Shown: positions 1 through 64,000 of the stretch, piece by piece
Layout of the letters: every line of letters begins with the position of its first letter
How positions within the stretch are numbered: position 1 is the first letter of the stretch
Assembly: GCF_008041935.1 (NCBI RefSeq)
Contig: NZ_VKAC01000008.1
Coordinates: forward strand, 62,001 to 126,000
DNA from: Quadrisphaera setariae
GTDB taxonomy: Bacteria > Actinomycetota > Actinomycetes > Actinomycetales > Quadrisphaeraceae
Length of the DNA stretch: 64,000 bases
Direction: 5' to 3'
Position numbers and translations under genes: made by a program
The notes under the pieces: generated by a model
Database searches by the model: none
The model's input: only the letters and a program-made list of their open reading frames with translations
Told to the model about the DNA's origin: nothing

Positions 1-9
1 CTGATCACC

Positions 10-15
10 TAGCGT
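10..15 (+). promoter_or_regulatory. -10 box TAGCGT, leaderless arrangement
   Basis: TAGCGT lies 7 bases before the GTG of the first M16-like gene, so transcription would start at or beside the start codon. The -35 region falls outside the window. Confidence 0.45.
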
Positions 16-22
16 CCGCCGG

Positions 23-1681
23 GTGAGCACGGACCAGGTGGACGGGCAGGCGCACCAGCGGGCGGACGGGCAGGCGGGGCTGCAGGAGCTCGTCGTCGAC
101 GGCGTGCGGGTGTTCCACCAGCCCGGGCCGTCCAAGACCCGCGCCACCCTGTACTTCGGCGTGGGGCTGCGCGACGAGACCTTCGGCACCGTCGGCCTGA
201 CCCACCTCGTCCAGCGCCTCGTCGTGGCGGCGCTACCCACCTCGCGCCTCGAGGCCGAGGTCGGCGTGGCGGTCGACCACACCACCTTCGACGCGTACGG
301 CCGCCCGGAGGAGGTCGGGGAGTTCCTGCGGCGGGTGTGCACCGCGCTGGCCGACCTCCCGCTGGACCGGCTGGCTCGGGAGCGGGGCGCGCTGCTCGTC
401 GAGGGCACCGTCGGGGCCGACAGGACCATGGCCGTGGCGTGGGCCGCCCGCTACGGCTTCGCCGGACCGGGTCTGGCGATCACCGACGGGCACGGCCCGC
501 TGGTCCTCACCGGCGAGGAGGTGCTCGCCCACGCCGCTGAGCACTTCCACGCCGGCCGGGCGGCGCTCGGTGTGCTCGGCCCGCTGCCCGAGGGGCTGAC
601 GCTGCCGCTGCGCAGCGGGACAGCTGCGTCGTCGTCCGCGCCGTCAGCGGCGGCCTCGTCGGTGTCACCGGCGCTGGCGGTCCAGCGCCACCCGCAGCCG
701 CTGCTCGGAGACGGGCCGGAGTGGGTGGAGGCGCCGACGGACGGGGTCGGCCTGCTGCTGGACGGGTTCGCGCCCTACGACCGGGCGGCGGACGTCGCCT
801 GGTCGGTGCTGTGCGAGCGCCTGCGCGACGTCGCGCGCACCGGGCACGGCCTGACGTACTCGGTGGTGTCCGAGATCATCGACAGCGCCGACGGAGACGT
901 CTTCACCGCGGCCCTCGACGTCCGCGAGGGCAGGGGCGCCGAGGTGGCCGGTCTGGTGTGGGAGCAGCTGGTCGACCTGGCCGAGAACGGCCCCACGCGG
1001 GCCGAGCTCGACCACGCGATCGCCGGAGCAGCCGCGGAGATGGACGCCTCGGACGAGGACGTCGCCCGGGCCGAGCCCTTCCGCTGGGCGTTCAGCACCG
1101 CGCTCCACGGTCGCGCCCGCCCGCTGGAGGTGGTCCGCGCCCAGCTGGCCGAGGTCACCGGCGAGGCCGTCCGCGACCGCCTCGCCACCGCCGCGCGCCG
1201 GGCGCTGCTCGTCGTCCCCGCCGGCTTCCAGCTGCCGGAGGCGGCGCAGCAGGCGGCCCCCATCGCCCAGCGGCCGTGGTGCGGGTTGGCTCCGGCGCTC
1301 CCGCCGGGGCGCCAGCTGCGGCCGCCGCTGCTGCACCGGCTGCGCTCGAAGATGGCGCGCCGCCGCCTGGTGCTCACGGACGAGTGCATCGCGCTGCAGG
1401 ACGAGGACGGCGACGTGCACGTGGTGCGCTGGGACGAGGTCGTCGCCGTCGACGAGCTCCCCTACGCGGACGACGGGCTGGCGGTGGTGGGACGGCGCCT
1501 GTGCGGCTTGGCCGTCCACCCCGACCCCTACGGGCGCCAGGCCTACGACGAGCTCCTGCGCCGGCTGGCCCCGCAGGTGGAGAGGCTGCGGCAGGTCCAG
1601 CGCGCGCGGGAGCAGGCGGCTCCCGCCGGCCCCGCCCAGGACGCACAGGACGCACAGGACGCACAGGACGGTGCCGCGTGA
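23..1681 (+). CDS. M16-like peptidase homologue, zinc site degenerate
   Basis: A 552-residue protein with two insulinase-type (M16) lobes, roughly residues 20-200 and 215-410, then a C-terminal segment of about 90 residues (about 440-530) that reads like a bacterial PH-like domain (RLVLTDECIALQDEDG, then VVRWDEVVAV). The M16 zinc motif HxxEH is replaced by H61-L-V-Q64-R65, while the likely third ligand, E127, remains. It is therefore probably non-catalytic and may be a partner subunit, as in many M16 pairs. Its GTG start lies 7 bases after a TAGCGT box. It overlaps the next gene, its paralogue, by 4 bases. The family call is clear, the role is unknown, and no signal peptide is visible. Confidence 0.75.
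   Translation: MSTDQVDGQAHQRADGQAGLQELVVDGVRVFHQPGPSKTRATLYFGVGLRDETFGTVGLTHLVQRLVVAALPTSRLEAEVGVAVDHTTFDAYGRPEEVGEFLRRVCTALADLPLDRLARERGALLVEGTVGADRTMAVAWAARYGFAGPGLAITDGHGPLVLTGEEVLAHAAEHFHAGRAALGVLGPLPEGLTLPLRSGTAASSSAPSAAASSVSPALAVQRHPQPLLGDGPEWVEAPTDGVGLLLDGFAPYDRAADVAWSVLCERLRDVARTGHGLTYSVVSEIIDSADGDVFTAALDVREGRGAEVAGLVWEQLVDLAENGPTRAELDHAIAGAAAEMDASDEDVARAEPFRWAFSTALHGRARPLEVVRAQLAEVTGEAVRDRLATAARRALLVVPAGFQLPEAAQQAAPIAQRPWCGLAPALPPGRQLRPPLLHRLRSKMARRRLVLTDECIALQDEDGDVHVVRWDEVVAVDELPYADDGLAVVGRRLCGLAVHPDPYGRQAYDELLRRLAPQVERLRQVQRAREQAAPAGPAQDAQDAQDAQDGAA
1640..1666 (+). repeat. three tandem 9-bp units
   Basis: GACGCACAG is repeated three times near the end of the first M16-like gene and gives an Asp-Ala-Gln repeat tail. 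The array is in frame and probably arose by slippage. Confidence 0.8.
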
Positions 1682-3282
1682 GCGCGGAGAGCAGCGGCCC
1701 GCAGGTGCAGCCCTCGGGCGGGCCGCGCGAGCTGCTGGTCGACGGCGTCCGGGTGTTCCACCAGACCGGCCCGTCCAAGACCCGCGCCGTCCTGTTCTTC
1801 GGGGTGGGTCTGCAGGACGAGAGCTTCGAGACCATCGGTCTGACGCACCTCGTCGAGCACCTCGCCATGGCGCAGCTGCCCAAGACCCACCTCGACGCGA
1901 ACGCCAGCGTCACCGTCAACCACACCGCCTTCTACGCCCACGGCCGCCCCGACGACGTCGGCGCGTTCCTGCGCCGGGTCTGCGAGGCCCTGGCCGACCT
2001 GCCGCTGGACCACCTCGCCCGCGAGAAGGACGTGGTGGCCGCGGAGGCCGGCGTCGGGGCGGACCTGACGACGGCGGCGGCGTGGACCGCCCGCTACGGG
2101 TTCGCGGGCGCCGGCCTGGTCGCCACGCCCGGGTACGGCCCGCTGGTGCACACCGAGGCCGACGTGGTGTCGCACCTGGCCGCGCACTTCACCGCCGGGC
2201 GGGCCGCGCTCGGCGTGCTCGGGCCGCTGCCGGAGGGGCTGGCCCTCCCGCTGCCTCCGGGCGGCCTGACGACCGGGCCCGCACCCGGGACCGTCTCCGA
2301 GACCGCCGGCGCCCCGGCGGCCGTCCAGGCGCCGCGCCGCTTCCCCCGGCCGCGGCTCGGGGACGGCCCGGAGTACGTCGAAGGCGCGCCGTCACCCGGT
2401 GTGGCCCTGCTGCTCGACGGCTTCGACCCCGACGACCAGGCGGTCAGGGTGGCCCACACGCTGCTGTGCGAGCGCCTGGAGGACCTCGAGCGCGAGCACC
2501 AGGCGCTGGTGTTCTCGGTGGTGTCCGAGACCGTCGACGGGCCCGACGGCGACGTCTTCACCCTCGCCGTCGACGGCCCCGAGGAGCAGGCCGGGGACGT
2601 GGCCCGCCTGGTGTGGGAGCAGTTGGGAGACCTCGCCGCGAACGGCCCGACGCAGGCCGAGCTGGACGACGTGCTCCAGGCGTACGCCGACCAGGTCGAC
2701 CCGACCGACGACGACGTCCGCGAGAGCGAGCCGTTCCGCCTCGCGGCCGAGACCGCGATCGCGGTGGCCGCGGGACGACCGGGCGCCACTCCGCTGGCGC
2801 GGATCGCGGCGGGCGTCGCGGCGACCACCCGCGAGGACGTCCGCGAACGGCTGGCGACCGCCGCGCGCCGCGCGCTGCTCGTGCTCCCCGGCGAGGCGAG
2901 CCTGCCGGAGTCCGCCCAGCGGGTGGCACCCATCGCGGAGCGGCCGTGGTGCCCGCAGGCGCCTGAGCTCCCGCCGGGGCGGCGGCTGCGGCCGAAGCTG
3001 CACCGCCGGCTGCTCGGTTCGTGCGCGGACCGCACGCTCGTGCTGGGGGTGGACAGCATCGCCCAGCAGGACGAGGACGGCACCGTGCACGCGGTGCGCT
3101 GGGACGAGGTGGTCGGCGTCGTCGAGGTGGAGGGCGGTCCCGGGGTCGCGGTGATCGGACCGGACACGTGTCACGTCTGGGTGCACCCGCACTCCTACGG
3201 GAAGGCCGCGCACGCCGAGGTGCTGGAGCGGCTGGCACCGCATGCCGAGCGCATGCGCCGCGCCGTCGCAGGGCGGCGCTAG
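1678..3282 (+). CDS. M16-like peptidase with intact HxxEH
   Basis: A 534-residue paralogue of the preceding protein with the same layout: two M16 lobes and a C-terminal PH-like segment (RTLVLGVDSIAQQDEDG, then AVRWDEVVGVVEV). It keeps the inverzincin motif H57-L-V-E60-H61 and a downstream glutamate, E123, in the position of the third zinc ligand, so it can be the active half of the pair. The GTG start overlaps the stop of the first gene (GTGA), which implies translational coupling and a fixed subunit ratio. The 62-residue gap from H61 to E123 is shorter than the roughly 75 usual in M16, so the active-site geometry needs checking. Substrate unknown; no export signal, so it is probably cytoplasmic. 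Confidence 0.75.
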   Translation: MSAESSGPQVQPSGGPRELLVDGVRVFHQTGPSKTRAVLFFGVGLQDESFETIGLTHLVEHLAMAQLPKTHLDANASVTVNHTAFYAHGRPDDVGAFLRRVCEALADLPLDHLAREKDVVAAEAGVGADLTTAAAWTARYGFAGAGLVATPGYGPLVHTEADVVSHLAAHFTAGRAALGVLGPLPEGLALPLPPGGLTTGPAPGTVSETAGAPAAVQAPRRFPRPRLGDGPEYVEGAPSPGVALLLDGFDPDDQAVRVAHTLLCERLEDLEREHQALVFSVVSETVDGPDGDVFTLAVDGPEEQAGDVARLVWEQLGDLAANGPTQAELDDVLQAYADQVDPTDDDVRESEPFRLAAETAIAVAAGRPGATPLARIAAGVAATTREDVRERLATAARRALLVLPGEASLPESAQRVAPIAERPWCPQAPELPPGRRLRPKLHRRLLGSCADRTLVLGVDSIAQQDEDGTVHAVRWDEVVGVVEVEGGPGVAVIGPDTCHVWVHPHSYGKAAHAEVLERLAPHAERMRRAVAGRR

Positions 3283-3285
3283 GTT
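3280..3285 (+). promoter_or_regulatory. -10 box TAGGTT, leaderless arrangement
   Basis: TAGGTT begins with the TAG stop of the M16-like gene and ends 8 bases before the ATG of the Lrp/AsnC gene, which may give that gene its own leaderless transcript. Confidence 0.4.
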
Positions 3286-3293
3286 CTCCCGGC

Positions 3294-3743
3294 ATGACCC
3301 TCGACGCCACGGACCTGGCACTCGTCCGCGCGCTCAGCGACCACGGACGAGCCACCTTCGCCCAGCTCGCCGGTGAGACCGGCCTGTCGACCTCGGCCAC
3401 GCAGGCCCGGGTCCGCAGGCTGGAGGCCGAGGGGGTCATCGCCGGGTACCGCGCGGTGGTGGACCCGGAGGCCGTGGGGCAGCCGCTGGCCGCGTTCATC
3501 GAGATCACCCCGCTCGACCCGGCCCAGCCCGACGACGCACCCCGGCGCCTGGAGCACCTGCCGGAGATCAGCGCCTGCTACTCGGTGGCCGGTGACGCCA
3601 GCTACCTGCTCATGGCGCGGGTGGCCTCGCCGCGGGCGCTGGAGGACCTGCTCCAGCGGATCCGCTCGGCGGCGTCGGTGCGCACGCGCAGCACGGTGGT
3701 GCTGCAGACCTTCTTCGAGCGCGCCACCGCCCCCCTGTCGTAA
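3294..3743 (+). CDS. Lrp/AsnC family transcriptional regulator
   Basis: 149 residues, the usual family size. An N-terminal winged helix-turn-helix (about 5-60, LATELAGETGLSTS-like with ARVRRLEAEGVIAGY) is followed by the RAM ligand-binding and oligomerisation domain (about 66-142, ending in TVVLQTFFER). Lrp/AsnC proteins sense amino acids. The next gene is L-lysine 6-aminotransferase, the same pairing as lrpA and lat in mycobacteria, so lysine or a derivative is a likely effector. It lies 11 bases after the M16-like pair but has its own possible promoter. Confidence 0.9.
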   Translation: MTLDATDLALVRALSDHGRATFAQLAGETGLSTSATQARVRRLEAEGVIAGYRAVVDPEAVGQPLAAFIEITPLDPAQPDDAPRRLEHLPEISACYSVAGDASYLLMARVASPRALEDLLQRIRSAASVRTRSTVVLQTFFERATAPLS

Positions 3744-3777
3744 GAAAGTGCGACCTAGGACTAGATGAGCAGGCGAT

Positions 3778-3807
3778 TGTCCGGTCGAGCGTTGATCTGG
3801 CCGGACA
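3778..3807 (+). promoter_or_regulatory. inverted repeat over the lat -35 region
   Basis: TGTCCGG (3778-3784) and CCGGACA (3801-3807) form a perfect 7-bp inverted repeat with a 16-base spacer. A -35-like TTGATC (3792-3797) sits inside it, 18 bases before the -10 box TAGCGT. It is a candidate operator for the adjacent Lrp/AsnC protein, by position only. Confidence 0.5.
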
Positions 3808-3815
3808 TCCACCTG

Positions 3816-3821
3816 TAGCGT
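3816..3821 (+). promoter_or_regulatory. -10 box TAGCGT of the lat gene
   Basis: TAGCGT lies 6 bases before the ATG at 3828 and 18 bases after TTGATC. This is the most complete sigma-70-type promoter in this part of the window and predicts a leaderless mRNA. Confidence 0.6.
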
Positions 3822-3827
3822 CCGGCC

Positions 3828-5198
3828 ATGGCCGTGATGACGCACACCCGCACCACCTCCTCGACCAGCTCGTCGACCACCTCGTCGATCAGCGCTGGCG
3901 AGGTCCTGCCGTCGCTGGCGCGCCACCTGCTCGTCGACGGGTACGACCTCGTCGTCGACCTGGCCGGCTCCCACGGCTCCTGGCTGCGCGACGCCACCAC
4001 GGGCCGCGAGCTCCTCGACCTGTTCACGTACTTCGCGTCCAACCCACTCGGCACCAACCACCCCGGGCTCACCGACGACCCGGCCTTCCTGGCGAGGCTC
4101 CAGGCCACGGCGGTCCACAAGCCCAGCAACTCCGACATCTACACCACGCAGCTCGCGGAGTTCGTCGACACCTTCGCCCGCGTGGTCGGGCACCCGCAGC
4201 TGCCGCACCTCTTCTTCATCGACGGCGGTGCGCTGGCCGTGGAGAACGCCCTGAAGGTCGCGTTCGACTGGAAGAGCCGCCTCAACGAGAGCAAGGGCCT
4301 CGACCCGGCGCTCGGCACGCAGGTGATGCACCTGGAGGGCGCCTTCCACGGCCGCTCCGGCTACACGCTGTCGCTGACCAACACCGACCCGAACAAGACC
4401 GCGCGGTTCCCGCAGTTCGGCTGGCCGCGCATCGCCGCCCCCCACACCGGCCTCGGCGACGACGCCACCGTCGAGCGCGGCGAGGACGAGGCCCTCGCCG
4501 CCGCCCGCTCGGCCTTCGAGGCGAACCCGCACGACATCGCCTGCTTCGTCATGGAGCCGATCCAGGGCGAGGGTGGCGACCGCCACTTCCGCCCGCGCTT
4601 CCTGCAGCTCATGAAGGAGCTGTGCCACGCGCACGACGCGCTGTTCATCCTCGACGAGGTGCAGACCGGCGTCGGGATGACCGGCACGACGTGGGCGTTC
4701 GAGCAGCTGGGCGTCGTCCCCGACGTGGTCTCCTTCGGCAAGAAGGCGCAGGTCTGCGGGGTCATGGCCGGCGGACGCGTCGACGAGGTGCCCGACAACG
4801 TCTTCGCCGTCAGCTCGCGCATCAACTCCACCTGGGGCGGCAACCTCACCGACATGGTCAGGTCGCAGCGCATCCTCGAGGTCATCGAGGCCGAGGGCCT
4901 CGTGGAGCGCGCGGGTCTGCTCGGCGCCCAGCTCCTGTCGCGCCTGCAGGACCTCGCCACCCGCCACCCGGTGGTGACGCACCCGCGCGGTCGCGGCCTC
5001 ATGTGCGCCGTCGACCTGCCCGACGCCGCCACGCGCAACGCCGTGGTCGCTGCGCTCGGGGACGAGGGCGTGCTCGTGCTCGGGTGCGGCACGCGCAGCC
5101 TGCGCTTCCGCCCGTCCCTGGCGGTGACCCCCGACGAGCTCGACGCCGGCGTCGACGCGCTCGACCGGGTGCTCACGCGCACCGCGGGCGCCGCCTGA
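3828..5198 (+). CDS. lat: L-lysine 6-aminotransferase (lysine epsilon-aminotransferase)
   Basis: A 456-residue class III PLP aminotransferase that moves the epsilon amino group of lysine to 2-oxoglutarate, giving aminoadipate semialdehyde and glutamate. Landmarks: LDLFTYFASNPLGTNHP near the N-terminus, FIDGGALAVENALKVAFDWK, GAFHGRSGYTLSLTNT, the PLP aspartate in FILDEVQTG, and the Schiff-base lysine in SFGKKAQVCG (K305 or K306). All match the Lat subfamily. The first 20 residues are low-complexity Ser/Thr, and a second ATG three codons in is possible. The adjacent Lrp/AsnC gene supports the assignment. Lat may feed lysine catabolism or pipecolate and aminoadipate formation; no beta-lactam genes are nearby. 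Confidence 0.93.
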   Translation: MAVMTHTRTTSSTSSSTTSSISAGEVLPSLARHLLVDGYDLVVDLAGSHGSWLRDATTGRELLDLFTYFASNPLGTNHPGLTDDPAFLARLQATAVHKPSNSDIYTTQLAEFVDTFARVVGHPQLPHLFFIDGGALAVENALKVAFDWKSRLNESKGLDPALGTQVMHLEGAFHGRSGYTLSLTNTDPNKTARFPQFGWPRIAAPHTGLGDDATVERGEDEALAAARSAFEANPHDIACFVMEPIQGEGGDRHFRPRFLQLMKELCHAHDALFILDEVQTGVGMTGTTWAFEQLGVVPDVVSFGKKAQVCGVMAGGRVDEVPDNVFAVSSRINSTWGGNLTDMVRSQRILEVIEAEGLVERAGLLGAQLLSRLQDLATRHPVVTHPRGRGLMCAVDLPDAATRNAVVAALGDEGVLVLGCGTRSLRFRPSLAVTPDELDAGVDALDRVLTRTAGAA

Positions 5199-5218
5199 GC
5201 CGCCCGGAGGCCCCTGCG

Positions 5219-5224
5219 TAGGGT
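5219..5224 (+). promoter_or_regulatory. -10 box TAGGGT, leaderless arrangement
   Basis: TAGGGT lies 6 bases before the GTG of the sugar-phosphate isomerase homologue. No convincing -35 box is visible. Confidence 0.45.
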
Positions 5225-5230
5225 CGAGCG

Positions 5231-6082
5231 GTGCGCGTGGAGCCCACCGTCCTGCCCTCCCCCGAAGCCCTCGGCGAAGCGGCTGCCGCCGCGGTCGTCG
5301 AGGGTCTCGCCGCTGCCCGAGCCCGCCGGGCGGACGCGTTCGTGCTCGGCTGCCCCACGGGACGCAGCCCGGCCACCACCTACGCCGCGCTGGCGCGGCG
5401 GGTGGCGGCGGAGCGGGTCGACGTCAGCCGGCTCGTCGTCGTCCTCATGGACGAGTACCTGGTCCAGGCCAGCTCGTCGGCTGGTCAGGACGACGACGGC
5501 GGGCTGGCCCTGGAGGACCCGGCCGCGCTGCACTCGTGCGCGCGGTACGGCCGGGAGGTGGTGCTCGAGCCGCTGCAGCGCGCCGCGGGCGCCGGGCGCG
5601 GCCCCGCCGACGACGCCCTCTGGCTGCCCGACCCCGCCGCTCCTGCCGTCGCCGGAGGTCCGGCGGCGTACGACGCCCGGATCGCCGATGCGGGCGGTGT
5701 CGACCTGTTCCTCCTGGCCAGCGGCGCGAGCGACGGCCACGTGGCGTTCAACCCGCCAGGCACCCCCGCTGGCGCGGAGACGCGGGTGGTGGAGCTGCCG
5801 GAGAGCACCCGGCGCGACAACCTGGGCACCTTCCCCAGCTTCGGCGGGGACCTGGCGAACGTGCCGCGGCACGGCGTCAGCGTGGGGGTCGCGACCATCC
5901 GCGACCTGTCCAGGTCGGTGCTGATGCTCTGCCACGGCACGGGCAAGGGCACCGCGGTGGCGCGCCTGGCCGGCGCCGAGGCGTACGACCGGTCGTGGCC
6001 CGCGACCGTGCTGTCGGACTGCGCGTCGCCGCGCTTCCTCGTGGACCGCGCCGCGGCAGCCGCGGCCGCAGCGACCCGCTGA
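5231..6082 (+). CDS. glucosamine-6-phosphate isomerase/6-phosphogluconolactonase fold protein
   Basis: A 283-residue NagB/RpiA-fold protein. It shows the phosphate loop CPTGRSP, the MDEY segment carrying the catalytic aspartate of GlcN6P deaminases, and SDGHVAFNPPG in place of NagB's NDGHIAFNEP. The Asp and His of the NagB relay are present, but the following glutamate (E148 in E. coli NagB) is proline. Strict NagB chemistry is therefore doubtful, and it may act on another sugar phosphate. The GTG start is set by a TAGGGT box 6 bases upstream. It stands alone between lat and a diguanylate cyclase, with no amino-sugar genes nearby. Confidence 0.75.
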   Translation: MRVEPTVLPSPEALGEAAAAAVVEGLAAARARRADAFVLGCPTGRSPATTYAALARRVAAERVDVSRLVVVLMDEYLVQASSSAGQDDDGGLALEDPAALHSCARYGREVVLEPLQRAAGAGRGPADDALWLPDPAAPAVAGGPAAYDARIADAGGVDLFLLASGASDGHVAFNPPGTPAGAETRVVELPESTRRDNLGTFPSFGGDLANVPRHGVSVGVATIRDLSRSVLMLCHGTGKGTAVARLAGAEAYDRSWPATVLSDCASPRFLVDRAAAAAAAATR

Positions 6083-6137
6083 CCAGCCGAGCAGCCGACC
6101 GCCTGCTGTCTGCCGGTCGTGGGACGCCGGGGAGGCG

Positions 6138-7376
6138 GTGTCGGTGGCCGGCGCCATGATGGGTCGTGTGACGTGGCGGAGCTGGCCGGTGGTGAGCCGC
6201 CTGGAGTGGCGCACCGCGGTGCTCGCCCTCCTGGCGGCGCTGGCTGCTGCCTCCTCCGCCGTGGTCCTCGCCGTCGACCTCGCCACCGGTGGTGGGCTGG
6301 CGATCGCGCGGGGTGTGGTGGCTGCCACGTGCGCGGCCGCCGTCGTCGTCGCGGGGCTCCTGGTGTGGCGCCGGCGCGTGAGCGACGCCCAGGCCGGCGT
6401 GCTGCTGCACCTGGGGGCGGTGGCCACGGCGGTGTCCGGCGTGGTCCAGCCCGACCTCGGCTGGCAGTGGCTCAGCGCCTCGGCGCTCACCGCCATCCCC
6501 GTGGTGGGCGTCATGCACCTGCGCGGCTGGGGGCTGCTGTCGCTCACCGCGGTGGCGTGCCTCGGTGCGCCGCTGGTCTTCGCCGCGTGGGAGCCGCGGT
6601 CGCTGCTGACGCTCATCGCCTCGGTGGCGATGGCCGCCGTGCCCGCCGTGGTGGTGGGCGTGGTGTGGGCGCTGGCGCAGCAGCTCGACGCGGCGCGGGC
6701 CGCTGCCGCCCGGGCGGCCGGGCTGGACGAGCTGACGGGGCTGCTGAACCGGCACGGGCTGGCGATGCGCGTCGGTCCGCTGGTGCGGGCGGCGGCGCGC
6801 GCCGGGGAGCACGTGTCGGTGGTCGTGGCCGACGTCGACCACTTCAAGCGCGTCAACGACACCCACGGGCACCTCGTCGGAGACCGGGTGCTCGTGGCCG
6901 TGGCCGACGCGCTGCGCGGCGCCGTCCGCGAGGACGACCTGCTCGTGCGCTGGGGCGGGGAGGAGATCGCGCTGGTGGCGCGCGGGGAGGCCCGGCGCGT
7001 GACGCGGCTGGCGGAGCGGCTGCGGGTGGCCGTGGAGGACGTCGACGAGCCGGGCCTGCCCCGCGTCACCGTCAGCCTGGGCACGGCCAGCACGCCGGCC
7101 CCCACCCGCACCAGCGACGACGGCGCGTCCGAGCTGTCGGCGCGTCTGCTCGACCGCGCCGACGCCGCGCTCTACGAGGCCAAGCGGACCGGGCGCAACC
7201 GGGTCTGCCACAGCGGTCTCCTGCACCCGACGAGCCCGCCGAGCTCAGTCCTTGCCGCGCCCGCCACTGCGTCTGCGACGGTCCCGATGACCCTGGCGGC
7301 AGAACCGTCGGTGGTGACCCTCCCCGCGGACCCCGTGGTCGCCCTTCCCGGCACCGCCGTCCCTCCCAGCACCTGA
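6138..7376 (+). CDS. membrane GGDEF diguanylate cyclase
   Basis: About 412 residues. The N-terminal half holds roughly six hydrophobic segments (residues 25-190), followed by a short linker (AQQLDAARAAAARAAGLDELTGLLNRHG) into a GGDEF domain. The metal and substrate residues appear in VVVADVDHFKRVNDTHGHLVGD, and the active-site signature is G273-G274-E275-E276-I, an active-type GGEE form that should make c-di-GMP from GTP. The C-terminal 60 residues after KRTGRNRVC are low complexity. GGAGG at 6131-6135 is too close to the GTG at 6138 but well spaced for the GTG at 6144, which may be the true start. No EAL domain is present. Confidence 0.88.
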   Translation: MSVAGAMMGRVTWRSWPVVSRLEWRTAVLALLAALAAASSAVVLAVDLATGGGLAIARGVVAATCAAAVVVAGLLVWRRRVSDAQAGVLLHLGAVATAVSGVVQPDLGWQWLSASALTAIPVVGVMHLRGWGLLSLTAVACLGAPLVFAAWEPRSLLTLIASVAMAAVPAVVVGVVWALAQQLDAARAAAARAAGLDELTGLLNRHGLAMRVGPLVRAAARAGEHVSVVVADVDHFKRVNDTHGHLVGDRVLVAVADALRGAVREDDLLVRWGGEEIALVARGEARRVTRLAERLRVAVEDVDEPGLPRVTVSLGTASTPAPTRTSDDGASELSARLLDRADAALYEAKRTGRNRVCHSGLLHPTSPPSSVLAAPATASATVPMTLAAEPSVVTLPADPVVALPGTAVPPST

Positions 7377-7437
7377 CGCGCTGCGCTGCCCGGCGCGACG
7401 GGCCTGGGAGCTGCGCACGCCCCCCCCCGGGAAGGGC

Positions 7438-7947
7438 TCAGGTGCTGCGACGGTCGAGCGCGGCTTCGATCCTGTCCACGGCGTCGGCCGGGCGCTCGTG
7501 CTCCCACACCCGCAGCGGCAGCCAGCCCGCCGCGAGCAGCTCGGCGTCAGTGCGGGCGTCGCGCTCGCGGATGCTCGCCAGCTTCACCTCCCACCAGGCG
7601 CGGTTGGCCTTCGGGACGTGCAGGTGCTCCGGGCAGGAGTGCCAGAAGCAGCCGTCGACGAACACCGCCACGCGCCGCCCGCGCAGCACCACGTCAGCGC
7701 GTCGCCGGCGGCTGGTGCCAGCTGGTGTCGCATCCACGAGGTAGCGGTGGCCGCGGCGCCAGAGCTCGCGGCGCACCGCCAGCTCCGGCGCGGTGTCCCG
7801 CCTGCGGTTGGCGCGCATGGTGCGCGCCGCTGCCGGCGATGACGGCGGCGGCGCCGGTGGCACGACGGTCGGTCGCGTCACCACCACCAGCCCGTCCAGC
7901 TCCGGGTCACCCGCCACACCCGGCACCCTGCCCGCCACCCCTGACAC
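7438..7947 (-). CDS. vsr: very short patch repair endonuclease (Vsr family)
   Basis: 169 residues. The Vsr core begins at about residue 43 (MRANRRRDTAPELAVRRELWRRG) and contains RADVVLRGRRVAVFVDGCFWHSCPEH with the catalytic aspartate and histidines, then PKANRAWW and IRERD. Vsr nicks 5' of the T in T:G mismatches left by deamination of 5-methylcytosine. The first 42 residues are proline-rich, so translation may instead start at the internal ATG at 7821. No cytosine methyltransferase lies in this window, so its partner must be elsewhere or the gene is an orphan. It ends 34 bases before the XRE gene start, in the same direction. Confidence 0.88.
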   Translation of the reverse strand: MSGVAGRVPGVAGDPELDGLVVVTRPTVVPPAPPPSSPAAARTMRANRRRDTAPELAVRRELWRRGHRYLVDATPAGTSRRRRADVVLRGRRVAVFVDGCFWHSCPEHLHVPKANRAWWEVKLASIRERDARTDAELLAAGWLPLRVWEHERPADAVDRIEAALDRRST

Positions 7948-7980
7948 CTCGTCCCCCCCGTGCGCACCTCCCGCGGGACG

Positions 7981-8916
7981 TCAGGGAGCGGCCGAGGAGG
8001 CCCCAACCTGGCCCGCCAGCGCCGCCAGCTGGAGGCGGCTCTCGTCCTCGCTGCCGGGGACCGCCGTCATCACCACGATCTTGAGGTCGGCGTCGCCGTC
8101 GGTGAGCACGTCGCAGTCGACCGTCGTCGGTCCGACCGCAGGGTGGTGCACCACCTTGTGGTCGGCGCGGTGCGCCCCGACGGCTCCGGTGGCCCACAGC
8201 GCGGCGAAGTCCTCGCTGCCCTCCGACAGCTCGCGCACCACCGCCGCCAGCGCCCGGTCCCGCGGGTACCGCCCGCTGGCGCGCCGAAGGTCGGCGACCA
8301 CGGCCGCCCGGACCGCGGTCTCGTCCACCGACACCACGGGCCAGCGCGACAACCGGCGCCCACCGGCCACGACCGTGCCGCCCCCGTCAACGCCCCCGTC
8401 ATCGGCCTCTGCCGGCAGGAAGCCGGAGCGGGCGAAGTTGCGCCACCTCTCCGGGACCTCCAGCGGGTCGCCGAAGAGGCCGGCCCACGTGCGGTTCCAC
8501 CACAGCAGCTGCCAGTCGGCGGCGAACACCGCCACCGCGGCCGTGCCGTCAAGGCGGGCGAGCATCCGCTGCACCCCGGGGGTGATGTGGCGGGGCACCG
8601 CCTCCCGCGAGAGCGGAGCCAGCCCGGCGAGCCGGAAGAGGTGGTCGCGCTCGCCATCGTCCAGCTGCAGCGCCCGCGCCAGCGCTCCCGCCACCTGCGG
8701 CGAGGGCGAGGTGGCCCGCCCCTGCTCGAGCCGCACCACGTAGTCGACCGACAGCCCCGCCAGCTCGGCGAGCTCCTCGCGGCGCAGCCCGCTGGTGCGC
8801 CGCCCGCGACGGGCGGGCAGGCCCGCGGCCGACGCCGGCAGCCGGTCCCGCCACAGCCGCAGGGTGGTGCCGAGCCCGGTCGTCAGTCCGGTCGTCAGCC
8901 CCGTCGTGCCCTCCAC
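7981..8916 (-). CDS. XRE-family regulator with MmyB-like ligand-binding domain
   Basis: 311 residues. The N-terminal helix-turn-helix (about 35-95) contains RRGRRTSGLRREELAELAGLSVDYVVRLEQGRATSPSPQV, the hallmark of the actinobacterial XRE/MmyB group. The rest (about 110-290) is the MmyB-like PAS-type domain (VFAADWQLLWWNRTWAGLFGDP), thought to bind small hydrophobic ligands. It is divergent from an SDR gene 114 bases away; these regulators typically control such a neighbouring reductase. A TTGL repeat at the extreme N-terminus suggests the annotated start could be slightly early. Confidence 0.88.
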   Translation of the reverse strand: MEGTTGLTTGLTTGLGTTLRLWRDRLPASAAGLPARRGRRTSGLRREELAELAGLSVDYVVRLEQGRATSPSPQVAGALARALQLDDGERDHLFRLAGLAPLSREAVPRHITPGVQRMLARLDGTAAVAVFAADWQLLWWNRTWAGLFGDPLEVPERWRNFARSGFLPAEADDGGVDGGGTVVAGGRRLSRWPVVSVDETAVRAAVVADLRRASGRYPRDRALAAVVRELSEGSEDFAALWATGAVGAHRADHKVVHHPAVGPTTVDCDVLTDGDADLKIVVMTAVPGSEDESRLQLAALAGQVGASSAAP

Positions 8917-9030
8917 GCCCCCATGCTCCCCCGCCGAGGCCCAGCACCGTGAGGGCCCGGCCTGGTACCGCTGGTCCTACGGTCACCGGCTGCCTGGTGC
9001 GCCTCGTGCGGCGGCCCGCAGGCTGGAGCC

Positions 9031-9729
9031 ATGACCACCACCTTCATCACCGGGGCCAACAAGGGCCTGGGCCGCGAGACCGCCCGCCGCCTCGTCGAGG
9101 CGGGCCACACCGTGCTGCTCGGCGCCCGCGACCGCGAGGCCGGCCGCCGCGCCGCCGAGGAGGTCGGCGCGCGCTTCGTGCAGATCGACGTCACCGACGA
9201 GGCCTCGGTCGCCGCCGCCGCCGCGGACGTCGAGGCCCACGAGGGCGTCGTCGACGTGCTCGTCAACAACGCCGGCGTCGCCGGCTCCCCCGGCGGGCCC
9301 GCGGACCTCACCGCCGACGACGTCGCCGCCGTCTTCGACGTCAACCTCCTCGGGGTGGTGCGCACCACCCGCGCCTTCCTGCCCCTGCTCCGCCGCTCGG
9401 ACGACCCGGTGGTCGTCAACGTGGCCAGCGGCCTCGGGTCGACGCGGATCACCCACGACCCCTCCCGCATCGAGTCGACCGTGGTGGCGCCGGCGTACAC
9501 GGCCTCCAAGGCGGCGCTCATCATGCTGACCACCCAGTACGCCAAGGGCCTGCCCGACGTCCGCTCCAACGTGGTCGACCCCGGCTACACCGCCACGGAC
9601 CTCAACGGGCACAGCGGTCCCCAGACGGTGACCGAGGGGACGGACGCCGTGGTGCGCCTGGCCACCGAGGGCCCGGGCCACGGGTCGGGCCGCTTCCTCG
9701 ACCGCCACGGCGAGATCGCCTGGGGCTGA
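9031..9729 (+). CDS. SDR-family NAD(P)-dependent oxidoreductase
   Basis: A 232-residue classical short-chain dehydrogenase: cofactor motif TGANKGLG at 7-14, NNAG at about 84, and catalytic YTASK near residue 160. TGANKGLG and the short C-terminus are typical of SDRs paired with MmyB-type regulators in actinobacteria, and this one is divergent from such a regulator. Substrate unknown. A TACGGT box at about 8978 could start a leader of some 45 bases. Confidence 0.88.
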   Translation: MTTTFITGANKGLGRETARRLVEAGHTVLLGARDREAGRRAAEEVGARFVQIDVTDEASVAAAAADVEAHEGVVDVLVNNAGVAGSPGGPADLTADDVAAVFDVNLLGVVRTTRAFLPLLRRSDDPVVVNVASGLGSTRITHDPSRIESTVVAPAYTASKAALIMLTTQYAKGLPDVRSNVVDPGYTATDLNGHSGPQTVTEGTDAVVRLATEGPGHGSGRFLDRHGEIAWG

Positions 9730-9771
9730 CCGCGGCGTGTGAGGCGATCACCGGCGGGTACGAGGCGTGTC

Positions 9772-10245
9772 GTGAGCGACACGACCCAGACCCCCCAGAC
9801 CCCCCAGCCCCTCGCCCAGCCCCGCGGCATCCACCACGTCCGGCTGTCGGTGACCGACATCGAGCGGTCGAAGGCCTTCTACACCGCGCTCGTCGGCGCT
9901 GAGCCCGCCCTCGACAGGACGGCCGAGCTGAGCTCCGACCCCGGCGCGGTGGACGACCCGCAGAGGTTCTTCGGCGGTGCGGTGTTCGAGCTGGGCGGCC
10001 AGGTCCTCGGTCTGCGCCCGGTGCCCGCTGCGAGCGGCCAGACCTTCTCGCCGGACCGTCCGGGCCTGGACCACATCAGCCTGGCCGTCGACTCCCGCAC
10101 CGACCTCGACGCCGCGTCGGCCCGCCTGGCCGCGGCGGGCGTCGAGCACGGTGAGGTCATCGAGATCCCCGCGCAGGGGATCGCCGTCCTGAGCCTCCAG
10201 GACCCCGACGACATCAACCTCGAGCTGACAGCCCCGCTGGGCTGA
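9772..10245 (+). CDS. VOC-superfamily (glyoxalase-like) protein
   Basis: 157 residues with the paired beta-alpha-beta-beta-beta modules of the vicinal-oxygen-chelate fold: GIHHVRLSVTDIERSKAFYTALVGAEP in the first half and GLDHISLAVDSRTDLDAASARLAAAGVEHG in the second, ending in DPDDINLELTAP. Histidines in IHHVRL and LDHISL and the glutamate in NLEL are the usual metal ligands. The GTG at 9772 is chosen because the fold begins just after it. It lies 42 bases after the SDR on the same strand and may be cotranscribed. The reaction cannot be deduced. Confidence 0.82.
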   Translation: MSDTTQTPQTPQPLAQPRGIHHVRLSVTDIERSKAFYTALVGAEPALDRTAELSSDPGAVDDPQRFFGGAVFELGGQVLGLRPVPAASGQTFSPDRPGLDHISLAVDSRTDLDAASARLAAAGVEHGEVIEIPAQGIAVLSLQDPDDINLELTAPLG

Positions 10246-10268
10246 CGGCCCGCGCTGGCCGCCGCCGG

Positions 10269-10309
10269 CGTCGTCGTCCTGCCCCGCGCTGCGGAGCAGG
10301 ACGACGACG
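10269..10309 (+). terminator. bidirectional terminator hairpin
   Basis: A perfect 14-bp stem (10269-10282 with 10296-10309, CGTCGTCGTCCTGC) and a 13-base loop sit between the convergent VOC and aldo/keto reductase genes. There is no U-tract, as is usual in this GC range. Confidence 0.7.
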
Positions 10310-10342
10310 GTGGTGCGGGCCGGCGGGACCGCCCGCTGGCGC

Positions 10343-11398
10343 TCAGGCGTGGTTGGCGTGCAGCACCTGGTCGGCCGGGCCGAGGCGGTCCGACGCCGTC
10401 ATCTTCTGGTGCCAGTACGGGTACTGCAGCGGCTGGCGGCTGACCTCCTCCAGGGCCGAGAGCTCGTCTGGCGAGAGCTGCAGGGAGGCGGCGGCGAGGT
10501 TGTCGGCCAGCTGCTCCTCGGTGCGGGCCCCGACGATCACGGAGGTGACGGTCGGCCGGGCCAGCAGCCACGCCAGCGCCACCTGCGCGCCGGACACGCC
10601 GCGCCCCGCGGCGACCTCGCGGAGCACGTCGATGGTCGCGAACAGCCGGTCGGGGGTGTTCACCGGCGGCTCGTGCCAGTCGCCGAGGTGGCGCGAGCCC
10701 TTCGGCCCCTGCACCGAGCCGTCGGCGCCGCGGGTGTACTTGCCCGACAGCAGACCGCCGGCCAGCGGACTCCAGATGAGCACGCCCAGCCCCTGGTCGG
10801 CGGCGAGGGGCAGCAGCTCGTTCTCGGCCTCGCGGCTCTCGAGCGTGTAGTAGATCTGCTGCGCCACGGGCTTGACGAGCCGGTCGCGCTCAGCGGCGCC
10901 GAGCGCCTTCATGAGGTGCCACGCGGAGAAGTTCGACACCCCCACGTAGCGGACCTTGCCGGAGTCGACGAGGTGCGTCAGCGCGGCCAGGGTCTCCTCG
11001 ACGGGCGTCTGCCCGTCCCACTCGTGCAGCTGGTAGAGGTCGATGTGGTCGGTGCCCAGGCGGCGCAGGCTCGCCTCGCAGCCGCTGATGACGTGGTGGC
11101 GCGACAGGCCGCGGTCGTTGGGCCCGTCCCCCATGGGGAAGCGGACCTTGGTGGCGATGAGCCAGTCGTCCCGCTGGCCGGCCAGCGCCTGCCCGACGAT
11201 CTCCTCGCTCAGCCCCGTCGAGTAGGCGTCGGCGGTGTCCACCAGCGTGACGCCGGCGTCCCTCGCCATGGACAGCTGGCGCTTGGCGCCGTCCAGCTGG
11301 GTGTTCCCGAAAGCCGCCAGACCGCCGCCGAAGCCGGCCGTCCCCATGGTCATCGTCGAGACCTTCAGCCCCGACCGTCCGAGCGCTCGCTGCTCCAT
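10343..11398 (-). CDS. aldo/keto reductase
   Basis: A 351-residue TIM-barrel AKR. The catalytic tetrad is visible: D54 and Y59 in [15 protein letters not shown]84 in IATKVRF, and H125 in LYQLHEWD. The cofactor end reads [15 protein letters not shown]. It resembles the AKR11/AKR12-type bacterial reductases that use NADPH on aldehydes or keto groups of sugars. It converges on the VOC gene across a strong hairpin. No pathway context is visible. Confidence 0.9.
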
Positions 11399-11558
11399 GC
11401 GTCCCAGCCTCGCAGGTGGCCCACGTCACCCCACGAGGCAGGTGGCGCGCACCACACCCCGGACTGAACGGCGTCGAACAGGTGTTGACGCAGAGGACGG
11501 GTCGCACCGGGCACACCGGTCGACCAGCACGAGCCACCCGAGGGGGGCGTACGAGAAG

Positions 11559-11978
11559 GTGAGCACCGCGAGCGCACGACGCACCACCACCAAGAGCACC
11601 ACGACGACGAGCGAGCGGGCCCAGATCCGCACGGTCGAGACTCCGGTCCGTCCGCTGCCGGCCGTGTCGCAGCTGCACCTGCCGAGCAAGCCGGTCTCCG
11701 ACCGCATGCGCACCGCGGTGAGCGCCGCGGCGATGCGCGAGACGATCGCCGAGTGGCTGGAGGAGGCAGGTCCGCTGGGCCCGAAGGCGCTGCGCGACCT
11801 GGCCGTGGCCGCCCACGTCCCCTACGACGTGGTGCGCGGCATGACCCGTCGCGAGGCCACCGGCACGGTCCCGCCCGGTCTGGCGGCGCGGCTGCTGTGG
11901 GCGATGGGCGAGCCCCTGCGCCCCGACCTGCGCCAGGCGCTCGCGGAGGACCTCGCCGTCGAGGCCCCTGCGGCCTGA
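11559..11978 (+). CDS. hypothetical protein, possible DNA-binding segment
   Basis: 139 residues, not recognised. The first 50 residues are Ser/Thr/Arg-rich and probably disordered. Residues 50-135 are predicted helical (MRETIAEWLEEAGPLGPKALRDLAVAAHVPYDVVRGMTRREATG), with a pattern that could be a helix-turn-helix. The GTG start at 11559 follows a purine-rich GAGAAG element. It is divergent from the aldo/keto reductase (160 bases apart). Confidence 0.55.
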   Translation: MSTASARRTTTKSTTTTSERAQIRTVETPVRPLPAVSQLHLPSKPVSDRMRTAVSAAAMRETIAEWLEEAGPLGPKALRDLAVAAHVPYDVVRGMTRREATGTVPPGLAARLLWAMGEPLRPDLRQALAEDLAVEAPAA

Positions 11979-12012
11979 CACCGCTCGTGCGGTGACCGGA
12001 GCCCAGGCAGCG

Positions 12013-12315
12013 TCAGCAGAGGACGCCGGGGCTCTCGCGGGGGTCCTCGTCAGCCGGGGCCGCGAAGACCCGCTCGCGGCGGCCCCGCGGCCCCGCGGCG
12101 GGCAGGGCGGGCGAGGCCGGGTCCGCTGACCCGACCCGCCGGCCGGTCGGACCGACGGCGCTGTCCGCGGGCCTCCGGGCTCGGCGCCGCTGCTCCGCCT
12201 CGCGCTCGCGGCGGCGTTCGCGCAGCTGCAGCGCGAGCTGGGCCTGGTACTCCGCCTGCACGTCCGTTCCGGCAGTGCTCGCACCGCCCAGGGACCTGAT
12301 CGATGCGATCGCCAT
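12013..12315 (-). CDS. small hypothetical protein
   Basis: About 100 residues from the ATG at 12315. It begins MAIASIRSLGGASTAG, then has a strongly charged helix (QLALQLRERRREREAEQRRRARR) and a disordered Pro/Ala-rich tail. GC-rich third codon positions favour a real gene, but no domain is recognisable. An alternative start upstream would add 12 residues. Confidence 0.4.
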   Translation of the reverse strand: MAIASIRSLGGASTAGTDVQAEYQAQLALQLRERRREREAEQRRRARRPADSAVGPTGRRVGSADPASPALPAAGPRGRRERVFAAPADEDPRESPGVLC

Positions 12316-12397
12316 GCACGTACGGTGCCCTCGGACGCCCACCCACAACACCCAGTGACCTGCGATGACACTCTGTCAGCGCATCACCACGACCGGG

Positions 12398-12431
12398 CCG
12401 GCCCACCACCCCGTGCGGGGGGATGGGCCGG
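12398..12431 (-). terminator. terminator hairpin after the exporter/reductase operon
   Basis: CCGGCCCA (12398-12405) pairs with TGGGCCGG (12424-12431), with an inner CCCC-GTGC-GGGG helix. It lies just downstream of the stop at 12452 on the minus strand. Confidence 0.55.
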
Positions 12432-12451
12432 TCCTGGTGCACCAGCTGCTG

Positions 12452-13201
12452 TCAGCTGAGCGTGCGCGGCTGCTGGTCGGGGTCGTTCAGCTCAGCGGCC
12501 TCGAGCAGCGAGCGGACCGTCGCGGCGTCGGCCGGGGCGGGCGTGGCGACGTCGCCGTCCTTCGCGTAGGGCATGACGTAGACGGGTCGGCCGTTCTCGG
12601 CGCGCCAGCTGCGGGCCAGGGGGCCGCCGTCCACGGCGTCGTACCCGAGGGTGTCGAGGAAGGCGACGGCGACCGCCTTCGCGTCGTCGTCGTCCCCGAA
12701 GATCGGCAGGGCGGCGCGGGCCGGGTCACCGGCGGGCTTGGACAGGGCGGCCAGCGCGATGGAGAAGATGTTGTTGAACACCTTCACCAACGACGCACCG
12801 GCCAGGTGGCGGGCCACGAGCTCGCTGGTGGTGGCGCTGTGGTCGTCGAGCTCGGCGATGTGGCCGTCGCGGTCGGGGTAGTAGTTGTTGGTGTCCAGGA
12901 CCACCTTCCCCGCGAGCTGCTGGGCGGGGAGCTCGCGGTAGGCCTTCAGCGGGACGGTGACGACGACGAGGTCGCCGGCCTCCGCGGCCTCGGCCGCCGT
13001 GGCGGCACGGGCGCCCTCACCGAGCTGGGCGACGAGGTCGGCGAGGGTCTCCGGGCCGCGGGAGTTGGCGATGACCACGCGGTGCCCGGCGTCGACGGCC
13101 AGCTTGGCGACGGTGCCGCCGATGTTGCCGGCGCCGATGATGCCGATGGTGTGGGTGCTGGGCTCGCCGCTGGTCCGGCCGGTGGTGTCAGTGGTGCTCA
13201 T
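12452..13201 (-). CDS. NADPH-dependent F420 reductase-like protein
   Basis: 249 residues with an N-terminal Rossmann fold: IGIIGAGNIGGTVAKLAVDAGHRVVIANSRGPETL, the NADP-binding signature of the F420_oxidored family (PF03807). VVLDTNNYYPDRDG and LVKVFNNIF lie in the central part. Relatives reduce NADP with F420H2 or act on unknown substrates, so the exact function is open. Its ATG overlaps the stop of the ABC exporter gene (ATGA), so the two are translationally coupled and presumably share the MarR-controlled promoter. Confidence 0.8.
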   Translation of the reverse strand: MSTTDTTGRTSGEPSTHTIGIIGAGNIGGTVAKLAVDAGHRVVIANSRGPETLADLVAQLGEGARAATAAEAAEAGDLVVVTVPLKAYRELPAQQLAGKVVLDTNNYYPDRDGHIAELDDHSATTSELVARHLAGASLVKVFNNIFSIALAALSKPAGDPARAALPIFGDDDDAKAVAVAFLDTLGYDAVDGGPLARSWRAENGRPVYVMPYAKDGDVATPAPADAATVRSLLEAAELNDPDQQPRTLS

Positions 13202-15153
13202 GCCCGTGCCAACACCGGTGCCTCAGCGCACGTTCCCCGGTCCTGGTCGCCGTCGTGCTCGGCCCGGGCGCCCGCCGCGGCGAGCGCCGCGAACGCGCCC
13301 CCGGCCGCGGCCAGCTGCTCCGGCGGCCCCTGCTCGACCACACGACCGGCCTCCAGCACCGCGACGGCGTCGGAGCCGGTCACGGTCGAGAGCCGGTGGG
13401 CGATGAGGATCGTCGTCCGGCCGCGGCGGACCTCGTCGAGCGCGGCCTGCACGGCCCGCTCGGTGCGGTTGTCCAGCGCCGAGGTGGCCTCGTCCAGGAC
13501 GAGCACCGCCGGGTCGCGCAGGAGCGTGCGGGCGATCGCCAGGCGCTGCTGCTCGCCGCCGGAGAAGCGGTGGCCGCGGGCGCCGACGAGGGTGTCGTAG
13601 CCGTCGGGGAGCTCGGTGATGACGTCGTGCACCTGGGCGCGGCGCGCCGCCTCCTCGATCTCCGCGTCGCTGGCCGAGGGGCGGGCGTGCCGGAGGTTCT
13701 CGCGGACGGTCGCGTGGAGCAGGTACGTCTCCTGCGAGACCACACCGACCACCGAGGCGAGCGAGGTCAGCGAGAGGTCCCGCAGGTCGGTGCCGTCGAG
13801 CAGCACCCGCCCGGCGCTCGGGTCGTGCAGGCGCGCCACGAGGGAGGCCAGCGTCGACTTGCCCGACCCGGTGCGCCCCACCAGGGCCAGGGAGGTGCCG
13901 GCGGGCACCACGACGTCGACGTCGGACAGAGCGGCCCGGTCGGCGCCGGGGTAGGTGAAGGAGACGCCCTCGAAGCGGACCTCGCCGCGCACGCGGGCCG
14001 GGTCCAGCGGCACGGGCCGCTCCGGGTCGGCGATGTCCACGCGCAGGTCGAGGTACTCGAAGACGCGGCTGAACAGCGCCATCGACGCGGTGAGCTGCAC
14101 GCCGACGTCCAGCAGGCCCATGAGCGGCCTGAAGATCGCCGCCTGGAGCGCGGTGAACGCCACCAGCGTGCCGACGGTCATGCCGCCGGAGGTGACGGGC
14201 AGCCCGGCGGCGAGGTAGATGAGCGCGGGGATGGTGGCGAAGACGACGTTCATGGTGGCCATGCGCCAGCGCCCGGCCAGGGAGGCGCGGACCTCGAGGT
14301 CGACCAGCTCGGCGGACGTCGCGGCGAACCGCTGCGCCTGCACCTCGCCGGTGCCGAGGGTCTTGGTGAGCAGCGCCCCGGAGACGCTGAGCGACTCCTC
14401 CACCTGGTGCTGCAGGTCGGCGAGGCGGCGCTGCTGGGCGGAGGTGATGGAGCGGCGCAGCAGCGCCACGCGGCGGGTCAGCCACACCGCGGGCGGCAGG
14501 ACGACGAGCGTCAGCAGCGACAGCCGCCACGACAGCGCCGCCATGGCCACCGCGGTGCCGACCACGGTGGTGGCGTTGGACGCCAGCGACGTCGCGGTGG
14601 ACGTCACGACCGACTGCATGCCGCCGATGTCGTTGGTGAGGCGGGAGGTGATCTCGCCGCCGCGGGTGCGGGTGAAGAAGTCCATCGACTGCCGCTGCAG
14701 GTGCGTGAAGACGGACGTGCGCAGCCGGTGCATCACCTGCTGCCCGACACCGGTGGAGATCCACGTCTGCACGACGCCCAGGAGCGAGGTCACCGCGGCG
14801 ACGGCGACCATGCCGGCCACGGCGAGCACGAGCAGGCGCACGTCGGCGTGCGGCAGGGCGTCGTCGATGACCGCGCGGACGAGGAACGGCGAGGCGAGCG
14901 ACACCACCGACGAGGCGACGATGAGGACGACGACGAGCGCGACCTGCCAGCGGTGCGGCCCGAAGAGGGAGGCGATGCGGCGCAGGGAGACCGGAGAGCG
15001 GCGCAGCTGCTCGCGGTCGGCCGGGTCGGTCCTCGCGGGACCTCCTCGGAACTGACCGCCGCGCGGGCCGTGGCCGCCGGAGTTGCTCCTGGTTGCTGCG
15101 AGCGTGGTGGTGGGGACGGGGGGACTGGGGGTGGGGCTCGACGTGGTGACCAC
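13198..15153 (-). CDS. ABC exporter, fused membrane and ATPase domains
   Basis: A 651-residue half-exporter of the MsbA/LmrA type. Six membrane helices (about 65-360) are followed by a nucleotide-binding domain with Walker A GRTGSGKST (about 426-434), Q-loop in VVSQETYLLHATVRENL, signature FSGGEQQR (about 530), Walker B VLVLDEATSALDN and switch histidine in IAHRLST. Homodimers of such proteins export lipids or drugs. The first 55 residues are low-complexity and cytoplasmic. It is divergent from a MarR gene with a palindrome in the shared promoter, a typical drug-responsive exporter layout. A -10-like CAGCAT on the minus strand abuts the operator. Confidence 0.92.
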   Translation of the reverse strand: MVTTSSPTPSPPVPTTTLAATRSNSGGHGPRGGQFRGGPARTDPADREQLRRSPVSLRRIASLFGPHRWQVALVVVLIVASSVVSLASPFLVRAVIDDALPHADVRLLVLAVAGMVAVAAVTSLLGVVQTWISTGVGQQVMHRLRTSVFTHLQRQSMDFFTRTRGGEITSRLTNDIGGMQSVVTSTATSLASNATTVVGTAVAMAALSWRLSLLTLVVLPPAVWLTRRVALLRRSITSAQQRRLADLQHQVEESLSVSGALLTKTLGTGEVQAQRFAATSAELVDLEVRASLAGRWRMATMNVVFATIPALIYLAAGLPVTSGGMTVGTLVAFTALQAAIFRPLMGLLDVGVQLTASMALFSRVFEYLDLRVDIADPERPVPLDPARVRGEVRFEGVSFTYPGADRAALSDVDVVVPAGTSLALVGRTGSGKSTLASLVARLHDPSAGRVLLDGTDLRDLSLTSLASVVGVVSQETYLLHATVRENLRHARPSASDAEIEEAARRAQVHDVITELPDGYDTLVGARGHRFSGGEQQRLAIARTLLRDPAVLVLDEATSALDNRTERAVQAALDEVRRGRTTILIAHRLSTVTGSDAVAVLEAGRVVEQGPPEQLAAAGGAFAALAAAGARAEHDGDQDRGTCAEAPVLARA

Positions 15154-15180
15154 GTCCCTTCTGCGGAGGGTGGGAGATGC

Positions 15181-15204
15181 TGAGGTTACCTCACGATGAG
15201 GTAA
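15181..15204 (+). promoter_or_regulatory. MarR operator: overlapping palindromes with three half-sites
   Basis: TGAGGT-T-ACCTCA (15181-15193) and TTACCTCA-CGA-TGAGGTAA (15186-15204) are both perfect palindromes that share the middle ACCTCA. The element lies between the divergent exporter (start 15153) and MarR (start 15233) genes. The right half coincides with the -35 position of the MarR promoter. The adjacent MarR is the obvious ligand. Confidence 0.78.
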
Positions 15205-15220
15205 GCGCTCGACATCGCGC

Positions 15221-15226
15221 TAGCAT
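15221..15226 (+). promoter_or_regulatory. -10 box TAGCAT of the marR-type gene
   Basis: TAGCAT lies 6 bases before the GTG at 15233 and 18 bases after the operator half-site at 15197-15202. It predicts a leaderless, autoregulated transcript. Confidence 0.55.
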
Positions 15227-15232
15227 TCCCCG

Positions 15233-15790
15233 GTGACTTCCAGCCACGACCCCGCAGCCGGCCGGGCCGACACCGAGGCCGACACCGAGGCCGACACCGA
15301 GGCCGACACCGAGGCCGGCACCGGGTCGAGCGCCGGGTCGAGCGCCGAGCTGGCAGACGCGCTGCTGGGCGCCGCGCGCGGGCTGCGCCGCCAGTTCCAC
15401 GCCGCGCTCGAGCCCGCCGGGCTGTCTCCGCACCACGCCCGCGCCCTGCGCGTCATCGCCCACGCCGGCCACGCCGGCCACGCCGGCGACCACGGCCCTG
15501 CGGACAGCAGTGCCGAGGGCGTGCGCATCTCCGAGCTGGCCGCTGCCCTGCGCATCGCGCCGCGCTCGGCCACGGAGGTGGTCGACGGCCTCGTCGACCG
15601 CGGCCTCGCGCAGCGCAGGGCCGACCCGGCCGACCGGCGCGCCGTCGTCGTCGTCCTCACCGAGGGGGGCCGCGAGGCGGTCGCGCACGCCGAGCGGGCC
15701 CGCGCGCGGGCTGCCTCGGAGCTGTTCGGCACCCTCACCGACGACGAGCGCGCCTCCCTCACCGCCCTCCTGCGCCGCCTGACCCCCTGA
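15233..15790 (+). CDS. MarR-family transcriptional regulator
   Basis: 185 residues. The N-terminal 45 are unusual: four Asp-Thr-Glu-Ala units from a 12-bp DNA repeat, then a Gly/Ser stretch. The MarR winged-helix core runs from about residue 48 to 180, with ALEPAGLSPHHARALRVIAHAG, the recognition region ISELAAALRIAPRSATEVVDGLVDRGLAQRRADPADRRAVVV and a C-terminal dimer helix. A second low-complexity insert (HAGHAGHAG) sits in the core. It is divergent from the ABC exporter operon and very likely represses it and itself through the palindrome at 15181-15204. Confidence 0.9.
   Translation: MTSSHDPAAGRADTEADTEADTEADTEAGTGSSAGSSAELADALLGAARGLRRQFHAALEPAGLSPHHARALRVIAHAGHAGHAGDHGPADSSAEGVRISELAAALRIAPRSATEVVDGLVDRGLAQRRADPADRRAVVVVLTEGGREAVAHAERARARAASELFGTLTDDERASLTALLRRLTP
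15269..15316 (+). repeat. four tandem 12-bp units
   Basis: GACACCGAGGCC is repeated four times without change in the 5' end of the MarR gene, giving an acidic DTEA tail. Perfect copies suggest recent expansion and possible length variation between strains. Confidence 0.85.
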
Positions 15791-15870
15791 CGGTCGCCCC
15801 GCACCTGGGAGGTCACTGAGCGGTTGCCGCAGCACCGCTGGATCGGGCGGGTCGCAGCGCAGCGCCGCCC

Positions 15871-15876
15871 TACCGT
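15871..15876 (+). promoter_or_regulatory. -10 box TACCGT, leaderless arrangement
   Basis: TACCGT lies 6 bases before the GTG of the LCP gene. The same TACCGTCG core recurs before the hisD-like gene at 53026 and at 19686. No -35 box is recognised here. Confidence 0.5.
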
Positions 15877-15882
15877 CGGAGC

Positions 15883-17151
15883 GTGCCCTCCTCCCCCGCT
15901 CTCGACGACGCCTCGCCGCGCCACCGCATGATGCGCAGGCGTCGCCGCACCCTGCGCATCGCCGGGGCGGTCGGCGCGGTGGTGCTGCTGAGCGGCGCGG
16001 CCACGGCGTACGGCGTCTACCAGCACCTCGACAGCAACATCACCAGCGCCGACATCAGCAAGCAGCTGGGCGGGGACCGGCCGGCCGTGGTGGCCAAGGG
16101 CGCCGAGAACATCCTCGTGCTGGGGTCCGACAGCCGCGCCGGCACGGGCACGGAGTACGGAGCGGGGCTGACGACGGCGCAGTCCGACACGATGCTGCTG
16201 GTGCACCTGTCCGCGGACCGGAAGTGGGCCGCGGCGGTGAGCATCCCGCGCGACTCGTGGGTGTCAATCCCCAGCTGCACCGGCACCGACGGCACCACCA
16301 CCACACCCCGCCAGGCCAAGATCAACGAGGCGTTCACGCTCGGGTCCGAGCACGGCGGCACCGCCAGCGGCGCGGCATGCTCGATCAAGACCGTCGAGGC
16401 GGCCACCGGGGTGCACATCGACCACTTCGTGGTGGTCGACTTCGAGGGCTTCAAGGACATGACCACCGCCCTGGGCGGCGTGCCGGTGTGCACCACCGAG
16501 CCCGTCGTCGACCCGAAGGCGAACCTCGACCTGCCCGCCGGGCAGCACGAGCTGGAGGGCGAGCAGGCGCTCGCGTTCGTCCGCGAGCGCCACGCCATCG
16601 GTGACGGCTCCGACCTCGGCCGCATCAACCGGCAGCAGCAGTTCCTCGCCTCGATGGCGCGCACCGCCGAGAGCGAGCTCACCGACCCGACGGCGATGTA
16701 CGGCTTCCTCGACGCCGCCACCAAGTCGATCACCACCGACTCCGGGCTCGGCAGCCTGTCCGCGCTGGCGTCCCTGGCGGAGTCGGTGAAGTCGCTGCCG
16801 CCCAGCCAGCTGCAGTTCTTCACCGTGCCCAACCACCCGCGCAGCGACGTGGTGAAGTCCGACACCGCCAACGTGCTGTGGAGCGAGCCGCAGGCGAACG
16901 CCCTCTTCGGCGACCTCGAGCACGACGTCGACCCGACCGCCGCCTCCCCGACGACCAGCACGGCGACCAGTACGACGACGGGTAGCGCGGCGCAGCAGCC
17001 GTCCGCCTCGGCGACCCCCTCGCACAGCACCACCAAGGGCTCCGGCCACCACTCGACGACGACGACGACGCCGAGCCCGTCCGCCAGCACGCCGGCCGCT
17101 CCCCTGACGCCGTCGGTGACCGGCGCCGACGAGGCCTGCACCGTCACCTGA
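15883..17151 (+). CDS. LytR-CpsA-Psr (LCP) family cell-wall ligase
   Basis: 422 residues: a basic cytoplasmic N-terminus, one membrane helix (about 28-48, IAGAVGAVVLLSGAATAYGVY) and an extracellular LCP domain (about 65-315). Family landmarks are NILVLGSDSRAG, QSDTMLLVHLSADRKWAAAVSIPRDSWV, the KINEAF segment and ALAFVRERHAIGDGSDLGRINRQQQF with the pyrophosphate-binding arginines. LCP enzymes attach glycopolymers to peptidoglycan from polyprenyl-phosphate carriers. The last 80 residues are a Ser/Thr/Pro-rich tail ending in a lone cysteine. It follows MarR with its own leaderless promoter. Confidence 0.92.
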   Translation: MPSSPALDDASPRHRMMRRRRRTLRIAGAVGAVVLLSGAATAYGVYQHLDSNITSADISKQLGGDRPAVVAKGAENILVLGSDSRAGTGTEYGAGLTTAQSDTMLLVHLSADRKWAAAVSIPRDSWVSIPSCTGTDGTTTTPRQAKINEAFTLGSEHGGTASGAACSIKTVEAATGVHIDHFVVVDFEGFKDMTTALGGVPVCTTEPVVDPKANLDLPAGQHELEGEQALAFVRERHAIGDGSDLGRINRQQQFLASMARTAESELTDPTAMYGFLDAATKSITTDSGLGSLSALASLAESVKSLPPSQLQFFTVPNHPRSDVVKSDTANVLWSEPQANALFGDLEHDVDPTAASPTTSTATSTTTGSAAQQPSASATPSHSTTKGSGHHSTTTTTPSPSASTPAAPLTPSVTGADEACTVT

Positions 17152-17238
17152 CGGCCGGTCGCGCCCGCGCAGCAGCGGTCACACGGTGACGAGGGTCCGG
17201 TGACGACGGCTCAGCGACGACGGCTCAGAGACAACGAC

Positions 17239-17808
17239 TCAGGGGAGCAGGGCCCTGCGGACGGTCAGCCGCAGCGCCTCGCGGCGCCGGGCGTGGTCGG
17301 CCTCGTCGTCGCCGGCGGAGGCCGTGAAGGTGCCGCTCACGGGCGACCAGGTGCCGGCCAGCGCGATGACCACCGAGTAGACCTCGTCCGGGCGCAGGTC
17401 GGCCACCACGCGCCCGGCGGCCTGCGCGGCGGCGATGGCGTCGAGCTTCGGCTGGGCGAGGTGGCGGTGCCCGCGCAGGACGTCGCCGGTGGGCACCCTC
17501 TCGAGCCGGTTCCAGCTGGTGAGGCGGACGAGCTCCGGCTCGCGCAGGTAGGAGTCGTACAGGCGCACGGCGTACCCGGGCAGGTCGTCGGCGTCGAAGG
17601 GCACCGCGTCGACGATGTGCCGGAGCTGGTCGTCGAAGACGGCGTCGAACAGGCCGTCCTTCGAGCCGTGCCAGGAGTACATCTGCTGCTTGTTGACCCC
17701 CGACGCCGCGGCGATCCGGTCCACGCGCGCTCCGGCGATGCCGTGCTGCGCGAACTCCGCCGCTGCGGCGTCGAGCAGCCTCCGCCTGCTGGCCTCCCCG
17801 TCCCTCAC
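17239..17808 (-). CDS. TetR-family transcriptional regulator
   Basis: A 189-residue TetR protein: N-terminal helix-turn-helix (about 5-52, SRRRLLDAAAAEFAQHGIAGARVDRIAAASGVNKQQMYSWHGSKDGLF), then an all-helical ligand and dimer domain of the TetR_C type seen in SCO-like regulators. It is divergent from an SDR with start codons 45 bases apart. A perfect 18-bp palindrome fills the gap between the two -10 boxes, so it almost certainly represses both genes. Confidence 0.92.
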   Translation of the reverse strand: MRDGEASRRRLLDAAAAEFAQHGIAGARVDRIAAASGVNKQQMYSWHGSKDGLFDAVFDDQLRHIVDAVPFDADDLPGYAVRLYDSYLREPELVRLTSWNRLERVPTGDVLRGHRHLAQPKLDAIAAAQAAGRVVADLRPDEVYSVVIALAGTWSPVSGTFTASAGDDEADHARRREALRLTVRRALLP

Positions 17809-17814
17809 GCCGGG

Positions 17815-17820
17815 AGACTA
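17815..17820 (-). promoter_or_regulatory. -10 box TAGTCT of the TetR gene
   Basis: TAGTCT on the minus strand lies 6 bases before the GTG of the TetR gene and directly beside the palindrome. Confidence 0.5.
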
Positions 17821-17825
17821 GCGGG

Positions 17826-17843
17826 TAACCAACTAGTTGGTTA
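17826..17843 (+). promoter_or_regulatory. TetR operator, perfect 18-bp palindrome
   Basis: TAACCAACTAGTTGGTTA is fully self-complementary. It fills the space between the divergent -10 boxes and overlaps the SDR -10 box by two bases, so a bound dimer would block both promoters. Confidence 0.85.
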
Positions 17844-17847
17844 GGTT
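17842..17847 (+). promoter_or_regulatory. -10 box TAGGTT of the SDR gene
   Basis: TAGGTT lies 6 bases before the ATG at 17854 and partly inside the TetR operator. Confidence 0.5.
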
Positions 17848-17853
17848 GGTGGC

Positions 17854-18861
17854 ATGGCCTCGCAGACGCAGCTGCCCCGGATCACGAGCCCCTTCACCAG
17901 CCGCAGCACCGCCCTGGAGGTGGCGCGCGGCACCGACCTCGCGGGCCGGGTCGCGGTGGTCACCGGCGGCGCCTCCGGCATCGGCGTGGAGACCGCGCGC
18001 GCCCTCGCCCACGCCGGCGCCGAGGTGGTGCTCGCCGTGCGCGACACGGCCGCCGGACAGCGCACCTCCGACGACGTCGCCGGGACCGCCCGCGCCGCAG
18101 GCTCCTCCGCCCCCGCCCCGCGGGTGGAGGAGCTCGACCTGGCCGACCTCACCTCCGTCGACGCCTTCACCGACCGGTGGGGCGCAGCACCCCTGCACCT
18201 GCTCGTCAACAACGCCGGTGTCATGGACACCCCGCACGGGACCACCGCCCAGGGCTGGGAGCTCCAGCTCGGCACCAACCACCTCGGTCACTTCGCCCTG
18301 GCCACGGGGCTGCACGCCGCGCTGGCCGCGGGCGCTCGCGAGGTCGGCGAGGCGCGCGTCGTCGTCGTGTCCTCCAGCGGGCACGGAGCCTCCCCGGTGG
18401 TCTTCGACGACCTGATGTTCGAGCGCCGCCCCTACGACCCGGGGCTGGCCTACGGGCAGTCGAAGACGGCGAACGTGCTCTTCGCCGTGGAAGCGACCCG
18501 CCGCTGGGCCGACGAGGGCATCACGGCCAACGCCCTCATGCCCGGCGGCATCTGGACCCCGCTGCAGCGGCACTGGTCGGCGCAGCAGCGCGCTGCGGCC
18601 GAACGGCAGCTGCGGGAGGCGGAGGCCTCCGGCGCCTTCCACATGAAGACCCCGGAGCAGGGCGCCGCCACGTCGGTGTTCCTCGCCACCTCACCGCTGG
18701 TCGCGGGCGTGGGCGGTCGATACTTCGAGGACTGCCGCGAGGCGGAGGTGGTGGACGAGGTCCGCGGCATCACCGGGGTGAGGGCCTACGCTCTCGACCC
18801 GGAGGCCGCCCGCCGGCTGTGGGAGGTCAGCGAGCGGCTGGTCGCCGACGCACGGGCCTGA
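17854..18861 (+). CDS. SDR-family oxidoreductase, retinol dehydrogenase-like
   Basis: A 335-residue extended-length SDR: TGGASGIG cofactor motif (about 37-44), LVNNAGVMDTP, the TNHLGHFAL segment typical of retinol/WW-domain-type SDRs, catalytic serine in VVVSSSGHG and YGQSKTAN as the YxxxK site. The long C-terminus (about 245-335) is also usual for that group. NAD(P) dependence is expected; the substrate is unknown. Expression should be set by the TetR operator that overlaps its promoter. Confidence 0.9.
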   Translation: MASQTQLPRITSPFTSRSTALEVARGTDLAGRVAVVTGGASGIGVETARALAHAGAEVVLAVRDTAAGQRTSDDVAGTARAAGSSAPAPRVEELDLADLTSVDAFTDRWGAAPLHLLVNNAGVMDTPHGTTAQGWELQLGTNHLGHFALATGLHAALAAGAREVGEARVVVVSSSGHGASPVVFDDLMFERRPYDPGLAYGQSKTANVLFAVEATRRWADEGITANALMPGGIWTPLQRHWSAQQRAAAERQLREAEASGAFHMKTPEQGAATSVFLATSPLVAGVGGRYFEDCREAEVVDEVRGITGVRAYALDPEAARRLWEVSERLVADARA

Positions 18862-18869
18862 GGGCCGCC

Positions 18870-19415
18870 TCAGCGCGGCGGGCCGATGACCATCGTCCCG
18901 TCCAGGGCGACCCCGGGCCGGCGGCCCGGTCGCACGCCCCGCGGCGGGGTGCCCTCCAGGACGACGACGGCGGGCCGCACCCGTCCGGTGAAGCGCACCT
19001 CCGCGGGGCCGCGTCGCGGCTGGCGCAGCGCGGCGGTGAGGCTGACCCGCAGCCCGCGCCCTCCGGTGACGCGCGCGGTGACGGTGAGGTCGACGCCCTC
19101 GGCGAGCACCTTCGCCGTGCGGGGTGCTCGGTCGGCGGGCTCGCGCTCGGTGTCGATGACCGCGAGCTCCTTCGGCAGCCCCCACCCCTCCCGGCCGCCG
19201 GCACGGGAGGCCTCGGAGTCGACCACCATCCACGGCACCCAGCCGCTGCGGGGCGACAGCGCCACCGCGGTGAGCGCCTCGCGGTAGGGGCCGACGGGCG
19301 TGTCCGCGTAGTCGACGACGGCGAAGCCTCCGGCCCTCAGCGCTGGAGCCCGCAGGAGCGCGGGGACCACCACGGCCTGCAGCCGGCACGTCCACGGCGG
19401 TGGCGGTGGGGTCAC
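18870..19415 (-). CDS. acetoacetate decarboxylase-family protein (short)
   Basis: 181 residues with acetoacetate decarboxylase-fold landmarks: FAVVDYADTPVGPYREALTAV, then SGWVPWMVVDSEASRAGGREGWGLPKELAVIDTE. K82 in GLPKEL corresponds to the Schiff-base lysine of decarboxylases (EIWGFPKK-type motif). At 181 residues it is clearly shorter than classical enzymes (about 245), so it may be a relative with another activity. The GTG start is 6 bases after TAGTGT. It converges on the TetR-controlled SDR, ending 8 bases from it. Confidence 0.72.
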   Translation of the reverse strand: MTPPPPPWTCRLQAVVVPALLRAPALRAGGFAVVDYADTPVGPYREALTAVALSPRSGWVPWMVVDSEASRAGGREGWGLPKELAVIDTEREPADRAPRTAKVLAEGVDLTVTARVTGGRGLRVSLTAALRQPRRGPAEVRFTGRVRPAVVVLEGTPPRGVRPGRRPGVALDGTMVIGPPR

Positions 19416-19737
19416 GCTCCGACACTAGGCGCCGGGTCGGACGGCTGCCGCCGGTGAGCGCTCCGGGACGGGGGGCCGAAGCTGCAGCAGGGCGGGAGGC
19501 GGAGCAGGGGCTGGCACGGTGGTCGGGTCGGAAGGCCAGGCGGCGACCGGGCGCGGACGGTGCGTGCGCGACCCCTGGTGCTCGTGATGCTGCTGCGACG
19601 GCCGAACCCCGGCTGACCAGCGGCGTTCTCGTACCGGACGCGCGAGGACCGGCGTGTGCTCCGCCGCTGGTGACAGCGCTGCCCCTACCGTCGGAGGTGC
19701 CGTCGAGGGACGGCGCGGGGGCAGCCAGGGGGCGGAC
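19416..19737. other. 322-base divergent intergenic region
   Basis: It holds the -10 box of the gene to the left and, at 19686-19691, a TACCGT box that could start a leader of about 40 bases for the Excalibur gene. I see no gene, RNA structure or mobile-element end in the rest. Confidence 0.4.
19422..19427 (-). promoter_or_regulatory. -10 box TAGTGT, leaderless arrangement
   Basis: TAGTGT on the minus strand lies 6 bases before the GTG of the acetoacetate decarboxylase-family gene. Confidence 0.45.
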
Positions 19738-20568
19738 GTGGACGAGCACACCATCGACCTGAGGACGGCGCCGCGTGCGCCGCGCAGCGCCGACGCCCAC
19801 GGCGGCACCGAGAAGCCGCTCACGACGGTCGAGCTGCCTCCCGGCCCCGCGCTGAGCGGCCAGCCGAGCGCCACGGTGCCACTGCCCCGCCGCGCTGGCA
19901 CCGGCCCTGCCGGACGTGGCCCCTCTGCCGGCCCGGTCCTCGGAGCACCCGCCTCCGCCGGCACACCCTCCCCCACCCAGGGCCGCGCGCCGGCGCCCGG
20001 TGCGGGACAGCCCTCGGCGCGGCGGTGGCGCAAGCGCAAGTACGCCGCGGTGGCCGCAGCGTCGGGGATGGTGGCGCTGCTGGTCGGCATGGGGATCGGC
20101 GGAGCCGGGAGCACCTCGCGCATCGCAGCGGCGGACCACCGCGCCGACGCCGCCGTCCAGCAGGCCCACGAGGCCGAGGCCGCCATCGCCGGCGCCCACG
20201 AGCAGATGGCGCAGGCGCAGCAGGCCGCTGAGGACTCCGCCGCCGCCCAGGCGACCACGGAGAAGGCCCGCGCCAGCGCCCAGGCCGCCGCCGACGCGGC
20301 GACCGCCCGCGTGAACGACCTGCAGGCCCAGCTCAGCGCGGCGCAGTCCGCCGCGGCGAAGGCGTCCTCGTCCTCGTCGCTCTCGTCCTCGAAGACCAGC
20401 GACGACGCGCCCGCCGCGAAGGAGCCCGCGGAGGCTCCTCGCGGCTCCTCGGTCAGCTACGCCAACTGCACCGCGGTGCGCGCCGCCGACGCAGCTCCCC
20501 TGCACACCGGTGACCCGGGCTACAGCCGCAAGCTCGACCGCGACGGGGACGGCGTCGCCTGCGAGTGA
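19738..20568 (+). CDS. Excalibur calcium-binding domain protein, single-pass membrane
   Basis: 276 residues: a disordered Pro/Thr-rich cytoplasmic part, a basic patch (RRWRKRKY) and one membrane helix (about 103-121), then an Ala/Gln-rich coiled coil (about 125-205), a Ser stretch, and a C-terminal Excalibur domain with two cysteines and the EF-hand-like loop (SYANCTAVRAADAAPLHTG, then LDRDGDGVACE). The domain binds calcium outside the cell and occurs on actinobacterial surface nucleases and wall proteins. The GTG start is chosen for the GGGGGCGG element just before it. Partner unknown. Confidence 0.85.
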   Translation: MDEHTIDLRTAPRAPRSADAHGGTEKPLTTVELPPGPALSGQPSATVPLPRRAGTGPAGRGPSAGPVLGAPASAGTPSPTQGRAPAPGAGQPSARRWRKRKYAAVAAASGMVALLVGMGIGGAGSTSRIAAADHRADAAVQQAHEAEAAIAGAHEQMAQAQQAAEDSAAAQATTEKARASAQAAADAATARVNDLQAQLSAAQSAAAKASSSSSLSSSKTSDDAPAAKEPAEAPRGSSVSYANCTAVRAADAAPLHTGDPGYSRKLDRDGDGVACE

Positions 20569-20602
20569 GTCGCCGCCCCCCGCGGCCCAGGAGGCGCTGC
20601 GC

Positions 20603-21286
20603 TCAGGTCTCCGGCGTCAGGGCGTTGAGCTGGAGGCACCACGCGTCGCCGTCGAGGGCGGCCACCTGCCAGCGGTCCCCGGACCAGACGAGGTAGAGGT
20701 CGGTCTCGGCGCGGTACCCGAGAACGGGGCCCTGCGTCCCGTCGCTGCGGTGGACGACGAGATCGGAGACGTCGACGGTCGTGTGGACCAGCGCCGCCTC
20801 GCCGTCGGTCCCCACCACCGTGAGCGCCGGCGCGTCCATCCCGGGCTCGCCGAGGCGTGCGCCTCGCGCCTGGGCCTCCTGGACGGGCGCTGCGAGCTCC
20901 TGGCAGGTGGAGCAGCTCGGCGCCTGCGCTGCCGCGAAGCCGGCGAAGTCGCCGGTGCGGTAGCCGTGCTCGTAGGCGGTGACGAAGGCCCGGGCGGCCG
21001 CGGCGGCACCCTCGGCGTCCGGAGTGGTGACGGGCGTGGAGGACGGCTGGTCCGCCGGAGGCGCTGCGGCCCGGCGAGGCCTCTCCTGCTCGGTGTGCGG
21101 ACGGCCGCCCCCTGACGGGTGCGGCCCGGCGAGCACCGACGCGGACAGCAGCAGCGCGAGCCCGACGGCTCCGGTCAGCAGCCCCGCCACGACCCCGAGG
21201 CTCACGAGACCGACGACGCGCCAGCGGCGGCGACGCCGCTCGGGGTGCGGTGGCGTCGGCACGGGCGGGAGCTGCTGGTCGACCAT
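20603..21286 (-). CDS. DUF6318-like membrane-anchored protein
   Basis: 227 residues. A proline-rich cytoplasmic tail and basic patch (ERRRRRW) lead into one membrane helix (about 25-50), then an extracytoplasmic domain with FVTAYEHGYRTGDFAGFAAAQAPSCSTCQELAAPV and a conserved tryptophan-rich end (LVWSGDRWQVAALDGDAW). The cystatin/NTF2-like pattern with a CxxC cysteine pair matches DUF6318 of actinobacteria. Function unknown. The ATG start is 7 bases after TAGCCT. Confidence 0.7.
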   Translation of the reverse strand: MVDQQLPPVPTPPHPERRRRRWRVVGLVSLGVVAGLLTGAVGLALLLSASVLAGPHPSGGGRPHTEQERPRRAAAPPADQPSSTPVTTPDAEGAAAAARAFVTAYEHGYRTGDFAGFAAAQAPSCSTCQELAAPVQEAQARGARLGEPGMDAPALTVVGTDGEAALVHTTVDVSDLVVHRSDGTQGPVLGYRAETDLYLVWSGDRWQVAALDGDAWCLQLNALTPET

Positions 21287-21293
21287 GGTGGTG

Positions 21294-21299
21294 AGGCTA
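21294..21299 (-). promoter_or_regulatory. -10 box TAGCCT, leaderless arrangement
   Basis: TAGCCT on the minus strand lies 7 bases before the ATG of the DUF6318-like gene. Confidence 0.45.
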
Positions 21300-21377
21300 G
21301 GAACGGAGCGACAGCTCGCGCTGATCTTGGTCTCCGGGCTGTGGATGACCGCTCAGGGGCGCTGCCCGCGCTGCACG

Positions 21378-21395
21378 GCGCAGCGCGCGCTGCGC
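21378..21395. repeat. 18-bp perfect palindrome
   Basis: GCGCAGCGCGCGCTGCGC is self-complementary and sits between two divergent genes. It may be an operator, but its simple GC composition makes chance plausible. Confidence 0.3.
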
Positions 21396-21460
21396 TGCTC
21401 GCCCTGCGCTGCTCAGCGCGCCGTCCCGGGTGCTGTGATCGCCCGTGCGACGCTGTCGCC

Positions 21461-22252
21461 GTGGGTCTCCTCGCTCGCGGCGCCGCCGCCGTCCTGGCGC
21501 TGAGCACCGCCGCCGCTCTCGGCGGGTGCGCGCTGCTGACCACGGACGAGACCGACGCAGCGGCTCCGTCGACGGCGCCGCCGCTGACCACGCCGTCGTC
21601 GTCCTCGTCGGCTCCTACCGGCGGCGGGGACCCGGCGAGCGCCGGCTACGCCGTCCTCGAGACGGACGACAGCACCGGCGAACCGATCCGGTACAGCTCC
21701 TGCCAGCCCGTCCGGTACGTCACCCAGCTCGACGGCGCACCGGAAGAGGTGGAGCGGCTGGTCGCCGACGCCGTCGCCACGGTCTCGCGCACCACCGGGC
21801 TGACGTTCGTCGACGAGGGCAGCACCGACGAGGAGCCGTCACCCGACCGCGAGGCGCAGGTGGCGCAGTACGGCGACGACCGCTGGGCGCCGGTGCTCAT
21901 CGCGTGGACCGACGACACGACCATCCCCGACCTCGCGGGCGACACCGTGGGCCTGGCGGGCAGCCAGGCGTACACCGACGCCGACGGCCGCAGCGCCTAC
22001 GTCAGCGGTGACGTCATGCTCGACGGACCCGACCTCGCCGACATCCTCACCGAGCGCAACGGACCGGCGCAGGTGCGGGCGGTGGTCGTCCACGAGCTGG
22101 GTCACCTCGTGGGCCTCGACCACGTCGACGACCCGACCCAGCTCATGTTCGCCGAGGACAACCCCGACGTCGTGGAGCCGGCCGCGGGAGACCTGGCGGG
22201 GTTGGAGGCCATGGGCGCCGGTCCGTGCGTGGAGGACCTCGCCACGCCCTGA
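21461..22252 (+). CDS. matrixin-like zinc metalloprotease lipoprotein
   Basis: 263 residues from GTG. The N-terminus is a lipoprotein signal (GLLARGAAAVLALSTAAALGGC, lipobox LGGC at about 19-22), then a Ser/Thr linker. The catalytic domain (about 70-250) carries HELGHLVGLDH, with H211, E212, H215 and H221 as the HExxHxxGxxH zinc site, followed by a methionine turn (TQLMFAED). This is the metzincin pattern of matrixins (M10). It is predicted to act on the outer face of the membrane. Substrate unknown. It is divergent from the DUF6318 gene. Confidence 0.85.
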   Translation: MGLLARGAAAVLALSTAAALGGCALLTTDETDAAAPSTAPPLTTPSSSSSAPTGGGDPASAGYAVLETDDSTGEPIRYSSCQPVRYVTQLDGAPEEVERLVADAVATVSRTTGLTFVDEGSTDEEPSPDREAQVAQYGDDRWAPVLIAWTDDTTIPDLAGDTVGLAGSQAYTDADGRSAYVSGDVMLDGPDLADILTERNGPAQVRAVVVHELGHLVGLDHVDDPTQLMFAEDNPDVVEPAAGDLAGLEAMGAGPCVEDLATP

Positions 22253-22295
22253 CCGGAGCCGGGGCCGGCGCGGCCCGGGGTGCCGGCGCTGCGGC

Positions 22296-22775
22296 TCAGG
22301 TGAGCTGACCCGCTGCTCCGACGACGACGAGCACCGCCGACAGCAGCAGCGCCGCCGCGCTGAGCGCCACCCCCGCCACCGCAGTTCGGCTCGCGGGGGT
22401 CCGCCGGCGCACCGCGACGACCGAGACGGCGAGGCCCGTCGCACCGAGGAGCCAGGCGGTCGTCCGGACGGTCGGGCCGAGGGCGGGCAGCAGGCCGGAC
22501 AGGACCGTCACGAGCAGCGCCGCGGCGCCGAGGGCGGCGGCGATGAGCACCAGGTCGTCGGTGGGCGCCTCGGTCTCGTAGGGCGCTGGCAGCGCACCCG
22601 TGCCCTCCTCAGCGGCGTCGGAGATGGGGCTGCTCCTGACGTCGTCGCTGCTGCTCCCGTTGCTGCTGACGGCCTCGACGCCCGTGACGTCGTCGTCGAG
22701 GGGACCGGCGGGCACCGGTGCGCGCGGGGCGCGGTCCAGCGCCGCCGGGACGCGCGGTGCGCGGTGGTCGGACAC
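22296..22775 (-). CDS. small integral membrane protein
   Basis: 159 residues, not recognised. An acidic, Ser-rich cytoplasmic N-terminus of about 70 residues is followed by three to four hydrophobic segments (LVLIAAALGAAALLVTVLSGLL, WLLGATGLAVSVVAV, VAGVALSAAALLLSAVLVVVG). The GTG start is fixed by a TACCGT box 6 bases upstream. It may be a structural or accessory membrane protein; nothing nearby suggests a task. Confidence 0.6.
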   Translation of the reverse strand: MSDHRAPRVPAALDRAPRAPVPAGPLDDDVTGVEAVSSNGSSSDDVRSSPISDAAEEGTGALPAPYETEAPTDDLVLIAAALGAAALLVTVLSGLLPALGPTVRTTAWLLGATGLAVSVVAVRRRTPASRTAVAGVALSAAALLLSAVLVVVGAAGQLT

Positions 22776-22781
22776 GCACTC

Positions 22782-22787
22782 ACGGTA
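22782..22787 (-). promoter_or_regulatory. -10 box TACCGT, leaderless arrangement
   Basis: TACCGT on the minus strand lies 6 bases before the GTG of the small membrane protein. Confidence 0.45.
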
Positions 22788-22939
22788 GCCACGAGCAGCG
22801 GAGCAGACCCGAACACGGCCGGATCAGGCTGCTGCTCCGAACGGGTGACGCGCTGGCGGGTCGGCTCGCTCCTGCGCACGGGGCGTGCGGGGCGGCCGAT
22901 CAGGTCCCGGACACCACGAGCACGGGAGCGGCGCCCAGC

Positions 22940-24874
22940 ATGACCAGACCAGAGGTGGCGGACGCGCACGCCCTCGCGTCGTCGGCGGAGACCTCCACGG
23001 CAGACGCGTCACCGGCAGACGCGTCACCGGCAGACGCGTCACCGGCAGAGATGGCTGCGCGAAGGTGGGCGGTGTCGACGGCGCACGCCGCTGGGCCGGT
23101 CGTGCGGTCCGCCCAGCTGCTGGGGCGGAGCGCCGGTCTGGTGGCCCGAGGCGCCGGCTTCCTCGCGCGGGGCGCGGCGCACCCCGCGCTGTGGTCGGCG
23201 GTCCGCCGTGGCGCCGCGCAGGTGGGCCCCGGCTGCCGGGGGCTGCACCGCGGCCTCGTGGCGCTGCTGCTGTGGCTGCCCCGGACGCTGCACCGCGTGC
23301 TGCTGTGGGCCTCCGGCACGGACCACGCGGTGCTGCGGTCGGTGACGGCCAAGGAGCGGGCGGGCCAGGAGGCCCTCGGTGCGGTGATGTTCGGGTCGGC
23401 GCTGCTCGCCGGTGGCTCGTCGTACCTGGCGTTCCAGATCCTCACGGGAGGGTCGGCGCTGGCGTCCGCGGCCCTCGGCCTGTGCTGGGCCGCGATGGTC
23501 TTCACCATCGACAGGTTCTTCGTGCTGAGCGCGGGCCGGTCGGACCGGTGGTGGAAGAACGTGCTCACCGTGGCGCCCCGCCTGGTCATCGCGGTGCTCA
23601 TCGGCCTGGTGGTCTCCACGCCGCTGACGCTGGCGGTCTTCGACCGGGAGATCGGCGCCGAGATGGCCGCGATGCACCAGGAGCAGAAAGCTGAGAGCGT
23701 GCAGCGGCTGAGCACGAACGCCCAGTTCGGGGTGCTGCCCCAGCTGCGGGACCAGCGCGAGGCGCAGCTGGCGACCGCCCGCACGGCGACGTCGGCGTCG
23801 GCGGTCACCGACGACCCGGCCGTGCGCGACGCCCAGGCGCGCGTGGACGCGGCCGCCGCAGCGCTGGCCGCCGCCCAGCAGGACGTGACGTGCGAGGCGG
23901 AGGGCCGTTGCGGGTCTGGTGAGCCGGGCGCCGGGGCCGCCTACGCGAGCAAGGTCGCCGCGCGCGACACGGCCACCGCGGCGCTGGCCGCGGCCCAGGG
24001 CGAGCTGGCGGCGGTCCAGGCCACGGCTCGTGACGGGGCGGCCTCGTCCCGCGCCGACGCCGCGAGCGCCGCACAGCGGCTCGACCAGCAGATCACCGCG
24101 CTCGAGCAGCAGCAGCGCGACGCGGCCGCGGTCGAGGCGACGGCCATCGACGCGGACACCGGGCTGCTCGCGAGGCTGTCGGCCCTGCACCGCCTCAGCA
24201 GTGAGAACGGCGTGCTCGCCAGCGCCCACTGGCTCCTCTTCGCGTTCCTCACCGCGCTGGAGGTGATGCCGGTGCTCGTCAAGCTGCTCCTGAGCCTGGC
24301 GAAGCCCTCCGCCTACGAGGAGGCCCTGGCCGCACGGTCGGAGGAGCTGCGGGCGCGGGCCACGTGGGTGAGCGCGGCCCGCGAGCGCGAGCTGGAGCGG
24401 CGCGAGGATCGCCGCGTGCTGCTGGAGCAGGCGGAGGTCGACGGGCTGCTGGCCTTCGCCGAACAGAAGGTGGGCCGCCAGCTGCACCTGGCCGAGCAGG
24501 AGGCCGCTCGGGCCGACGCGCTGGTGGCCACCCGGGAGGGGCTGCGGCTGGAGCGGGAGCGGATGCGCACGCTGCGGGCGCTCAACCTCGACCGGCTCGC
24601 CGAGGGGCTGCCCCCGCTGGACCTCGACAGCGGCTCACCGGTCGGCGCGGTCGACACCCCCGTCACGGCCGGCGCGGAGAGCCCGGCCGGTGGTGCCGGC
24701 CAGGTCGGCGCTCACCGCCAGGTCGGCGTGGTCGGCCCCGTCGCGCCGGCGGAGCCGGTGGCGCCTGACCTCCGGTCCACCTCGCTGCTGCTCCCCCACC
24801 CGTGGGACCCGCGGGAGCCGGTGGCGGTCTACGACCTCCGGGACGTGCTGCGCCGTCCGCCAGGCCGGCCCTGA
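22940..24874 (+). CDS. DUF4407 membrane protein
   Basis: 644 residues. The DUF4407 core begins near residue 130 (LLWASGTDHAVLRSVTAKERAGQEALGAVMFGSALLAGGSSY) with two membrane helices, then FTIDRFFVLS and a third helix pair (VAPRLVIAVLIGLVVSTPLTLAVFDREIGAEM). A long Ala/Gln-rich coiled coil (about 240-410) follows, then another membrane helix (WLLFAFLTALEVMPVLVKLLLSL) and a charged helical tail. DUF4407 proteins have no known function. The ATG at 22940 is chosen because upstream sequence is compositionally unlike coding sequence. A 15-bp tandem repeat lies near the 5' end. Confidence 0.82.
   Translation: MTRPEVADAHALASSAETSTADASPADASPADASPAEMAARRWAVSTAHAAGPVVRSAQLLGRSAGLVARGAGFLARGAAHPALWSAVRRGAAQVGPGCRGLHRGLVALLLWLPRTLHRVLLWASGTDHAVLRSVTAKERAGQEALGAVMFGSALLAGGSSYLAFQILTGGSALASAALGLCWAAMVFTIDRFFVLSAGRSDRWWKNVLTVAPRLVIAVLIGLVVSTPLTLAVFDREIGAEMAAMHQEQKAESVQRLSTNAQFGVLPQLRDQREAQLATARTATSASAVTDDPAVRDAQARVDAAAAALAAAQQDVTCEAEGRCGSGEPGAGAAYASKVAARDTATAALAAAQGELAAVQATARDGAASSRADAASAAQRLDQQITALEQQQRDAAAVEATAIDADTGLLARLSALHRLSSENGVLASAHWLLFAFLTALEVMPVLVKLLLSLAKPSAYEEALAARSEELRARATWVSAARERELERREDRRVLLEQAEVDGLLAFAEQKVGRQLHLAEQEAARADALVATREGLRLERERMRTLRALNLDRLAEGLPPLDLDSGSPVGAVDTPVTAGAESPAGGAGQVGAHRQVGVVGPVAPAEPVAPDLRSTSLLLPHPWDPREPVAVYDLRDVLRRPPGRP
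23000..23044 (+). repeat. three tandem 15-bp units
   Basis: GCAGACGCGTCACCG is repeated three times exactly, coding for ADASP repeats in the disordered N-terminus of the DUF4407 protein. Confidence 0.85.
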
Positions 24875-24884
24875 CAGCAGAGTC

Positions 24885-24900
24885 CCGCCGCGATCGGCGG
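24885..24900 (+). terminator. short hairpin between convergent genes
   Basis: CCGCCG-CGAT-CGGCGG lies 10 bases after the DUF4407 stop and before the PucR stop. The 6-bp stem is short, so this is tentative. Confidence 0.35.
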
Positions 24901-24957
24901 AGATCGCCGGTGGTCTGCGGAGACTCGCATCGAGGGGCCGCGACCGGGTGCCCGCGC

Positions 24958-26217
24958 TCAGGTGGCCCGACCACCTCGCCAGCGCAGCACCTCCAGGGCG
25001 GTGGCGACGGCGAGCGCGTCCTCGGCCAGCGGGCGGGGCAGCAGCTCGTCGGCGCGCGCCAGCCGTCGCAGCACGGTGTTGCGGTGGGTGAACAGCCGCT
25101 GCGCGGTGCGCGTGACGCTCCCCAGCTCCCGCACGTGGGTGAGCACGGCGTCCCGCACCTCCGAGGGCGCCTCCGCCAGAGCGCCGAGCGTGTCGCCGAT
25201 GAACTCCTCCACCCGCGCCGGGTCGGCGGTGACCAGGTCCACGAGCTTCACGTCCTCGTAGCGCACCACCTGCCGGGGTGAGGTGAGCCGGGCGAGCAGC
25301 CGCTGGGCGGTCAGCGCGTCGAGGTGGCTGCGGCGGAAGCCCTCGACGTCACGGCCCGCCCGCCCGAGGGCCACCCGGACCGACGGGGTGGCCACCAGGT
25401 GACGGGCGAGGTCGTCCGCAGCGACCTCCCCGGCCACCGGCAGCCACAGCCACAGCGCCGTCGCCCCCGCCACCACGGTGAGGCGGCGACCGGTTCCGGC
25501 GGCGCGCGCCACGGCGTCGGCGGCGGCCTCCATCCGGTCGGTGCCCGCCTCGGTGGTCCAGACGACGGCGGCGGTGTGCGGGCCGGTGAGGCCGTACCCG
25601 AGCTGCACCTCGGCGCGGGCCCGGCCGATGGGCGCTCCCTCCAGCAGCAGCGTCACCACGGCGCGCCGCTCGGCGTGGGCACCGCGGGTGAGCTCGGCGC
25701 GCTCGGCGTCCATGTGCTCCACGACGGCGGCCACCGTGTCGTCGAGGAAGGTGGAGATGGACAGCGCCGAGACGTCGAGCAGCTCCCGCAGCAGCGCCGG
25801 GTCGTCGGTGAGCTCGAAGCAGGTGGCCGTCCACTGCCGCCACACGACGCCCTGCACCGCGCGGTAGGCCTCCAGGGCGCGCTGGTCGAGTCCGCGGCGG
25901 ACCAGGTCGCGCGCGGTCTCCAGGGCCTCCGGGCCGGTGCCGGCGGGCACGCGCGCACCGGGGTCGCGGACGTTGGCGGTGGCCCACAGGAGCAGGTTGG
26001 CCTCGTTCGTGCGGCGGACGGCGGCCGCGAGCACCGGGTCGGCGGCCACGGCGCGCATCCTCCCGGTGCTCAGCGACGCCTCGTGCAGCTGCGCCACCCA
26101 GGTGGCGCGCACGTCGAGCGCCGTCTGCGCACCGCGGCGGAACAGCTCCCGCACCTCGGTCGACGGCTGTGGCCAGTCAGCATCCGCCCCCACCACCACC
26201 GCAGCATCGTGCACCAC
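24958..26217 (-). CDS. PucR-family transcriptional regulator
   Basis: About 419 residues from GTG at 26217 (a neighbouring GTG at 26214 is equally possible). There is an N-terminal helical sensory region, then a GGDEF-like segment (about 190-300), and the C-terminal PucR helix-turn-helix with SVTRTAQRLFTHRNTVLRRLARADELLPRPL. PucR-type proteins respond to small metabolites and often control a divergent operon. Here that is the monooxygenase-hydrolase/SDR operon, 64 bases away, with two palindromes between. A longer reading upstream would run into the neighbouring gene and was not chosen. Confidence 0.85.
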   Translation of the reverse strand: MVHDAAVVVGADADWPQPSTEVRELFRRGAQTALDVRATWVAQLHEASLSTGRMRAVAADPVLAAAVRRTNEANLLLWATANVRDPGARVPAGTGPEALETARDLVRRGLDQRALEAYRAVQGVVWRQWTATCFELTDDPALLRELLDVSALSISTFLDDTVAAVVEHMDAERAELTRGAHAERRAVVTLLLEGAPIGRARAEVQLGYGLTGPHTAAVVWTTEAGTDRMEAAADAVARAAGTGRRLTVVAGATALWLWLPVAGEVAADDLARHLVATPSVRVALGRAGRDVEGFRRSHLDALTAQRLLARLTSPRQVVRYEDVKLVDLVTADPARVEEFIGDTLGALAEAPSEVRDAVLTHVRELGSVTRTAQRLFTHRNTVLRRLARADELLPRPLAEDALAVATALEVLRWRGGRAT

Positions 26218-26239
26218 AGGACGGCGCCACCGGTGCACG

Positions 26240-26251
26240 GTGCTGCAGCAC
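26240..26251 (+). promoter_or_regulatory. 12-bp palindrome in the PucR/monooxygenase gap
   Basis: GTGCTGCAGCAC is a perfect palindrome in the 64-base divergent gap and a candidate operator half of a paired site. Confidence 0.45.
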
Positions 26252-26257
26252 GAGCAG

Positions 26258-26274
26258 TGGTGCGTCGCGCACCA
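26258..26274 (+). promoter_or_regulatory. 17-bp inverted repeat before the monooxygenase gene
   Basis: TGGTGCG-TCG-CGCACCA has perfect 7-bp arms and ends 7 bases before the GTG at 26282. It is a likely regulator-binding site, with PucR the nearest candidate. Confidence 0.5.
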
Positions 26275-26281
26275 TGGTGGG

Positions 26282-28756
26282 GTGACCGTGATCCCAGACC
26301 CACCCGTCGGGCTCGAGCACCTCGACGTCGTCGTCATCGGTGCCGGCATCTCGGGCATCGGTGCCGGGCGCTACCTGGCTGCTGAGCTGCCGGGCACCTC
26401 CTTCGCGATCCTCGAGGCGCGGGGCGCGTCCGGCGGCACGTGGGACCTGTTCCGCTACCCCGGGGTGCGCTCCGACTCCGACCTGTCGACGTTCGGGTAC
26501 GAGTTCAAGCCCTGGCTCGACGAGCAGGCCATCGCCGACGCGCCGCGCATCCTGCGCTACCTGCGCGAGGCGGCCACCGAGGGCGGGCTGGACGACAAGA
26601 TCCGCTACCACCAGCGGGTGGTGGACCTGTCGTGGAGCAGCCAGACCGCCCGCTGGACGGTCACCGTCGAGCGCACCGACAGCTCCCCCGACCAGTCCGA
26701 CCAGCCCGAGCGGTTCCAGCTCACCGCCGGCTGGGTGTTCGCAGGTACCGGCTACTTCCGCTACGACGCCGGGTACACCCCGGACCTGCCAGGGCTGGAG
26801 CGCTTCGCCGCCACTCCCGGCAACACCGTCGTGCACCCGCAGCACTGGCCGGCCGACCTCGATGTGACGGGCAAGCGCGTCGTCGTCGTCGGCAGCGGAG
26901 CCACGGCCGTGACGGTGGTGCCGGCGATCGCCCAGACCGCCGCCCACGTGACGATGCTGCAGCGCACACCCACCTACGTCATGCCCGTCTCCCGGGGTGA
27001 CGAGCTCGGCGCGAGGCTGCGGCACTGGTTCGGCGACGAGCGGGGCGCAGCGCTGACCCGGCGCAAGAACATCGCCAAGCAGCGCGCGGTGTGGCGCTTC
27101 AGCCAGGAGCACCCCCGCGCCGCCCGCGCGATCTACCGGCGGGTGGTGACGAAGCAGCTGCCCGAGGGCTACGACGTCGACACCCACTTCAATCCCCCGT
27201 ACGACCCGTGGGACCAGCGCGTGTGCGCCTCCCCCAGCGGTGACCTCTTCGCGGCGATCCGGTCCGGGAGGGCGTCGGTGGTGACGGACCGCATTGACAC
27301 CTTCGACGCCACGGGCGTGCGGCTGGTCAGCGGCGAGCGGCTGGAGGCCGACGTCGTCGTGACCGCCACGGGACTTGCGGTGCAGATCTTCGGCGGGGCC
27401 CGCGTCTGCGTGGACGGTGAGGGGGTCGTGCTGCCCGAGCGGCTCGCCTACAAGGGGATGATGCTGTCCGGGGTGCCGAACCTGGCCTTCTCGATCGGGT
27501 ACACCAACTCCTCTTGGACGCTCAAGGTCGGGCTGCTGTGCGAGCACCTCGTGCGGCTGCTGCGCCACATGGCCGAGCACGGGTACGACACCGCGCGGCC
27601 CGTGCCGTCCGACCCCGGCATGCCGACGCGGCCCTACCTCGACTTCGGCGCCGGGTACATCCAGCGCGCGGTCGACGAGCTGCCGAAGCAGGGCAGCCGG
27701 CCGCCGTGGACCACGTCGATGGACTACCGCTCGGACGTCGCCGTGCTCCGTGAGGGCAGCGTGGTCGACCCGGAGCTGCAGCTGACCTCGCTCCAGCGAC
27801 CCGATCCGGACCGCTTCGTGCAGCTGCCCGCAGGCCCGCGGATCTGCTTCCGCGACACCGCTCAGGACGACGACGACGGCCGCGAGGTGGTGCTGCTCAT
27901 CGCCGGACTGGGACAGGACCTGACCGCATGGCCGGCGGCCTTTGTCGACGGGCTCGTGGCGCGCGGACTGCGGGTGGTGCGGTTCGACAACCGCGACATC
28001 GGACGGTCCAGCCGCATCGACGCCCCCGCGCCAGGGCTGGCGCGGCAGCTCTTCCGTCAGCCGCGGCCTGACGCGTACGACCTCGCCGACATGGCAGCCG
28101 ACGCCGTCGGCCTGCTCGACCACCTCGGCGTGCAGCGGGCGCACGTGGTGGGGCAGTCGCTCGGAGGGATGGTGGCGCAGGTGCTGGCGTCGCGGCGTCC
28201 GGACCGGGTCGCGTCGCTGACGTCCCTGTACTCGACGACGGGTGCCGCCGGTGTCGGTGGTGCGGCGCGGTCGACGCTGTGGCGGCTGCGCCACGCCCCC
28301 GCCACCACGGTGGAGGTGGCCGTGGCGCGCCACCTCGGGATGGTCCACCACCTCGCCGGTCCGGGCTTCCCCCTGTCCGACGACGACGCAGCCGCCGAGG
28401 AGGCCCGCGCCCGCGGCGCGTGGGAGCGCGGAGGCGGGCCGGCGTCGAGGATCGGGCCAGCGCGACAGATCCAGGCGATCGCCGCCAGCGGTGACCGGAC
28501 CGCGGAGCTCGCCCGGGTGACGGCGCCGACGCTGGTCGTCCACGGCGACCACGACGTCATGGTCCAGGCGAGCGGCGGTGCGGCGACGGCGGCCGCGATC
28601 GCCGGGTCCCGGCACGTGGTGGTCCCCGGGATGGGGCACCTCGTGTCGTCGGCGCTGGTCGAGCGGCTCGTGGCGCTCGTCGGTGACCACGTGGCGAGCG
28701 CCGCGGCGGGGGCCGACGGGTCCATCAACCAGGAGTTCGAAGGAGCGCAGCAGTGA
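26282..28756 (+). CDS. Baeyer-Villiger-type FAD monooxygenase fused to an alpha/beta hydrolase
   Basis: 824 residues. Residues about 10-500 are an EtaA/MymA-like monooxygenase: VVIGAGISGIGAGRYL (FAD), TWDLFRYPGVRSDSDL, VVHPQHWPADLDVTGKRVVVVGSGATA (fingerprint end and NADPH site) and VVTATG. The BVMO fingerprint FxGxxxHxxxWP is altered: one extra residue separates Gly from His. Residues about 510-815 are an alpha/beta hydrolase with oxyanion region IAGLGQDL, nucleophile S626 in GQSLG, acid in HGDHD (756-758) and H786 in GMGHL. The monooxygenase would turn a ketone into an ester and the hydrolase would cleave it. It overlaps the downstream SDR by 4 bases (GTGA). Confidence 0.9.
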   Translation: MTVIPDPPVGLEHLDVVVIGAGISGIGAGRYLAAELPGTSFAILEARGASGGTWDLFRYPGVRSDSDLSTFGYEFKPWLDEQAIADAPRILRYLREAATEGGLDDKIRYHQRVVDLSWSSQTARWTVTVERTDSSPDQSDQPERFQLTAGWVFAGTGYFRYDAGYTPDLPGLERFAATPGNTVVHPQHWPADLDVTGKRVVVVGSGATAVTVVPAIAQTAAHVTMLQRTPTYVMPVSRGDELGARLRHWFGDERGAALTRRKNIAKQRAVWRFSQEHPRAARAIYRRVVTKQLPEGYDVDTHFNPPYDPWDQRVCASPSGDLFAAIRSGRASVVTDRIDTFDATGVRLVSGERLEADVVVTATGLAVQIFGGARVCVDGEGVVLPERLAYKGMMLSGVPNLAFSIGYTNSSWTLKVGLLCEHLVRLLRHMAEHGYDTARPVPSDPGMPTRPYLDFGAGYIQRAVDELPKQGSRPPWTTSMDYRSDVAVLREGSVVDPELQLTSLQRPDPDRFVQLPAGPRICFRDTAQDDDDGREVVLLIAGLGQDLTAWPAAFVDGLVARGLRVVRFDNRDIGRSSRIDAPAPGLARQLFRQPRPDAYDLADMAADAVGLLDHLGVQRAHVVGQSLGGMVAQVLASRRPDRVASLTSLYSTTGAAGVGGAARSTLWRLRHAPATTVEVAVARHLGMVHHLAGPGFPLSDDDAAAEEARARGAWERGGGPASRIGPARQIQAIAASGDRTAELARVTAPTLVVHGDHDVMVQASGGAATAAAIAGSRHVVVPGMGHLVSSALVERLVALVGDHVASAAAGADGSINQEFEGAQQ

Positions 28757-29607
28757 GCGGGACCGTGAACAGCGTGGCCGGCAAGGCGTGCGTGGTGACC
28801 GGCGCGGGGTCGGGCATCGGCAGAGCGCTCGCGCTGGAGCTGGCCAAGCGCGGTGCTCGCCTGGCGCTGTCCGACGTGTCCGAGGCGGGGCTGGCCGAGA
28901 CGGCGCAGCGGGCCCGGGCGCTGGGCGCGCGGGTCCACACCGCCCGGCTCGACGTCAGCGACAGGGACGCGTTCTTCGCCTACGCCCGCGTCGTCGTCGA
29001 CGAGCTCGACGTGGTCCACCAGCTCTACAACAACGCGGGCGTGGCCAGCAGCGGCACCGTGATCGAGAGCGACTGGTCCGAGTACGAGCGCGTGCTGGGC
29101 ATCAACCTGTTCGGGGTCATCCACGGGACGCAGGCGTTCCTGCCGCACCTCGTGGCGTCCGGTGACGGGCACGTCGTGAACATCTCCAGCCTCAACGGGT
29201 TCATGGCGCAGAGCGGGCTGTCGGCGTACAGCGCGAGCAAGTTCGGGGTGCGAGGGTTCACCGAGGCGCTGCGCGCGGAGGTGCTCGCCGCCAGACAGCC
29301 GGTGCGGGTGACCGTGGTGCACCCCGGTGGGGTGCGGACGAGCATCGCGACGTCCGCGCTGGAGCACGCGAAGGCGTCCGGGCACCAGGTGAGCACAGAG
29401 GAGGAGGCGCAGCAGCGGCGCTACAACGAGAAGCTGCTGCGGATGCCTCCGGAGCAGGCGGCGCGGATCGTCGTCGACGGGGTGGAGGCGGGCAGTCCGC
29501 GGGTGCTCGTGGGCCGCGACGCGAAGGTCGTCGACGCCGTCGTGCGCCTGGTGCCGCGCCACTACCCGGCGCTCGTGGCGCGGCTCGCGAGGCGCACGTC
29601 CCGCTGA
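28753..29607 (+). CDS. SDR-family dehydrogenase, SadH-like
   Basis: A 284-residue classical SDR: TGAGSGIG (about 17-24), LYNNAGVASSG, ISSLNGFMAQSGLSAYSASKFGVRGFTEALRAE with the Ser-Tyr-Lys triad, and a long C-terminus. The closest recognisable relatives sit beside mycobacterial mymA (SadH type). Coupled by overlap to the fused monooxygenase-hydrolase, it could supply the ketone by oxidising a secondary alcohol, giving a three-step alcohol to ketone to ester to acid plus alcohol route. That order is inference. Confidence 0.88.
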   Translation: MSGTVNSVAGKACVVTGAGSGIGRALALELAKRGARLALSDVSEAGLAETAQRARALGARVHTARLDVSDRDAFFAYARVVVDELDVVHQLYNNAGVASSGTVIESDWSEYERVLGINLFGVIHGTQAFLPHLVASGDGHVVNISSLNGFMAQSGLSAYSASKFGVRGFTEALRAEVLAARQPVRVTVVHPGGVRTSIATSALEHAKASGHQVSTEEEAQQRRYNEKLLRMPPEQAARIVVDGVEAGSPRVLVGRDAKVVDAVVRLVPRHYPALVARLARRTSR

Positions 29608-29665
29608 CGCTGGCCTGGCGAGCCCGAACCGCTCAGCCCCTGACGCTCAGCGCGGGCCACCGATC

Positions 29666-29686
29666 CGGTCGGGCGAGCCCCGACCG
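29666..29686 (+). terminator. bidirectional terminator hairpin
   Basis: CGGTCGGG-CGAGC-CCCGACCG, a perfect 8-bp stem, lies between the convergent SDR and the next gene. Confidence 0.6.
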
Positions 29687-29706
29687 CTGAGGCCTGCCGC
29701 TGCAGC

Positions 29707-30609
29707 TCACGCGGCCGGCACGAGCACGGGATCCGCGCGGAGGTTGATCGAGACGGACCGCAGCAGGGGCTCAGCGCCGGGGGCGACCTGCAGACGGTCG
29801 CCCTCGGCGAGGACGCCCCACGAGCGCAGCTCGGTGACGTGCTCCAGGACGATCCGGTCCACGTGCTCGGACAGGACGTCGTCGGGTCGCAGGGCGCTCA
29901 TGAGTCCCAGCGGCCAGGGGTCGTCCTCGATCGAGCTGGCGAGCATGGTGGCGAAGGCGTGGCGGACGTGGTCCCCCGCGACGTGCTGGGCTGAGACGTG
30001 GCGGGCCGTGCACTCCACGGCCGCGGCGACGACGAGGGCACGAGCCCACGCGCGGTCCTTCGCGTCGACCGCGGTCCAGCCCATGAGGTCGGGGCAGCGC
30101 TCCAGTCCATCGTCGGTGAGGGAGATGAGCCCCCAGCGCGTGCACGCCATGGAGAGCACACGGGGGCGCCAGCGCTCGACAGCGGTGCACCCGATGGCTG
30201 CGACGCCGAGGCGCTCGAAGAGCGAGGCCTCCGAGGGGAGGTCAGTGCTGTCGTCGTCCTCGGGGATCGCGGCGGACTCCACGGAGTCGGTGGAGTCGAT
30301 GGGGTCGCGGTGCGGCTCGACATCGTCGTCGAGGTCGTCGAGGTCGTCGCCCTCCTCGACCCAGTCCAGGAACTGCCCGATGAGGTGGACGAGCGGCAGC
30401 TGGTCGAGGAACTGCTGGAAGGCCGGGTCCTCCACGGCCCGGTGCAGCACGAGGAGGGCGTCGTCGTTGGTGACGAACGGCTCGGACCGCTGCAGCAGCT
30501 CCTCCTCGGGTGCCTGCCGCTGCCGCGGGATGCTCGGTCGCGTGCCGCGCTGGGCGGTGCTGCGGCGTGCGGCGGACTTCGTGGTGCGGCGACGAGATCG
30601 CGGGCTCAT
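29707..30609 (-). CDS. hypothetical protein with acidic linker
   Basis: 300 residues, not recognised. A basic N-terminus of about 30 residues (SPRSRRRTTKSAARRST) is followed by a helical region, a strongly acidic linker (about 80-120, rich in Asp and Glu) and a C-terminal domain of about 170 residues with conserved-looking tryptophans and a CTARHVSAQHVAGDHVRHAF segment. The bipolar charge could suit nucleic-acid or chaperone-like binding, but that is a guess. It lies 128 bases after the HNH gene stop on the same strand. Confidence 0.6.
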   Translation of the reverse strand: MSPRSRRRTTKSAARRSTAQRGTRPSIPRQRQAPEEELLQRSEPFVTNDDALLVLHRAVEDPAFQQFLDQLPLVHLIGQFLDWVEEGDDLDDLDDDVEPHRDPIDSTDSVESAAIPEDDDSTDLPSEASLFERLGVAAIGCTAVERWRPRVLSMACTRWGLISLTDDGLERCPDLMGWTAVDAKDRAWARALVVAAAVECTARHVSAQHVAGDHVRHAFATMLASSIEDDPWPLGLMSALRPDDVLSEHVDRIVLEHVTELRSWGVLAEGDRLQVAPGAEPLLRSVSINLRADPVLVPAA

Positions 30610-30737
30610 GGAGCAACCCTGGCGCGTGCGGTGATCTCAGCGGAGGCTGCAGACCCCGACTGTGGACAACTGCCGTCCTCGGCCGGCTCCGACCTGGCTG
30701 TGGGCACGCCCGAGACCGTCGACGACAGGTGCCGCCG

Positions 30738-33623
30738 TCAAGCGGCCGGTAGGTCGTCGAACAGGTACGGCTCTTCTCCGCCCTGGTCGATGTCGTCGTC
30801 GTGCTCGGGTGCGGGTTCGGGTGGGGCGTCGGTGAGGACGGCACGAGCCCAGTCCGTGGACCACACCACCGCGTCCTCGTCCTGTCCGCTCTCGCCGGTC
30901 CCGGTAGCTGGTCGTGTGCCGGCCGGACGTCCATCCGGTGGCCACCCCACCCAGGCGGGCAGGACGTCAGCCAGCAGCCGGTGCACCCACCCCGGCAACC
31001 CACCCACGTCGGTGCCCCCTGTTCCGCCGGCGCCGACGACTTCCTCCGCTGCGCAGGAGTCGCACGTCATGCCCGCTCCTCCTGAGGCGCTGTCCTCCCC
31101 AGGGCCTGCGAGGGTGTCCTCAGGGTCCAGCAGCACCTGCGGGCTGACGCGGTAGGTGTGCCCGGTCGGTGCGGTCCACACCACCCCGTCCCCTGGCGCC
31201 GGCACAGGGTCACCTGGTCCGGGCGGACCGGTGCGCTCTACCGCCACGCTCCAGCCGTGGCCGGGGCGGGCGTGCTCCCCGGCCTGCTTGAGCAGGTGCT
31301 CGCTCTGGGCCAGCAGCTGCAGGTTCGTCACCTCCGTCGGCCCACCTGAAGGGTCACCGGCGGCGTAGGGCTGGACGTGGTCGAGCTGCCCACCCCCAGC
31401 ACCACCCCCACCGCTGCCGCCACCAGCAGGGCCGTGGTCGGCCCCCACCGCACGGGTCGAGGACGGCAACGTCGAGGACCACCACCGCAGCCCCACCAAC
31501 CGCGCCAAGGCCGTGCTCGGTCGCCACGCCCCCTCTTCGATCCCGACCGCCGCACCACAGGCGGGATCGGCCAGCACCCGACGCCACAAGCCGTCCGCGG
31601 CGATCCGCAGTGCCGCCACCGCACCGATCGGCCCGTACCCGGCCAGCTGCGCCCCGATGGTGGACACCCCCGCCAGCACCGTCCACGGCAGCACCAGGTG
31701 CACCACCGGCTTGGACGCCGCCGTCCGCGCGATCGGGTACCACGTCCCCGACACCCCGGAGGTCTCAGAGATCTCCAACGCCGCGGTCGCCCACTCCTTC
31801 ACCGCAGCGATCCGGTGAGCATCCAGGCTGCCCACCGCACCCCGGTCGAACGGGCGCCCCTGCTCCCTGGCAGCGGCGCGCTCGGCAGCGCGGGCCTGCT
31901 GCTGGCGGCGGCGGGCACGGGCGTCCATCGCCGCGGTGATCACGGCGATGTCCTCCGCCGGTCCCCGCAGCTGCAACGCCGCCTGCCCGTCAGCTTCTGA
32001 CCACCGCGCGGTGGAGCACCCCGCACGGGCCTTCGCCGCACGACGCTGAGCAGCGTCAGCATCAGCGCGGTGCACGGCGGTGTTCAGGCGCTTGGTCCAC
32101 GCCCGCCGGTTCGGGCCCAGCCCCGCCCCGGCCGTGGGCCGCGATGTCGCACCCGCCGGACCAGACGGCGCAGCACTGCTGGAGCCGTCGCCGGAGCCGG
32201 TGCCGGTGCCGGTGCCAGTGCCGGTGGTGGTGTCAGAGCTGGGGTCAGAGCTGGGCGCCAGGTCCTGCCCGGCGCCACCAACAGACCAGCTGGAGGTGCC
32301 GGTGGCACGCTCCAGCAGCTCCCGACGCACCGCGGCAGCGACCTGCTCGGCGTGCGCGGCAGCAGCTGCTTCGGCGCGGGCGTCCACCTCGGCCTGGTCA
32401 GCGGCGGCCCGCGCCCGCAGCTGCTCCCGACTCAGCGGCGGCTGCCCGGACTCGGCTCGGGCAGCGTCCTGCGCTGCGCGCTCCTCCGCCAGCGCCCGCT
32501 CGCGGGTGGTGCTCTCGCGTTCCAGGGCGGAGAGGTAGGCGGTGGTGCGCACCGCGGACAGCTGCTCCAACATCCACGACCCCGCTGCCGCGGGCAGGGC
32601 TCCGGCGGCCATCGCCGCGGCCACGTCCCGCTGGGCTCCCACCGCGGCCAGGCCGCGCTCGACGAGGGCGTCGGCGGCGACCGAGCCGATGCCCAAGCGC
32701 GCGCACAGCTCCGAGGGCGCGGTGGAACGGGGGCGGATCGCCCAGGGGCGGCCCTTGCCGTCGCGGGCGGTGGCCGCGCGGGCATCCGCGACGTCGGCGT
32801 CGGCTTCGGCAGCACGGCGGGAGGCGAAGACCCCGGCGATCTGGTCTCGGCGGGCTGCCAGCGCGGCGATCTGGCGTTCGCACGCCGCGACCGCCTCGAC
32901 CAGCTCCGCATCCGAGGTGGCACCCCAGGCCGGGACACCAGCAGGCTGGACGGCGTCGTCGGACGGGTCGGCGTCGTCGCGCAGGCTGCGGTCGTCGGAC
33001 TCCCCGGGGTGGACGCTGGGCTGGTCTGGTTTCGCGGCTGATGCGGACTGGTCCGATGCGTCATCGAGGTCGAGCGGTGCGGCGGCCCCGGACGCGTGCT
33101 CGGCGTCCGGCCCGGCCGCGGGGTCACCTCCGTCATGAGCGGGGTCGCCCGGCGTGGAGGGGTCCGGCGCTGCTCCTGCCACCGCGGCGTCCGTGGAGCG
33201 GCAGGCAGCGTCCAGGTCTGCGGCGAGGTCACCCCACAGCTCCTCCACCGCCGCCACCAGCTCCGCACCCGGGGTCAGTGCCGCCCACTCCAGCGCCACC
33301 GCATCGCGCACCCCCAGCAGGCAGGCCTCGGGCAGCAGCGCCCGGGGAGACGCCTCCGGCTCTGCCTCGACGCCCACCGGCTCCTGAGGCGTCGGCCGCA
33401 GAGCACCTGGGGTGCAGCCCTCCTGGTCGCAGTCGCCGGTGCCCTCGTCGTCGTCATCATCGACGACGGCAAACGACGCCTCCGCAGAGGCAGCACTACC
33501 GGCAGCGGGCCCGTCACCCAGGGCCAGCAGCTGCACCGAGGACTCGAGCTCGTACCCCTCCGGGTGCGCCGCCGCACGCCACCACAGGCGCGCCGCGAGG
33601 CGCTCCTCCAGCAGCGATTCCAT
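30738..33623 (-). CDS. large DUF222-like HNH endonuclease-signature protein
   Basis: 961 residues, about twice the usual length of actinobacterial DUF222-HNH proteins. Acidic low-complexity stretches (about 60-230 and 440-490) interrupt a helical DUF222-like region containing RGKRRAWTKRLNTAVHRADADAAQRR-type sequence. The C-terminal HNH part (about 760-860) reads GQLDHVQPYAAG, then EVTNLQLLAQSEHLLKQ, then VVWTAPTGHTYRV. H-N-H residues can be placed, but the CxxHH pair of normal members is LAQSEH. Such proteins are abundant in actinobacteria, often associated with the mobile gene pool, with no proven role. A Gly/Thr repeat comes from GTGCCG-type DNA repeats near 32200. Confidence 0.75.
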   Translation of the reverse strand: MESLLEERLAARLWWRAAAHPEGYELESSVQLLALGDGPAAGSAASAEASFAVVDDDDDEGTGDCDQEGCTPGALRPTPQEPVGVEAEPEASPRALLPEACLLGVRDAVALEWAALTPGAELVAAVEELWGDLAADLDAACRSTDAAVAGAAPDPSTPGDPAHDGGDPAAGPDAEHASGAAAPLDLDDASDQSASAAKPDQPSVHPGESDDRSLRDDADPSDDAVQPAGVPAWGATSDAELVEAVAACERQIAALAARRDQIAGVFASRRAAEADADVADARAATARDGKGRPWAIRPRSTAPSELCARLGIGSVAADALVERGLAAVGAQRDVAAAMAAGALPAAAGSWMLEQLSAVRTTAYLSALERESTTRERALAEERAAQDAARAESGQPPLSREQLRARAAADQAEVDARAEAAAAAHAEQVAAAVRRELLERATGTSSWSVGGAGQDLAPSSDPSSDTTTGTGTGTGTGSGDGSSSAAPSGPAGATSRPTAGAGLGPNRRAWTKRLNTAVHRADADAAQRRAAKARAGCSTARWSEADGQAALQLRGPAEDIAVITAAMDARARRRQQQARAAERAAAREQGRPFDRGAVGSLDAHRIAAVKEWATAALEISETSGVSGTWYPIARTAASKPVVHLVLPWTVLAGVSTIGAQLAGYGPIGAVAALRIAADGLWRRVLADPACGAAVGIEEGAWRPSTALARLVGLRWWSSTLPSSTRAVGADHGPAGGGSGGGGAGGGQLDHVQPYAAGDPSGGPTEVTNLQLLAQSEHLLKQAGEHARPGHGWSVAVERTGPPGPGDPVPAPGDGVVWTAPTGHTYRVSPQVLLDPEDTLAGPGEDSASGGAGMTCDSCAAEEVVGAGGTGGTDVGGLPGWVHRLLADVLPAWVGWPPDGRPAGTRPATGTGESGQDEDAVVWSTDWARAVLTDAPPEPAPEHDDDIDQGGEEPYLFDDLPAA

Positions 33624-33730
33624 GCCCGCACCTGATCACGCACCACCGACAACCCGCACTGACCTGCACCGGCCTCCGCGCACGGGACCTCCGGATGCGT
33701 TCACCGCACCTCCACCCCGAGGCTGGTCGC

Positions 33731-35242
33731 GTGAAGCCCGTCACCAACGAGGCCATGCTCATCACCTACGCGGACAGCCTCGGCGGTGGCCTGCGCCACC
33801 TCGAGCAGCTCCTCGACGGCGAGCTGGCCGGCGCGTTCGGCGGGGTGCACGTGCTGCCGTTCTACCCGTCCTCGGGTGACCGGGGCTTCGCCGTCGTCCA
33901 CTACGACACCGTCGACCCGCGCCTCGGCACCTGGGACGACGTCGCACGCCTCGCCGAGAAGTACACCGTCATGGCCGACTTCATGATCAACCACGTGTCG
34001 ATCCGGTCGGCGGAGTTCCAGGACTACCTCGCCCACGGCGACGCCTCCCCGCACCGCGACATGTTCATCCGCTGGGACGAGTTCTGGCCCGGCGGCTCCC
34101 CCACCGCCGAGGACCTCGAGACGCTCTACAGCCGCCGCGAGGGCGGCCCGGTCCGCACCTTCACCCTCGCCGACGGCACGGACGTCCAGCTGTGGAGCAC
34201 GTTCTTCGCCGAGCAGGTCGACGTCGACCCCTTCGCCGACGCCACCCGGGCCTACTACCGGCGCACCCTCGGCCGCCTCGCCCAGCTGGTCCCGATCATC
34301 AGGTTCGACGCCCTCGCCTACGCCTCCAAGCGTCCCGGCACCAGCTGCTTCTTCGTGGAGCCGGAGGTGTGGCAGGTCCTCGAGATCGGCCGCGAGCCCC
34401 TCCGCGAGGCCGGCACGCAGGTGCTCCCGGAGGTCCACGAGCGCTACGAGCTGCAGCTGGCCATGGCCGAGCGCGGCCTGTGGGTCTACGACTTCGCCCT
34501 GCCGATGCTCACCCTCCACGCCCTCATGACCGGCCGCACCGACCGCCTCGCGCACTGGCTCGGCATCTGTCCGCGCACGCAGTTCACCACCCTCGACACC
34601 CACGACGGCATCGGTGTGGTGGACGTCGCCGGGCTCCTGTCCGACGACGAGGTCGACCTCGTCAGCGAGCGCGTCACCGCGGTCATCGCCGACAGCCGCC
34701 ACCTCGTCACGGGCCGCGAGCCCGTCATCCGCCGCGGCAGCGGACAGCCCCGCCGCTACCAGCTCATGTGCAGCTTCCACGCGGCGCTGGGCAGCGACGA
34801 CGACGCCCACCTGCTCGCCCGCGTGCTCCAGCTGTTCGTGCCGGGCATCCCGCAGGTCTACTACGTGGGGGCGCTGTTCGGCGGCAACGACCTCGAGGCC
34901 CTCGCCGCCGTCGGCGACCCGCGCGCCATCAACCGCCACGACTACACGGCCGACGAGGTCCGCGAGCGCGTCGCCCACCCGCACGTGGCGCTGTTCCTCG
35001 ACGTGCTGAGGTGGCGCAACACCTGCACCGCGTTCGACGGCGACCTCACCGTCACCGAGTCGTCCGACGACGGCGCACCCGGCGGACTGCTGCTGCGCTG
35101 GACGAACGGCGACCAGACCGCTGAACTGCGCACTGACCTGGCCGCGCGGACCTGGACGATCACCGCGACCACACCAGACCACGACGACGACGAAGCCCCC
35201 GCCGCGCTGTTCGGCAGCCTGCGCCCGACCGCGGAGGGATGA
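33731..35242 (+). CDS. GH13 sucrose phosphorylase-family enzyme
   Basis: 503 residues, matching GH13 subfamily 18. Hallmarks are MLITYADSLGG at the start, HVLPFYPSSGDRGFAVVHYD, nucleophile D193 in IIRFDALAYASK, acid/base E234 in VLPEVHERY, and transition-state D292 in LDTHDGIGVVDV. These enzymes split sucrose or related glucosides with phosphate to glucose 1-phosphate, saving ATP. Acceptor loops (FFVEPEVW, QPRRYQLMCSFHAAL) differ from the bifidobacterial enzyme, so sucrose 6-phosphate, glucosylglycerol or glucosylglycerate are alternatives. It is cytoplasmic. No sugar transporter or regulator lies beside it. The GTG start is chosen because the family begins about 8 residues before MLITY. Confidence 0.9.
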   Translation: MKPVTNEAMLITYADSLGGGLRHLEQLLDGELAGAFGGVHVLPFYPSSGDRGFAVVHYDTVDPRLGTWDDVARLAEKYTVMADFMINHVSIRSAEFQDYLAHGDASPHRDMFIRWDEFWPGGSPTAEDLETLYSRREGGPVRTFTLADGTDVQLWSTFFAEQVDVDPFADATRAYYRRTLGRLAQLVPIIRFDALAYASKRPGTSCFFVEPEVWQVLEIGREPLREAGTQVLPEVHERYELQLAMAERGLWVYDFALPMLTLHALMTGRTDRLAHWLGICPRTQFTTLDTHDGIGVVDVAGLLSDDEVDLVSERVTAVIADSRHLVTGREPVIRRGSGQPRRYQLMCSFHAALGSDDDAHLLARVLQLFVPGIPQVYYVGALFGGNDLEALAAVGDPRAINRHDYTADEVRERVAHPHVALFLDVLRWRNTCTAFDGDLTVTESSDDGAPGGLLLRWTNGDQTAELRTDLAARTWTITATTPDHDDDEAPAALFGSLRPTAEG

Positions 35243-35358
35243 GGGGCAGGGGGCTGAGGCGAGGCGACCGATCTTCACCCCCGGGCATGAAGACCAACTG
35301 TCGGGGTCCGGCTGCGCGCTGATGCTCGACACCGCGACGGCGGTGCAGCGTTCGTCCT

Positions 35359-36051
35359 GTGAGCGACCCCGCCGTGATGAGCCCGCCCCGCACCTCTGCC
35401 GCTGGGGCTGACCGCAGGGGCCTCCGCGTGGCACCGGCCCTCGCTGTAGCGGTGGCGGTCGGGCTGGCATGGGGTGCGGCCACGTCCGGCCTGCAGACGG
35501 TGCTGCCGTGGCCCTTCGCGGGACTGGCCAACGCGGTGGGGCCGTGGGTGGCGCCCGCGTTCGTCGTCGGGGCGCTCAGCCGGCGGCCGTGGAGCGCGGT
35601 GCTGGCCGGGGTGCTCGTGTGCCTCGGCGAGGTCGCCGGGTACTACGTCACGTCGGCGCTGCGGGGCTTCGGCGTCAACCCCGCATGGGTGCTGCTGTGG
35701 TCGGCGACCGCCGTGGTCGGGGGTCCGGTCCTCGCCGTCGCCGGGTGGTGGTGGCGACGCGCCGCGTCCCTGCGCCTCGCCGCGCTGGGGGCTGCGCTGC
35801 TGGGCGGTGTGTTCCTCGCGGAGGGGGCCGTCTCCTACGCGTACTACCTGGGCTACGTCGGTGACGCCGTCGTCTTCTGCGTGCTCGGCGCCCTGCTGGT
35901 GGCGGTGCTGGGCGCCACCGCGGCGGCCGCACGCGGCCCTCGAGCCTGGAGTCATCGAGCACGGGGCGTCGGTGCGGCCGCGGCGTGGCTGCTGCTGGTG
36001 CTCCCCCTCGGCGCAGCCGGTGAGGTCGCGCTCCACAGCCTGCTCGGCTGA
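35359..36051 (+). CDS. DUF6518-like multi-pass membrane protein
   Basis: 230 residues with about six hydrophobic segments (for example LAVAVAVGLAWGAATSGLQ, WVAPAFVVGALS, AVLAGVLVCLGEVAGYYVTSAL, VLLWSATAVVGGPVLAVAGWWW). The GAATS...WVAPAF...GEVAGYY pattern fits the DUF6518 family of actinobacteria. Function unknown. It stands alone downstream of the phosphorylase and converges on the NERD-like gene. Confidence 0.65.
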   Translation: MSDPAVMSPPRTSAAGADRRGLRVAPALAVAVAVGLAWGAATSGLQTVLPWPFAGLANAVGPWVAPAFVVGALSRRPWSAVLAGVLVCLGEVAGYYVTSALRGFGVNPAWVLLWSATAVVGGPVLAVAGWWWRRAASLRLAALGAALLGGVFLAEGAVSYAYYLGYVGDAVVFCVLGALLVAVLGATAAAARGPRAWSHRARGVGAAAAWLLLVLPLGAAGEVALHSLLG

Positions 36052-36062
36052 GGTCCCCGGCG

Positions 36063-36809
36063 TCAGCCCAGGGCGTGGACCCACAGGGCGCAGCCGCCGA
36101 CCAGCAGGCCCAGCAGACCGAGACGCGTCAGCAGGTGCTCGACGCGCGACGGAGCAGGACGACGACGGACGCGCCGCTCCTGCACCGATCCCGCCCGCGC
36201 AGCCGTCGCGTGCGTCGAGCGCTGGGACGCAGGGGTACCTGAGGTGCCCGGAGGGGCAGCGGCGGTCCCGAGCACCGCGAGCGACGGCACGGACACCGGC
36301 GCTGTGCGCTGCTCCCACGCCTGCGCGGACAGCACCGACGGCGAGTGCGGACCGGCGAGCAGCTCGCGGAGCTGGGCGGCGACGGCGCGGACGTCGTCGT
36401 CGTCGAACCGGTGGGGAAGGGAGCGCAGGTGCTCCGCGAGGTGGGCGTCGCTGACGACGGCCACCCCCGCCCCTCCAGGGGACACTGCCAGCGGCTGGCC
36501 GACCGCGCACAGCACGGACACGACCGCCGTCCGGTGCCGCGGCGGCAGCAGGGACGCGACGTCGCAGGCCATGCGGGCTGCGTCCTCGCGCTCGTGCGGT
36601 GTGCCGGGCGAGCGCACGGCGTCGACCACCACGACGCCCCCGGGTCCGACGGCCACGTGGTCGAGGGTCGCCCTGGGACGTCCGGGCCGGTGGACGCCGT
36701 GGAGCAGCTCCCACCCGTGGGCACGCAGCTCCTCCAGGGCGGCAGCGACGCGCTGCGCCGCACGGCTCCCGGGAGTCACCACCCCCGGAGCGTCGGCGCA
36801 GCCACCCAT
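36063..36809 (-). CDS. degenerate NERD-domain membrane protein
   Basis: 248 residues from the ATG at 36809. A nuclease-related domain (NERD, PF08378) spans about 15-150: GWELLHGVHRPGRPRATLDHVAVGPGGVVVVDAVRSP. In the related protein at 39227-40129 the same place reads VVVVDTKNW, so the NERD lysine is missing here and nuclease activity is unlikely. A basic linker leads to one membrane helix at the C-terminus (LGLLGLLVGGCALWVHALG). It follows the unknown gene at 36824 by 14 bases and is probably cotranscribed with it. Confidence 0.75.
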   Translation of the reverse strand: MGGCADAPGVVTPGSRAAQRVAAALEELRAHGWELLHGVHRPGRPRATLDHVAVGPGGVVVVDAVRSPGTPHEREDAARMACDVASLLPPRHRTAVVSVLCAVGQPLAVSPGGAGVAVVSDAHLAEHLRSLPHRFDDDDVRAVAAQLRELLAGPHSPSVLSAQAWEQRTAPVSVPSLAVLGTAAAPPGTSGTPASQRSTHATAARAGSVQERRVRRRPAPSRVEHLLTRLGLLGLLVGGCALWVHALG

Positions 36810-36823
36810 GATCGACAGTCGGG

Positions 36824-37426
36824 TCACCCGATCGCCAGGCGCTGCGCCGTCGCGACGTCGAAGGACCAGTCGGCAGGGAGGTCCCAGTCGAGGTCCCACT
36901 CCTCCCACTCCTCGTCGGTGAGGTCGAGCTGCAGCTCCCGCTCGTCGACCACCTCACCGCGCACGTACCAGGCGACCGCGGCGTACTCGCTCTCGCAGGT
37001 GGTCACCGCGTGCACCACCACTGACGGGTGCGCGGCGCTGAGGGCCCGGAACACCTCGCCGGCGTGGGAGTAGGCGGTGGCGAGCCCGTAGACGATGCGG
37101 TCGTCAGCGACCACCTCCACCGTCGACTCCAGCTCCGGGCGGCTGGTGCCCCACAGCGCGAGGGCGCGGTCGCCGTCCCACGCGCCTTCGTCCATGCCGG
37201 TCGGCACGACCGCCTCCAGCGAGAACGGCCGCTCCACCCACGCCCCCGACGAGAGCCCGCGCCGCTCCCCCAGCCCGCCGAGCCAGGCCAGGAGGCGGTG
37301 GCCGCCACTGCGACCCGCGGGCGCCACCGGCCAGTCGCTCGGCGCCGCGGCGTGGACCTTGACCGCCGCCAGGGCCGGCGGGTCGGTGGACCACACGGTG
37401 ATCGTCGAGACGGCGTGGTCGGGCAC
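36824..37426 (-). CDS. hypothetical protein, weak Api92-like pattern
   Basis: 200 residues. It starts ITVWSTDPPALAAVKVHAAA, has LALWGTSRPELESTVEV and ATAYSHAGEVFRALSAAHPSVVVHAVTTCESEYAAVAWYVRG, and ends with an acidic, Trp-rich tail (LTDEEWEEWDLDWDLPADW). The WGTS...AYS.......FRALSAAHP...E order resembles the ferredoxin-like domain of Api92/YubB-type phage and plasmid proteins, but the match is weak. It is the first gene of a minus-strand pair with the degenerate NERD gene. Confidence 0.55.
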   Translation of the reverse strand: MPDHAVSTITVWSTDPPALAAVKVHAAAPSDWPVAPAGRSGGHRLLAWLGGLGERRGLSSGAWVERPFSLEAVVPTGMDEGAWDGDRALALWGTSRPELESTVEVVADDRIVYGLATAYSHAGEVFRALSAAHPSVVVHAVTTCESEYAAVAWYVRGEVVDERELQLDLTDEEWEEWDLDWDLPADWSFDVATAQRLAIG

Positions 37427-37479
37427 GGGCTGAACCTCTCAGCGACCACCGACAGCGCCCTCGCCGCGCCGCGTCCCCG

Positions 37480-37698
37480 TCAGCGCGACGGTTTGGCCTC
37501 GCTCGACCACTGCGCCCCGCACGCCCGGCACGCGGTGTCGACCCACGGCCTCGGCGGTGGCGGGTGCGGCAGGGAGCAGCCGCCCCACACGGCGTCACCG
37601 CTGTCGATCTCCGCCCGCGCGGCGGGGTTCGGGTACCCGAGCACCAGCCGGACGCCTTCGCGCTTCCCGCAGCCGGGGCACAGGAGCGGCATGGCCAT
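37480..37698 (-). CDS. small zinc-ribbon protein
   Basis: 72 residues with two CxxC knuckles (LLCPGCGKREG near the start and ACRACGAQW near the end), a pattern of a structural zinc ribbon. The ATG at 37698 is chosen; a second ATG two codons later is possible. It is divergent from the alpha/beta hydrolase with only 45 bases between starts. Too short for a functional call. Confidence 0.6.
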   Translation of the reverse strand: MAMPLLCPGCGKREGVRLVLGYPNPAARAEIDSGDAVWGGCSLPHPPPPRPWVDTACRACGAQWSSEAKPSR

Positions 37699-37743
37699 CA
37701 CGCCATGGTGCCCCCCGGGCGCGGTCGCTGCCAGGGTGGCCCG

Positions 37744-38646
37744 GTGGCCGCTGCAGACGCGGTGGAGCGCCGGGTGCGGATGCGGGACGGGGTGGATCTG
37801 TGGACGTCGTCGTCCTGGGTGACCGATGAGGACGACGACGGCGAGGGGCGCCCGGCGCTCGTGCTCGTGCACGGGGGTCCGGGCCTGTGGGACCACCTCG
37901 AACCGGTGGCAGCGTCCGTCGCTGACCTGGTCTCCACCCACCGGTACGACCAGCGCGGCTGCGGGCGCTCCGACCCCAGCGACGTGCAGACGATCGCGCG
38001 GGCGGTCGCCGACCTGGAGGAGCTGCGGGATGCCTTCGGCCACGAGCGGTGGACGGTGTTCGGGCACTCGTTCGGCGCGGCGATCGCGACGCGCTACGCC
38101 GCGGCCCATCCGTCAAGGGTGAGCGCCGTGGTGTGGTGCGCCGGCACCGGCCCGGACTGGCCGTCGCAGCGCGCGGAGGCGAAGGCGCGGATGGCCGACC
38201 GGCTCACAGCGGCTGAGTGGGGCGAGCACCGGCGGCTCGGCGAGCTGGGACAGCGCGGGCGGACGTGGGAGCAGGAGGTGCGCTGGCGCACGCTGCAGTG
38301 GCTGCCCGACCACCCCGCTCCGGCGACCGCCGCGACGGTCGCGGCGGTGGAGGCCTTCGCCACCACTCCCCTGCCGGTCAACGAGCACGCGAACCACTCG
38401 ATGGCGGTCGAGGAGTTCGGCCGCGACCCGGCCGAGGCGCTGGACGAGCTGGCGGGCATCGACGTGCCGGTACTCATCATCCGAGGCGCAGAGGACCCGC
38501 GTCCGGCGATCGGAACGCTCACGGTGGCGGAAGCACTGCCGCACGCGGAGCTGGTGGTCATCGACGGCGCGGGCCACCTGCCGTGGGAGGACCGGCCGGC
38601 GGAGTACGCGTCAGCGCTGAGGAGATTCGTCCAGGCTCACGCCTGA
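37744..38646 (+). CDS. alpha/beta-fold hydrolase, proline iminopeptidase-like
   Basis: 300 residues with the S33-type layout: oxyanion loop HGGPG (43-47), RYDQRGCGRSD, nucleophile S109 in GHSFGA, a cap domain with many Trp and Arg (about 145-215), acid near LIIRGAEDPR and histidine in GAGHLPWEDRP. Relatives cleave N-terminal proline or hydrolyse small esters and amides. The GTG at 37744 gives a complete first strand; ATG at 37780 would trim 12 residues. Its end overlaps the convergent nuclease-like gene by 10 bases. Confidence 0.85.
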   Translation: MAAADAVERRVRMRDGVDLWTSSSWVTDEDDDGEGRPALVLVHGGPGLWDHLEPVAASVADLVSTHRYDQRGCGRSDPSDVQTIARAVADLEELRDAFGHERWTVFGHSFGAAIATRYAAAHPSRVSAVVWCAGTGPDWPSQRAEAKARMADRLTAAEWGEHRRLGELGQRGRTWEQEVRWRTLQWLPDHPAPATAATVAAVEAFATTPLPVNEHANHSMAVEEFGRDPAEALDELAGIDVPVLIIRGAEDPRPAIGTLTVAEALPHAELVVIDGAGHLPWEDRPAEYASALRRFVQAHA

Positions 38647-39230
38647 AGGCAGGCAGCCACGGCCTCGGCGAGGTCGCGGTGGTGCGCGGACTCGCCGGCG
38701 AGACGCAGCCCCGTCGGCCAGGCGAGCGATGCGCAGCCCTGCGCCTCGACCACGGCTCTGCTGAGGGCGGCGAACTGCCACTGGTCGAGGTCGAGCGCGT
38801 CGTAGGCGCGGGGGTCGGTCTCGGTGTGCAGGCAGAAGACGTAGACCTGCGCGTGGTGGGTCGCCACGTCCGTGTGGCCGACGCCATCGGTCCACGTGCG
38901 GCTGCGCAGCCCTCCGAAGCGAGGCACCGCGGCCCGGCGCTGCGGCCACGCCTGCAGGCGCGCGGCGCTCTTCACCTCGATGGTCGTGCCGTCAGCGGCG
39001 GTGACGTCGTGCTTGGCCCACTCCTCGCGCACGCCGTCCCCGCCGACCGCCCGCTGCACGAGGAACTCGGCGAGCAGGCCGCGAGTGGTGTTGCTGCGCA
39101 GGTCGCCCAAGGCGAAGCGCCAGAAGTCCGCGACCGTCGCGTCGAGACCGGTGAAGTGGTCGCTGGCGTGCACCTCCCGAGCCACAGCTGCTGGGATGGC
39201 CGGGACGGCGGGAGGCGCCAGCAGGGTCAC
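38637..39230 (-). CDS. PD-(D/E)xK nuclease-like protein
   Basis: 197 residues. The core reads RGLLAEFLVQRAVGGDGVREEWAKHDVTAADGTTIEVKSAARLQAW, with a helix glutamate, an aspartate and an IEVK lysine in the order E...D...ExK of the restriction-endonuclease fold. Proteins of this type in actinobacteria are usually annotated hypothetical. It starts within the stop of the upstream NERD gene (4-base overlap), so the two are made together and may act together on DNA or RNA. Confidence 0.65.
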   Translation of the reverse strand: MTLLAPPAVPAIPAAVAREVHASDHFTGLDATVADFWRFALGDLRSNTTRGLLAEFLVQRAVGGDGVREEWAKHDVTAADGTTIEVKSAARLQAWPQRRAAVPRFGGLRSRTWTDGVGHTDVATHHAQVYVFCLHTETDPRAYDALDLDQWQFAALSRAVVEAQGCASLAWPTGLRLAGESAHHRDLAEAVAACLQA

Positions 39231-40129
39231 GGCGCCGCCGATGTGGGGGTGGGCACCAGCGGCGCCTCGGGCAGCACGTCGATGACGACACCGCTCAGGA
39301 GGTGACCGAACGCCATGCCCACGGGCTCGAGCCAGACCGGCGCCGTCGACAGCGCCGTCACCACGATGGCGACCTTCAGCAGCGCCTTTCCCGCCTGGAT
39401 CTTCGGACGACGGGTGCTGCGCGATGGCCTCCCGTTCGGCTTGGCCGTGTGAACGGGCGGCGGCAGAGGGCGGCGCTGCCCCGCGAGCGCAGCCGTCGTG
39501 AGCAGTCCCGGAGAGACCGCTCCACCGAGCTGCTCACCCAGGTAGCGAGCGATGGCTGTCACCTCCTGAGGCTGCAGCCGCGCCGGCAGTCCGCTCAGCC
39601 AGTCGACCAGCTGACCGTCCCCTAGGACGACGGCGCCGTCCGCCGTCGCCACGGGTTCGAGGTCCTGGCCGGTGAAGCACAGCGCTCCGCGCACGGCCCC
39701 GCGGTGCTGCGGCTCCAGCCCGGAGGCGACATCGGCGACCATCCGGACCACGTCGGCGCTGGCCTCCGCCTTGCGGTAGCCGCCTGCTCGGAGAACACCA
39801 TCGGCACCAACCACTGCGGTCGCTGACCAGTTCTTGGTGTCGACGACGACCACCCCGCCGGGGCCGACCGCTACGTGGTCGAGGTTGGCCTTCGGGCGGC
39901 CGGGCCAGTGGAGGTCGTGCAGCACCACCCACCCGGCTGCAACGAGACCCGACAGCACGTCGGCGACCTGGCGCTCGCCCGCGAGGCCAGCGCGCCAGCG
40001 CTGCAGGTTCTGCTCGATGCCGTGGATCTCCTGCTGGATCCCCGCGAGGGCGAGCTGCTTCGCAGCCAGTCGCCGTTCCAGCACCTCCACCTGCTGAGCG
40101 GCACCCGCCCCTGCCATCCGCTCGCTCAT
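39227..40129 (-). CDS. NERD-domain nuclease-like membrane protein
   Basis: 300 residues: an N-terminal coiled coil (about 8-45, VEVLERRLAAKQLALAGIQQEIHGIEQNLQ), then a NERD domain (about 50-195) with WVVLHDLHWPGRPKANLDHVAVGPGGVVVVDTKNWSA, keeping the aspartate and lysine of the active form. A basic, proline-rich linker and one or two hydrophobic segments follow (LLKVAIVVTALSTAPVWL, MAFGHLLSGVVIDVL). NERD is linked to DNA processing and defence. The ATG at 40129 is preferred for the G-rich element before it. It is coupled to the PD-(D/E)xK gene. Confidence 0.82.
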   Translation of the reverse strand: MSERMAGAGAAQQVEVLERRLAAKQLALAGIQQEIHGIEQNLQRWRAGLAGERQVADVLSGLVAAGWVVLHDLHWPGRPKANLDHVAVGPGGVVVVDTKNWSATAVVGADGVLRAGGYRKAEASADVVRMVADVASGLEPQHRGAVRGALCFTGQDLEPVATADGAVVLGDGQLVDWLSGLPARLQPQEVTAIARYLGEQLGGAVSPGLLTTAALAGQRRPLPPPVHTAKPNGRPSRSTRRPKIQAGKALLKVAIVVTALSTAPVWLEPVGMAFGHLLSGVVIDVLPEAPLVPTPTSAAP

Positions 40130-40147
40130 GGACGCCCCCCCAGCGTG

Positions 40148-40164
40148 CTCAGTCACTCACTGAG
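40148..40164. promoter_or_regulatory. inverted repeat upstream of the NERD gene
   Basis: CTCAGT-CACTC-ACTGAG lies 18 bases before the ATG of the NERD gene on the minus strand. It is a possible operator, weakly supported. Confidence 0.3.
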
Positions 40165-40334
40165 GGTGACGGCACGGACCGCTCCCCCACCAGCGCCCGT
40201 ACGGGTGGACACCAACGCCGCGGTGCGGGGCCCGGAGACGCCAGTGCCTGCCGACGCCCGCAGGGACAACACCGGGCTGGGCAGGTGTGGAAGCCTCGCC
40301 TCGCACGACGGGTCAGTGCCGAACGGAGTCAGCC

Positions 40335-41333
40335 ATGTCCACCAGCACGCCTCAGCTCACCGATGACCAGCTGGACCGTGCAGCCGGCGTGCTGCTCGGC
40401 CAGGCGGTCGGTGATGCGCTCGGCGTCCCCTACGAGTTCGTGCCTGATGACCGGTTGCCGCGCCTCGGCGACGACACCGACGGGCGCGCCGAGATGCTCG
40501 GCGGCGGGCTCGGCGACTACGCCCCCGGCGAGTACAGCGACGACACGCAGATGGCGGTGATCATCGCCGAGGTGTCCTCGCGCGGGCTCGACCTCACCTC
40601 CGCCGAGGCGCTGGACCAGATCGCCGACGGCTTCATCGCCTGGGCCGCGGACGGTCCCGCCGACATCGGCATCCAGACGGCCAAGGTGCTGCGCGGGACC
40701 TCACCCGGGCCCGGATCGGCCGACAGCATCCGCCGGGCCAGCGCCGCTCTCGCCGCCGCCGGAGAACGCACCGGCGGCAACGGAGCGCTCATGCGGACCG
40801 GGATCGTCGGGCTGACGCGCCTGCACGACCGGCAAGCCACCGCCCGCGCCGCGCGGGCTGTCGCCGAGCTGACCCATGCCGACCCCGATGCCGGCGACTC
40901 GTGCGTGCTGTGGAGCGAAGCGGTGCGGGTCGCCGTGCTGTACGGACGCTTCGCCGTCGACAGCGGTCTGGACCTGCTACCGGCCGAGCGGCGCCAGCTG
41001 TGGGCCGACCGCTTGGAGGCCGCCGCTCGTGGAGAGCGCGACCGCGCAGCGAGCAACGGCTGGACCGTCGCGGCGCTGCAGGACGCGTGGACGGCGATCG
41101 CCTCCACGCCGGGGAGCCAGCTCGAGCCGGCGCTGCACGCCGCGGTCCGCACTGGGAACGACACGGACACCGTCGCGGCGATCGCTGGAGCGCTGCTGGG
41201 CGCTCGGTGGGGCGCCAGCGCCGTGCCGGCCGCCTGGCGCGACCTGGTGCACGGCATCGGCGGCCGGCGAGCCGCTGACCTGCAGCGGCTCGCTCGGGAC
41301 ACCGCGACCTCAGGTACGGGCGAGCAGGTCTGA
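40335..41333 (+). CDS. ADP-ribosylglycohydrolase (DraG-like)
   Basis: 332 residues, all-helical ADP-ribosyl hydrolase. The N-terminal motif DRAAGVLLGQAVGDALGVPYEF is diagnostic. Metal-binding residues appear in YSDDTQM and in the C-terminal GNDTDTVAAIAGALLGARWG. It removes ADP-ribose from proteins, nucleic acids or small molecules using two magnesium ions. The ATG at 40335 places the family start correctly. No ADP-ribosyltransferase or DUF4433 partner is adjacent, so its target is open; the setting among nuclease genes hints at a role in defence or repair. Confidence 0.9.
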   Translation: MSTSTPQLTDDQLDRAAGVLLGQAVGDALGVPYEFVPDDRLPRLGDDTDGRAEMLGGGLGDYAPGEYSDDTQMAVIIAEVSSRGLDLTSAEALDQIADGFIAWAADGPADIGIQTAKVLRGTSPGPGSADSIRRASAALAAAGERTGGNGALMRTGIVGLTRLHDRQATARAARAVAELTHADPDAGDSCVLWSEAVRVAVLYGRFAVDSGLDLLPAERRQLWADRLEAAARGERDRAASNGWTVAALQDAWTAIASTPGSQLEPALHAAVRTGNDTDTVAAIAGALLGARWGASAVPAAWRDLVHGIGGRRAADLQRLARDTATSGTGEQV

Positions 41334-41436
41334 CGCGCGACGCAGCCCCGCCACTCGGGTGCTCGCCCCACGCCGTGCGTGTGACGCAAGGCCGCCGTGG
41401 CTGTCCCGGACTCCCTTGGCGAGCAACCATCGACCC

Positions 41437-41832
41437 GTGTCCGTGGCTTCCTCCAGCGCCCGCCCGAGCCTTGCGCCCGAGGTCTGCGACTTCCGCCTCC
41501 ACCAAGGCGAGTGGCTGGTCCGCCCTGGCAAGAAGCGCACGCGGGTCACTCCTCACCGCTGGGACCGCCTCCCGCTCTTGCGCGCCGCCCTCATCGCCGC
41601 CGCGCGCGAGCGCCGCACCCTGACCTACGCGGAGGCGTCACAAGCTGCGGACCGCATCGCCCTGCCGCAGGGCATGGGTGAGGTGCTGGACCTCATCGGC
41701 GAGGACTGCCGACGCCGCGGCGAGCCGGACCTCGCGGCGCTCGTCGTCGAGAAGGCCACGCGCGAGGTCGGCCACGGCTTCTCCGAGGATGCGGTCCGCA
41801 TCCGCGAGGCGTGCTACTCGCACTGGGCCTGA
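41437..41832 (+). CDS. hypothetical protein, possible winged-helix domain
   Basis: 131 residues from GTG. After a low-complexity start it reads DFRLHQGEWLVRPGKKRTRV, then LLRAALIAAARERRTLTYAEASQAADRIALPQGMGEVLDLIGEDCRRRGEPDLAALVVEKATREVGHGF. The LTYAEA...MGEVLDLIGEDCRRRGEPDLAALVV stretch recalls small domains fused to HNH or restriction proteins in actinobacteria. I cannot name it. It ends 4 bases from the end of convergent mcrC. Confidence 0.55.
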   Translation: MSVASSSARPSLAPEVCDFRLHQGEWLVRPGKKRTRVTPHRWDRLPLLRAALIAAARERRTLTYAEASQAADRIALPQGMGEVLDLIGEDCRRRGEPDLAALVVEKATREVGHGFSEDAVRIREACYSHWA

Positions 41833-41835
41833 CGG

Positions 41836-43032
41836 TCAGAGGCTCCGGCTCGGCGCTGGCGCGGCAGGTGCGACACCATCCGCGCCGGCCGGCGTCACCG
41901 CGGTCGCCGGGAGCTGGATCGTCTCGACGTCGACGTCTCCGATCGACACGACGCGCGTCACCAGCGGCCCGTCGCTGGCCGGGTGGACCAGTGACGCGCG
42001 GCGCAGTCCGAGCCGGTGGCAGTACGTGACCATCTGGTAGACGTCCGCGGCGCTCGGCGTCGAGCCGAGCCGCTTGTACTTGGCGTCCAGGAGCCGCTCG
42101 ACGCGTCCGTCGTCGTCGAGGACGACGACGTCGGCTCGCGCGGTGATCTCGCGGCCGTCGGTGACGGCGAAGGGGTGCTGCTGGACGACGCGACGCCCGG
42201 GGTGCTGGCCGCACGCCCACAGGGCGACGGCGTCCTCCCAGACCTGCGGCAGCGCGAACAGCAGCGACGACGACCGCAGGCCCGCCCCGCCGAGGTCGAG
42301 CTCCTGCGCCTGAGCGACGGTGATCGCCAGCTCCAGCGCGGCGTCGTACCGGCCGAGCCGGTGGGTGCCCACGAGCGCGCGCAGCGCGCTGGCCGACAGC
42401 GACGTCGGGGACACCGGGCCCATCGCCGCGGTGCTGCGCAGCACCGCCCGCTCCGCCACCTCACGCAGCCCCGACCGATGCAGTGCGGCCAACGCGGCGG
42501 CGAGCTGCTGGTGGCGAGGGGTGTCGGTGGTGAGGCGCCGCACCCGCGTGACGAGCTGGTCCGCGCGGGCCATCCGCCGACCCAGGTGCTCGCGGACGTC
42601 GAGCACCCCGCCGTACGGCGGCCTGTCGAGCCGCCGCGTGACGTACTCCTTGGCGAGCCCGGCGGCGACGAGCCCGTCGACCTCGCGAGCCAGCGACAGC
42701 GCCAGCACGTCGACCACCCCAGCGCCCGCTCCCCCGGGCGTCGCGCCCGCGTGGTGCAGCGAGGGGAACCGTCCGGTGACCCGCAGGAGGTGCAGCAGGT
42801 CGGCCGTGCTGATCCGACGGCTGGCGACGTCGAGGACGACGCCCGACGGCAGCGCGATCCGCCCCGCGACAGATCCCAGGACGACGTCGAACTCGCCCGC
42901 CCTCGCCGTCGGCGTCACCGACTGCACCACAGCGCCGAGGAGCCCGACGACGGCGACGCGGTCAGCGTCGTCCAGGTGCAGGCGCGCCGTCGTCCACTCC
43001 GAGACGGGTACCAGCTGCGGCGTCGCTCGCAC
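41836..43032 (-). CDS. mcrC: McrC-like subunit of a modification-dependent restriction system
   Basis: 398 residues. The N-terminal beta-rich part is followed by a helical region with REHLGRRMARADQLVTRVRRLTTDTPRHQQLAAAL and a C-terminal PD-(D/E)xK nuclease: VWEDAVALW, ITARADVVVLDDDGRVERLLDAKYKRLG, DVYQMVTYC. The aspartate in RADVVV and DAKYK are the catalytic core. McrC is the nuclease and GTPase-stimulating partner of McrB. The GTG start lies 2 bases after the mcrB stop, so the operon is mcrB-mcrC. Confidence 0.88.
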   Translation of the reverse strand: MRATPQLVPVSEWTTARLHLDDADRVAVVGLLGAVVQSVTPTARAGEFDVVLGSVAGRIALPSGVVLDVASRRISTADLLHLLRVTGRFPSLHHAGATPGGAGAGVVDVLALSLAREVDGLVAAGLAKEYVTRRLDRPPYGGVLDVREHLGRRMARADQLVTRVRRLTTDTPRHQQLAAALAALHRSGLREVAERAVLRSTAAMGPVSPTSLSASALRALVGTHRLGRYDAALELAITVAQAQELDLGGAGLRSSSLLFALPQVWEDAVALWACGQHPGRRVVQQHPFAVTDGREITARADVVVLDDDGRVERLLDAKYKRLGSTPSAADVYQMVTYCHRLGLRRASLVHPASDGPLVTRVVSIGDVDVETIQLPATAVTPAGADGVAPAAPAPSRSL

Positions 43033-43034
43033 GG

Positions 43035-44558
43035 TCAGGACTGCTCGCCGAGCAGCCGCTCGACCCGCTCCTCGAGCGCGACCAGCTGCTCGGGCCGCTC
43101 GAACCAGTGCTCCTGCAGGTAGGGCCGCAGCTGGTAGCGCCAGACCCGAGCCAGGCCCGCGGCCGAGGTGTCCGGCGCCATCCAGAACGAGTGGCCGGGC
43201 GCGCCGGGAGCGTCGCGGCCGACGGCGTCCTGCACGAGGTCGAAGAGGTCGAGCACGAGCGCCCGGGCGTCCGCGGGCTGCCCTGCCACGTGGTGCTCCA
43301 GCACGCCGCGGTCAGGGCGGACCTCCACCGTGTGGAACCGCCGCCGCAGCGCGAAGTCGACCAGCGCCAGGCTCCGATCAGCGGTGTTCATCGTGGCCAG
43401 CAGTACGAGGTTGGACGGCACGGAGAAGTCGTCCTGGCTGTATGGCAGGCGCACGGAGAGCTCATCGCGGTACTCGAGGAGCACGAGCAGCTCCCCGAAG
43501 GCAGCGGCGAGGTCGGCGCGGTTCATCTCGTCGACCAGGACGACGTGGGTGTGGTCCCGGTCGGCGCGGGCGGCGTCGCACGCCTGCCGGAACACACCGG
43601 GTCGCACGACGTACGAGAACTGCCCGGCGGTGGCGCCCCGGCCGACCTCCGGGCGGAGCCCCTCGACGAAGTCCTCGTAGGAGTACGCGGGGTGGAACTG
43701 CACCGTGGTCACGCGAGAGGAGTGACCGGCGAGGTGGTCGGCTAGCCGTCGAGCCACCCAGGTCTTGCCCGTGCCGGGCGGGCCGTAGAAGACCATCTGC
43801 CGCTTGCGCGGGTCGGAGAGCAGCTCGATCCACTCATCGAGGTCCTCCGGGGCGACAGCCTCACTGATCTCCATGGCCGCCTCCGGACCGGGAGCGCCGC
43901 TGGTCGTTGCCCCGCTCGCCGCCGACCTCGGCGGGCTCGGCGGGTCCTGCTTCGCGAAGTGCTGCTGCGCCCTGGCGAGGACGGCGTCGACCTCCTGAGC
44001 GGCGAGCCCGTGCTCGGCGCGCAAGGTGGCGACCCGCTCGGCGAACTCCCGGTAGCCCGGCAGCGCTGACTGCTGCCCGATGACGCGGCCGCCGTCGAGG
44101 ACCGCCAGGCCGGTGGCTGTGGCGGTGATCCACACGGGGAAGCGCTCGGGATCGCGCAGGTAGAGGAGCATCGTGGGGAGCACACGACCCGCACCGGGGA
44201 AGGTCGACGGGGTCTTGCAGACCTGGTCGAGGAGGGCGAGCGCGTCCTCCTCGGAGCCTTGCCAGAGCTCCTCGACCCGCCGGTTGAAGAGGTCGAGGTC
44301 GGCGGTGACGACGTTCAGCCAGCCGCCGAAGAACGCCGGCGAGAACCTGTTGCGCATCTGGACGCTGCCGCGCTGGTGGCGGTTGCAGGCTGCGCCGAGC
44401 GCGGCGGCGTCGTCCTTGGACATCCGCCCGGCCTTCGCGTCAAGGAGCGCCCTCGCCTCCGCCTCGGGTCGGAGGCGGCCGGGCACGAACTCCGGCCCGA
44501 ACAGCTCACGGCGTTCACGGACGTACTCGGCGACGGCAGCGCGCTCCGGTGCGGGCAT
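43035..44558 (-). CDS. mcrB: McrB-like AAA+ GTPase
   Basis: 507 residues. An N-terminal domain (about 1-225) presumably recognises DNA and differs from the E. coli one; it contains RHQRGSVQMRNRFSPAFFGGWLNVVTADLDLFNRRVEELW and FPVWITATATGLAVLDG. The AAA+ module follows: Walker A GPPGTGKT (259-266), HPAYSYEDFVEGLRP, Walker B VVLVDEMNRAD, and MNTADRSLALVDFALRRRF, the McrB signature with the sensor arginine. It forms GTP-driven rings that load McrC. CAGGAT lies 6 bases before the ATG, an off-consensus leaderless layout. Confidence 0.9.
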   Translation of the reverse strand: MPAPERAAVAEYVRERRELFGPEFVPGRLRPEAEARALLDAKAGRMSKDDAAALGAACNRHQRGSVQMRNRFSPAFFGGWLNVVTADLDLFNRRVEELWQGSEEDALALLDQVCKTPSTFPGAGRVLPTMLLYLRDPERFPVWITATATGLAVLDGGRVIGQQSALPGYREFAERVATLRAEHGLAAQEVDAVLARAQQHFAKQDPPSPPRSAASGATTSGAPGPEAAMEISEAVAPEDLDEWIELLSDPRKRQMVFYGPPGTGKTWVARRLADHLAGHSSRVTTVQFHPAYSYEDFVEGLRPEVGRGATAGQFSYVVRPGVFRQACDAARADRDHTHVVLVDEMNRADLAAAFGELLVLLEYRDELSVRLPYSQDDFSVPSNLVLLATMNTADRSLALVDFALRRRFHTVEVRPDRGVLEHHVAGQPADARALVLDLFDLVQDAVGRDAPGAPGHSFWMAPDTSAAGLARVWRYQLRPYLQEHWFERPEQLVALEERVERLLGEQS

Positions 44559-44648
44559 CCCCCGATCCTGCCTACTGCGAGTCCCGCCCTCGTCGGAGGG
44601 ACACCCACTGGGCTCTCCGTGATCAACCGCCTCTGCTGACGCCGTGTG

Positions 44649-45551
44649 ATGAGCTATCGCCGTGGACAGCGATGTCGAGCGGGACATGCGCGACGGATCA
44701 TGCGATGGGTCGAGGAGCGCGCCGCGCACAACGGTGGCTGGATCTCCCGCGCCGACCTGCTCGGCCACACCCTGGAGGACGGCACGTCCCTACCGCTCAT
44801 CGACTACTCCCGGGGCAGCAGGAACCCCCAGTCGATGGTGGCGACCCTCGCCATCGTCAGTGCGACCGACGGTCCGTACGCCGACCGCGACTCCGGTGAC
44901 GGTCTCCTCCACTACGCCTACCGCAAGGGCGGCTCGGGTGGCGACAACACCAAGCTGCGCCAGGCCTACGAGCGCGGCCTGCCGCTGATCCTTCTTCTCA
45001 AGCCCGAACCGAATGTCTACATCCCGGTGCATCCGGTCTACGTGGTCGCCGACGACGGAGCGTCGGCCAGCTTCACCACCGCCCTCGACGAGTCGTTCCT
45101 GTTCATGCGGGATGTCGCACACCCCACGGAGGACCAGCGCCGCTACGCGGTCCGGCTGGCCAAGCAGCGGCTGCACCAGCCGTACTTCCGCGGGCAGGTG
45201 ATCCGCGCCTACGCCACGCGGTGCGCCATCTGCTCGCTGCGCCACGCGGAGCTGCTCGAGGCCGCGCACATCTACCCCGACAGCCACCCCGACGGTCGCG
45301 CCGTGACCACCAATGGCCTGAGCCTGTGCACCATCCACCACCGCGCGTACGACGCGAACCTGCTCGGCATCTCCCCCGACCACCGGGTGGCGATCAACCA
45401 GGCGCTGCTCGACGAGGTGGACGGCCCGATGCTGCGCCACGGACTGCAGGACATGCACGGCCGGACCATCGACCTCCCGCAACGCCCGCGAGACCGCCCC
45501 GACAGGGACGGCCTCGCGTGGCGCTACGAGCGGTTCGTCTCCGCTGGCTGA
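44649..45551 (+). CDS. HNH endonuclease, restriction-type
   Basis: About 300 residues. The N-terminal 140 are of unknown fold with YRKGGSGGDNTKLRQAYERGLPLILLLKPEPNVYIPVHPVYVV. The C-terminal HNH domain (about 170-235) is complete: RCAICSLRHAELLEAAHIYPDSHPDG, then TTNGLSLCTIHHRAYDANLLGISPDHRVAI, with both zinc cysteine pairs and the H-N-H residues. Proteins like this are commonly annotated putative restriction endonuclease (HNH_2). It is divergent from mcrBC. The start is uncertain: ATG at 44649 is chosen, ATG at 44700 would remove 17 residues. Confidence 0.85.
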   Translation: MSYRRGQRCRAGHARRIMRWVEERAAHNGGWISRADLLGHTLEDGTSLPLIDYSRGSRNPQSMVATLAIVSATDGPYADRDSGDGLLHYAYRKGGSGGDNTKLRQAYERGLPLILLLKPEPNVYIPVHPVYVVADDGASASFTTALDESFLFMRDVAHPTEDQRRYAVRLAKQRLHQPYFRGQVIRAYATRCAICSLRHAELLEAAHIYPDSHPDGRAVTTNGLSLCTIHHRAYDANLLGISPDHRVAINQALLDEVDGPMLRHGLQDMHGRTIDLPQRPRDRPDRDGLAWRYERFVSAG

Positions 45552-45800
45552 CCGGGGCTGCTCTCACGACGACTGTCGATTTAGCTAGCGCTTGTGACAT
45601 CGATGCCGTGCAGCTGAGCACTCCGTCTCGATGTGGTGGGTGGTGTCGCCGTCGTCCCGCACCACGCGGTGGATGGAGCCGGCATCTCGGGCGAGACGTC
45701 GCCACTCGGAACTTCGCGGGGCTCCCTCAACTGCGGTCACGGCGCGGCTAGCACGTGAAAGCCCCCCGGCGGGATGCGACTTCCCGCCAGGCGACTCACG
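45552..45800. other. 249-base intergenic region
   Basis: Apart from the hairpin at 45768-45788 I see nothing convincing. It includes TTTAGCTAGCGCTTGTGACATCGATG (about 45581-45605), a locally AT-richer patch that could be a promoter remnant or boundary. Confidence 0.35.
45768..45788 (-). terminator. hairpin after the DUF4190/DUF4352-type gene
   Basis: GGCGGGA-TGCGACT-TCCCGCC, a perfect 7-bp stem, lies 12 bases beyond the stop at 45801 on the minus strand. Confidence 0.55.
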
Positions 45801-46655
45801 TCATCGCACTGGCACGGTGACGGGCTTGTCGAAGAGCCCATCGCGTAGCTCGAGCCCGGAGAGGTCTGCGCCCTTCGGCACGTCGAAGAGGAGCGACCCG
45901 CTGAGCGTGTTGCCGGGGTTGATCTGGTCGAACAGTCCCGCGCCGCTGTCGAGGTAGATGGAGTCACTTGATGCGGAGAACTCCTGCCCGCTCCCGTTCA
46001 GGAGCGTGGCCTGCGAGGACGTGAAGTAGTTGGCTCGCTGACCATTGTTCAGCACCGACAGGTCTGCTTGGCAGAACTGGCCCTGCGCGTCAGCGCCGAA
46101 GGTGCGGCTACCAACCCGGCTGATGCCGCACTTGAAAGAGGTGACCGTGAAGGTGAGGTCTCCTGAGACGGCAGGGATGCCAATCCCGGCAGCGGGAGCC
46201 GCCGGGGCTGGAGGCTCGGGTGCGGGCGCTGATGACGTCGGCGCCGGCTCCGGTGCACTGGTCGAGGGTGCGGCACTCGGTGCAGCCGACGAGGTCGGCG
46301 CTGCCGAGGACGGGGACGCTGACGCCGCAGGCGATGCGGTCTGGGCAGGCTCGGCCGTGTCCGTCGACGTGCCCGAGGCAAAGGCGGCGATCGTGATGAC
46401 GATGCTCGTCAAGGCCGCAAGGGCCCCCAGCACGATCGAGGTGATGCCCAGCCCTCTTCCACGGCCACTCAAGGCCGTAGCCCTCCGAAGGGCCACGACG
46501 CCCAGCACGATCGCGGCGACTCCCAGGAGGAGGCCGAAGACCGGGACCCACCCGAAGATGAAGGCAACGCCGGCGGTCACGATCGCACCGGTCGCCCATC
46601 CGTTGGTCGGCTGACGGACGTCAGGTGTCCCCACATAAGGCTGGTGCATCGACAT
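45801..46655 (-). CDS. DUF4190/DUF4352-type membrane protein
   Basis: 284 residues. After MHQPYVGTPDVRQPTNGWATG come two to three membrane helices of the DUF4190 type (AIVTAGVAFIFGWVPVFGLLLGVAAIVLGVVALRRA, GLGITSIVLGALAALTSIVITIAAFASG). A long Pro/Ala/Ser linker follows (about 105-165), then an extracellular beta-sandwich like DUF4352 (ITFTVTSFKCGISRVG, CQADLSVLNNGQRANYFTSSQATLLNGSGQEFSA, LFDVPKGADL). Such proteins bind or stabilise surface components. GGGGGAG lies 6 bases before the ATG, one of the clearest ribosome binding sites in the window. Base composition is slightly less GC-rich than its neighbours. Confidence 0.82.
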   Translation of the reverse strand: MSMHQPYVGTPDVRQPTNGWATGAIVTAGVAFIFGWVPVFGLLLGVAAIVLGVVALRRATALSGRGRGLGITSIVLGALAALTSIVITIAAFASGTSTDTAEPAQTASPAASASPSSAAPTSSAAPSAAPSTSAPEPAPTSSAPAPEPPAPAAPAAGIGIPAVSGDLTFTVTSFKCGISRVGSRTFGADAQGQFCQADLSVLNNGQRANYFTSSQATLLNGSGQEFSASSDSIYLDSGAGLFDQINPGNTLSGSLLFDVPKGADLSGLELRDGLFDKPVTVPVR

Positions 46656-46867
46656 GGTGTTCTCCCCCTTGAACGCCTGTTCGGCGTCGGCACCATACGT
46701 CGTCCTCGACGATCGCACGCACGTGCAACGCCGAAGCACCTGGACGGGGGTTGGACGTTTCCTGTAAAGGTCCCGCTCACCCGGCCACGGCCGAAAGCAG
46801 CACATCTCTGCAGCTCAAGTTGCCGAACCTCAGATGCCGAGCATCGGCCACCGTCGACTGTGGCCGC

Positions 46868-49800
46868 TCAAGCACTCGCGGCGGAAGCTGTCTGCACCAC
46901 GTCGGCCGGCATCGGGCGCTGCAGCTTCCACGTGATCGCCATCGGCCGCTCCCCGCGGTGCTCGGCGTAAGTCGCCGTGCCGAGACACAGGAACGGCGGC
47001 GTCCCCATCTCCCCCTTCGGCGCCTCCCGCGTGAACAGCACGACGTGCGACCCGGCCGCTTCATGCTCCACGTACCGCCGTCCCGTCGGTGACTCCGGCG
47101 ACGTCGCGTTCTGGCTCTCCCAGTGGAACAGCCGCGGCGAGAGCGCGTAGTCGCGGTACATCGTGGTCGGGGTGAAGGCGCGCTCGTCCTTGCGCAGGTT
47201 GATGAGCAGCGCGTCCACCGCCGTCCTCTCGCACCAGGCCACTCCGCTGACGTGCCCAGCGGTCGAGCGCTTCTCGTCGGCGTAGTCCAGACCCGCGAGC
47301 AGCTCGTCACGCCGGTACGTGGCGTGGCTGAGCACCGGCAGGTGCGCCAGCGCCGGGCTCAGCGGCTTCGGCACGTGCCGCGCCCGTTCCACCGCCCCCG
47401 CCATCAGCTGCTGGACCTCTGCCACCACCGCCGGGTGCTGCCGCAGGTGGTCAAAGCCCTCCTCGTACGCCCCGAACCCACCGCGGTTCGGCCACAGCGT
47501 GAAGAACAGCATCCGCGCGAGGCGCTGCTCGCGGTCGCTCAGCTCCTCGTACGCCGCAGCTCCCGGGGTGACGAAGCGTGAGTAGGCGCGGGCGCGCTCG
47601 TCGTCGTCGACGTGGACCAGAGCCGCCACGCGCTTCAGCAGCGCGGCCTCCCCCGGACCGGCTTCCGGCGTCGGCAGGCCCGCAGCGCGCAGCAGCGCGG
47701 TCCAGCTGCCGTAGGTGCCGCGGTCGCGGTAGACGTCGGCGACCTCCCGGCCGCTGTCGTCGAGGTACTCCTGCAGCGTCGGCACCCGACCACCCGAGGC
47801 GTAGCTGCGGACGTCGGCCAGCAGCTCCTCCTTGGCCATCCGCAGGGAGGAGCGCACGTTGGACAGGACGATCTTCTGGCTAACCGCGTCGAGCACCAGC
47901 TGCGATCCGGGCGGGAGGTAGGGAAAGCCCTGCTCGAGCTGCGCCTCCAGCTGCGACCGCGTCGCTCCGGTCAGCGCGCGGTAGCGGACGTCGAAGCGGT
48001 ACTCAGCGCGGTGTTGCCCGATGAAGTCGAGCACCGTCAGCACCGCCTTGTTCGGCGCGCGCCGCAGCCCGCGCCCGAGCTGCTGCAGGAAGACCGTCGC
48101 CGACTGCGTGGGCCGCAGGAGCAGGAGCGTGTCGACGTCCGGGACGTCCAGTCCCTCGTTGAAGAGGTCCACGGCGAAGAGGCACCGCACATCACCCGCC
48201 TTCAGCGCGGCGAACGCTCGGTCTCGCTCGTGCGCCGAGGTGCCGCCGTGGACGGCGAGCGCCGGGATGCCGTCCTCGCTGAACCGCCGCGCCATGTACT
48301 GCGCGTGCGCCACGGACACGCAGAAGCCGAGCGCGCGCATGCTGTCGACGTCGGTGACCCGGTCTTGCAGGGTGCTCAGCACGATGCGGGTGCGGGCGTC
48401 GTTGCCCGTGTAGACGTCGGACAGGCCGTTGAGGTCGTACCCCGCCCGCCGCGCGTACTCGACGCGCGTGAGGTCCGTGCCGTCGTGCACGCCGAAGTAG
48501 TGGAACGGGCACAGCAGGTCCGCCTCGAGCGCGGTCCACAGCCGCAGCTCGAAGGCCGTGCGCCCGTCGAAGAAGCTGCGGACGTCCACGCCGTCACCGC
48601 GCTCCGGCGTCGCCGTGAGCCCGAGCAGCTCAGCGGGGCGCAGGTGGTCGAGCAGTCGGCGGTAGCTGGAGGCGTCAGCGTGGTGGAACTCGTCGACGAC
48701 GACGACGTCGAAGCGGTCAGGGTCGAGCAGCGCGAGGCGCTGCGCGGTGAGCGACTGGACGCTGGCGAACACGTGCCGCCACTGCTCGGCCTTGTACTCG
48801 CCGACGTGGAGCTCGCCGAAGGAGCCGTCCTTGAGCACCTCGCGGTAGGTGCGCAGCGACTGCTCGAGGATCTCCTTGCGGTGGGCGACGAACAGGAGCC
48901 TCGGTTCGCCGCGACGCTCGGCCACCGACTGCTCGCGGATCCGGCGGAAGTCGAGCGCGGCGACCACGGTCTTGCCCGTGCCGGTGGCCGCGACGACGAG
49001 GTTGCGGTGCCGGTCGTGGACGGTCCGCTCGACGTCGAGCGCTTCGAGGATCTCCACCTGGTGGGGACGCGCCTGCACGTCGAGCCCGGACACCGCGGCC
49101 ACCTGCGTGCTGCGTGACCCCCCGCCCTGCTCGACGAGCGCGCGGTCGAGGAGCTCCGCGTCCCGGTCGGGGTCGTAGTCGAGGAACGCGGCGTCGTTCC
49201 AGTAGGTGTCGAAGGTCGCCTCGAACTTGCGCACCAGTGTGGGCGTGGCGACCGAGGAGATGCGGACGTTCCACTCCAGCCCGTCGACCAGCGCCGACTT
49301 CGACAGGTTCGAGCTGCCGACGTAGCCGGTGTCGAACCCCGACCCGCGGCGGAACAGCCACGCCTTGGCGTGCAGCTTGGTGCTCTGCGTCTCGTAGCGG
49401 ACCTTCACCTGCGCGCCGTAGCGGCGGACCAGCACGTCGAGGGCTTTGCGCTCGGTGGCACCGCAGTAGGTGGTGGTGATGACCCGCAGCGGGCGTCCGC
49501 GCTCGGCGAGCTCCGTGAGCGAGTCTTCGAGGACGCGGATGCCGTGCCAGCGGACGAAGGCGCACAGCAGGTCGACGTGGTCGGCACTGGCCATCTCCGC
49601 GCGCAGCTCGGCGCCGAGGTTGGGCTCGCCGTGGCTGTTGGTGAGCAGCGCGACGTCGGACAGCGGCGTGACCGGGCGGTGGCGGGGCCAGCCCTCCCCC
49701 AGCCCCGCCAGCCGTAGCGCGAGGAGCTGCTCGATCTGGCTGACGTGGTCGTCCTCCGGGGCGCCGACGAGGTCGAGGACGCGGTTGACGAGGCCTGCCC

Positions 49801-50002
49801 GCTGCTCGGGCTTGGCGCTGGCGAGGGCGCGCTGGACGGCGACGGCGACGTGGCGGGCGAGGACATCGGGGGCTGCTGCGTCGGGGACGGTGCCGTGCTC
49901 GGGCACGAGGTCCGAGGCTTCGAGCGCCTGGTGGAGCCTCTGGGTGAGGAGGGCCTCGTAGGCACCGGGCGGCGTCGCGGCGGTCACGCATCGCAGCTTC
50001 AC
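46868..50002 (-). CDS. PLD nuclease-SF2 helicase-DUF3427 protein
   Basis: 1044 residues in three parts. A phospholipase-D-like nuclease (about 115-265) has HAKAWLFRRGSGFDTGYVGSSNLSKSAL, giving one HxK motif with the trailing Asn and Ser. A superfamily-2 helicase (about 310-740) has Walker A AATGTGKT (about 337-344), VVDEFHHAD as the DEAH-type box, LLGLTATPERGDG, and motif VI QQLGRGLRRAPNK. The C-terminus (about 745-1040) is DUF3427 (LGTATYAEHRGERPMAITWKL). This architecture is found in bacterial accessory regions and probably restricts or processes foreign DNA. It is divergent from the DUF2075 gene. Confidence 0.87.
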   Translation of the reverse strand: MKLRCVTAATPPGAYEALLTQRLHQALEASDLVPEHGTVPDAAAPDVLARHVAVAVQRALASAKPEQRAGLVNRVLDLVGAPEDDHVSQIEQLLALRLAGLGEGWPRHRPVTPLSDVALLTNSHGEPNLGAELRAEMASADHVDLLCAFVRWHGIRVLEDSLTELAERGRPLRVITTTYCGATERKALDVLVRRYGAQVKVRYETQSTKLHAKAWLFRRGSGFDTGYVGSSNLSKSALVDGLEWNVRISSVATPTLVRKFEATFDTYWNDAAFLDYDPDRDAELLDRALVEQGGGSRSTQVAAVSGLDVQARPHQVEILEALDVERTVHDRHRNLVVAATGTGKTVVAALDFRRIREQSVAERRGEPRLLFVAHRKEILEQSLRTYREVLKDGSFGELHVGEYKAEQWRHVFASVQSLTAQRLALLDPDRFDVVVVDEFHHADASSYRRLLDHLRPAELLGLTATPERGDGVDVRSFFDGRTAFELRLWTALEADLLCPFHYFGVHDGTDLTRVEYARRAGYDLNGLSDVYTGNDARTRIVLSTLQDRVTDVDSMRALGFCVSVAHAQYMARRFSEDGIPALAVHGGTSAHERDRAFAALKAGDVRCLFAVDLFNEGLDVPDVDTLLLLRPTQSATVFLQQLGRGLRRAPNKAVLTVLDFIGQHRAEYRFDVRYRALTGATRSQLEAQLEQGFPYLPPGSQLVLDAVSQKIVLSNVRSSLRMAKEELLADVRSYASGGRVPTLQEYLDDSGREVADVYRDRGTYGSWTALLRAAGLPTPEAGPGEAALLKRVAALVHVDDDERARAYSRFVTPGAAAYEELSDREQRLARMLFFTLWPNRGGFGAYEEGFDHLRQHPAVVAEVQQLMAGAVERARHVPKPLSPALAHLPVLSHATYRRDELLAGLDYADEKRSTAGHVSGVAWCERTAVDALLINLRKDERAFTPTTMYRDYALSPRLFHWESQNATSPESPTGRRYVEHEAAGSHVVLFTREAPKGEMGTPPFLCLGTATYAEHRGERPMAITWKLQRPMPADVVQTASAASA

Positions 50003-50166
50003 ACGCCGATGGGGGACGTGGATGCCCGTTCGATCCGTTCACGCAGATCACCCGGTCGAGCTACCGTGCGTGACGCGGCCCGACAAGCTTCCTCACCGGC
50101 TGTGCCGATGCCTGGACACGCTTCCACCCGCACGACTCGCTTCGTGCTGCCCTGGGGGAAGTCCAC

Positions 50167-52056
50167 GTGCCGCTGGTTCGGACGTCGGCGTCGTCACTGC
50201 TGATCGACGCTGGTACAGACTCGTTCATCGAGCAGATGCTGCAGGCAGGCATCCACGCGCGCCTCGGGCGGGCCTCTCCGGCTGAGCAGGCGTCGTGGCG
50301 GTCGAGCCTGCCGGTGCTGGCCCGTGACCTCGCCGACGCGGGGCTCGGGCGGGTCGAGGTGCTCGTCGAGCACACGCTGCCGCTGACCAGCAAGCGAGCC
50401 GACGTCATCCTCGCGGGAGTCCACCCGAAGACTCGGAAGCCCTCGTACATCGTCGTCGAGCTCAAGCAGTGGTCGCGGGCGACCACCTTCGAGGACGATC
50501 CGCACCTGGTCGACGTCGCCGGGATGCCCGGTGGCCCGAAGCTGCACCCGGTGGCCCAGGTGCGGGGCTACTGCGAGTACCTCGCCGACTTCCTCGTGGC
50601 GCTCGCGGACCAGCCGGACGGGCTCGCCGGCGCTGCCTACCTCCACAACGCGCACGACCCGCTGGCCGTCGGTGACCTCGAGGCCTACCCCATGGACACG
50701 CGAGGTCAGCTCTTCACGGGCGCAGATCGCGGAGCGTGGCTGGACTTCCTGCGGTCGCGACTGGACGGCGGTGTGAGCGGCGTCGCCAGCGCAGACCACC
50801 TGCTGAAGTCGCGCGTGGCACCGAGCAAGCAGCTGCTGGCCGTCGCTGCTGACGAGGTGCGGGACCGCGAGCAGTTCCGCCTGCTCGACGAGCAGGAGCT
50901 GGCCGCGCGACTCGTGCACCACGAGGTGCGCCGCGCTCGCCAGTCCGACCACAAGCGGGTCGTCGTCGTCAGCGGTGGCCCGGGCAGCGGGAAGAGCGTC
51001 ATCGCGCTGTCCCTGCTCGGTGAGCTCGCCCGCGAGCAGCGGACGGTCCTCCACGCCACGGGGTCGCAGTCCTTCACGCAGACGATGCGGCGCGTGGTGG
51101 GCAAGGGATCGACGCGAACCCAGAAGCTCTTCAAGTACTTCAACGACTTCATGACCGCGGAGAAGAACGGCCTCGACGTCCTCATCCTCGACGAGGCGCA
51201 CCGCATCCGACAGACCTCGGCGAACCGCTGGACGCGGGCGCAGGACCGCACCGGCAAGGCGCAGGTCGACGAGCTGCTGGCGGCCGCACGCGTCCCCGTC
51301 TTCCTCCTCGACGAGCACCAGGTGGTGCGCCCCGGCGAGATGGGGTCCCTCCATGAGATCACCTCGCACGCCGAGGCGGCTGGCTTCGAGGTGGTGCACG
51401 TCAACCTCGACGGGCAGTTCCGCTGCGGTGGTTCGCAGGTCTACCTCGACTGGGTGCTGCGGCTCCTCGGGCTCCTCCACGGCGGACCGGTGCCATGGAC
51501 GGGTGACGAGCTGTCGCCGTTCGAGGTCCGCGTGGCGGACTCGCCGGAGGAGATGGAGGCCTTCCTCGCCGAGAAGAGGAAGGAGCAGGACGGCAGGCCC
51601 GGATACAGAGCCCGCATGGCTGCGGGGTACTGCTGGCCCTGGTCCGATCCCGTGGACGGGAAGCTGGTGCCCGACGTGCAGATCGGCTCGTGGGCGCGTC
51701 CGTGGAACGCCAAGGGTGAGCGACGTGTCGGCGACGCCCCTCCCTCGCCGCTCTGGGCGACAGAGGACGGCGGCTTCGGTCAGGTCGGCTGCGTCTACAC
51801 GGCGCAGGGCTTCGAATACGACTGGTCCGGCGTGATCCTCGGCCCCGACCTCGTGTGGCGTGACGGGCGTTTCACCACGGTGAGGTCTGCGAACAAGGAC
51901 CCGATGTTCCGGAGCGCCAAGTCCGTCGACGACATGGCCTTCGACCGTCTGGTGCGTAACACCTACAAGGTCCTGCTGACGCGCGGCATGGTCGGGACAG
52001 TCCTCTACTCGACCGACGAAGAGACGCGCGAGGCGCTCCGGCGCCTCGCCCACTGA
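50167..52056 (+). CDS. DUF2075 (Schlafen group 3-like) helicase with nuclease-like N-terminus
   Basis: 629 residues. The N-terminal part (about 1-190) has RADVILAGVHPKTRKPSYIVVELKQWS, an aspartate followed by E98-L-K100 as in PD-(D/E)xK folds. The DUF2075 helicase core (about 255-620) shows SGGPGSGKS (Walker A, about 270-277), LILDEAHRIR (DEAH at 342-345), LDEHQVVRPGE, LDGQFRCGGS, and YTAQGFEYDWSGVILGPDLVWRDG. GGGGGAAG lies 5 bases before the GTG. DUF2075 proteins cluster with defence genes. The pair with the divergent PLD-helicase suggests joint function, by position only. Confidence 0.87.
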   Translation: MPLVRTSASSLLIDAGTDSFIEQMLQAGIHARLGRASPAEQASWRSSLPVLARDLADAGLGRVEVLVEHTLPLTSKRADVILAGVHPKTRKPSYIVVELKQWSRATTFEDDPHLVDVAGMPGGPKLHPVAQVRGYCEYLADFLVALADQPDGLAGAAYLHNAHDPLAVGDLEAYPMDTRGQLFTGADRGAWLDFLRSRLDGGVSGVASADHLLKSRVAPSKQLLAVAADEVRDREQFRLLDEQELAARLVHHEVRRARQSDHKRVVVVSGGPGSGKSVIALSLLGELAREQRTVLHATGSQSFTQTMRRVVGKGSTRTQKLFKYFNDFMTAEKNGLDVLILDEAHRIRQTSANRWTRAQDRTGKAQVDELLAAARVPVFLLDEHQVVRPGEMGSLHEITSHAEAAGFEVVHVNLDGQFRCGGSQVYLDWVLRLLGLLHGGPVPWTGDELSPFEVRVADSPEEMEAFLAEKRKEQDGRPGYRARMAAGYCWPWSDPVDGKLVPDVQIGSWARPWNAKGERRVGDAPPSPLWATEDGGFGQVGCVYTAQGFEYDWSGVILGPDLVWRDGRFTTVRSANKDPMFRSAKSVDDMAFDRLVRNTYKVLLTRGMVGTVLYSTDEETREALRRLAH

Positions 52057-52058
52057 CC

Positions 52059-52949
52059 TCACGCGCCGAGCATCGCCCGAGCCATCCGGGCGATCTCCCG
52101 CGTCGCCGGTGACAGCACCGCTCCCCTGCGGCTGACCAGCGCCACGGTGTCGTAGAGCGGCTCCGCGAACGGCACCACGTGCAGCCCCTCAGGGAACACC
52201 GCCGACTGCGTCACCGCCTTCGCCACGAAGGTGTCCCCCAGACCGCGCGCCACCAGCCGCAGCGCCGTCTCGACGTGCTCGACCTCGATGCTCGCCTCCA
52301 GGGACAGGCCGGCCAGCTGCGCCCTCTCGGCCAGCTGGCGGCGCGTGGGGTCGCGCCAGCCGTAGTGCGCGTCATAGAGCACCAGCCGCGCCGCGGCCAC
52401 GTCCGCGATCGACACCGGCCCCGCCGCCCGCCCCGGGTCAGCACTCACCCACAGCACCTCGTCGCGCAGCAGCGGCACCACGTCCAGCCCGTCGTCGTCG
52501 ACAGGCAGCACAGCCAGCCCCGCCTCCAGTTCGCCGGAGACCACAGAGGCGGCCACCTCCACCGAGTTCTGCCCCACGAACCTCGCCCGCACCGCGGGGT
52601 ACCGCGTGTGGAACTGCTCCACCAGCCCCGCCAGGGCGTAGTGGTCGGCGTTGCGCAACAACCCGAACGAGGCCGTCCCCCCGCCCAGCGCTCCGAGCGC
52701 CGCCACCGCCCGCGCACCGGCGTCGGCAGCCGTCACGGCCTGCTCCGCGTACGGCGCCAGCTCGCGACCCGCCGCCGTCACCACCAGCCGGCGAGCCCCG
52801 CGGACGAAGAGCTCGCCGCCGGACTCCTCCTCCAGCCGGCGCACCAGCTCCGAGACCGACGCCTGCGTCATCCCGAGCTCCCGGGCCGCGCCCGTGAAGC
52901 TCCCCGTCCTGAGCGAAGCGAGGAACGCCCGCAGTTGCACCAACGTCAC
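52059..52949 (-). CDS. LysR-family transcriptional regulator
   Basis: 296 residues, typical size. The N-terminal winged helix is VQLRAFLASLRTGSFTGAARELGMTQASVSELVRRLEEE (about 4-42); the effector domain (about 90-290) has the usual two-lobe pattern. It is divergent from the hisD-like operon, 89 bases apart. A palindrome at 52963-52979 is placed where LysR proteins bind. An AATACT box lies 7 bases before the GTG. It should activate the catabolic operon and repress itself. Confidence 0.92.
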   Translation of the reverse strand: MTLVQLRAFLASLRTGSFTGAARELGMTQASVSELVRRLEEESGGELFVRGARRLVVTAAGRELAPYAEQAVTAADAGARAVAALGALGGGTASFGLLRNADHYALAGLVEQFHTRYPAVRARFVGQNSVEVAASVVSGELEAGLAVLPVDDDGLDVVPLLRDEVLWVSADPGRAAGPVSIADVAAARLVLYDAHYGWRDPTRRQLAERAQLAGLSLEASIEVEHVETALRLVARGLGDTFVAKAVTQSAVFPEGLHVVPFAEPLYDTVALVSRRGAVLSPATREIARMARAMLGA

Positions 52950-52962
52950 GCCGGCCAGTATT

Positions 52963-52979
52963 CACAGGGGAACCCTGTG
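52963..52979 (+). promoter_or_regulatory. LysR-type binding site
   Basis: CACAGGG-GAA-CCCTGTG is a perfect 7-bp inverted repeat centred 68 bases before the hisD-like start codon, which is also the predicted transcription start. That is the usual recognition-site position for LysR activators. Confidence 0.7.
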
Positions 52980-53001
52980 CTTCACACAAGACGTCGCCCT
53001 C

Positions 53002-53031
53002 TTGTCCTGGTGATGCGCGTCTCCCTACCGT
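53002..53031 (+). promoter_or_regulatory. promoter of the hisD-like operon
   Basis: TTGTCC (53002-53007), an 18-base spacer and TACCGT (53026-53031) end 7 bases before the GTG at 53039, predicting a leaderless mRNA. Confidence 0.6.
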
Positions 53032-53038
53032 CGCTGAC

Positions 53039-54358
53039 GTGCTCTCCACGCCTGCCGTCCTCACCTCCCTCGCCGGCCGCTTCACCGTCCTCAAGGCCCC
53101 CGCCGTCGACGCCCCGCCCGCCCAGCACGACCCCGCCGTCGCCAGCCGCGTCCGTCAGATGCTGCTCGACATCGAGGCCGGCGGCATGGACGCCGTGCTC
53201 AAGCACGCCGCGGAGCTGGACCGCTGGGACGGCCGCGACGTCGAGCTCTCCCCCGCCGAGGTCGCCGCCTCCGGCGACGCTCTCCCTGCCGATCTCCGCG
53301 AGGCCATCGAGCTGGGCGCCCGCCGCACCCAGGCCTTCGCGAAGGTCCAGCGCAGCCACCTCGTCGACGTCGAGACCGAGCTCGAGCCGGGCCTCGTGGT
53401 CGGCCACCGCTACATCCCCGTCGGACGCGTCGGCGCCTACCTGCCCGCCGGCCGCTTCCCGCTCACCGCGAGCGCGTTCATGACGGTCGGCGTCGCCAAG
53501 GCCGCGGGCGTCGGCGACGTCGTCGCCTGCACCCCGCCCCAGCCCGACGGCAAGGCGAACCCGGCGGTCGTCTACGCAGCGCACGTGTCCGGTGTCGACA
53601 GGGTCTTCGTGCTCGGAGGCGTCCAGGCGCTGGCCGCGATGGCGTTCGGGCTGGTCGGCGACGGCCCCGTCGACATGCTGGTCGGCGCCGGCAACGCCTA
53701 CGTGGCCGAGGCCAAGCGGCAGCTGTTCGGCCGGGTGGCCATCGACCTGCCCGCCGGTCCCAGCGAGGTGGCGGTGATCGCCGACGAGACCGCCGACCCG
53801 GTGCTCGTGGCCGCGGACCTGCTCGGCCAGGCCGAGCACGGGCCCACCTCCCCCGCCGCGCTGGTCACCACCTCGCAGGAGCTGGGCGCCGCCGTCGTCG
53901 CGGAGATCGAGAAGCAGCTCGCCACCCTGGCCACCCGCGACATCGCCGGACCGGCCTGGCGCGACTTCGGCTCGGTGCTCGTCGCCGACGACCGCGAGAC
54001 CGCCGCCACCCTCATGGACGACCTCGCCCCCGAGCACCTCGAGGTCCAGACCGCCGACGACGACTGGTACCACGACCGGCTCCGCAACTACGGGTCCCTC
54101 TTCATCGGGGAGGCGTCCACAGTCGCCTACTCCGACAAGGGCATGGCCGGCACCAACCACGTGCTCCCCACCGCTGGCGGCGCCAAGCACAGCGCGGGCC
54201 TGTCGGTCTCGCGCTTCCTCAAGCCGCTGACCTACCAGCGCATCACCCAGCAGGCGACGCCGCTGCTGGCCGAGGCCGTGCAGGTCATCTCCGACTCCGA
54301 GGGCATGGCCGCCCACAGCGCCACCGCCACCCTGCGCACCGCGCGCTGGACCGCCTGA
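53039..54358 (+). CDS. histidinol dehydrogenase-family enzyme
   Basis: 439 residues with every catalytic residue of HisD: zinc ligands Q264 and H267 in LLGQAEHGP, D366 in YSDKGMAGTNH and H426 in SEGMAAH, general bases E332-H333 in PEHLEV, and E421. HisD oxidises L-histidinol to histidine in two NAD steps. Here no his genes are near; the operon has an APC permease and a nitrilase-type amidase and a LysR activator, so it is probably a catabolic paralogue acting on histidinol or another amino alcohol, or on dihydroxypropanesulfonate as HpsN does. Confidence 0.85.
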   Translation: MLSTPAVLTSLAGRFTVLKAPAVDAPPAQHDPAVASRVRQMLLDIEAGGMDAVLKHAAELDRWDGRDVELSPAEVAASGDALPADLREAIELGARRTQAFAKVQRSHLVDVETELEPGLVVGHRYIPVGRVGAYLPAGRFPLTASAFMTVGVAKAAGVGDVVACTPPQPDGKANPAVVYAAHVSGVDRVFVLGGVQALAAMAFGLVGDGPVDMLVGAGNAYVAEAKRQLFGRVAIDLPAGPSEVAVIADETADPVLVAADLLGQAEHGPTSPAALVTTSQELGAAVVAEIEKQLATLATRDIAGPAWRDFGSVLVADDRETAATLMDDLAPEHLEVQTADDDWYHDRLRNYGSLFIGEASTVAYSDKGMAGTNHVLPTAGGAKHSAGLSVSRFLKPLTYQRITQQATPLLAEAVQVISDSEGMAAHSATATLRTARWTA

Positions 54359-54402
54359 GTCCGGCCGGGCTCAGCGGGCCCCGGGCCCAGCCCCCCCGAA
54401 CG

Positions 54403-54442
54403 CCCCCGCCGTCGGTTGATCCCCCCAGCCCGGCGGCGGGGG
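54403..54442 (+). terminator. hairpin between the hisD-like and permease genes
   Basis: CCCCCGCCG (54403-54411) pairs with CGGCGGGGG (54434-54442) around a 22-base loop, in a 143-base gap. It could attenuate read-through or stabilise mRNA ends. Confidence 0.4.
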
Positions 54443-54501
54443 TCCCTCCCCTCCACGCCAGACCACCCGCAGCACCCCGTGCCCAGACCTCCAGGAGCGC
54501 C

Positions 54502-55956
54502 ATGAGCACCAGCACCTCATCGACAGGCACACCGCCCTCGTCGTCGTCATCGACCGGTGGCCTCAAGCGCGAGCTCAAGGTGGCCGACGCCGCCGCCTTC
54601 TCCGTCGGCCTGATCGGTCCCGTCGGCGTCATGGCGCTGCTGGGCGCAGGCGCGGCCGGCATCCTCGGCCCGGGCGCGACGTGGGCGTTCGTCTTCGCGC
54701 TCGTCGCCGTCTCGCTCGTCGCCTACGGCTTCGTGAAGCTGTCGCGCCACATCTCCCACACCGGGTCGGTGTACGCCCTGGTCGGCATCACGCTCGGCCC
54801 GCGGTCGGGCTTCGTCGCCGGGTGGGCGCTGTTCTTCGCCTACGTCACCATCGGCGCCGGCTCCGGCATGGAGATCGGCTTCTTCCTCGACCAGCTGCTC
54901 GACAGGTTGGGGGCGGGGTTCAGCGTCGACTACGCGCTGGTCTTCGTCGTCGCGCTGGCTGTCGTGCTGGTGCTCGCGCGCCGCGAGGTGCACGTCATCA
55001 CGCGGTCGCTGCTGTACGCCGAGCTCATCGGCGCAGCGCTCGTGACGCTGCTGAGCGTCGTCATCCTCGTGCGCCTGGCCACCAGCACCGCTCCGGGCGG
55101 GCGCGGTCTGAACGCCGACTTCCTCAGCCTCCCCTCCGGCACCGGCGTCGCGACCATCGCCGCCGCCGCGGTGTTCGGCTTCCTGGCGTTCGCGGGCTTC
55201 GAGGGCGCCGCGGCGCTCGGCGAGGAGACCCGCGAGCCCAAGCGCGACATCCCCCGTGCCCTGAAGATCGCCATCGTGGTGGTCGGCGCCTTCTACCTGC
55301 TGTCGATCGTCGCGCAGTCCCTCGGCTACGGCACGGACGAGGCGGGCACCAAGGCCTTCTCCTCCGCCGGGGCGCCCTACCTCGACCTGGGCACCGCCTA
55401 CGTCGGCGCGTGGCTGGGCGACCTGCTCACCGTCGCCGCGATCGTCAGCCTCTTCGCCATCTTCCTGGGCACCGTCTCCGCGGCCGCGCGCATCCTCTTC
55501 GCGCTGGCGCGCGACACCGGCAGCCAGCGCAGCATCGCCCGGCTCTCCCCCACCGGCGCGCCGTCGACGGCCCTGGTGGTCGCCGGGGTGCTCACGCTCC
55601 TCGTCGTCCTCATCGAGCGGCTGTCCGTCACCTCCGGCGCGCTGAACGCCACGTACTACGCGCTGACCATCGGGACCATCGCGCTGCTGGTGGCGTACGT
55701 GCTGGCGACCGCCGGCGCGATCCGCTTCCTCTTCTTCCGTGGCGCGGCGAAGGCCCCGAGGTGGCAGGTGGTGGTGCCGGTGCTCGGCCTGGCGCTGGTC
55801 ATCTACACGATCTACCGCAACGCCGTCGGCCTCGAGGCGCCCTACTCGTGGTTCCCGTGGGTGGTGCTCGCATGGCTGGTGCTCGGGGTGGCGATCTCCT
55901 ACGCGCCCGGGCTCGCCGGCCGGGTCCGCGCCAACCTGGAACGCTCCCAGTCATGA
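54502..55956 (+). CDS. APC-family amino acid/amine permease
   Basis: 484 residues with about twelve membrane helices. After a Ser/Thr-rich tail the family opening reads ELKVADAAAFSVGLIGPVGVMALLGAGAAGILGPGATWAFVFAL; helix 6 has AAAVFGFLAFAGFEGAAALGEETREPKRDIPRAL, the APC consensus. It imports amino acids or amines by proton symport. AGGAG lies before the ATG. It sits between the HisD-like enzyme and the amidase and overlaps the latter by 4 bases, so it probably imports their substrate. Confidence 0.92.
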   Translation: MSTSTSSTGTPPSSSSSTGGLKRELKVADAAAFSVGLIGPVGVMALLGAGAAGILGPGATWAFVFALVAVSLVAYGFVKLSRHISHTGSVYALVGITLGPRSGFVAGWALFFAYVTIGAGSGMEIGFFLDQLLDRLGAGFSVDYALVFVVALAVVLVLARREVHVITRSLLYAELIGAALVTLLSVVILVRLATSTAPGGRGLNADFLSLPSGTGVATIAAAAVFGFLAFAGFEGAAALGEETREPKRDIPRALKIAIVVVGAFYLLSIVAQSLGYGTDEAGTKAFSSAGAPYLDLGTAYVGAWLGDLLTVAAIVSLFAIFLGTVSAAARILFALARDTGSQRSIARLSPTGAPSTALVVAGVLTLLVVLIERLSVTSGALNATYYALTIGTIALLVAYVLATAGAIRFLFFRGAAKAPRWQVVVPVLGLALVIYTIYRNAVGLEAPYSWFPWVVLAWLVLGVAISYAPGLAGRVRANLERSQS

Positions 55957-56792
55957 GGACGACGACGACGAGGGTGGCGGCGTGCCAGCTGGCTCCCGCT
56001 ATCGCCGACCTGCCTGCCAACGCCGAGGTGTCGGCGGCAGCGGCGCGGGCGGCGATCAGCGAGGGCGCGGACGTCGTCGTCCTGCCGGAGCTGGTGACGT
56101 CGGGGTACGTGTTCACCTCCCGCGAGGAGGCGCGGACGGTGGCGGTGACGCCGGAGCACGGCGTCTTCGCGGCCTGGGCCGCGGCGTGCACCGCCCGCGA
56201 GGGGGCCGTGGTGGTCGGCGGGTTCTGCGAGCTCGGCGACGACGACCTGCTCTACAACTCCGCCGCGGTGGTCGACGCCAGCGGCGTGCGCGCGGTCTAC
56301 CGCAAGGCGCACCTGTGGGACCGGGAGAAGCTCGTCTTCACCCCCGGCTCCGCGGCGCCACCCGTGGTGGACACCGCGCACGGCCGGATCGCCGTGATGG
56401 TCTGCTACGACCTCGAGTTCCCCGAGTGGACCCGCACCGCCGCGCTCGCTGGGGCCGACCTCATCGCCGTGCCGACCAACTGGCCGCTCGTCCCGCGCCC
56501 GGACGGTGAGCGCGTGCCGGAGGTGGTCATCGCCATGGCGGCGGCACGGGTGAACCACGTGGCGATCGCGTGCGCCGACCGGTCCGGCACCGAGCGCGGG
56601 GTGGACTGGAACGAGGGCACGAGCGTCGTCAGCTCCGACGGCTGGGTGGTGTCCGAGGTGGGCACCGGCACCGGGGTGGCGTGGGCCGACCTGGACCTGA
56701 CGGCGTCGCGCGACAAGCGGCTGACCGAGCACGCACACCTCATGAACGACCGCCGCCCAGACCTCTACCGGGCGGTCTCCCCTGCCTCCTGA
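55953..56792 (+). CDS. nitrilase-superfamily C-N hydrolase
   Basis: 279 residues with the complete triad: E46 in VLPELVTSGY, K118 in YRKAHLWDREK, C151 in VMVCYDLEFPEW. The layout matches aliphatic amidases and carbamoylases of the nitrilase family that release ammonia. The ATG overlaps the permease stop (ATGA). With the HisD-like dehydrogenase it would process an imported amide or an oxidised amine. The order of steps is unknown. Confidence 0.9.
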   Translation: MRTTTTRVAACQLAPAIADLPANAEVSAAAARAAISEGADVVVLPELVTSGYVFTSREEARTVAVTPEHGVFAAWAAACTAREGAVVVGGFCELGDDDLLYNSAAVVDASGVRAVYRKAHLWDREKLVFTPGSAAPPVVDTAHGRIAVMVCYDLEFPEWTRTAALAGADLIAVPTNWPLVPRPDGERVPEVVIAMAAARVNHVAIACADRSGTERGVDWNEGTSVVSSDGWVVSEVGTGTGVAWADLDLTASRDKRLTEHAHLMNDRRPDLYRAVSPAS

Positions 56793-56861
56793 CCCCTGTC
56801 CCCTCAACGATCAAGGAAGTCAGCGCCACGAGCGCACGGCCCCTCCGGCCCAGGACCGACC

Positions 56862-57698
56862 TCAGACGCCCGCCAGAGACGGCTCGAGCGGTCGCTGACC
56901 CGGCTTCGCCGGCGCGATGATCGTCGCGCTGCCGGAGGTGCCCAGGGCATCGCCTAGCACCTGGCAGCGCTCCAGGCCGAACCGGTGCCAGTAGGCAGCG
57001 GTCCAGGCGCAGATCGCGGCGTCCAGCAGGTCCTCGCGGTGCTTGTACGGCCCCTCAGCCGTCGGCGAGGGCGCGTCGACGAGCGACGCGGTCACCGGGT
57101 GGCTCGCCAGGTCGAGCGGGACCGGGGCGTCCACGAGCGCCGCCACCCGACGGATCAGCTCGTCGCACTCCTGAGCGCGCAGCTGGCTCCACTCGCTCGA
57201 ACGCACGCTCCTCGGCTTCCGCTTGTAGCGGGGCCGCTCCTCGTAGCCGAGCTCGTCGACGCCCACGATCGCCGTGTACGGGTAGCACTCGCTGATCACG
57301 CGACCGCTAGCTGCCGGGCCGTTCCACCCGGCGTCATACCGCCAGCCCCGCTCCTCCAAGGCCGCCCTGAGCCGTAGCCCGGCGTCGTGCGGCGAGGTGA
57401 GGCTCGTGCTGTTGGCGAAGACCTGCGAGCGCCAGTACCGCTGACCCACCTGCTTCTCGCAGGTCCGCTGTCCAGTGGGGTTGTCGACCACGAGCGGCGC
57501 GTCGACGAAGGCGAGGACGTCCTCGCCCTCGACGCGATCGTCGACCCAGCTCACCACGGCCTCGACACCGCGGCACCAGCCAGCGTCCAGCACGCGGCCG
57601 TGGTCGTCGAGGAGCACGAGCGCTGTCTCGCGGGCGGGCCGGGCAGCTGTGTGCACGCCCCAGGCGAGGTCGATGCCGAGGAAGCGTTGAGCGGTCAC
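56862..57698 (-). CDS. DUF429 protein (RNase H-like fold)
   Basis: 278 residues. The opening FLGIDLAWGVHTAARPARETALVLLDD carries the Asp and Trp of DUF429, and DAPLVVDNPTGQRTCEKQVGQRYW is the family hallmark; SECYPYTAIVGVDELGYEERPRYKRK and EDLLDAAICAWTAAYW follow. The RNase H-like fold is predicted for this family but no activity is known. It converges on the amidase gene across 69 bases. Context gives no hint. Confidence 0.82.
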   Translation of the reverse strand: MTAQRFLGIDLAWGVHTAARPARETALVLLDDHGRVLDAGWCRGVEAVVSWVDDRVEGEDVLAFVDAPLVVDNPTGQRTCEKQVGQRYWRSQVFANSTSLTSPHDAGLRLRAALEERGWRYDAGWNGPAASGRVISECYPYTAIVGVDELGYEERPRYKRKPRSVRSSEWSQLRAQECDELIRRVAALVDAPVPLDLASHPVTASLVDAPSPTAEGPYKHREDLLDAAICAWTAAYWHRFGLERCQVLGDALGTSGSATIIAPAKPGQRPLEPSLAGV

Positions 57699-57933
57699 CC
57701 CACGAGCATCAGTCGGTGGAGCAGACCAGCGGCAGGTGACTCACCCGCCCGGACCCCGTTCGAAGTGTTGCGAGGCGGCCGCCACCGGTTCTCCGCCCAC
57801 GCCCGGGTCCGCACGGCACCCGCCCGGAGGGACGCCTCAACCGTTCGCCTCGTCTCAGCGGCAGCAGTCGGTGGTAGATGCCGGATGTCGGTGGTGGTGG
57901 GCAGCCTGGTCCCATGTCAAAGGAACGTCCGAC
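57699..57933. other. 235-base divergent intergenic region
   Basis: It must hold the promoters of DUF429 (minus) and the next gene (plus). GGTAGATG near 57871 could be a -10 region. No palindrome or RNA element is clear. Confidence 0.35.
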
Positions 57934-58641
57934 GTGACCTCGCCCGGCCTCGACCCGGCTGCCCTGCGGGAAGCCGCCGCCCAGCTCGGCCTCGACGTGG
58001 AAGACCGCCCGGTCCTCGAGGCGTGGGCCGCCATCGGGGCGACCCACCTGTACTGGCGCAACACCGCCCTGGAGGACTGGCACGCCGGACCGGACAGCCG
58101 GATCAGTGACGCGGAGATGTTCCGGATCAACGTGTCCACGACGCGCATCTTCCGGACAGCTCTCCGCGGCGTGGCCGACATCGATGCTCTCGAGCAGGGG
58201 CTCGAAGGAGCCCTGGCCGTGGCCTTCCACCCGCTGCGCGTGCTGCCCGGCGGCCGCAACCTGCTGGACCTGGGAGCCGAAGAGACCGAAGACTTCATCG
58301 ACGTGGCCGAGGTCCGGGTAGCGGGCCTCATCGACATCGCCGACGAGCACGGCGTGGACACGGCGCTCCTGGCGGTCGCCCTGGACGGGCGGCTGTCCTG
58401 CCACCACTGGTGGGGCTCGCCCCTCTGGCCCGGCGTGGTCGACGTGGTGATGAGGAGGCTGGGGGACCCTGACGACGACTGCTGGCAGCGCCTCCAGGGC
58501 CGGCCCGTCCCGGCTGAGGTCCACCGAGCTCAACGCCTGCGGTGGCTGCTGCTCGACTCGCCGGACGCTCTGGCCATCGAGACGGTCGACTTCCTCATCC
58601 ACCAGCTCGGCATCGGCTTCATCACGGCCGTGGAAGGTTGA
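57934..58641 (+). CDS. hypothetical protein
   Basis: 235 residues from GTG, preceded by AAAGGA nine bases upstream. Not recognised. It is mainly helical with LEAWAAIGATHLYWRNTALEDWHAGPDSRISDAEMFRINVSTTRIFRTAL, then SCHHWWGSPLWPGVVDVVMRRLGDPDDDCW. The cysteine, histidine and tryptophan cluster could bind metal but no motif is named. High GC3 supports coding. It converges on the gene at 58788. Confidence 0.6.
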   Translation: MTSPGLDPAALREAAAQLGLDVEDRPVLEAWAAIGATHLYWRNTALEDWHAGPDSRISDAEMFRINVSTTRIFRTALRGVADIDALEQGLEGALAVAFHPLRVLPGGRNLLDLGAEETEDFIDVAEVRVAGLIDIADEHGVDTALLAVALDGRLSCHHWWGSPLWPGVVDVVMRRLGDPDDDCWQRLQGRPVPAEVHRAQRLRWLLLDSPDALAIETVDFLIHQLGIGFITAVEG

Positions 58642-58787
58642 CGTCGGCGTCGACGATCGCGACTCCCACGGCAGCCTCCCCTCGGTCAGGAGGAACGACG
58701 CCGCCACCTCGAAGCGCCCCACCCCTGCAGGCGCGCCGCTCGCGCGCGGAGGCTCGGCGGGACGAGTCCCGCACCACCGGTGCTGAG

Positions 58788-59921
58788 TCAGCCGCCGGAC
58801 GGGTCCGCGAGCACGTCGAAGCTCTTGACGCGGCGCAGGGACAACCGTGTGCCTCGAACGTCGAGATCACCGACGACCACCACGCGGAAACCCTCCGTGT
58901 GGGCACGGATGGCGTCGCGGTAGTCGTCCTCGGACAGGTTGACGGCGTAGCGGCGGGCGACACCGCTGTCGTCATCGACTCCCTCCACCGTCACGTCGCC
59001 TGCCCCGTGCGCTCCCGAGCGGGCGAGGCGCACCACCAGACCCGTCACGGTCACGCCATCACGTGAGCGTCGCTCCCGCAGGTACGTCGCTGCCTCGGCG
59101 AGCACGGCCTGGTGGGCGGGGGTGACCGTGAACACCGAAGGAGGGGCGGAGGTCGTCCCCCACAGCGGTGTCTGCGCGAGTCGCAGCTGGTACCGGTGCG
59201 CTCGACCCTGTCCCCGCCCGAGCTGCGCCAGAGCGTCGAGCTCCGTCGCGTTCCCGGTGTCCGCCGCGTTCTGCGCGAACTGCGTGACGTCACGGTCTCC
59301 GGCACCGATCTGCGTGGCGAGGGCGGTGGCTCCGGCGGCGACCGCTCGCACCCTGTCGGTGATGCGACGGGCCAGGGGTGGGCCGGTCTCCAGGTCGAGC
59401 GTGTCGGACGTGCGCTCATCCCCGGGGAGCTCGACGTCAACGACGAAGCTTCCGGCGCGGGTGCTCACCTGGGCACGGCTGACGTACGCCTCCACCTGTT
59501 GCGGACGGCGGGGCGGCAGCACCAGCGGGTCATCCGTCTCCACGCCGACTGCAGCACCGACCACCAGGTTGCGGACGGCGACCAGCAGATCCGGAGCCGT
59601 CGCCAGGGAGACCTGACCGTCGAAGGCATCCGCCGGCAGGCGCACCGAGAGCCGGTCAGCACCTTCGGTGGCGACGTCGTGGCGGACCTCGTCCAGGCTG
59701 CGCCGTTCTGCCCAGGCCACGACGCGCAACGACTTCTCGATGAGCTCCGCCGCGTCGGCCAGCGACGGGTTGACGGGAAGGACCACCTGCAGACCAGGCT
59801 CTGCGGTCTCCCTCTGAGGCGGCAGCCACAGCGCAGTCCGGTCATCGGTATCGGCAGCGCGCCACGACGTGCGCTCGAGGTAGCGTGCGACTGCTTCAAG
59901 CCGGTCGGAGACCTCAGACAT
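58788..59921 (-). CDS. unknown protein coupled to a DUF4365-like nuclease
   Basis: 377 residues, not recognised. The N-terminal half has RLEAVARYLERTSWRAADTDDRTALWLPP and repeated beta-like segments; the middle has RVRAVAAGATALATQIGAGDRDV; the end has VVRLARSGAHGAGDVTVEGVDDDSGVARRYAVNLSEDDYRDAIRAHTEG, then VVGDLDVRGTRLSLRRVKSFDVL, which reads like a beta-rich binding domain. The ATG at 59921 is fixed by AGGAGG eight bases upstream, the best Shine-Dalgarno in the window. It overlaps the upstream gene stop by 8 bases. Confidence 0.65.
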   Translation of the reverse strand: MSEVSDRLEAVARYLERTSWRAADTDDRTALWLPPQRETAEPGLQVVLPVNPSLADAAELIEKSLRVVAWAERRSLDEVRHDVATEGADRLSVRLPADAFDGQVSLATAPDLLVAVRNLVVGAAVGVETDDPLVLPPRRPQQVEAYVSRAQVSTRAGSFVVDVELPGDERTSDTLDLETGPPLARRITDRVRAVAAGATALATQIGAGDRDVTQFAQNAADTGNATELDALAQLGRGQGRAHRYQLRLAQTPLWGTTSAPPSVFTVTPAHQAVLAEAATYLRERRSRDGVTVTGLVVRLARSGAHGAGDVTVEGVDDDSGVARRYAVNLSEDDYRDAIRAHTEGFRVVVVGDLDVRGTRLSLRRVKSFDVLADPSGG

Positions 59922-60486
59922 CGTCATCACCTCCTCTCCACGGATCGACGTCGGCAACGGGGGTCGGGGTGCGAACTCCGTGCTGGAGCAGCAACCCTCT
60001 CAGCCCCTCCGGGTCGACCACCTGCGAGCCGGGCAGCGTCACGCTGACGGTCGAGGCGTTGGACGTCGGCTCAGCACCCTCGAGAGAAACCCAGCGGGCT
60101 CTGCCCACCAGCAGCGTTCCGCCCTCGGTGACCCGCACCCTGGCCAGGTCCTCCCCGGGCAGAGCCACGACGACGAGAACGCGTCGCACCGCGTGGTCGG
60201 TCCTCCTGAGGAGGTCGTACGTGCTGACGTCCAGGTCGTAGACGAGGTCGCCTGAGTCCGTCACGCGAGCGGACACCGTGGTCTTCACCTGGGCCTTGAC
60301 CGTCGGGTACGCCGTACCGGGCACCACCTCGGGCAGCACGATCTCGATGTCGGCCTTCTCGAAGTCGAGCGTGAGCGGACGCCCGTGGAGGAGCTTGGCG
60401 CCGGAAGCGACCACCTGGAGCCACTGCTCACCGAAGTCGCCCGAGAAGGCGTTGTCGGCGCTGGAGGACACGAGGTGATCGTGCAC
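59914..60486 (-). CDS. DUF4365-like PD-(D/E)xK protein
   Basis: 190 residues. DFGEQWLQVVASGAKLLHG and KADIEIVLPEVVPGTAYPTVKAQVKTT give the helix glutamate, the aspartate and the QxK of the DUF4365 branch of restriction-endonuclease folds. The second half is strand-rich (DLDVSTYDLLRRTDHAVRRVLVVVALPGED). Such proteins occur beside toxin, restriction and other defence genes. It is the first gene of a coupled pair. The GTG start has a G-rich element 5 bases upstream. Confidence 0.65.
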   Translation of the reverse strand: MHDHLVSSSADNAFSGDFGEQWLQVVASGAKLLHGRPLTLDFEKADIEIVLPEVVPGTAYPTVKAQVKTTVSARVTDSGDLVYDLDVSTYDLLRRTDHAVRRVLVVVALPGEDLARVRVTEGGTLLVGRARWVSLEGAEPTSNASTVSVTLPGSQVVDPEGLRGLLLQHGVRTPTPVADVDPWRGGDDDV

Positions 60487-60749
60487 CCCTGCACCGACAG
60501 CGGTCGAGCGGGCTCAGCCGCCGGTGTGGGACAGGCTGGACGTTCGTCTCGACCTCGACCGAGAGTCACCGCACCGGAGCTCCAGGGTGAAGGACGGCTA
60601 CTCAGCGCCCTCACCCTCGAAGAGATCGATCACATCCCAAGGTGGTACCGGTACCGCCGTCGGCCGCCAAGGGCTCTGCGCGCCTCTGGTCTGCGAGGTC
60701 CACCGCGGACGCGGTGATGGACGGGATCTCGCCGGGTCTCTGCGACTCG
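60487..60749. other. 263-base intergenic region
   Basis: It lies between the LacI stop and the DUF4365-like start (both minus). The only notable element is the 12-bp palindrome GGTACCGGTACC at 60644-60655. No gene or terminator is convincing. Confidence 0.35.
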
Positions 60750-61790
60750 TCAGCGCTCCGGGGTGCTCCCCCGCAGCACCACCTCACCGCGCACCCGCTC
60801 CACGCGCACGTCCCCGTCGTCGGCGGCGGTGAGGGCCAGGTCGACGGCGTCCCGCCCGATCTGCTCCAGCGGCAGGCGCACGGTGGTCAGCGCCGGCGTG
60901 ACGTCGCGCAGGGTCTCGATGTCGTCGAAGCCCGCCACGGCCATCCGGTCCGGCACGGTCACCCCGCGCTCGCGCAGCGCCGCCATGGCACCGACGGCCA
61001 TGACGTCGTTGACGGCGAACAGGCAGTCGACGTCCCAGCCGCGCTCCACCACCTCCAGGGCTCCGGCGTGGCCGCCGTCCCGCGTGAACGGCACGTGCAG
61101 CACCCGCTCGGAGGTCAGCGGCAGCCCGACCGACTCCAGTCCCGCCCGGAAGCCGTCGAGACGGTCCTCGGAGGTGAGCAGCCCCGGCGGCCCCGCGAGC
61201 ACCCCGAAGCGGCGGTACCCCAGCCCCCCGAGCTCAGCGGCCAGGCGGTGCGCGCCGTCCCGGTTGTCCACCACGAGCGTGCTCGCCGGCAGCCGCTGCT
61301 GGCTGACCACCGCCACCCGGCCGCCGCTGTCGCGGAAGCCGGTCAGCGCGGCGGCCAGCGGGTCAGCGGCGCCGTCACCGGTGCTGTGTCGGCTCCCCGC
61401 GATGATGATCGCGGTGGCGCGCTGCGCCCGCAGGGCCGTCACGTGCTCCAGCTCGCGCGCCGGGTCACCGCCGGTGGCGGCGAGGGTCACCACGAGGCCG
61501 CGCTCCTCGGCGGCCTGCATGACCCCGGCGGCGATGCTGGAGAAGTACGGGTCGGAGATGGTGGTGACCAGCAGCCCCACCACCGTGGTGCGACCACGCG
61601 CCATGGCCTGCGCACTGGGGTCGGCGCGGTACTCCAGCACGCGGGCGCTCTCCTGCACGCGCGCGGCCAGGTCCGGTCGCACCACCCGGGAGCTGCCGTT
61701 GAGGGCCCTCGACGCGGTGGCCAGCGACACCCCGGCGTGTCGCGCGACGTCGGTGAGCGTCGCGGCCGACGTCTCTGTCCTGCGTGCCAT
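60750..61790 (-). CDS. LacI-family transcriptional regulator
   Basis: 346 residues: N-terminal helix-turn-helix and hinge (about 10-65, LTDVARHAGVSLATASRALNGSSRVVRPDLAARVQESARVLEYRAD), then the periplasmic-binding-like effector domain (VVGLLVTTISDPYFSSIAAGVMQAAEERG, VDNRDGAHRLAAELGGLGYRRFGVLAGP, VAVNDVMAVGAMAALRERG). It binds a sugar or polyol. Two LacI-type operators flank the divergent genes it would control (61820-61833 and 62947-62961). The ATG at 61790 gives the normal family length. Confidence 0.92.
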   Translation of the reverse strand: MARRTETSAATLTDVARHAGVSLATASRALNGSSRVVRPDLAARVQESARVLEYRADPSAQAMARGRTTVVGLLVTTISDPYFSSIAAGVMQAAEERGLVVTLAATGGDPARELEHVTALRAQRATAIIIAGSRHSTGDGAADPLAAALTGFRDSGGRVAVVSQQRLPASTLVVDNRDGAHRLAAELGGLGYRRFGVLAGPPGLLTSEDRLDGFRAGLESVGLPLTSERVLHVPFTRDGGHAGALEVVERGWDVDCLFAVNDVMAVGAMAALRERGVTVPDRMAVAGFDDIETLRDVTPALTTVRLPLEQIGRDAVDLALTAADDGDVRVERVRGEVVLRGSTPER

Positions 61791-61819
61791 GCGCTGATGT
61801 TCGCAGAACACGACGACTC

Positions 61820-61833
61820 GGGAAACGCTTACC
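61820..61833 (+). promoter_or_regulatory. LacI operator 1
   Basis: GGGAAACGCTTACC fits the LacI/GalR core AAnCGnTT (AAACGCTT). It lies between the divergent LacI and DUF6807 genes, and its right end overlaps a TACCGT -10-like box at 61830-61835. Confidence 0.72.
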
Positions 61834-61894
61834 GTCGTCGTCTGCACCGTTTGAGGCTGGACGGGGTCGATCGGCAGGGCTGAACGGAGGCGTG

Positions 61895-62917
61895 GTGGAG
61901 AGCAGGGGCGCACGGCTGGAGATGCATCAGGAGAACGGGCAGGTCGTCGTCGTCCTGACCACCGAGGACGGCGACGACAGCGGAGCCGGCGGCATCGAGC
62001 TGCTCCGCTACGTCCTCGACGACCCGAGCGACCCGTGGGAGTCACCCAAGCCGCACCTGCACCCGCTGCGCACGACGAGCGGCGCGGTCGTCACCGACCA
62101 CCGCCCCGACGACCACCGCTGGCACAAGGGGCTGGCGGTCACGCTCACGCACGTCACCCCCGAGCGCGGAGCGCCGCAGAACTTCTGGGGCGGCAACACC
62201 TACGTGCCCGACCAGGGGTACCTGCCGCTGGAGGAGGTCGGGTCCGTCCGCCACCTCGGGTTCGAGCACGCCGCGGTGACGGCGGACGGGCAGAGGGTCG
62301 AGCTGGACCAGAAGCTGCAGTGGCTCACCCACGGCGGCGCGGAGTGGTTCTTGGAGCGGCGCTCGCTCGTGGTGCACAGCGCCGACCGCGGCGCACCCGA
62401 CCGGCCGGGCACCTGGGCGCTGGACCTCGTCAGCGACCTCCTCAACACCTCCGGCCAGGAGCTGCGGATCGGCAGCCCCACCACCCTGGGCCGACCGGCA
62501 GCCGGGTACTGCGGACTGTTCTGGCGCGGGCCGCGCTCCTGGACCGGAAGGCCGGTGCTCTCGCCGGCCGGCGAGGTCGCCGAGGACGTCGCGATGGGGT
62601 CGCCGTCCGAGACCACCCCATGGCTGGCGCTGAGCGGTCCGCGCGACGGGGTGGACGGCGAGGAGGGCAGCGGCGGCACGGTGGCGCTGGTGGCCGACCT
62701 CTCCGCCGACGTCCCCGGACGCGCGGGCGCTCGGACGGACTGGTTCGTGCGCTCGGCCGAGTTCCCCGGGATCGCGCCCTCGCCGGCGTTCTCCACCGAG
62801 GTGGTGCTCGCCCCGGGAGAGCACCTGCTGCTGGCCCACCGGGTGCTCGTCGCGGACGCGCAGCTCACCGCGGAGCAGGTCGCCGACGCGCTGGCCGCCC
62901 TCCCGGGAACACCTTGA
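61895..62917 (+). CDS. DUF6807/PmoA-family protein
   Basis: 340 residues. The family hallmarks are the His-rich segments HLHPLRTTSGAVVTDHRPDDHRWHKGLAVTLTHV and FWGGNTYVPDQGY, then a beta-sandwich with GYCGLFWRGPRSW and MGSPSETTPWLALSG. These proteins were named after a methane oxygenase similarity but usually lie in sugar or inositol degradation operons beside Gfo/Idh/MocA dehydrogenases, as here. GGAGG is 4 bases before the chosen GTG at 61895; GTG at 61892 would leave only one base. Confidence 0.8.
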   Translation: MESRGARLEMHQENGQVVVVLTTEDGDDSGAGGIELLRYVLDDPSDPWESPKPHLHPLRTTSGAVVTDHRPDDHRWHKGLAVTLTHVTPERGAPQNFWGGNTYVPDQGYLPLEEVGSVRHLGFEHAAVTADGQRVELDQKLQWLTHGGAEWFLERRSLVVHSADRGAPDRPGTWALDLVSDLLNTSGQELRIGSPTTLGRPAAGYCGLFWRGPRSWTGRPVLSPAGEVAEDVAMGSPSETTPWLALSGPRDGVDGEEGSGGTVALVADLSADVPGRAGARTDWFVRSAEFPGIAPSPAFSTEVVLAPGEHLLLAHRVLVADAQLTAEQVADALAALPGTP

Positions 62918-62946
62918 CGGGTCGCTGCACCGTCGGGCAGGGTTGC

Positions 62947-62961
62947 GGTAAGCGTTTTCCC
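62947..62961 (+). promoter_or_regulatory. LacI operator 2
   Basis: GGTAAGCGTTTTCCC is operator 1 in reverse orientation with one extra T (core AAGCGTTT, also AAnCGnTT). It lies in the 79-base gap before the Gfo/Idh/MocA gene. Confidence 0.7.
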
Positions 62962-62996
62962 GCGCTGCCGAGCTCTCCGACGATGGAGGTCACCCC

Positions 62997-64000
62997 GTGA
63001 CGACGACCGCCCCGGCGCCCAGCGCCACCACCCGCCGCCTCGACCAGCCGGTCGGCCAGCGCACGGTCGGGGTCATCCTCAACGGGGCCTCCGGCCGCAT
63101 GGGCTACCGCCAGCACCTGGTCCGCTCGATCCTGGCCATCCGAGACTCCGGCGGTCTGCTCCTCGCCGACGGCAGCCGCGCCCAGGTCCGCCCGGTGCTC
63201 GTAGGCCGCAACCGCGCCAAGCTCGCCGAGATCGCCGCCCGCCACGACGTCGAGGACGTCTCCACCGACCTCGACGAGGTGCTCTCCGACGACGCGTTCG
63301 GCGTCTACGGAGACTTCCTCGTCACCAGCCAGCGCGCGTCGGCGCTGCGCCGGGCCATCGCCGCCGGCAAGGCGATCTACACCGAGAAGCCCACCGCGGA
63401 GACCCACGCCGAGGCCGTCGAGCTGGCCGAGCTGGCGCAGCGCGCGGGCGTCAAGAACGGCGTCGTCCACGACAAGCTCTTCCTGCCGGGGCTGCTCAAG
63501 CTCAAGCGCCTCGTCGACTCCGGCTTCTTCGGCCGGATCCTGTCCGTGCGCGGCGAGTTCGGCTACTGGGTGTTCGAGGGCGACTGGCAGCCGGCGCAGC
63601 GGCCCAGCTGGAACTACCGCGCGCAGGACGGCGGCGGCATCGTCGTCGACATGTTCCCGCACTGGAACTACGTGCTGGAGCACCTCTTCGGCCCCGTCGA
63701 GGCGGTCTACGCCCGCGCCGTCACCCACATCGACTCCCGCGTCGACGAGGCCGGGCAGCGCTACACCGCCACCGCCGACGACGCCGCCTACGGCATCTTC
63801 GAGCTGGCCGGCGGCGTGGTCGCCCAGATCAACTCCAGCTGGACCACCCGCGTCCACCGCGACGAGCTGGTGGAGTTCCACGTCGACGGGACGCACGGCA
63901 GCGCCGTCGCCGGCCTCTTCCACTGCGAGGCGCAGCCCCGCGTGGCCACGCCCAAGCCGGTGTGGAACCCGGACCTGCCCGACCCCATCGACCACCGCGC
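62997..64000 (+). CDS. Gfo/Idh/MocA-family oxidoreductase, cut by window end
   Basis: The first 334 codons only; the reading frame runs open off the right edge. The N-terminal Rossmann fold reads VGVILNGASGRMGYRQHLV, followed by the family EKP motif in AIYTEKPTAETHAEA, KNGVVHDKLFLPGLLKLKRLVDSGFFGRILSVRGEFGYWVFEG, and DGGGIVVDMFPHWNYVLEHLFG in the second domain. It would oxidise a sugar or inositol with NAD(P). GGAGG lies 7 bases before the GTG. A LacI operator sits just upstream, so it shares control with the DUF6807 gene. Confidence 0.9.
   Translation, partial: MTTTAPAPSATTRRLDQPVGQRTVGVILNGASGRMGYRQHLVRSILAIRDSGGLLLADGSRAQVRPVLVGRNRAKLAEIAARHDVEDVSTDLDEVLSDDAFGVYGDFLVTSQRASALRRAIAAGKAIYTEKPTAETHAEAVELAELAQRAGVKNGVVHDKLFLPGLLKLKRLVDSGFFGRILSVRGEFGYWVFEGDWQPAQRPSWNYRAQDGGGIVVDMFPHWNYVLEHLFGPVEAVYARAVTHIDSRVDEAGQRYTATADDAAYGIFELAGGVVAQINSSWTTRVHRDELVEFHVDGTHGSAVAGLFHCEAQPRVATPKPVWNPDLPDPIDHR

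Follow-up and report, generated by a model that had tools for sequence, protein, structure and literature searches.

A natural fusion of a Baeyer-Villiger-type monooxygenase and a putative serine esterase in a PucR-linked operon of Quadrisphaera setariae

The fused gene and its neighbors

The window analyzed here is a stretch of 64,000 nucleotides from Quadrisphaera setariae (contig NZ_VKAC01000008.1). On its forward strand, a single open frame runs from GTG 26282 to TGA 28756, encoding 824 residues with no internal stops. ORF reading, Pfam matches, and congener comparison resolve the product into a flavin monooxygenase of the Baeyer-Villiger type (BVMO) and an esterase/lipase domain of the Abhydrolase_1 family, joined by about 15 residues. 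The fusion is also intact in three further congener genomes (G007, G087, and G101), and the junction peptide is similar among the intact congeners. In congener G143, the contig ends soon after the BVMO half, and the frame is open up to that point; in G129 (locus L013) the frame is broken within the BVMO half. The first-pass annotation had described the monooxygenase and the hydrolase as one polypeptide, to be abandoned if a frameshift or misassembly proved to join two genes; the uninterrupted frame, read intact through the junction in the three other congener genomes, upholds it. The broken frame of L013 indicates that errors or mutations do occur here, but an assembly or sequencing artifact joining two normal genes is refuted by the congeners that are intact over the junction, and the similar junction peptides and the existence of more distant fusions also speak against it.

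The junction region (residues 504 to 529; 27791 to 27868, + strand) was delimited from the predicted model and the comparison of fusions, and model confidence falls below 50 at residues 506 to 508. The predicted structure of the fused protein has a pTM of 0.63. Both halves are under purifying selection, with dN/dS values of the window against three congeners of 0.16 to 0.22 for the hydrolase half and 0.17 to 0.30 for the BVMO half.

The stop codon of the fusion gene overlaps, as GTGA, the start at 28753 of a gene for a 284-residue SDR (28753 to 29607, + strand), recognized by its ORF, family scans, and the motifs TGxxxGxG (residue 16), NNAG (residue 93), and YSASK (residue 159). The coupling of the two genes through this overlap is thus as first described. 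A PucR-family regulator with a GGDEF-like domain and a PucR HTH_30 domain (24958 to 26193, − strand; Pfam and NCBIfam) is divergent from the operon. Its start codon is uncertain, as the frame extends to 26358 and family similarity begins around residue 63, so that 26193 is an estimate. The assignment as PucR, also made in the first reading, agrees with Pfam matches to GGDEF_2 and HTH_30 and with a score of 444 bits (cut-off, 600) against the Rv1453-family model. A PucR homologue was scored by script as upstream and divergent in 67 of 80 related loci, and L043, mis-scored through ORF extent, is the 68th.

A repeat search and upstream comparison identified an inverted repeat, GCAGCATCGTGCACC-N16-GGTGCACGGTGCTGC (26201 to 26246), as a candidate PucR operator; both arms and the spacing are identical at L009. 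The heptamer GTGCACC occurs in 42 of 74 upstream stretches (background rate, 0.10) and the pair TGCACC/GGTGCA in 24 of 74, compared with 38 of 3,700 random stretches of the same loci, a control set that takes in coding DNA; the motif was picked after the window repeat had been seen. The stricter pair GTGCACC-N5-35-GGTGCAC is present in only 7 of the 74, a count without a computed background. We infer that PucR may bind the repeat at 26201 to 26246.

Signatures of the two catalytic halves

The BVMO-type domain occupies residues 12 to 503 (26315 to 27790, + strand) according to Pfam, fold search, and motifs. Pyr_redox_2/FMO-like Pfam matches fall inside residues 15 to 235, and both Rossmann motifs of the form GxGx2[GA] are present (GAGISG at residue 20 and GSGATA at residue 204). 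The BVMO1 fingerprint GGTWDLFRYPGVRSD (residues 51 to 65; 26432 to 26476, + strand), located by motif alignment, conforms to the pattern [GA]GxWx4[FY]P[GM]x3D, which is found in 163 of 164 aligned rows, and the column of the presumed catalytic Asp65 is Asp in all 164 BVMO rows. Arg313 (in WDQR; 27218 to 27220, + strand) is likewise invariant (164/164) and is, judging from its position, the presumed equivalent of the catalytic BVMO arginine. Fold matches over this half are moderate (TM-score on target of about 0.6 to 0.7), with cyclic-ketone BVMOs ranking high.

The BVMO2 region FAATPGNTVVHPQHWP (residues 175 to 190; 26804 to 26851, + strand) is four residues longer than the strict pattern FxGx3Hx3W[PD], which is matched by 150 of 164 rows and by none from the window genus. 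According to an excerpt of PMC9044951, the BVMO2 motif can be degenerate and sits in the linker joining the FAD and NADPH domains. The first-pass annotation had counted an additional residue separating Gly from His and supposed that the chemistry may differ. The count is literally correct in GNTVVH, but the alignment resolves the change as a four-residue loop insertion common to all five congener sequences compared (the window, L009, L091, L092, and L093). Different chemistry is not indicated, since the insertion is absent from the aligned fusions L010, L012, L014, L121, L115, L178, and L179, and the loops of the unfused L097, L098, and L101 are lengthened in other ways. On this alignment the insertion is unrelated to fusion. 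The domain is BVMO-like by descent and fold and a nonmember by strict fingerprint.

The alpha/beta hydrolase domain (residues 530 to 808; 27869 to 28705, + strand) was assigned by Pfam and fold search, with an Abhydrolase_1 match of 83.8 bits (cut-off, 25.8) at residues 536 to 788. Its predicted triad consists of the nucleophile Ser626 in GQSLGG (28157 to 28159, + strand; Ser in 50 of 50 rows), the acid Asp758 (28553 to 28555, + strand; Asp in 49 of 50 rows, with one gap), and the base His786 (28637 to 28639, + strand; His in 48 of 50 rows, with two gaps). The triad is conserved in fused and separate hydrolases alike. A complete Ser-Asp-His triad had been proposed with either Asp756 or Asp758 as the acid; the triad stands and the choice falls on Asp758, which is Asp in 49 of 49 nongap rows, compared with just 36 of 49 for Asp756. 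The closest solved structure is the metagenomic lipase ORF17 (PDB 8pzg; 34% identity over the fold alignment; TM-score on target, 0.87), a single-domain chain of about 300 residues, whereas the window hydrolase is half of a fusion. The top NCBIfam models score far under their cut-offs (macrolide esterase, 107 of 420 bits; PcaDC enol-lactonase, 98 of 390 bits). The hydrolase-SDR fusion model PRK05855, which we take to be of the EphD type, also falls short (212.5 bits; cut-off, 455), and the SDR here is a separate gene.

Fused and separate genes among relatives

The fused domain order was searched for, as the first-pass annotation had proposed, in 80 related loci, counting a hydrolase at 100 bits or more near the BVMO. 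An identifiable hydrolase is present in 38 of them, as two separate genes in 33, as a fusion in 4, and as a frameshifted copy of the fusion in 1. Full-length tblastn matches taken at face value would indicate widespread fusion, but the majority turn out to be pairs of overlapping genes. All 33 separate neighboring pairs share one identical relative frame, that of a stop/start overlap. Because a four-base overlap arises to some extent automatically with any TGA stop, loci without a hydrolase were added as a control: [AGT]TGA is found at the BVMO stop in 32 of the 33 genes beside a hydrolase (GTGA, 23; ATGA, 8; TTGA, 1) and in 18 of 41 without one. In 41 of the 80 loci, no hydrolase scoring 100 bits or more was found near the BVMO; 2 of these loci hold only remnants. 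The BVMO-hydrolase pair is therefore not obligatory. At 26 of the 80 loci, PucR and the BVMO were found with neither hydrolase nor SDR. The fusion is probably the derived form of two overlapping genes that were probably translationally coupled.

The BVMO tree contains six changes between fused and separate states and the hydrolase tree five, with at least three forced in each case, and the hydrolase tree rejects a common clade of all fusions (P = 0.0002). On these trees the fusion arose more than once. Other BVMO-hydrolase fusions carry different hydrolases, some in the reverse order. DR_RS15615 of Deinococcus radiodurans MP1 (L179), an 833-residue natural fusion, has the hydrolase first and an Abhydrolase_3 domain, whereas the window protein has the BVMO first and Abhydrolase_1; the reverse order and the different domain point to an independent origin. 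Linker length differs widely from fusion to fusion, which speaks against a fixed tunnel for the direct handover of the ester that the first-pass annotation had suggested. No natural BVMO-hydrolase fusion was found among the literature matches listed; most subscription journals lie outside the scope of that search, so that fusions of this kind may nonetheless have been published.

The two halves may differ in origin. In the window genus, the hydrolase half is separated from the Geodermatophilus hydrolase (P = 0.004 to 0.009, or 0.014 to 0.020 with 13 of 49 rows left out, namely ten long-branched or distant rows and three near-copies), in a test whose groups were named after the tree was seen. 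The BVMO half, in contrast, does group there, with L015, L016, and L018 (88/92, not starred). It is conceivable, though rather unlikely, that a PucR-BVMO-SDR ancestor shared with Klenkia lacked a hydrolase and that the window genus captured another one in frame, rebuilding a single ketone-to-acid enzyme that would hold the ester between both sites. Because the hydrolase branch of the window genus is long, faster change after fusion could also account for the separation. If the capture took place, the locus would exemplify a choice that evolution would have made repeatedly, whether to carry out these two steps with overlapping genes or with a fusion.

Proposed pathway and its alternatives

At a probability of about 0.6, we favor a catabolic operon linked to PucR and leading from ketone through ester to acid, in which the first gene naturally fuses a type I BVMO-like flavoenzyme to a serine esterase. 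The BVMO half, using FAD, NADPH, and O2, would insert oxygen next to a ketone carbonyl, yielding an ester or lactone, and the hydrolase half would convert this into an acid plus an alcohol, or into a hydroxy acid, so that the molecule that oxidizes the ketone probably also cuts the ester. The SDR would interconvert alcohol and ketone, supplying the first step or handling the released alcohol. The order of alcohol, ketone, ester, and acid, already suggested in the first-pass annotation, fits a fused protein whose hydrolase looks intact and whose operon also contains an SDR; we infer the reactions, their order, and the substrate class. The likely gain from fusion would be fixed 1:1 amounts and the nearness of both sites, which we propose would keep the ester from building up. 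The pTM of 0.63 of the predicted structure, the missing strict BVMO2 pattern, the moderate fold matches, the many loci without a hydrolase, and the variable linkers weigh against this pathway. A precedent is described in an excerpt of PMC6215540: in Gordonia sp. TY-5, acmA and acmB encode, in one operon, a BVMO and the esterase that hydrolyzes its product, in a pathway that includes secondary alcohol dehydrogenases. These are two separate genes, whereas the window has one polypeptide, an SDR in the operon, and a PucR neighbor.

The fusion might instead be a cotranslational convenience only, a neutral drift of overlapping genes whose products act on different or loosely related substrates. The varying linkers, the separate overlapping genes that are the common counterpart of the fusions, and the 26 loci in which neither partner was found agree with this, but it is unlikely given that BVMO and hydrolase are kept as neighbors in several genera, that selection is purifying on both halves, and that other fusions recruit other hydrolases and the reverse order. 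One example would be a flavoenzyme that oxygenates sulfides or amines beside a hydrolase that does general lipase work.

Somewhat less likely still is a lactone route, which would start from a cyclic ketone of terpenoid, macrocyclic, or steroid-like structure; the BVMO would turn it into a lactone and the hydrolase would open the ring. The macrolide esterase and enol-lactonase models, both far below cut-off, and the high rank of cyclic-ketone BVMOs in the fold search are in line with it; the nearest solved hydrolase, however, is a lipase, and the fold ranking mirrors which BVMOs have been solved.

The locus had also been called a compressed mymA operon, a description that is not supported. The mymA operon (BVMO, LipR, and SadH) has the same order of monooxygenase, hydrolase, and SDR, and the SDR of the mymA-like cluster L218, a locus taken as mymA by gene order only and outside the tree, is 49% identical to that of the window. 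Direct descent from the mycobacterial cluster is nonetheless very improbable and largely rejected: the L218 hydrolase is Abhydrolase_3 rather than Abhydrolase_1, and its BVMO is only 44% identical to that of the window, compared with 60 to 63% for PucR-linked mycobacterial genes. The mymA regulator is the AraC-type VirS, unlike the PucR regulator of the window. The closest mycobacterial relatives in tblastn are 11 loci at 60 to 63% identity, all with a divergent PucR and none with a hydrolase or SDR found beside the BVMO. The window BVMO falls in another part of the tree than the rows assigned to the EthA and Rv0565c types, names that come from neighbors read by eye; L157 and four relatives, assigned to EthA because a neighboring gene looked by eye like an EthR-like regulator, form a separate clade. 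EthA/MymA-like mycobacterial type I BVMOs belong to the same broad branch (about 44 to 50% identity) and have the BVMO1 motif and the HPQHWP segment in common with the window protein, which differs in its PucR linkage, loop insertion, and fused hydrolase.

BVMO-made esters and lactones can slow BVMOs in biocatalysis, and artificial BVMO fusions have been constructed for such cascades. For this soil bacterium the proposed chemistry is familiar, and the interest lies in the repeated evolutionary joining of two enzymes. Natural fusions that appear to have formed more than once, together with relatives that keep separate overlapping genes, provide matched pairs for measuring directly what fusion contributes in stoichiometry, proximity, or channeling.

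The fused gene and its neighborhood

The monooxygenase-esterase polypeptide described in the first-pass annotation is encoded in a single open frame of 824 residues, from a GTG at 26282 to a TGA at 28756 of the window, which is part of contig C8 of a 4.91-Mb genome, and both domains were matched in Pfam. The Pyr_redox_2/FMO-like matches lie within residues 15 to 235 (the Baeyer-Villiger-type, or BVMO, half), and Abhydrolase_1 covers residues 536 to 788. The SDR gene follows, as proposed, at a GTGA overlap (28753 to 28756) in which its GTG overlaps the fusion stop, and a family scan confirmed the divergent regulator gene as PucR. A 718-aa DUF4407 protein (225 bits; 22718 to 24874) adjoins the 3′ end of the PucR gene, and a Matrixin-like (Peptidase_M10) protein at 21119 to 22252 bears an HELGH motif. 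A 961-aa frame on the minus strand (30738 to 33623) has no Pfam match at E 1e-5 and in part overlaps a long opposite-strand frame whose second half carries an alpha-amylase domain.

A frameshift or misassembly joining two normal genes is refuted by the same fused frame, intact in three other genomes of the genus (G007, G087, and G101). The contig end cuts the gene in G143 with the frame still open there, and the frame is broken inside the BVMO half in G129 (locus L013, Quadrisphaera sp. INWT6). The L009 locus, deposited as Streptomyces sp. NP160, carries the same ORFs as G087 and is 80 to 92% identical to the window's; this record appears to be a misnamed member of the genus. When the window was compared with L009, L091, and L092, the BVMO half gave dN/dS values of 0.17, 0.18, and 0.30 and the hydrolase half values of 0.16, 0.22, and 0.20, versus 0.35 to 0.49 across the linker and the other end regions. 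Selection therefore maintains both halves.

An inverted repeat with GTGCACC/GGTGCAC half-sites (26201 to 26246) lies between the divergent genes, and its arms and spacing are the same in L009. Among the 74 loci long enough (from the best 80 of 578), 42 have GTGCACC upstream of the BVMO (background, 0.10) and 24 have a TGCACC/GGTGCA pair there (background, 38/3,700); since these are related loci, with a motif picked post hoc and a background that includes coding DNA, the repeat is graded as a candidate PucR operator only.

The Ser-Asp-His triad assigned to the hydrolase is conserved across a 50-row alignment that includes the window twice and the identical L153 and L165: S626 in 50 rows, D758 in 49 (one gap), and H786 in 48 (two gaps). 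The BVMO1 fingerprint and its Asp are both found in the BVMO half, and Arg313 is invariant across 164 rows (window counted twice). The reported fingerprint departure is real, and in the alignment it takes the form of four extra residues in the BVMO2 segment of the five congener sequences compared (F-AATPGN-TVVHPQHWP versus F-RG-PVVHPQHWP in L016) and unlinked to fusion. According to PMC9044951, this motif, which can be degenerate, sits in the linker joining the FAD domain to the NADPH domain. The AlphaFold2 model built from 54 rows (mean pLDDT, 83.7; pTM, 0.63) gives moderate matches to solved BVMOs and a good one to metagenomic lipase ORF17 (8pzg).

Fused and separate arrangements

Confirmed relatives numbered 578; among the best 80 of these, 4 loci are fused (L009; L010, Streptoalloteichus; L012, Pseudomonas chlororaphis; and L014, Comamonas composti), 33 encode the BVMO and hydrolase as separate neighboring genes, and 41 lack a hydrolase of ≥100 bits in the examined stretch; of the remaining two, L013 is frameshifted and L011 ends at a contig end. 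Of the 80 loci, 44 carry an SDR (≥90 bits) and 70 a PucR homologue. Two Geodermatophilus loci counted among the 41 retain remnants of the hydrolase C-terminal part between the BVMO and SDR (81 residues, L039:7512-7754; 25 residues, L045:7573-7647), and hydrolase loss is therefore in progress in that group. With the frameshifted L013 left out, all 33 separate hydrolases share one frame relative to the BVMO stop, where [AGT]TGA occurs in 32, compared with 18 of the 41 that lack a hydrolase; the exception, L047, has CTGA then TG, giving TGATG.

The search for the fused order across actinobacteria and more widely revealed further fusions, with counts in the sampled genomes being lower bounds. Whole-genome searches found matches with an E value of at most 1e-60 in 46 of 396 genomes of the phylum sample (at least one further fusion, G346, locus L121), some match in 246 of 297 of the order sample (at least one fusion with a more distant hydrolase, G169), and a strong match in 55 of 148 from the family of Pseudomonas (at least one fusion, G684, and at least three separate hydrolases adjoining the BVMO, in G724, G788, and G800). 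A Streptomyces plasmid (L178) holds both domains in one open frame, of which the record annotates only the hydrolase as a gene. The fusion on Deinococcus radiodurans plasmid MP1 (DR_RS15615; L179:2954-5455) places an Abhydrolase_3 domain before the BVMO, whereas the window has the BVMO first, followed by Abhydrolase_1.

Evolution of the fused state

The fused state requires six changes on the BVMO tree (163 domains; 10 rows labeled fused, including L115 and L178 and excluding the reversed L179), at least three of them forced by well-supported branches. The hydrolase tree (49 domains, 8 fused) requires five, at least three of them forced, and rejects a single fused clade (p 0.0002). Separate genes are the likely starting state because the overlap arrangement is widespread, and fission could be among the state changes on both trees.

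The window BVMO half groups with Klenkia and with part of Geodermatophilus (L015, L016, and L018), and the SDR weakly with Klenkia (92/76), while the hydrolase half is not grouped with Geodermatophilus (p 0.004 to 0.020, depending on rows). Klenkia terrae, which adjoins the genus in the BVMO tree, has a PucR-BVMO-SDR locus with an ATGA overlap between BVMO and SDR (L017:6001-8363), and no hydrolase was found in this locus. The discordant neighbors of the halves and the hydrolase-free Klenkia suggest that the hydrolase may have been acquired a second time in the window lineage; rapid divergence of the hydrolase half once fused would leave the same pattern.

Relationship to mymA and proposed reaction order

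The first-pass reading of a compressed mymA operon is not supported. In the cluster L218 (BVMO, 326-aa hydrolase, and SDR), called mymA-like from gene order and absent from the set of sequences in the tree, the hydrolase is Abhydrolase_3 rather than Abhydrolase_1, and the BVMO and SDR are 44% and 49% identical to the window's. Eleven mycobacterial loci among the best 80 of 578 reach 60 to 63% identity over the BVMO, all with a divergent PucR. Mycobacterial paralogues near 51 to 53% (L212 and L217) adjoin a separate relative of the window hydrolase with PucR downstream, and rows taken as EthA and Rv0565c types, named from neighbors read by eye, sit elsewhere in the BVMO tree. The likeness to mymA is therefore one of logic.

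As in acmA-acmB (PMC6215540), the BVMO half would most likely convert a ketone to an ester and the hydrolase half would cleave it to acid plus alcohol, with the SDR interlinking alcohols and ketones. The window, L009, and L092 have 15 to 16 residues between the aligned halves, and other fusions have 20 (L010), 37 (L014), 40 (L012), and 44 (L121); this spread in linker length counts against a strict tunnel. Most likely, fusion would fix the stoichiometry and closeness of the two halves.
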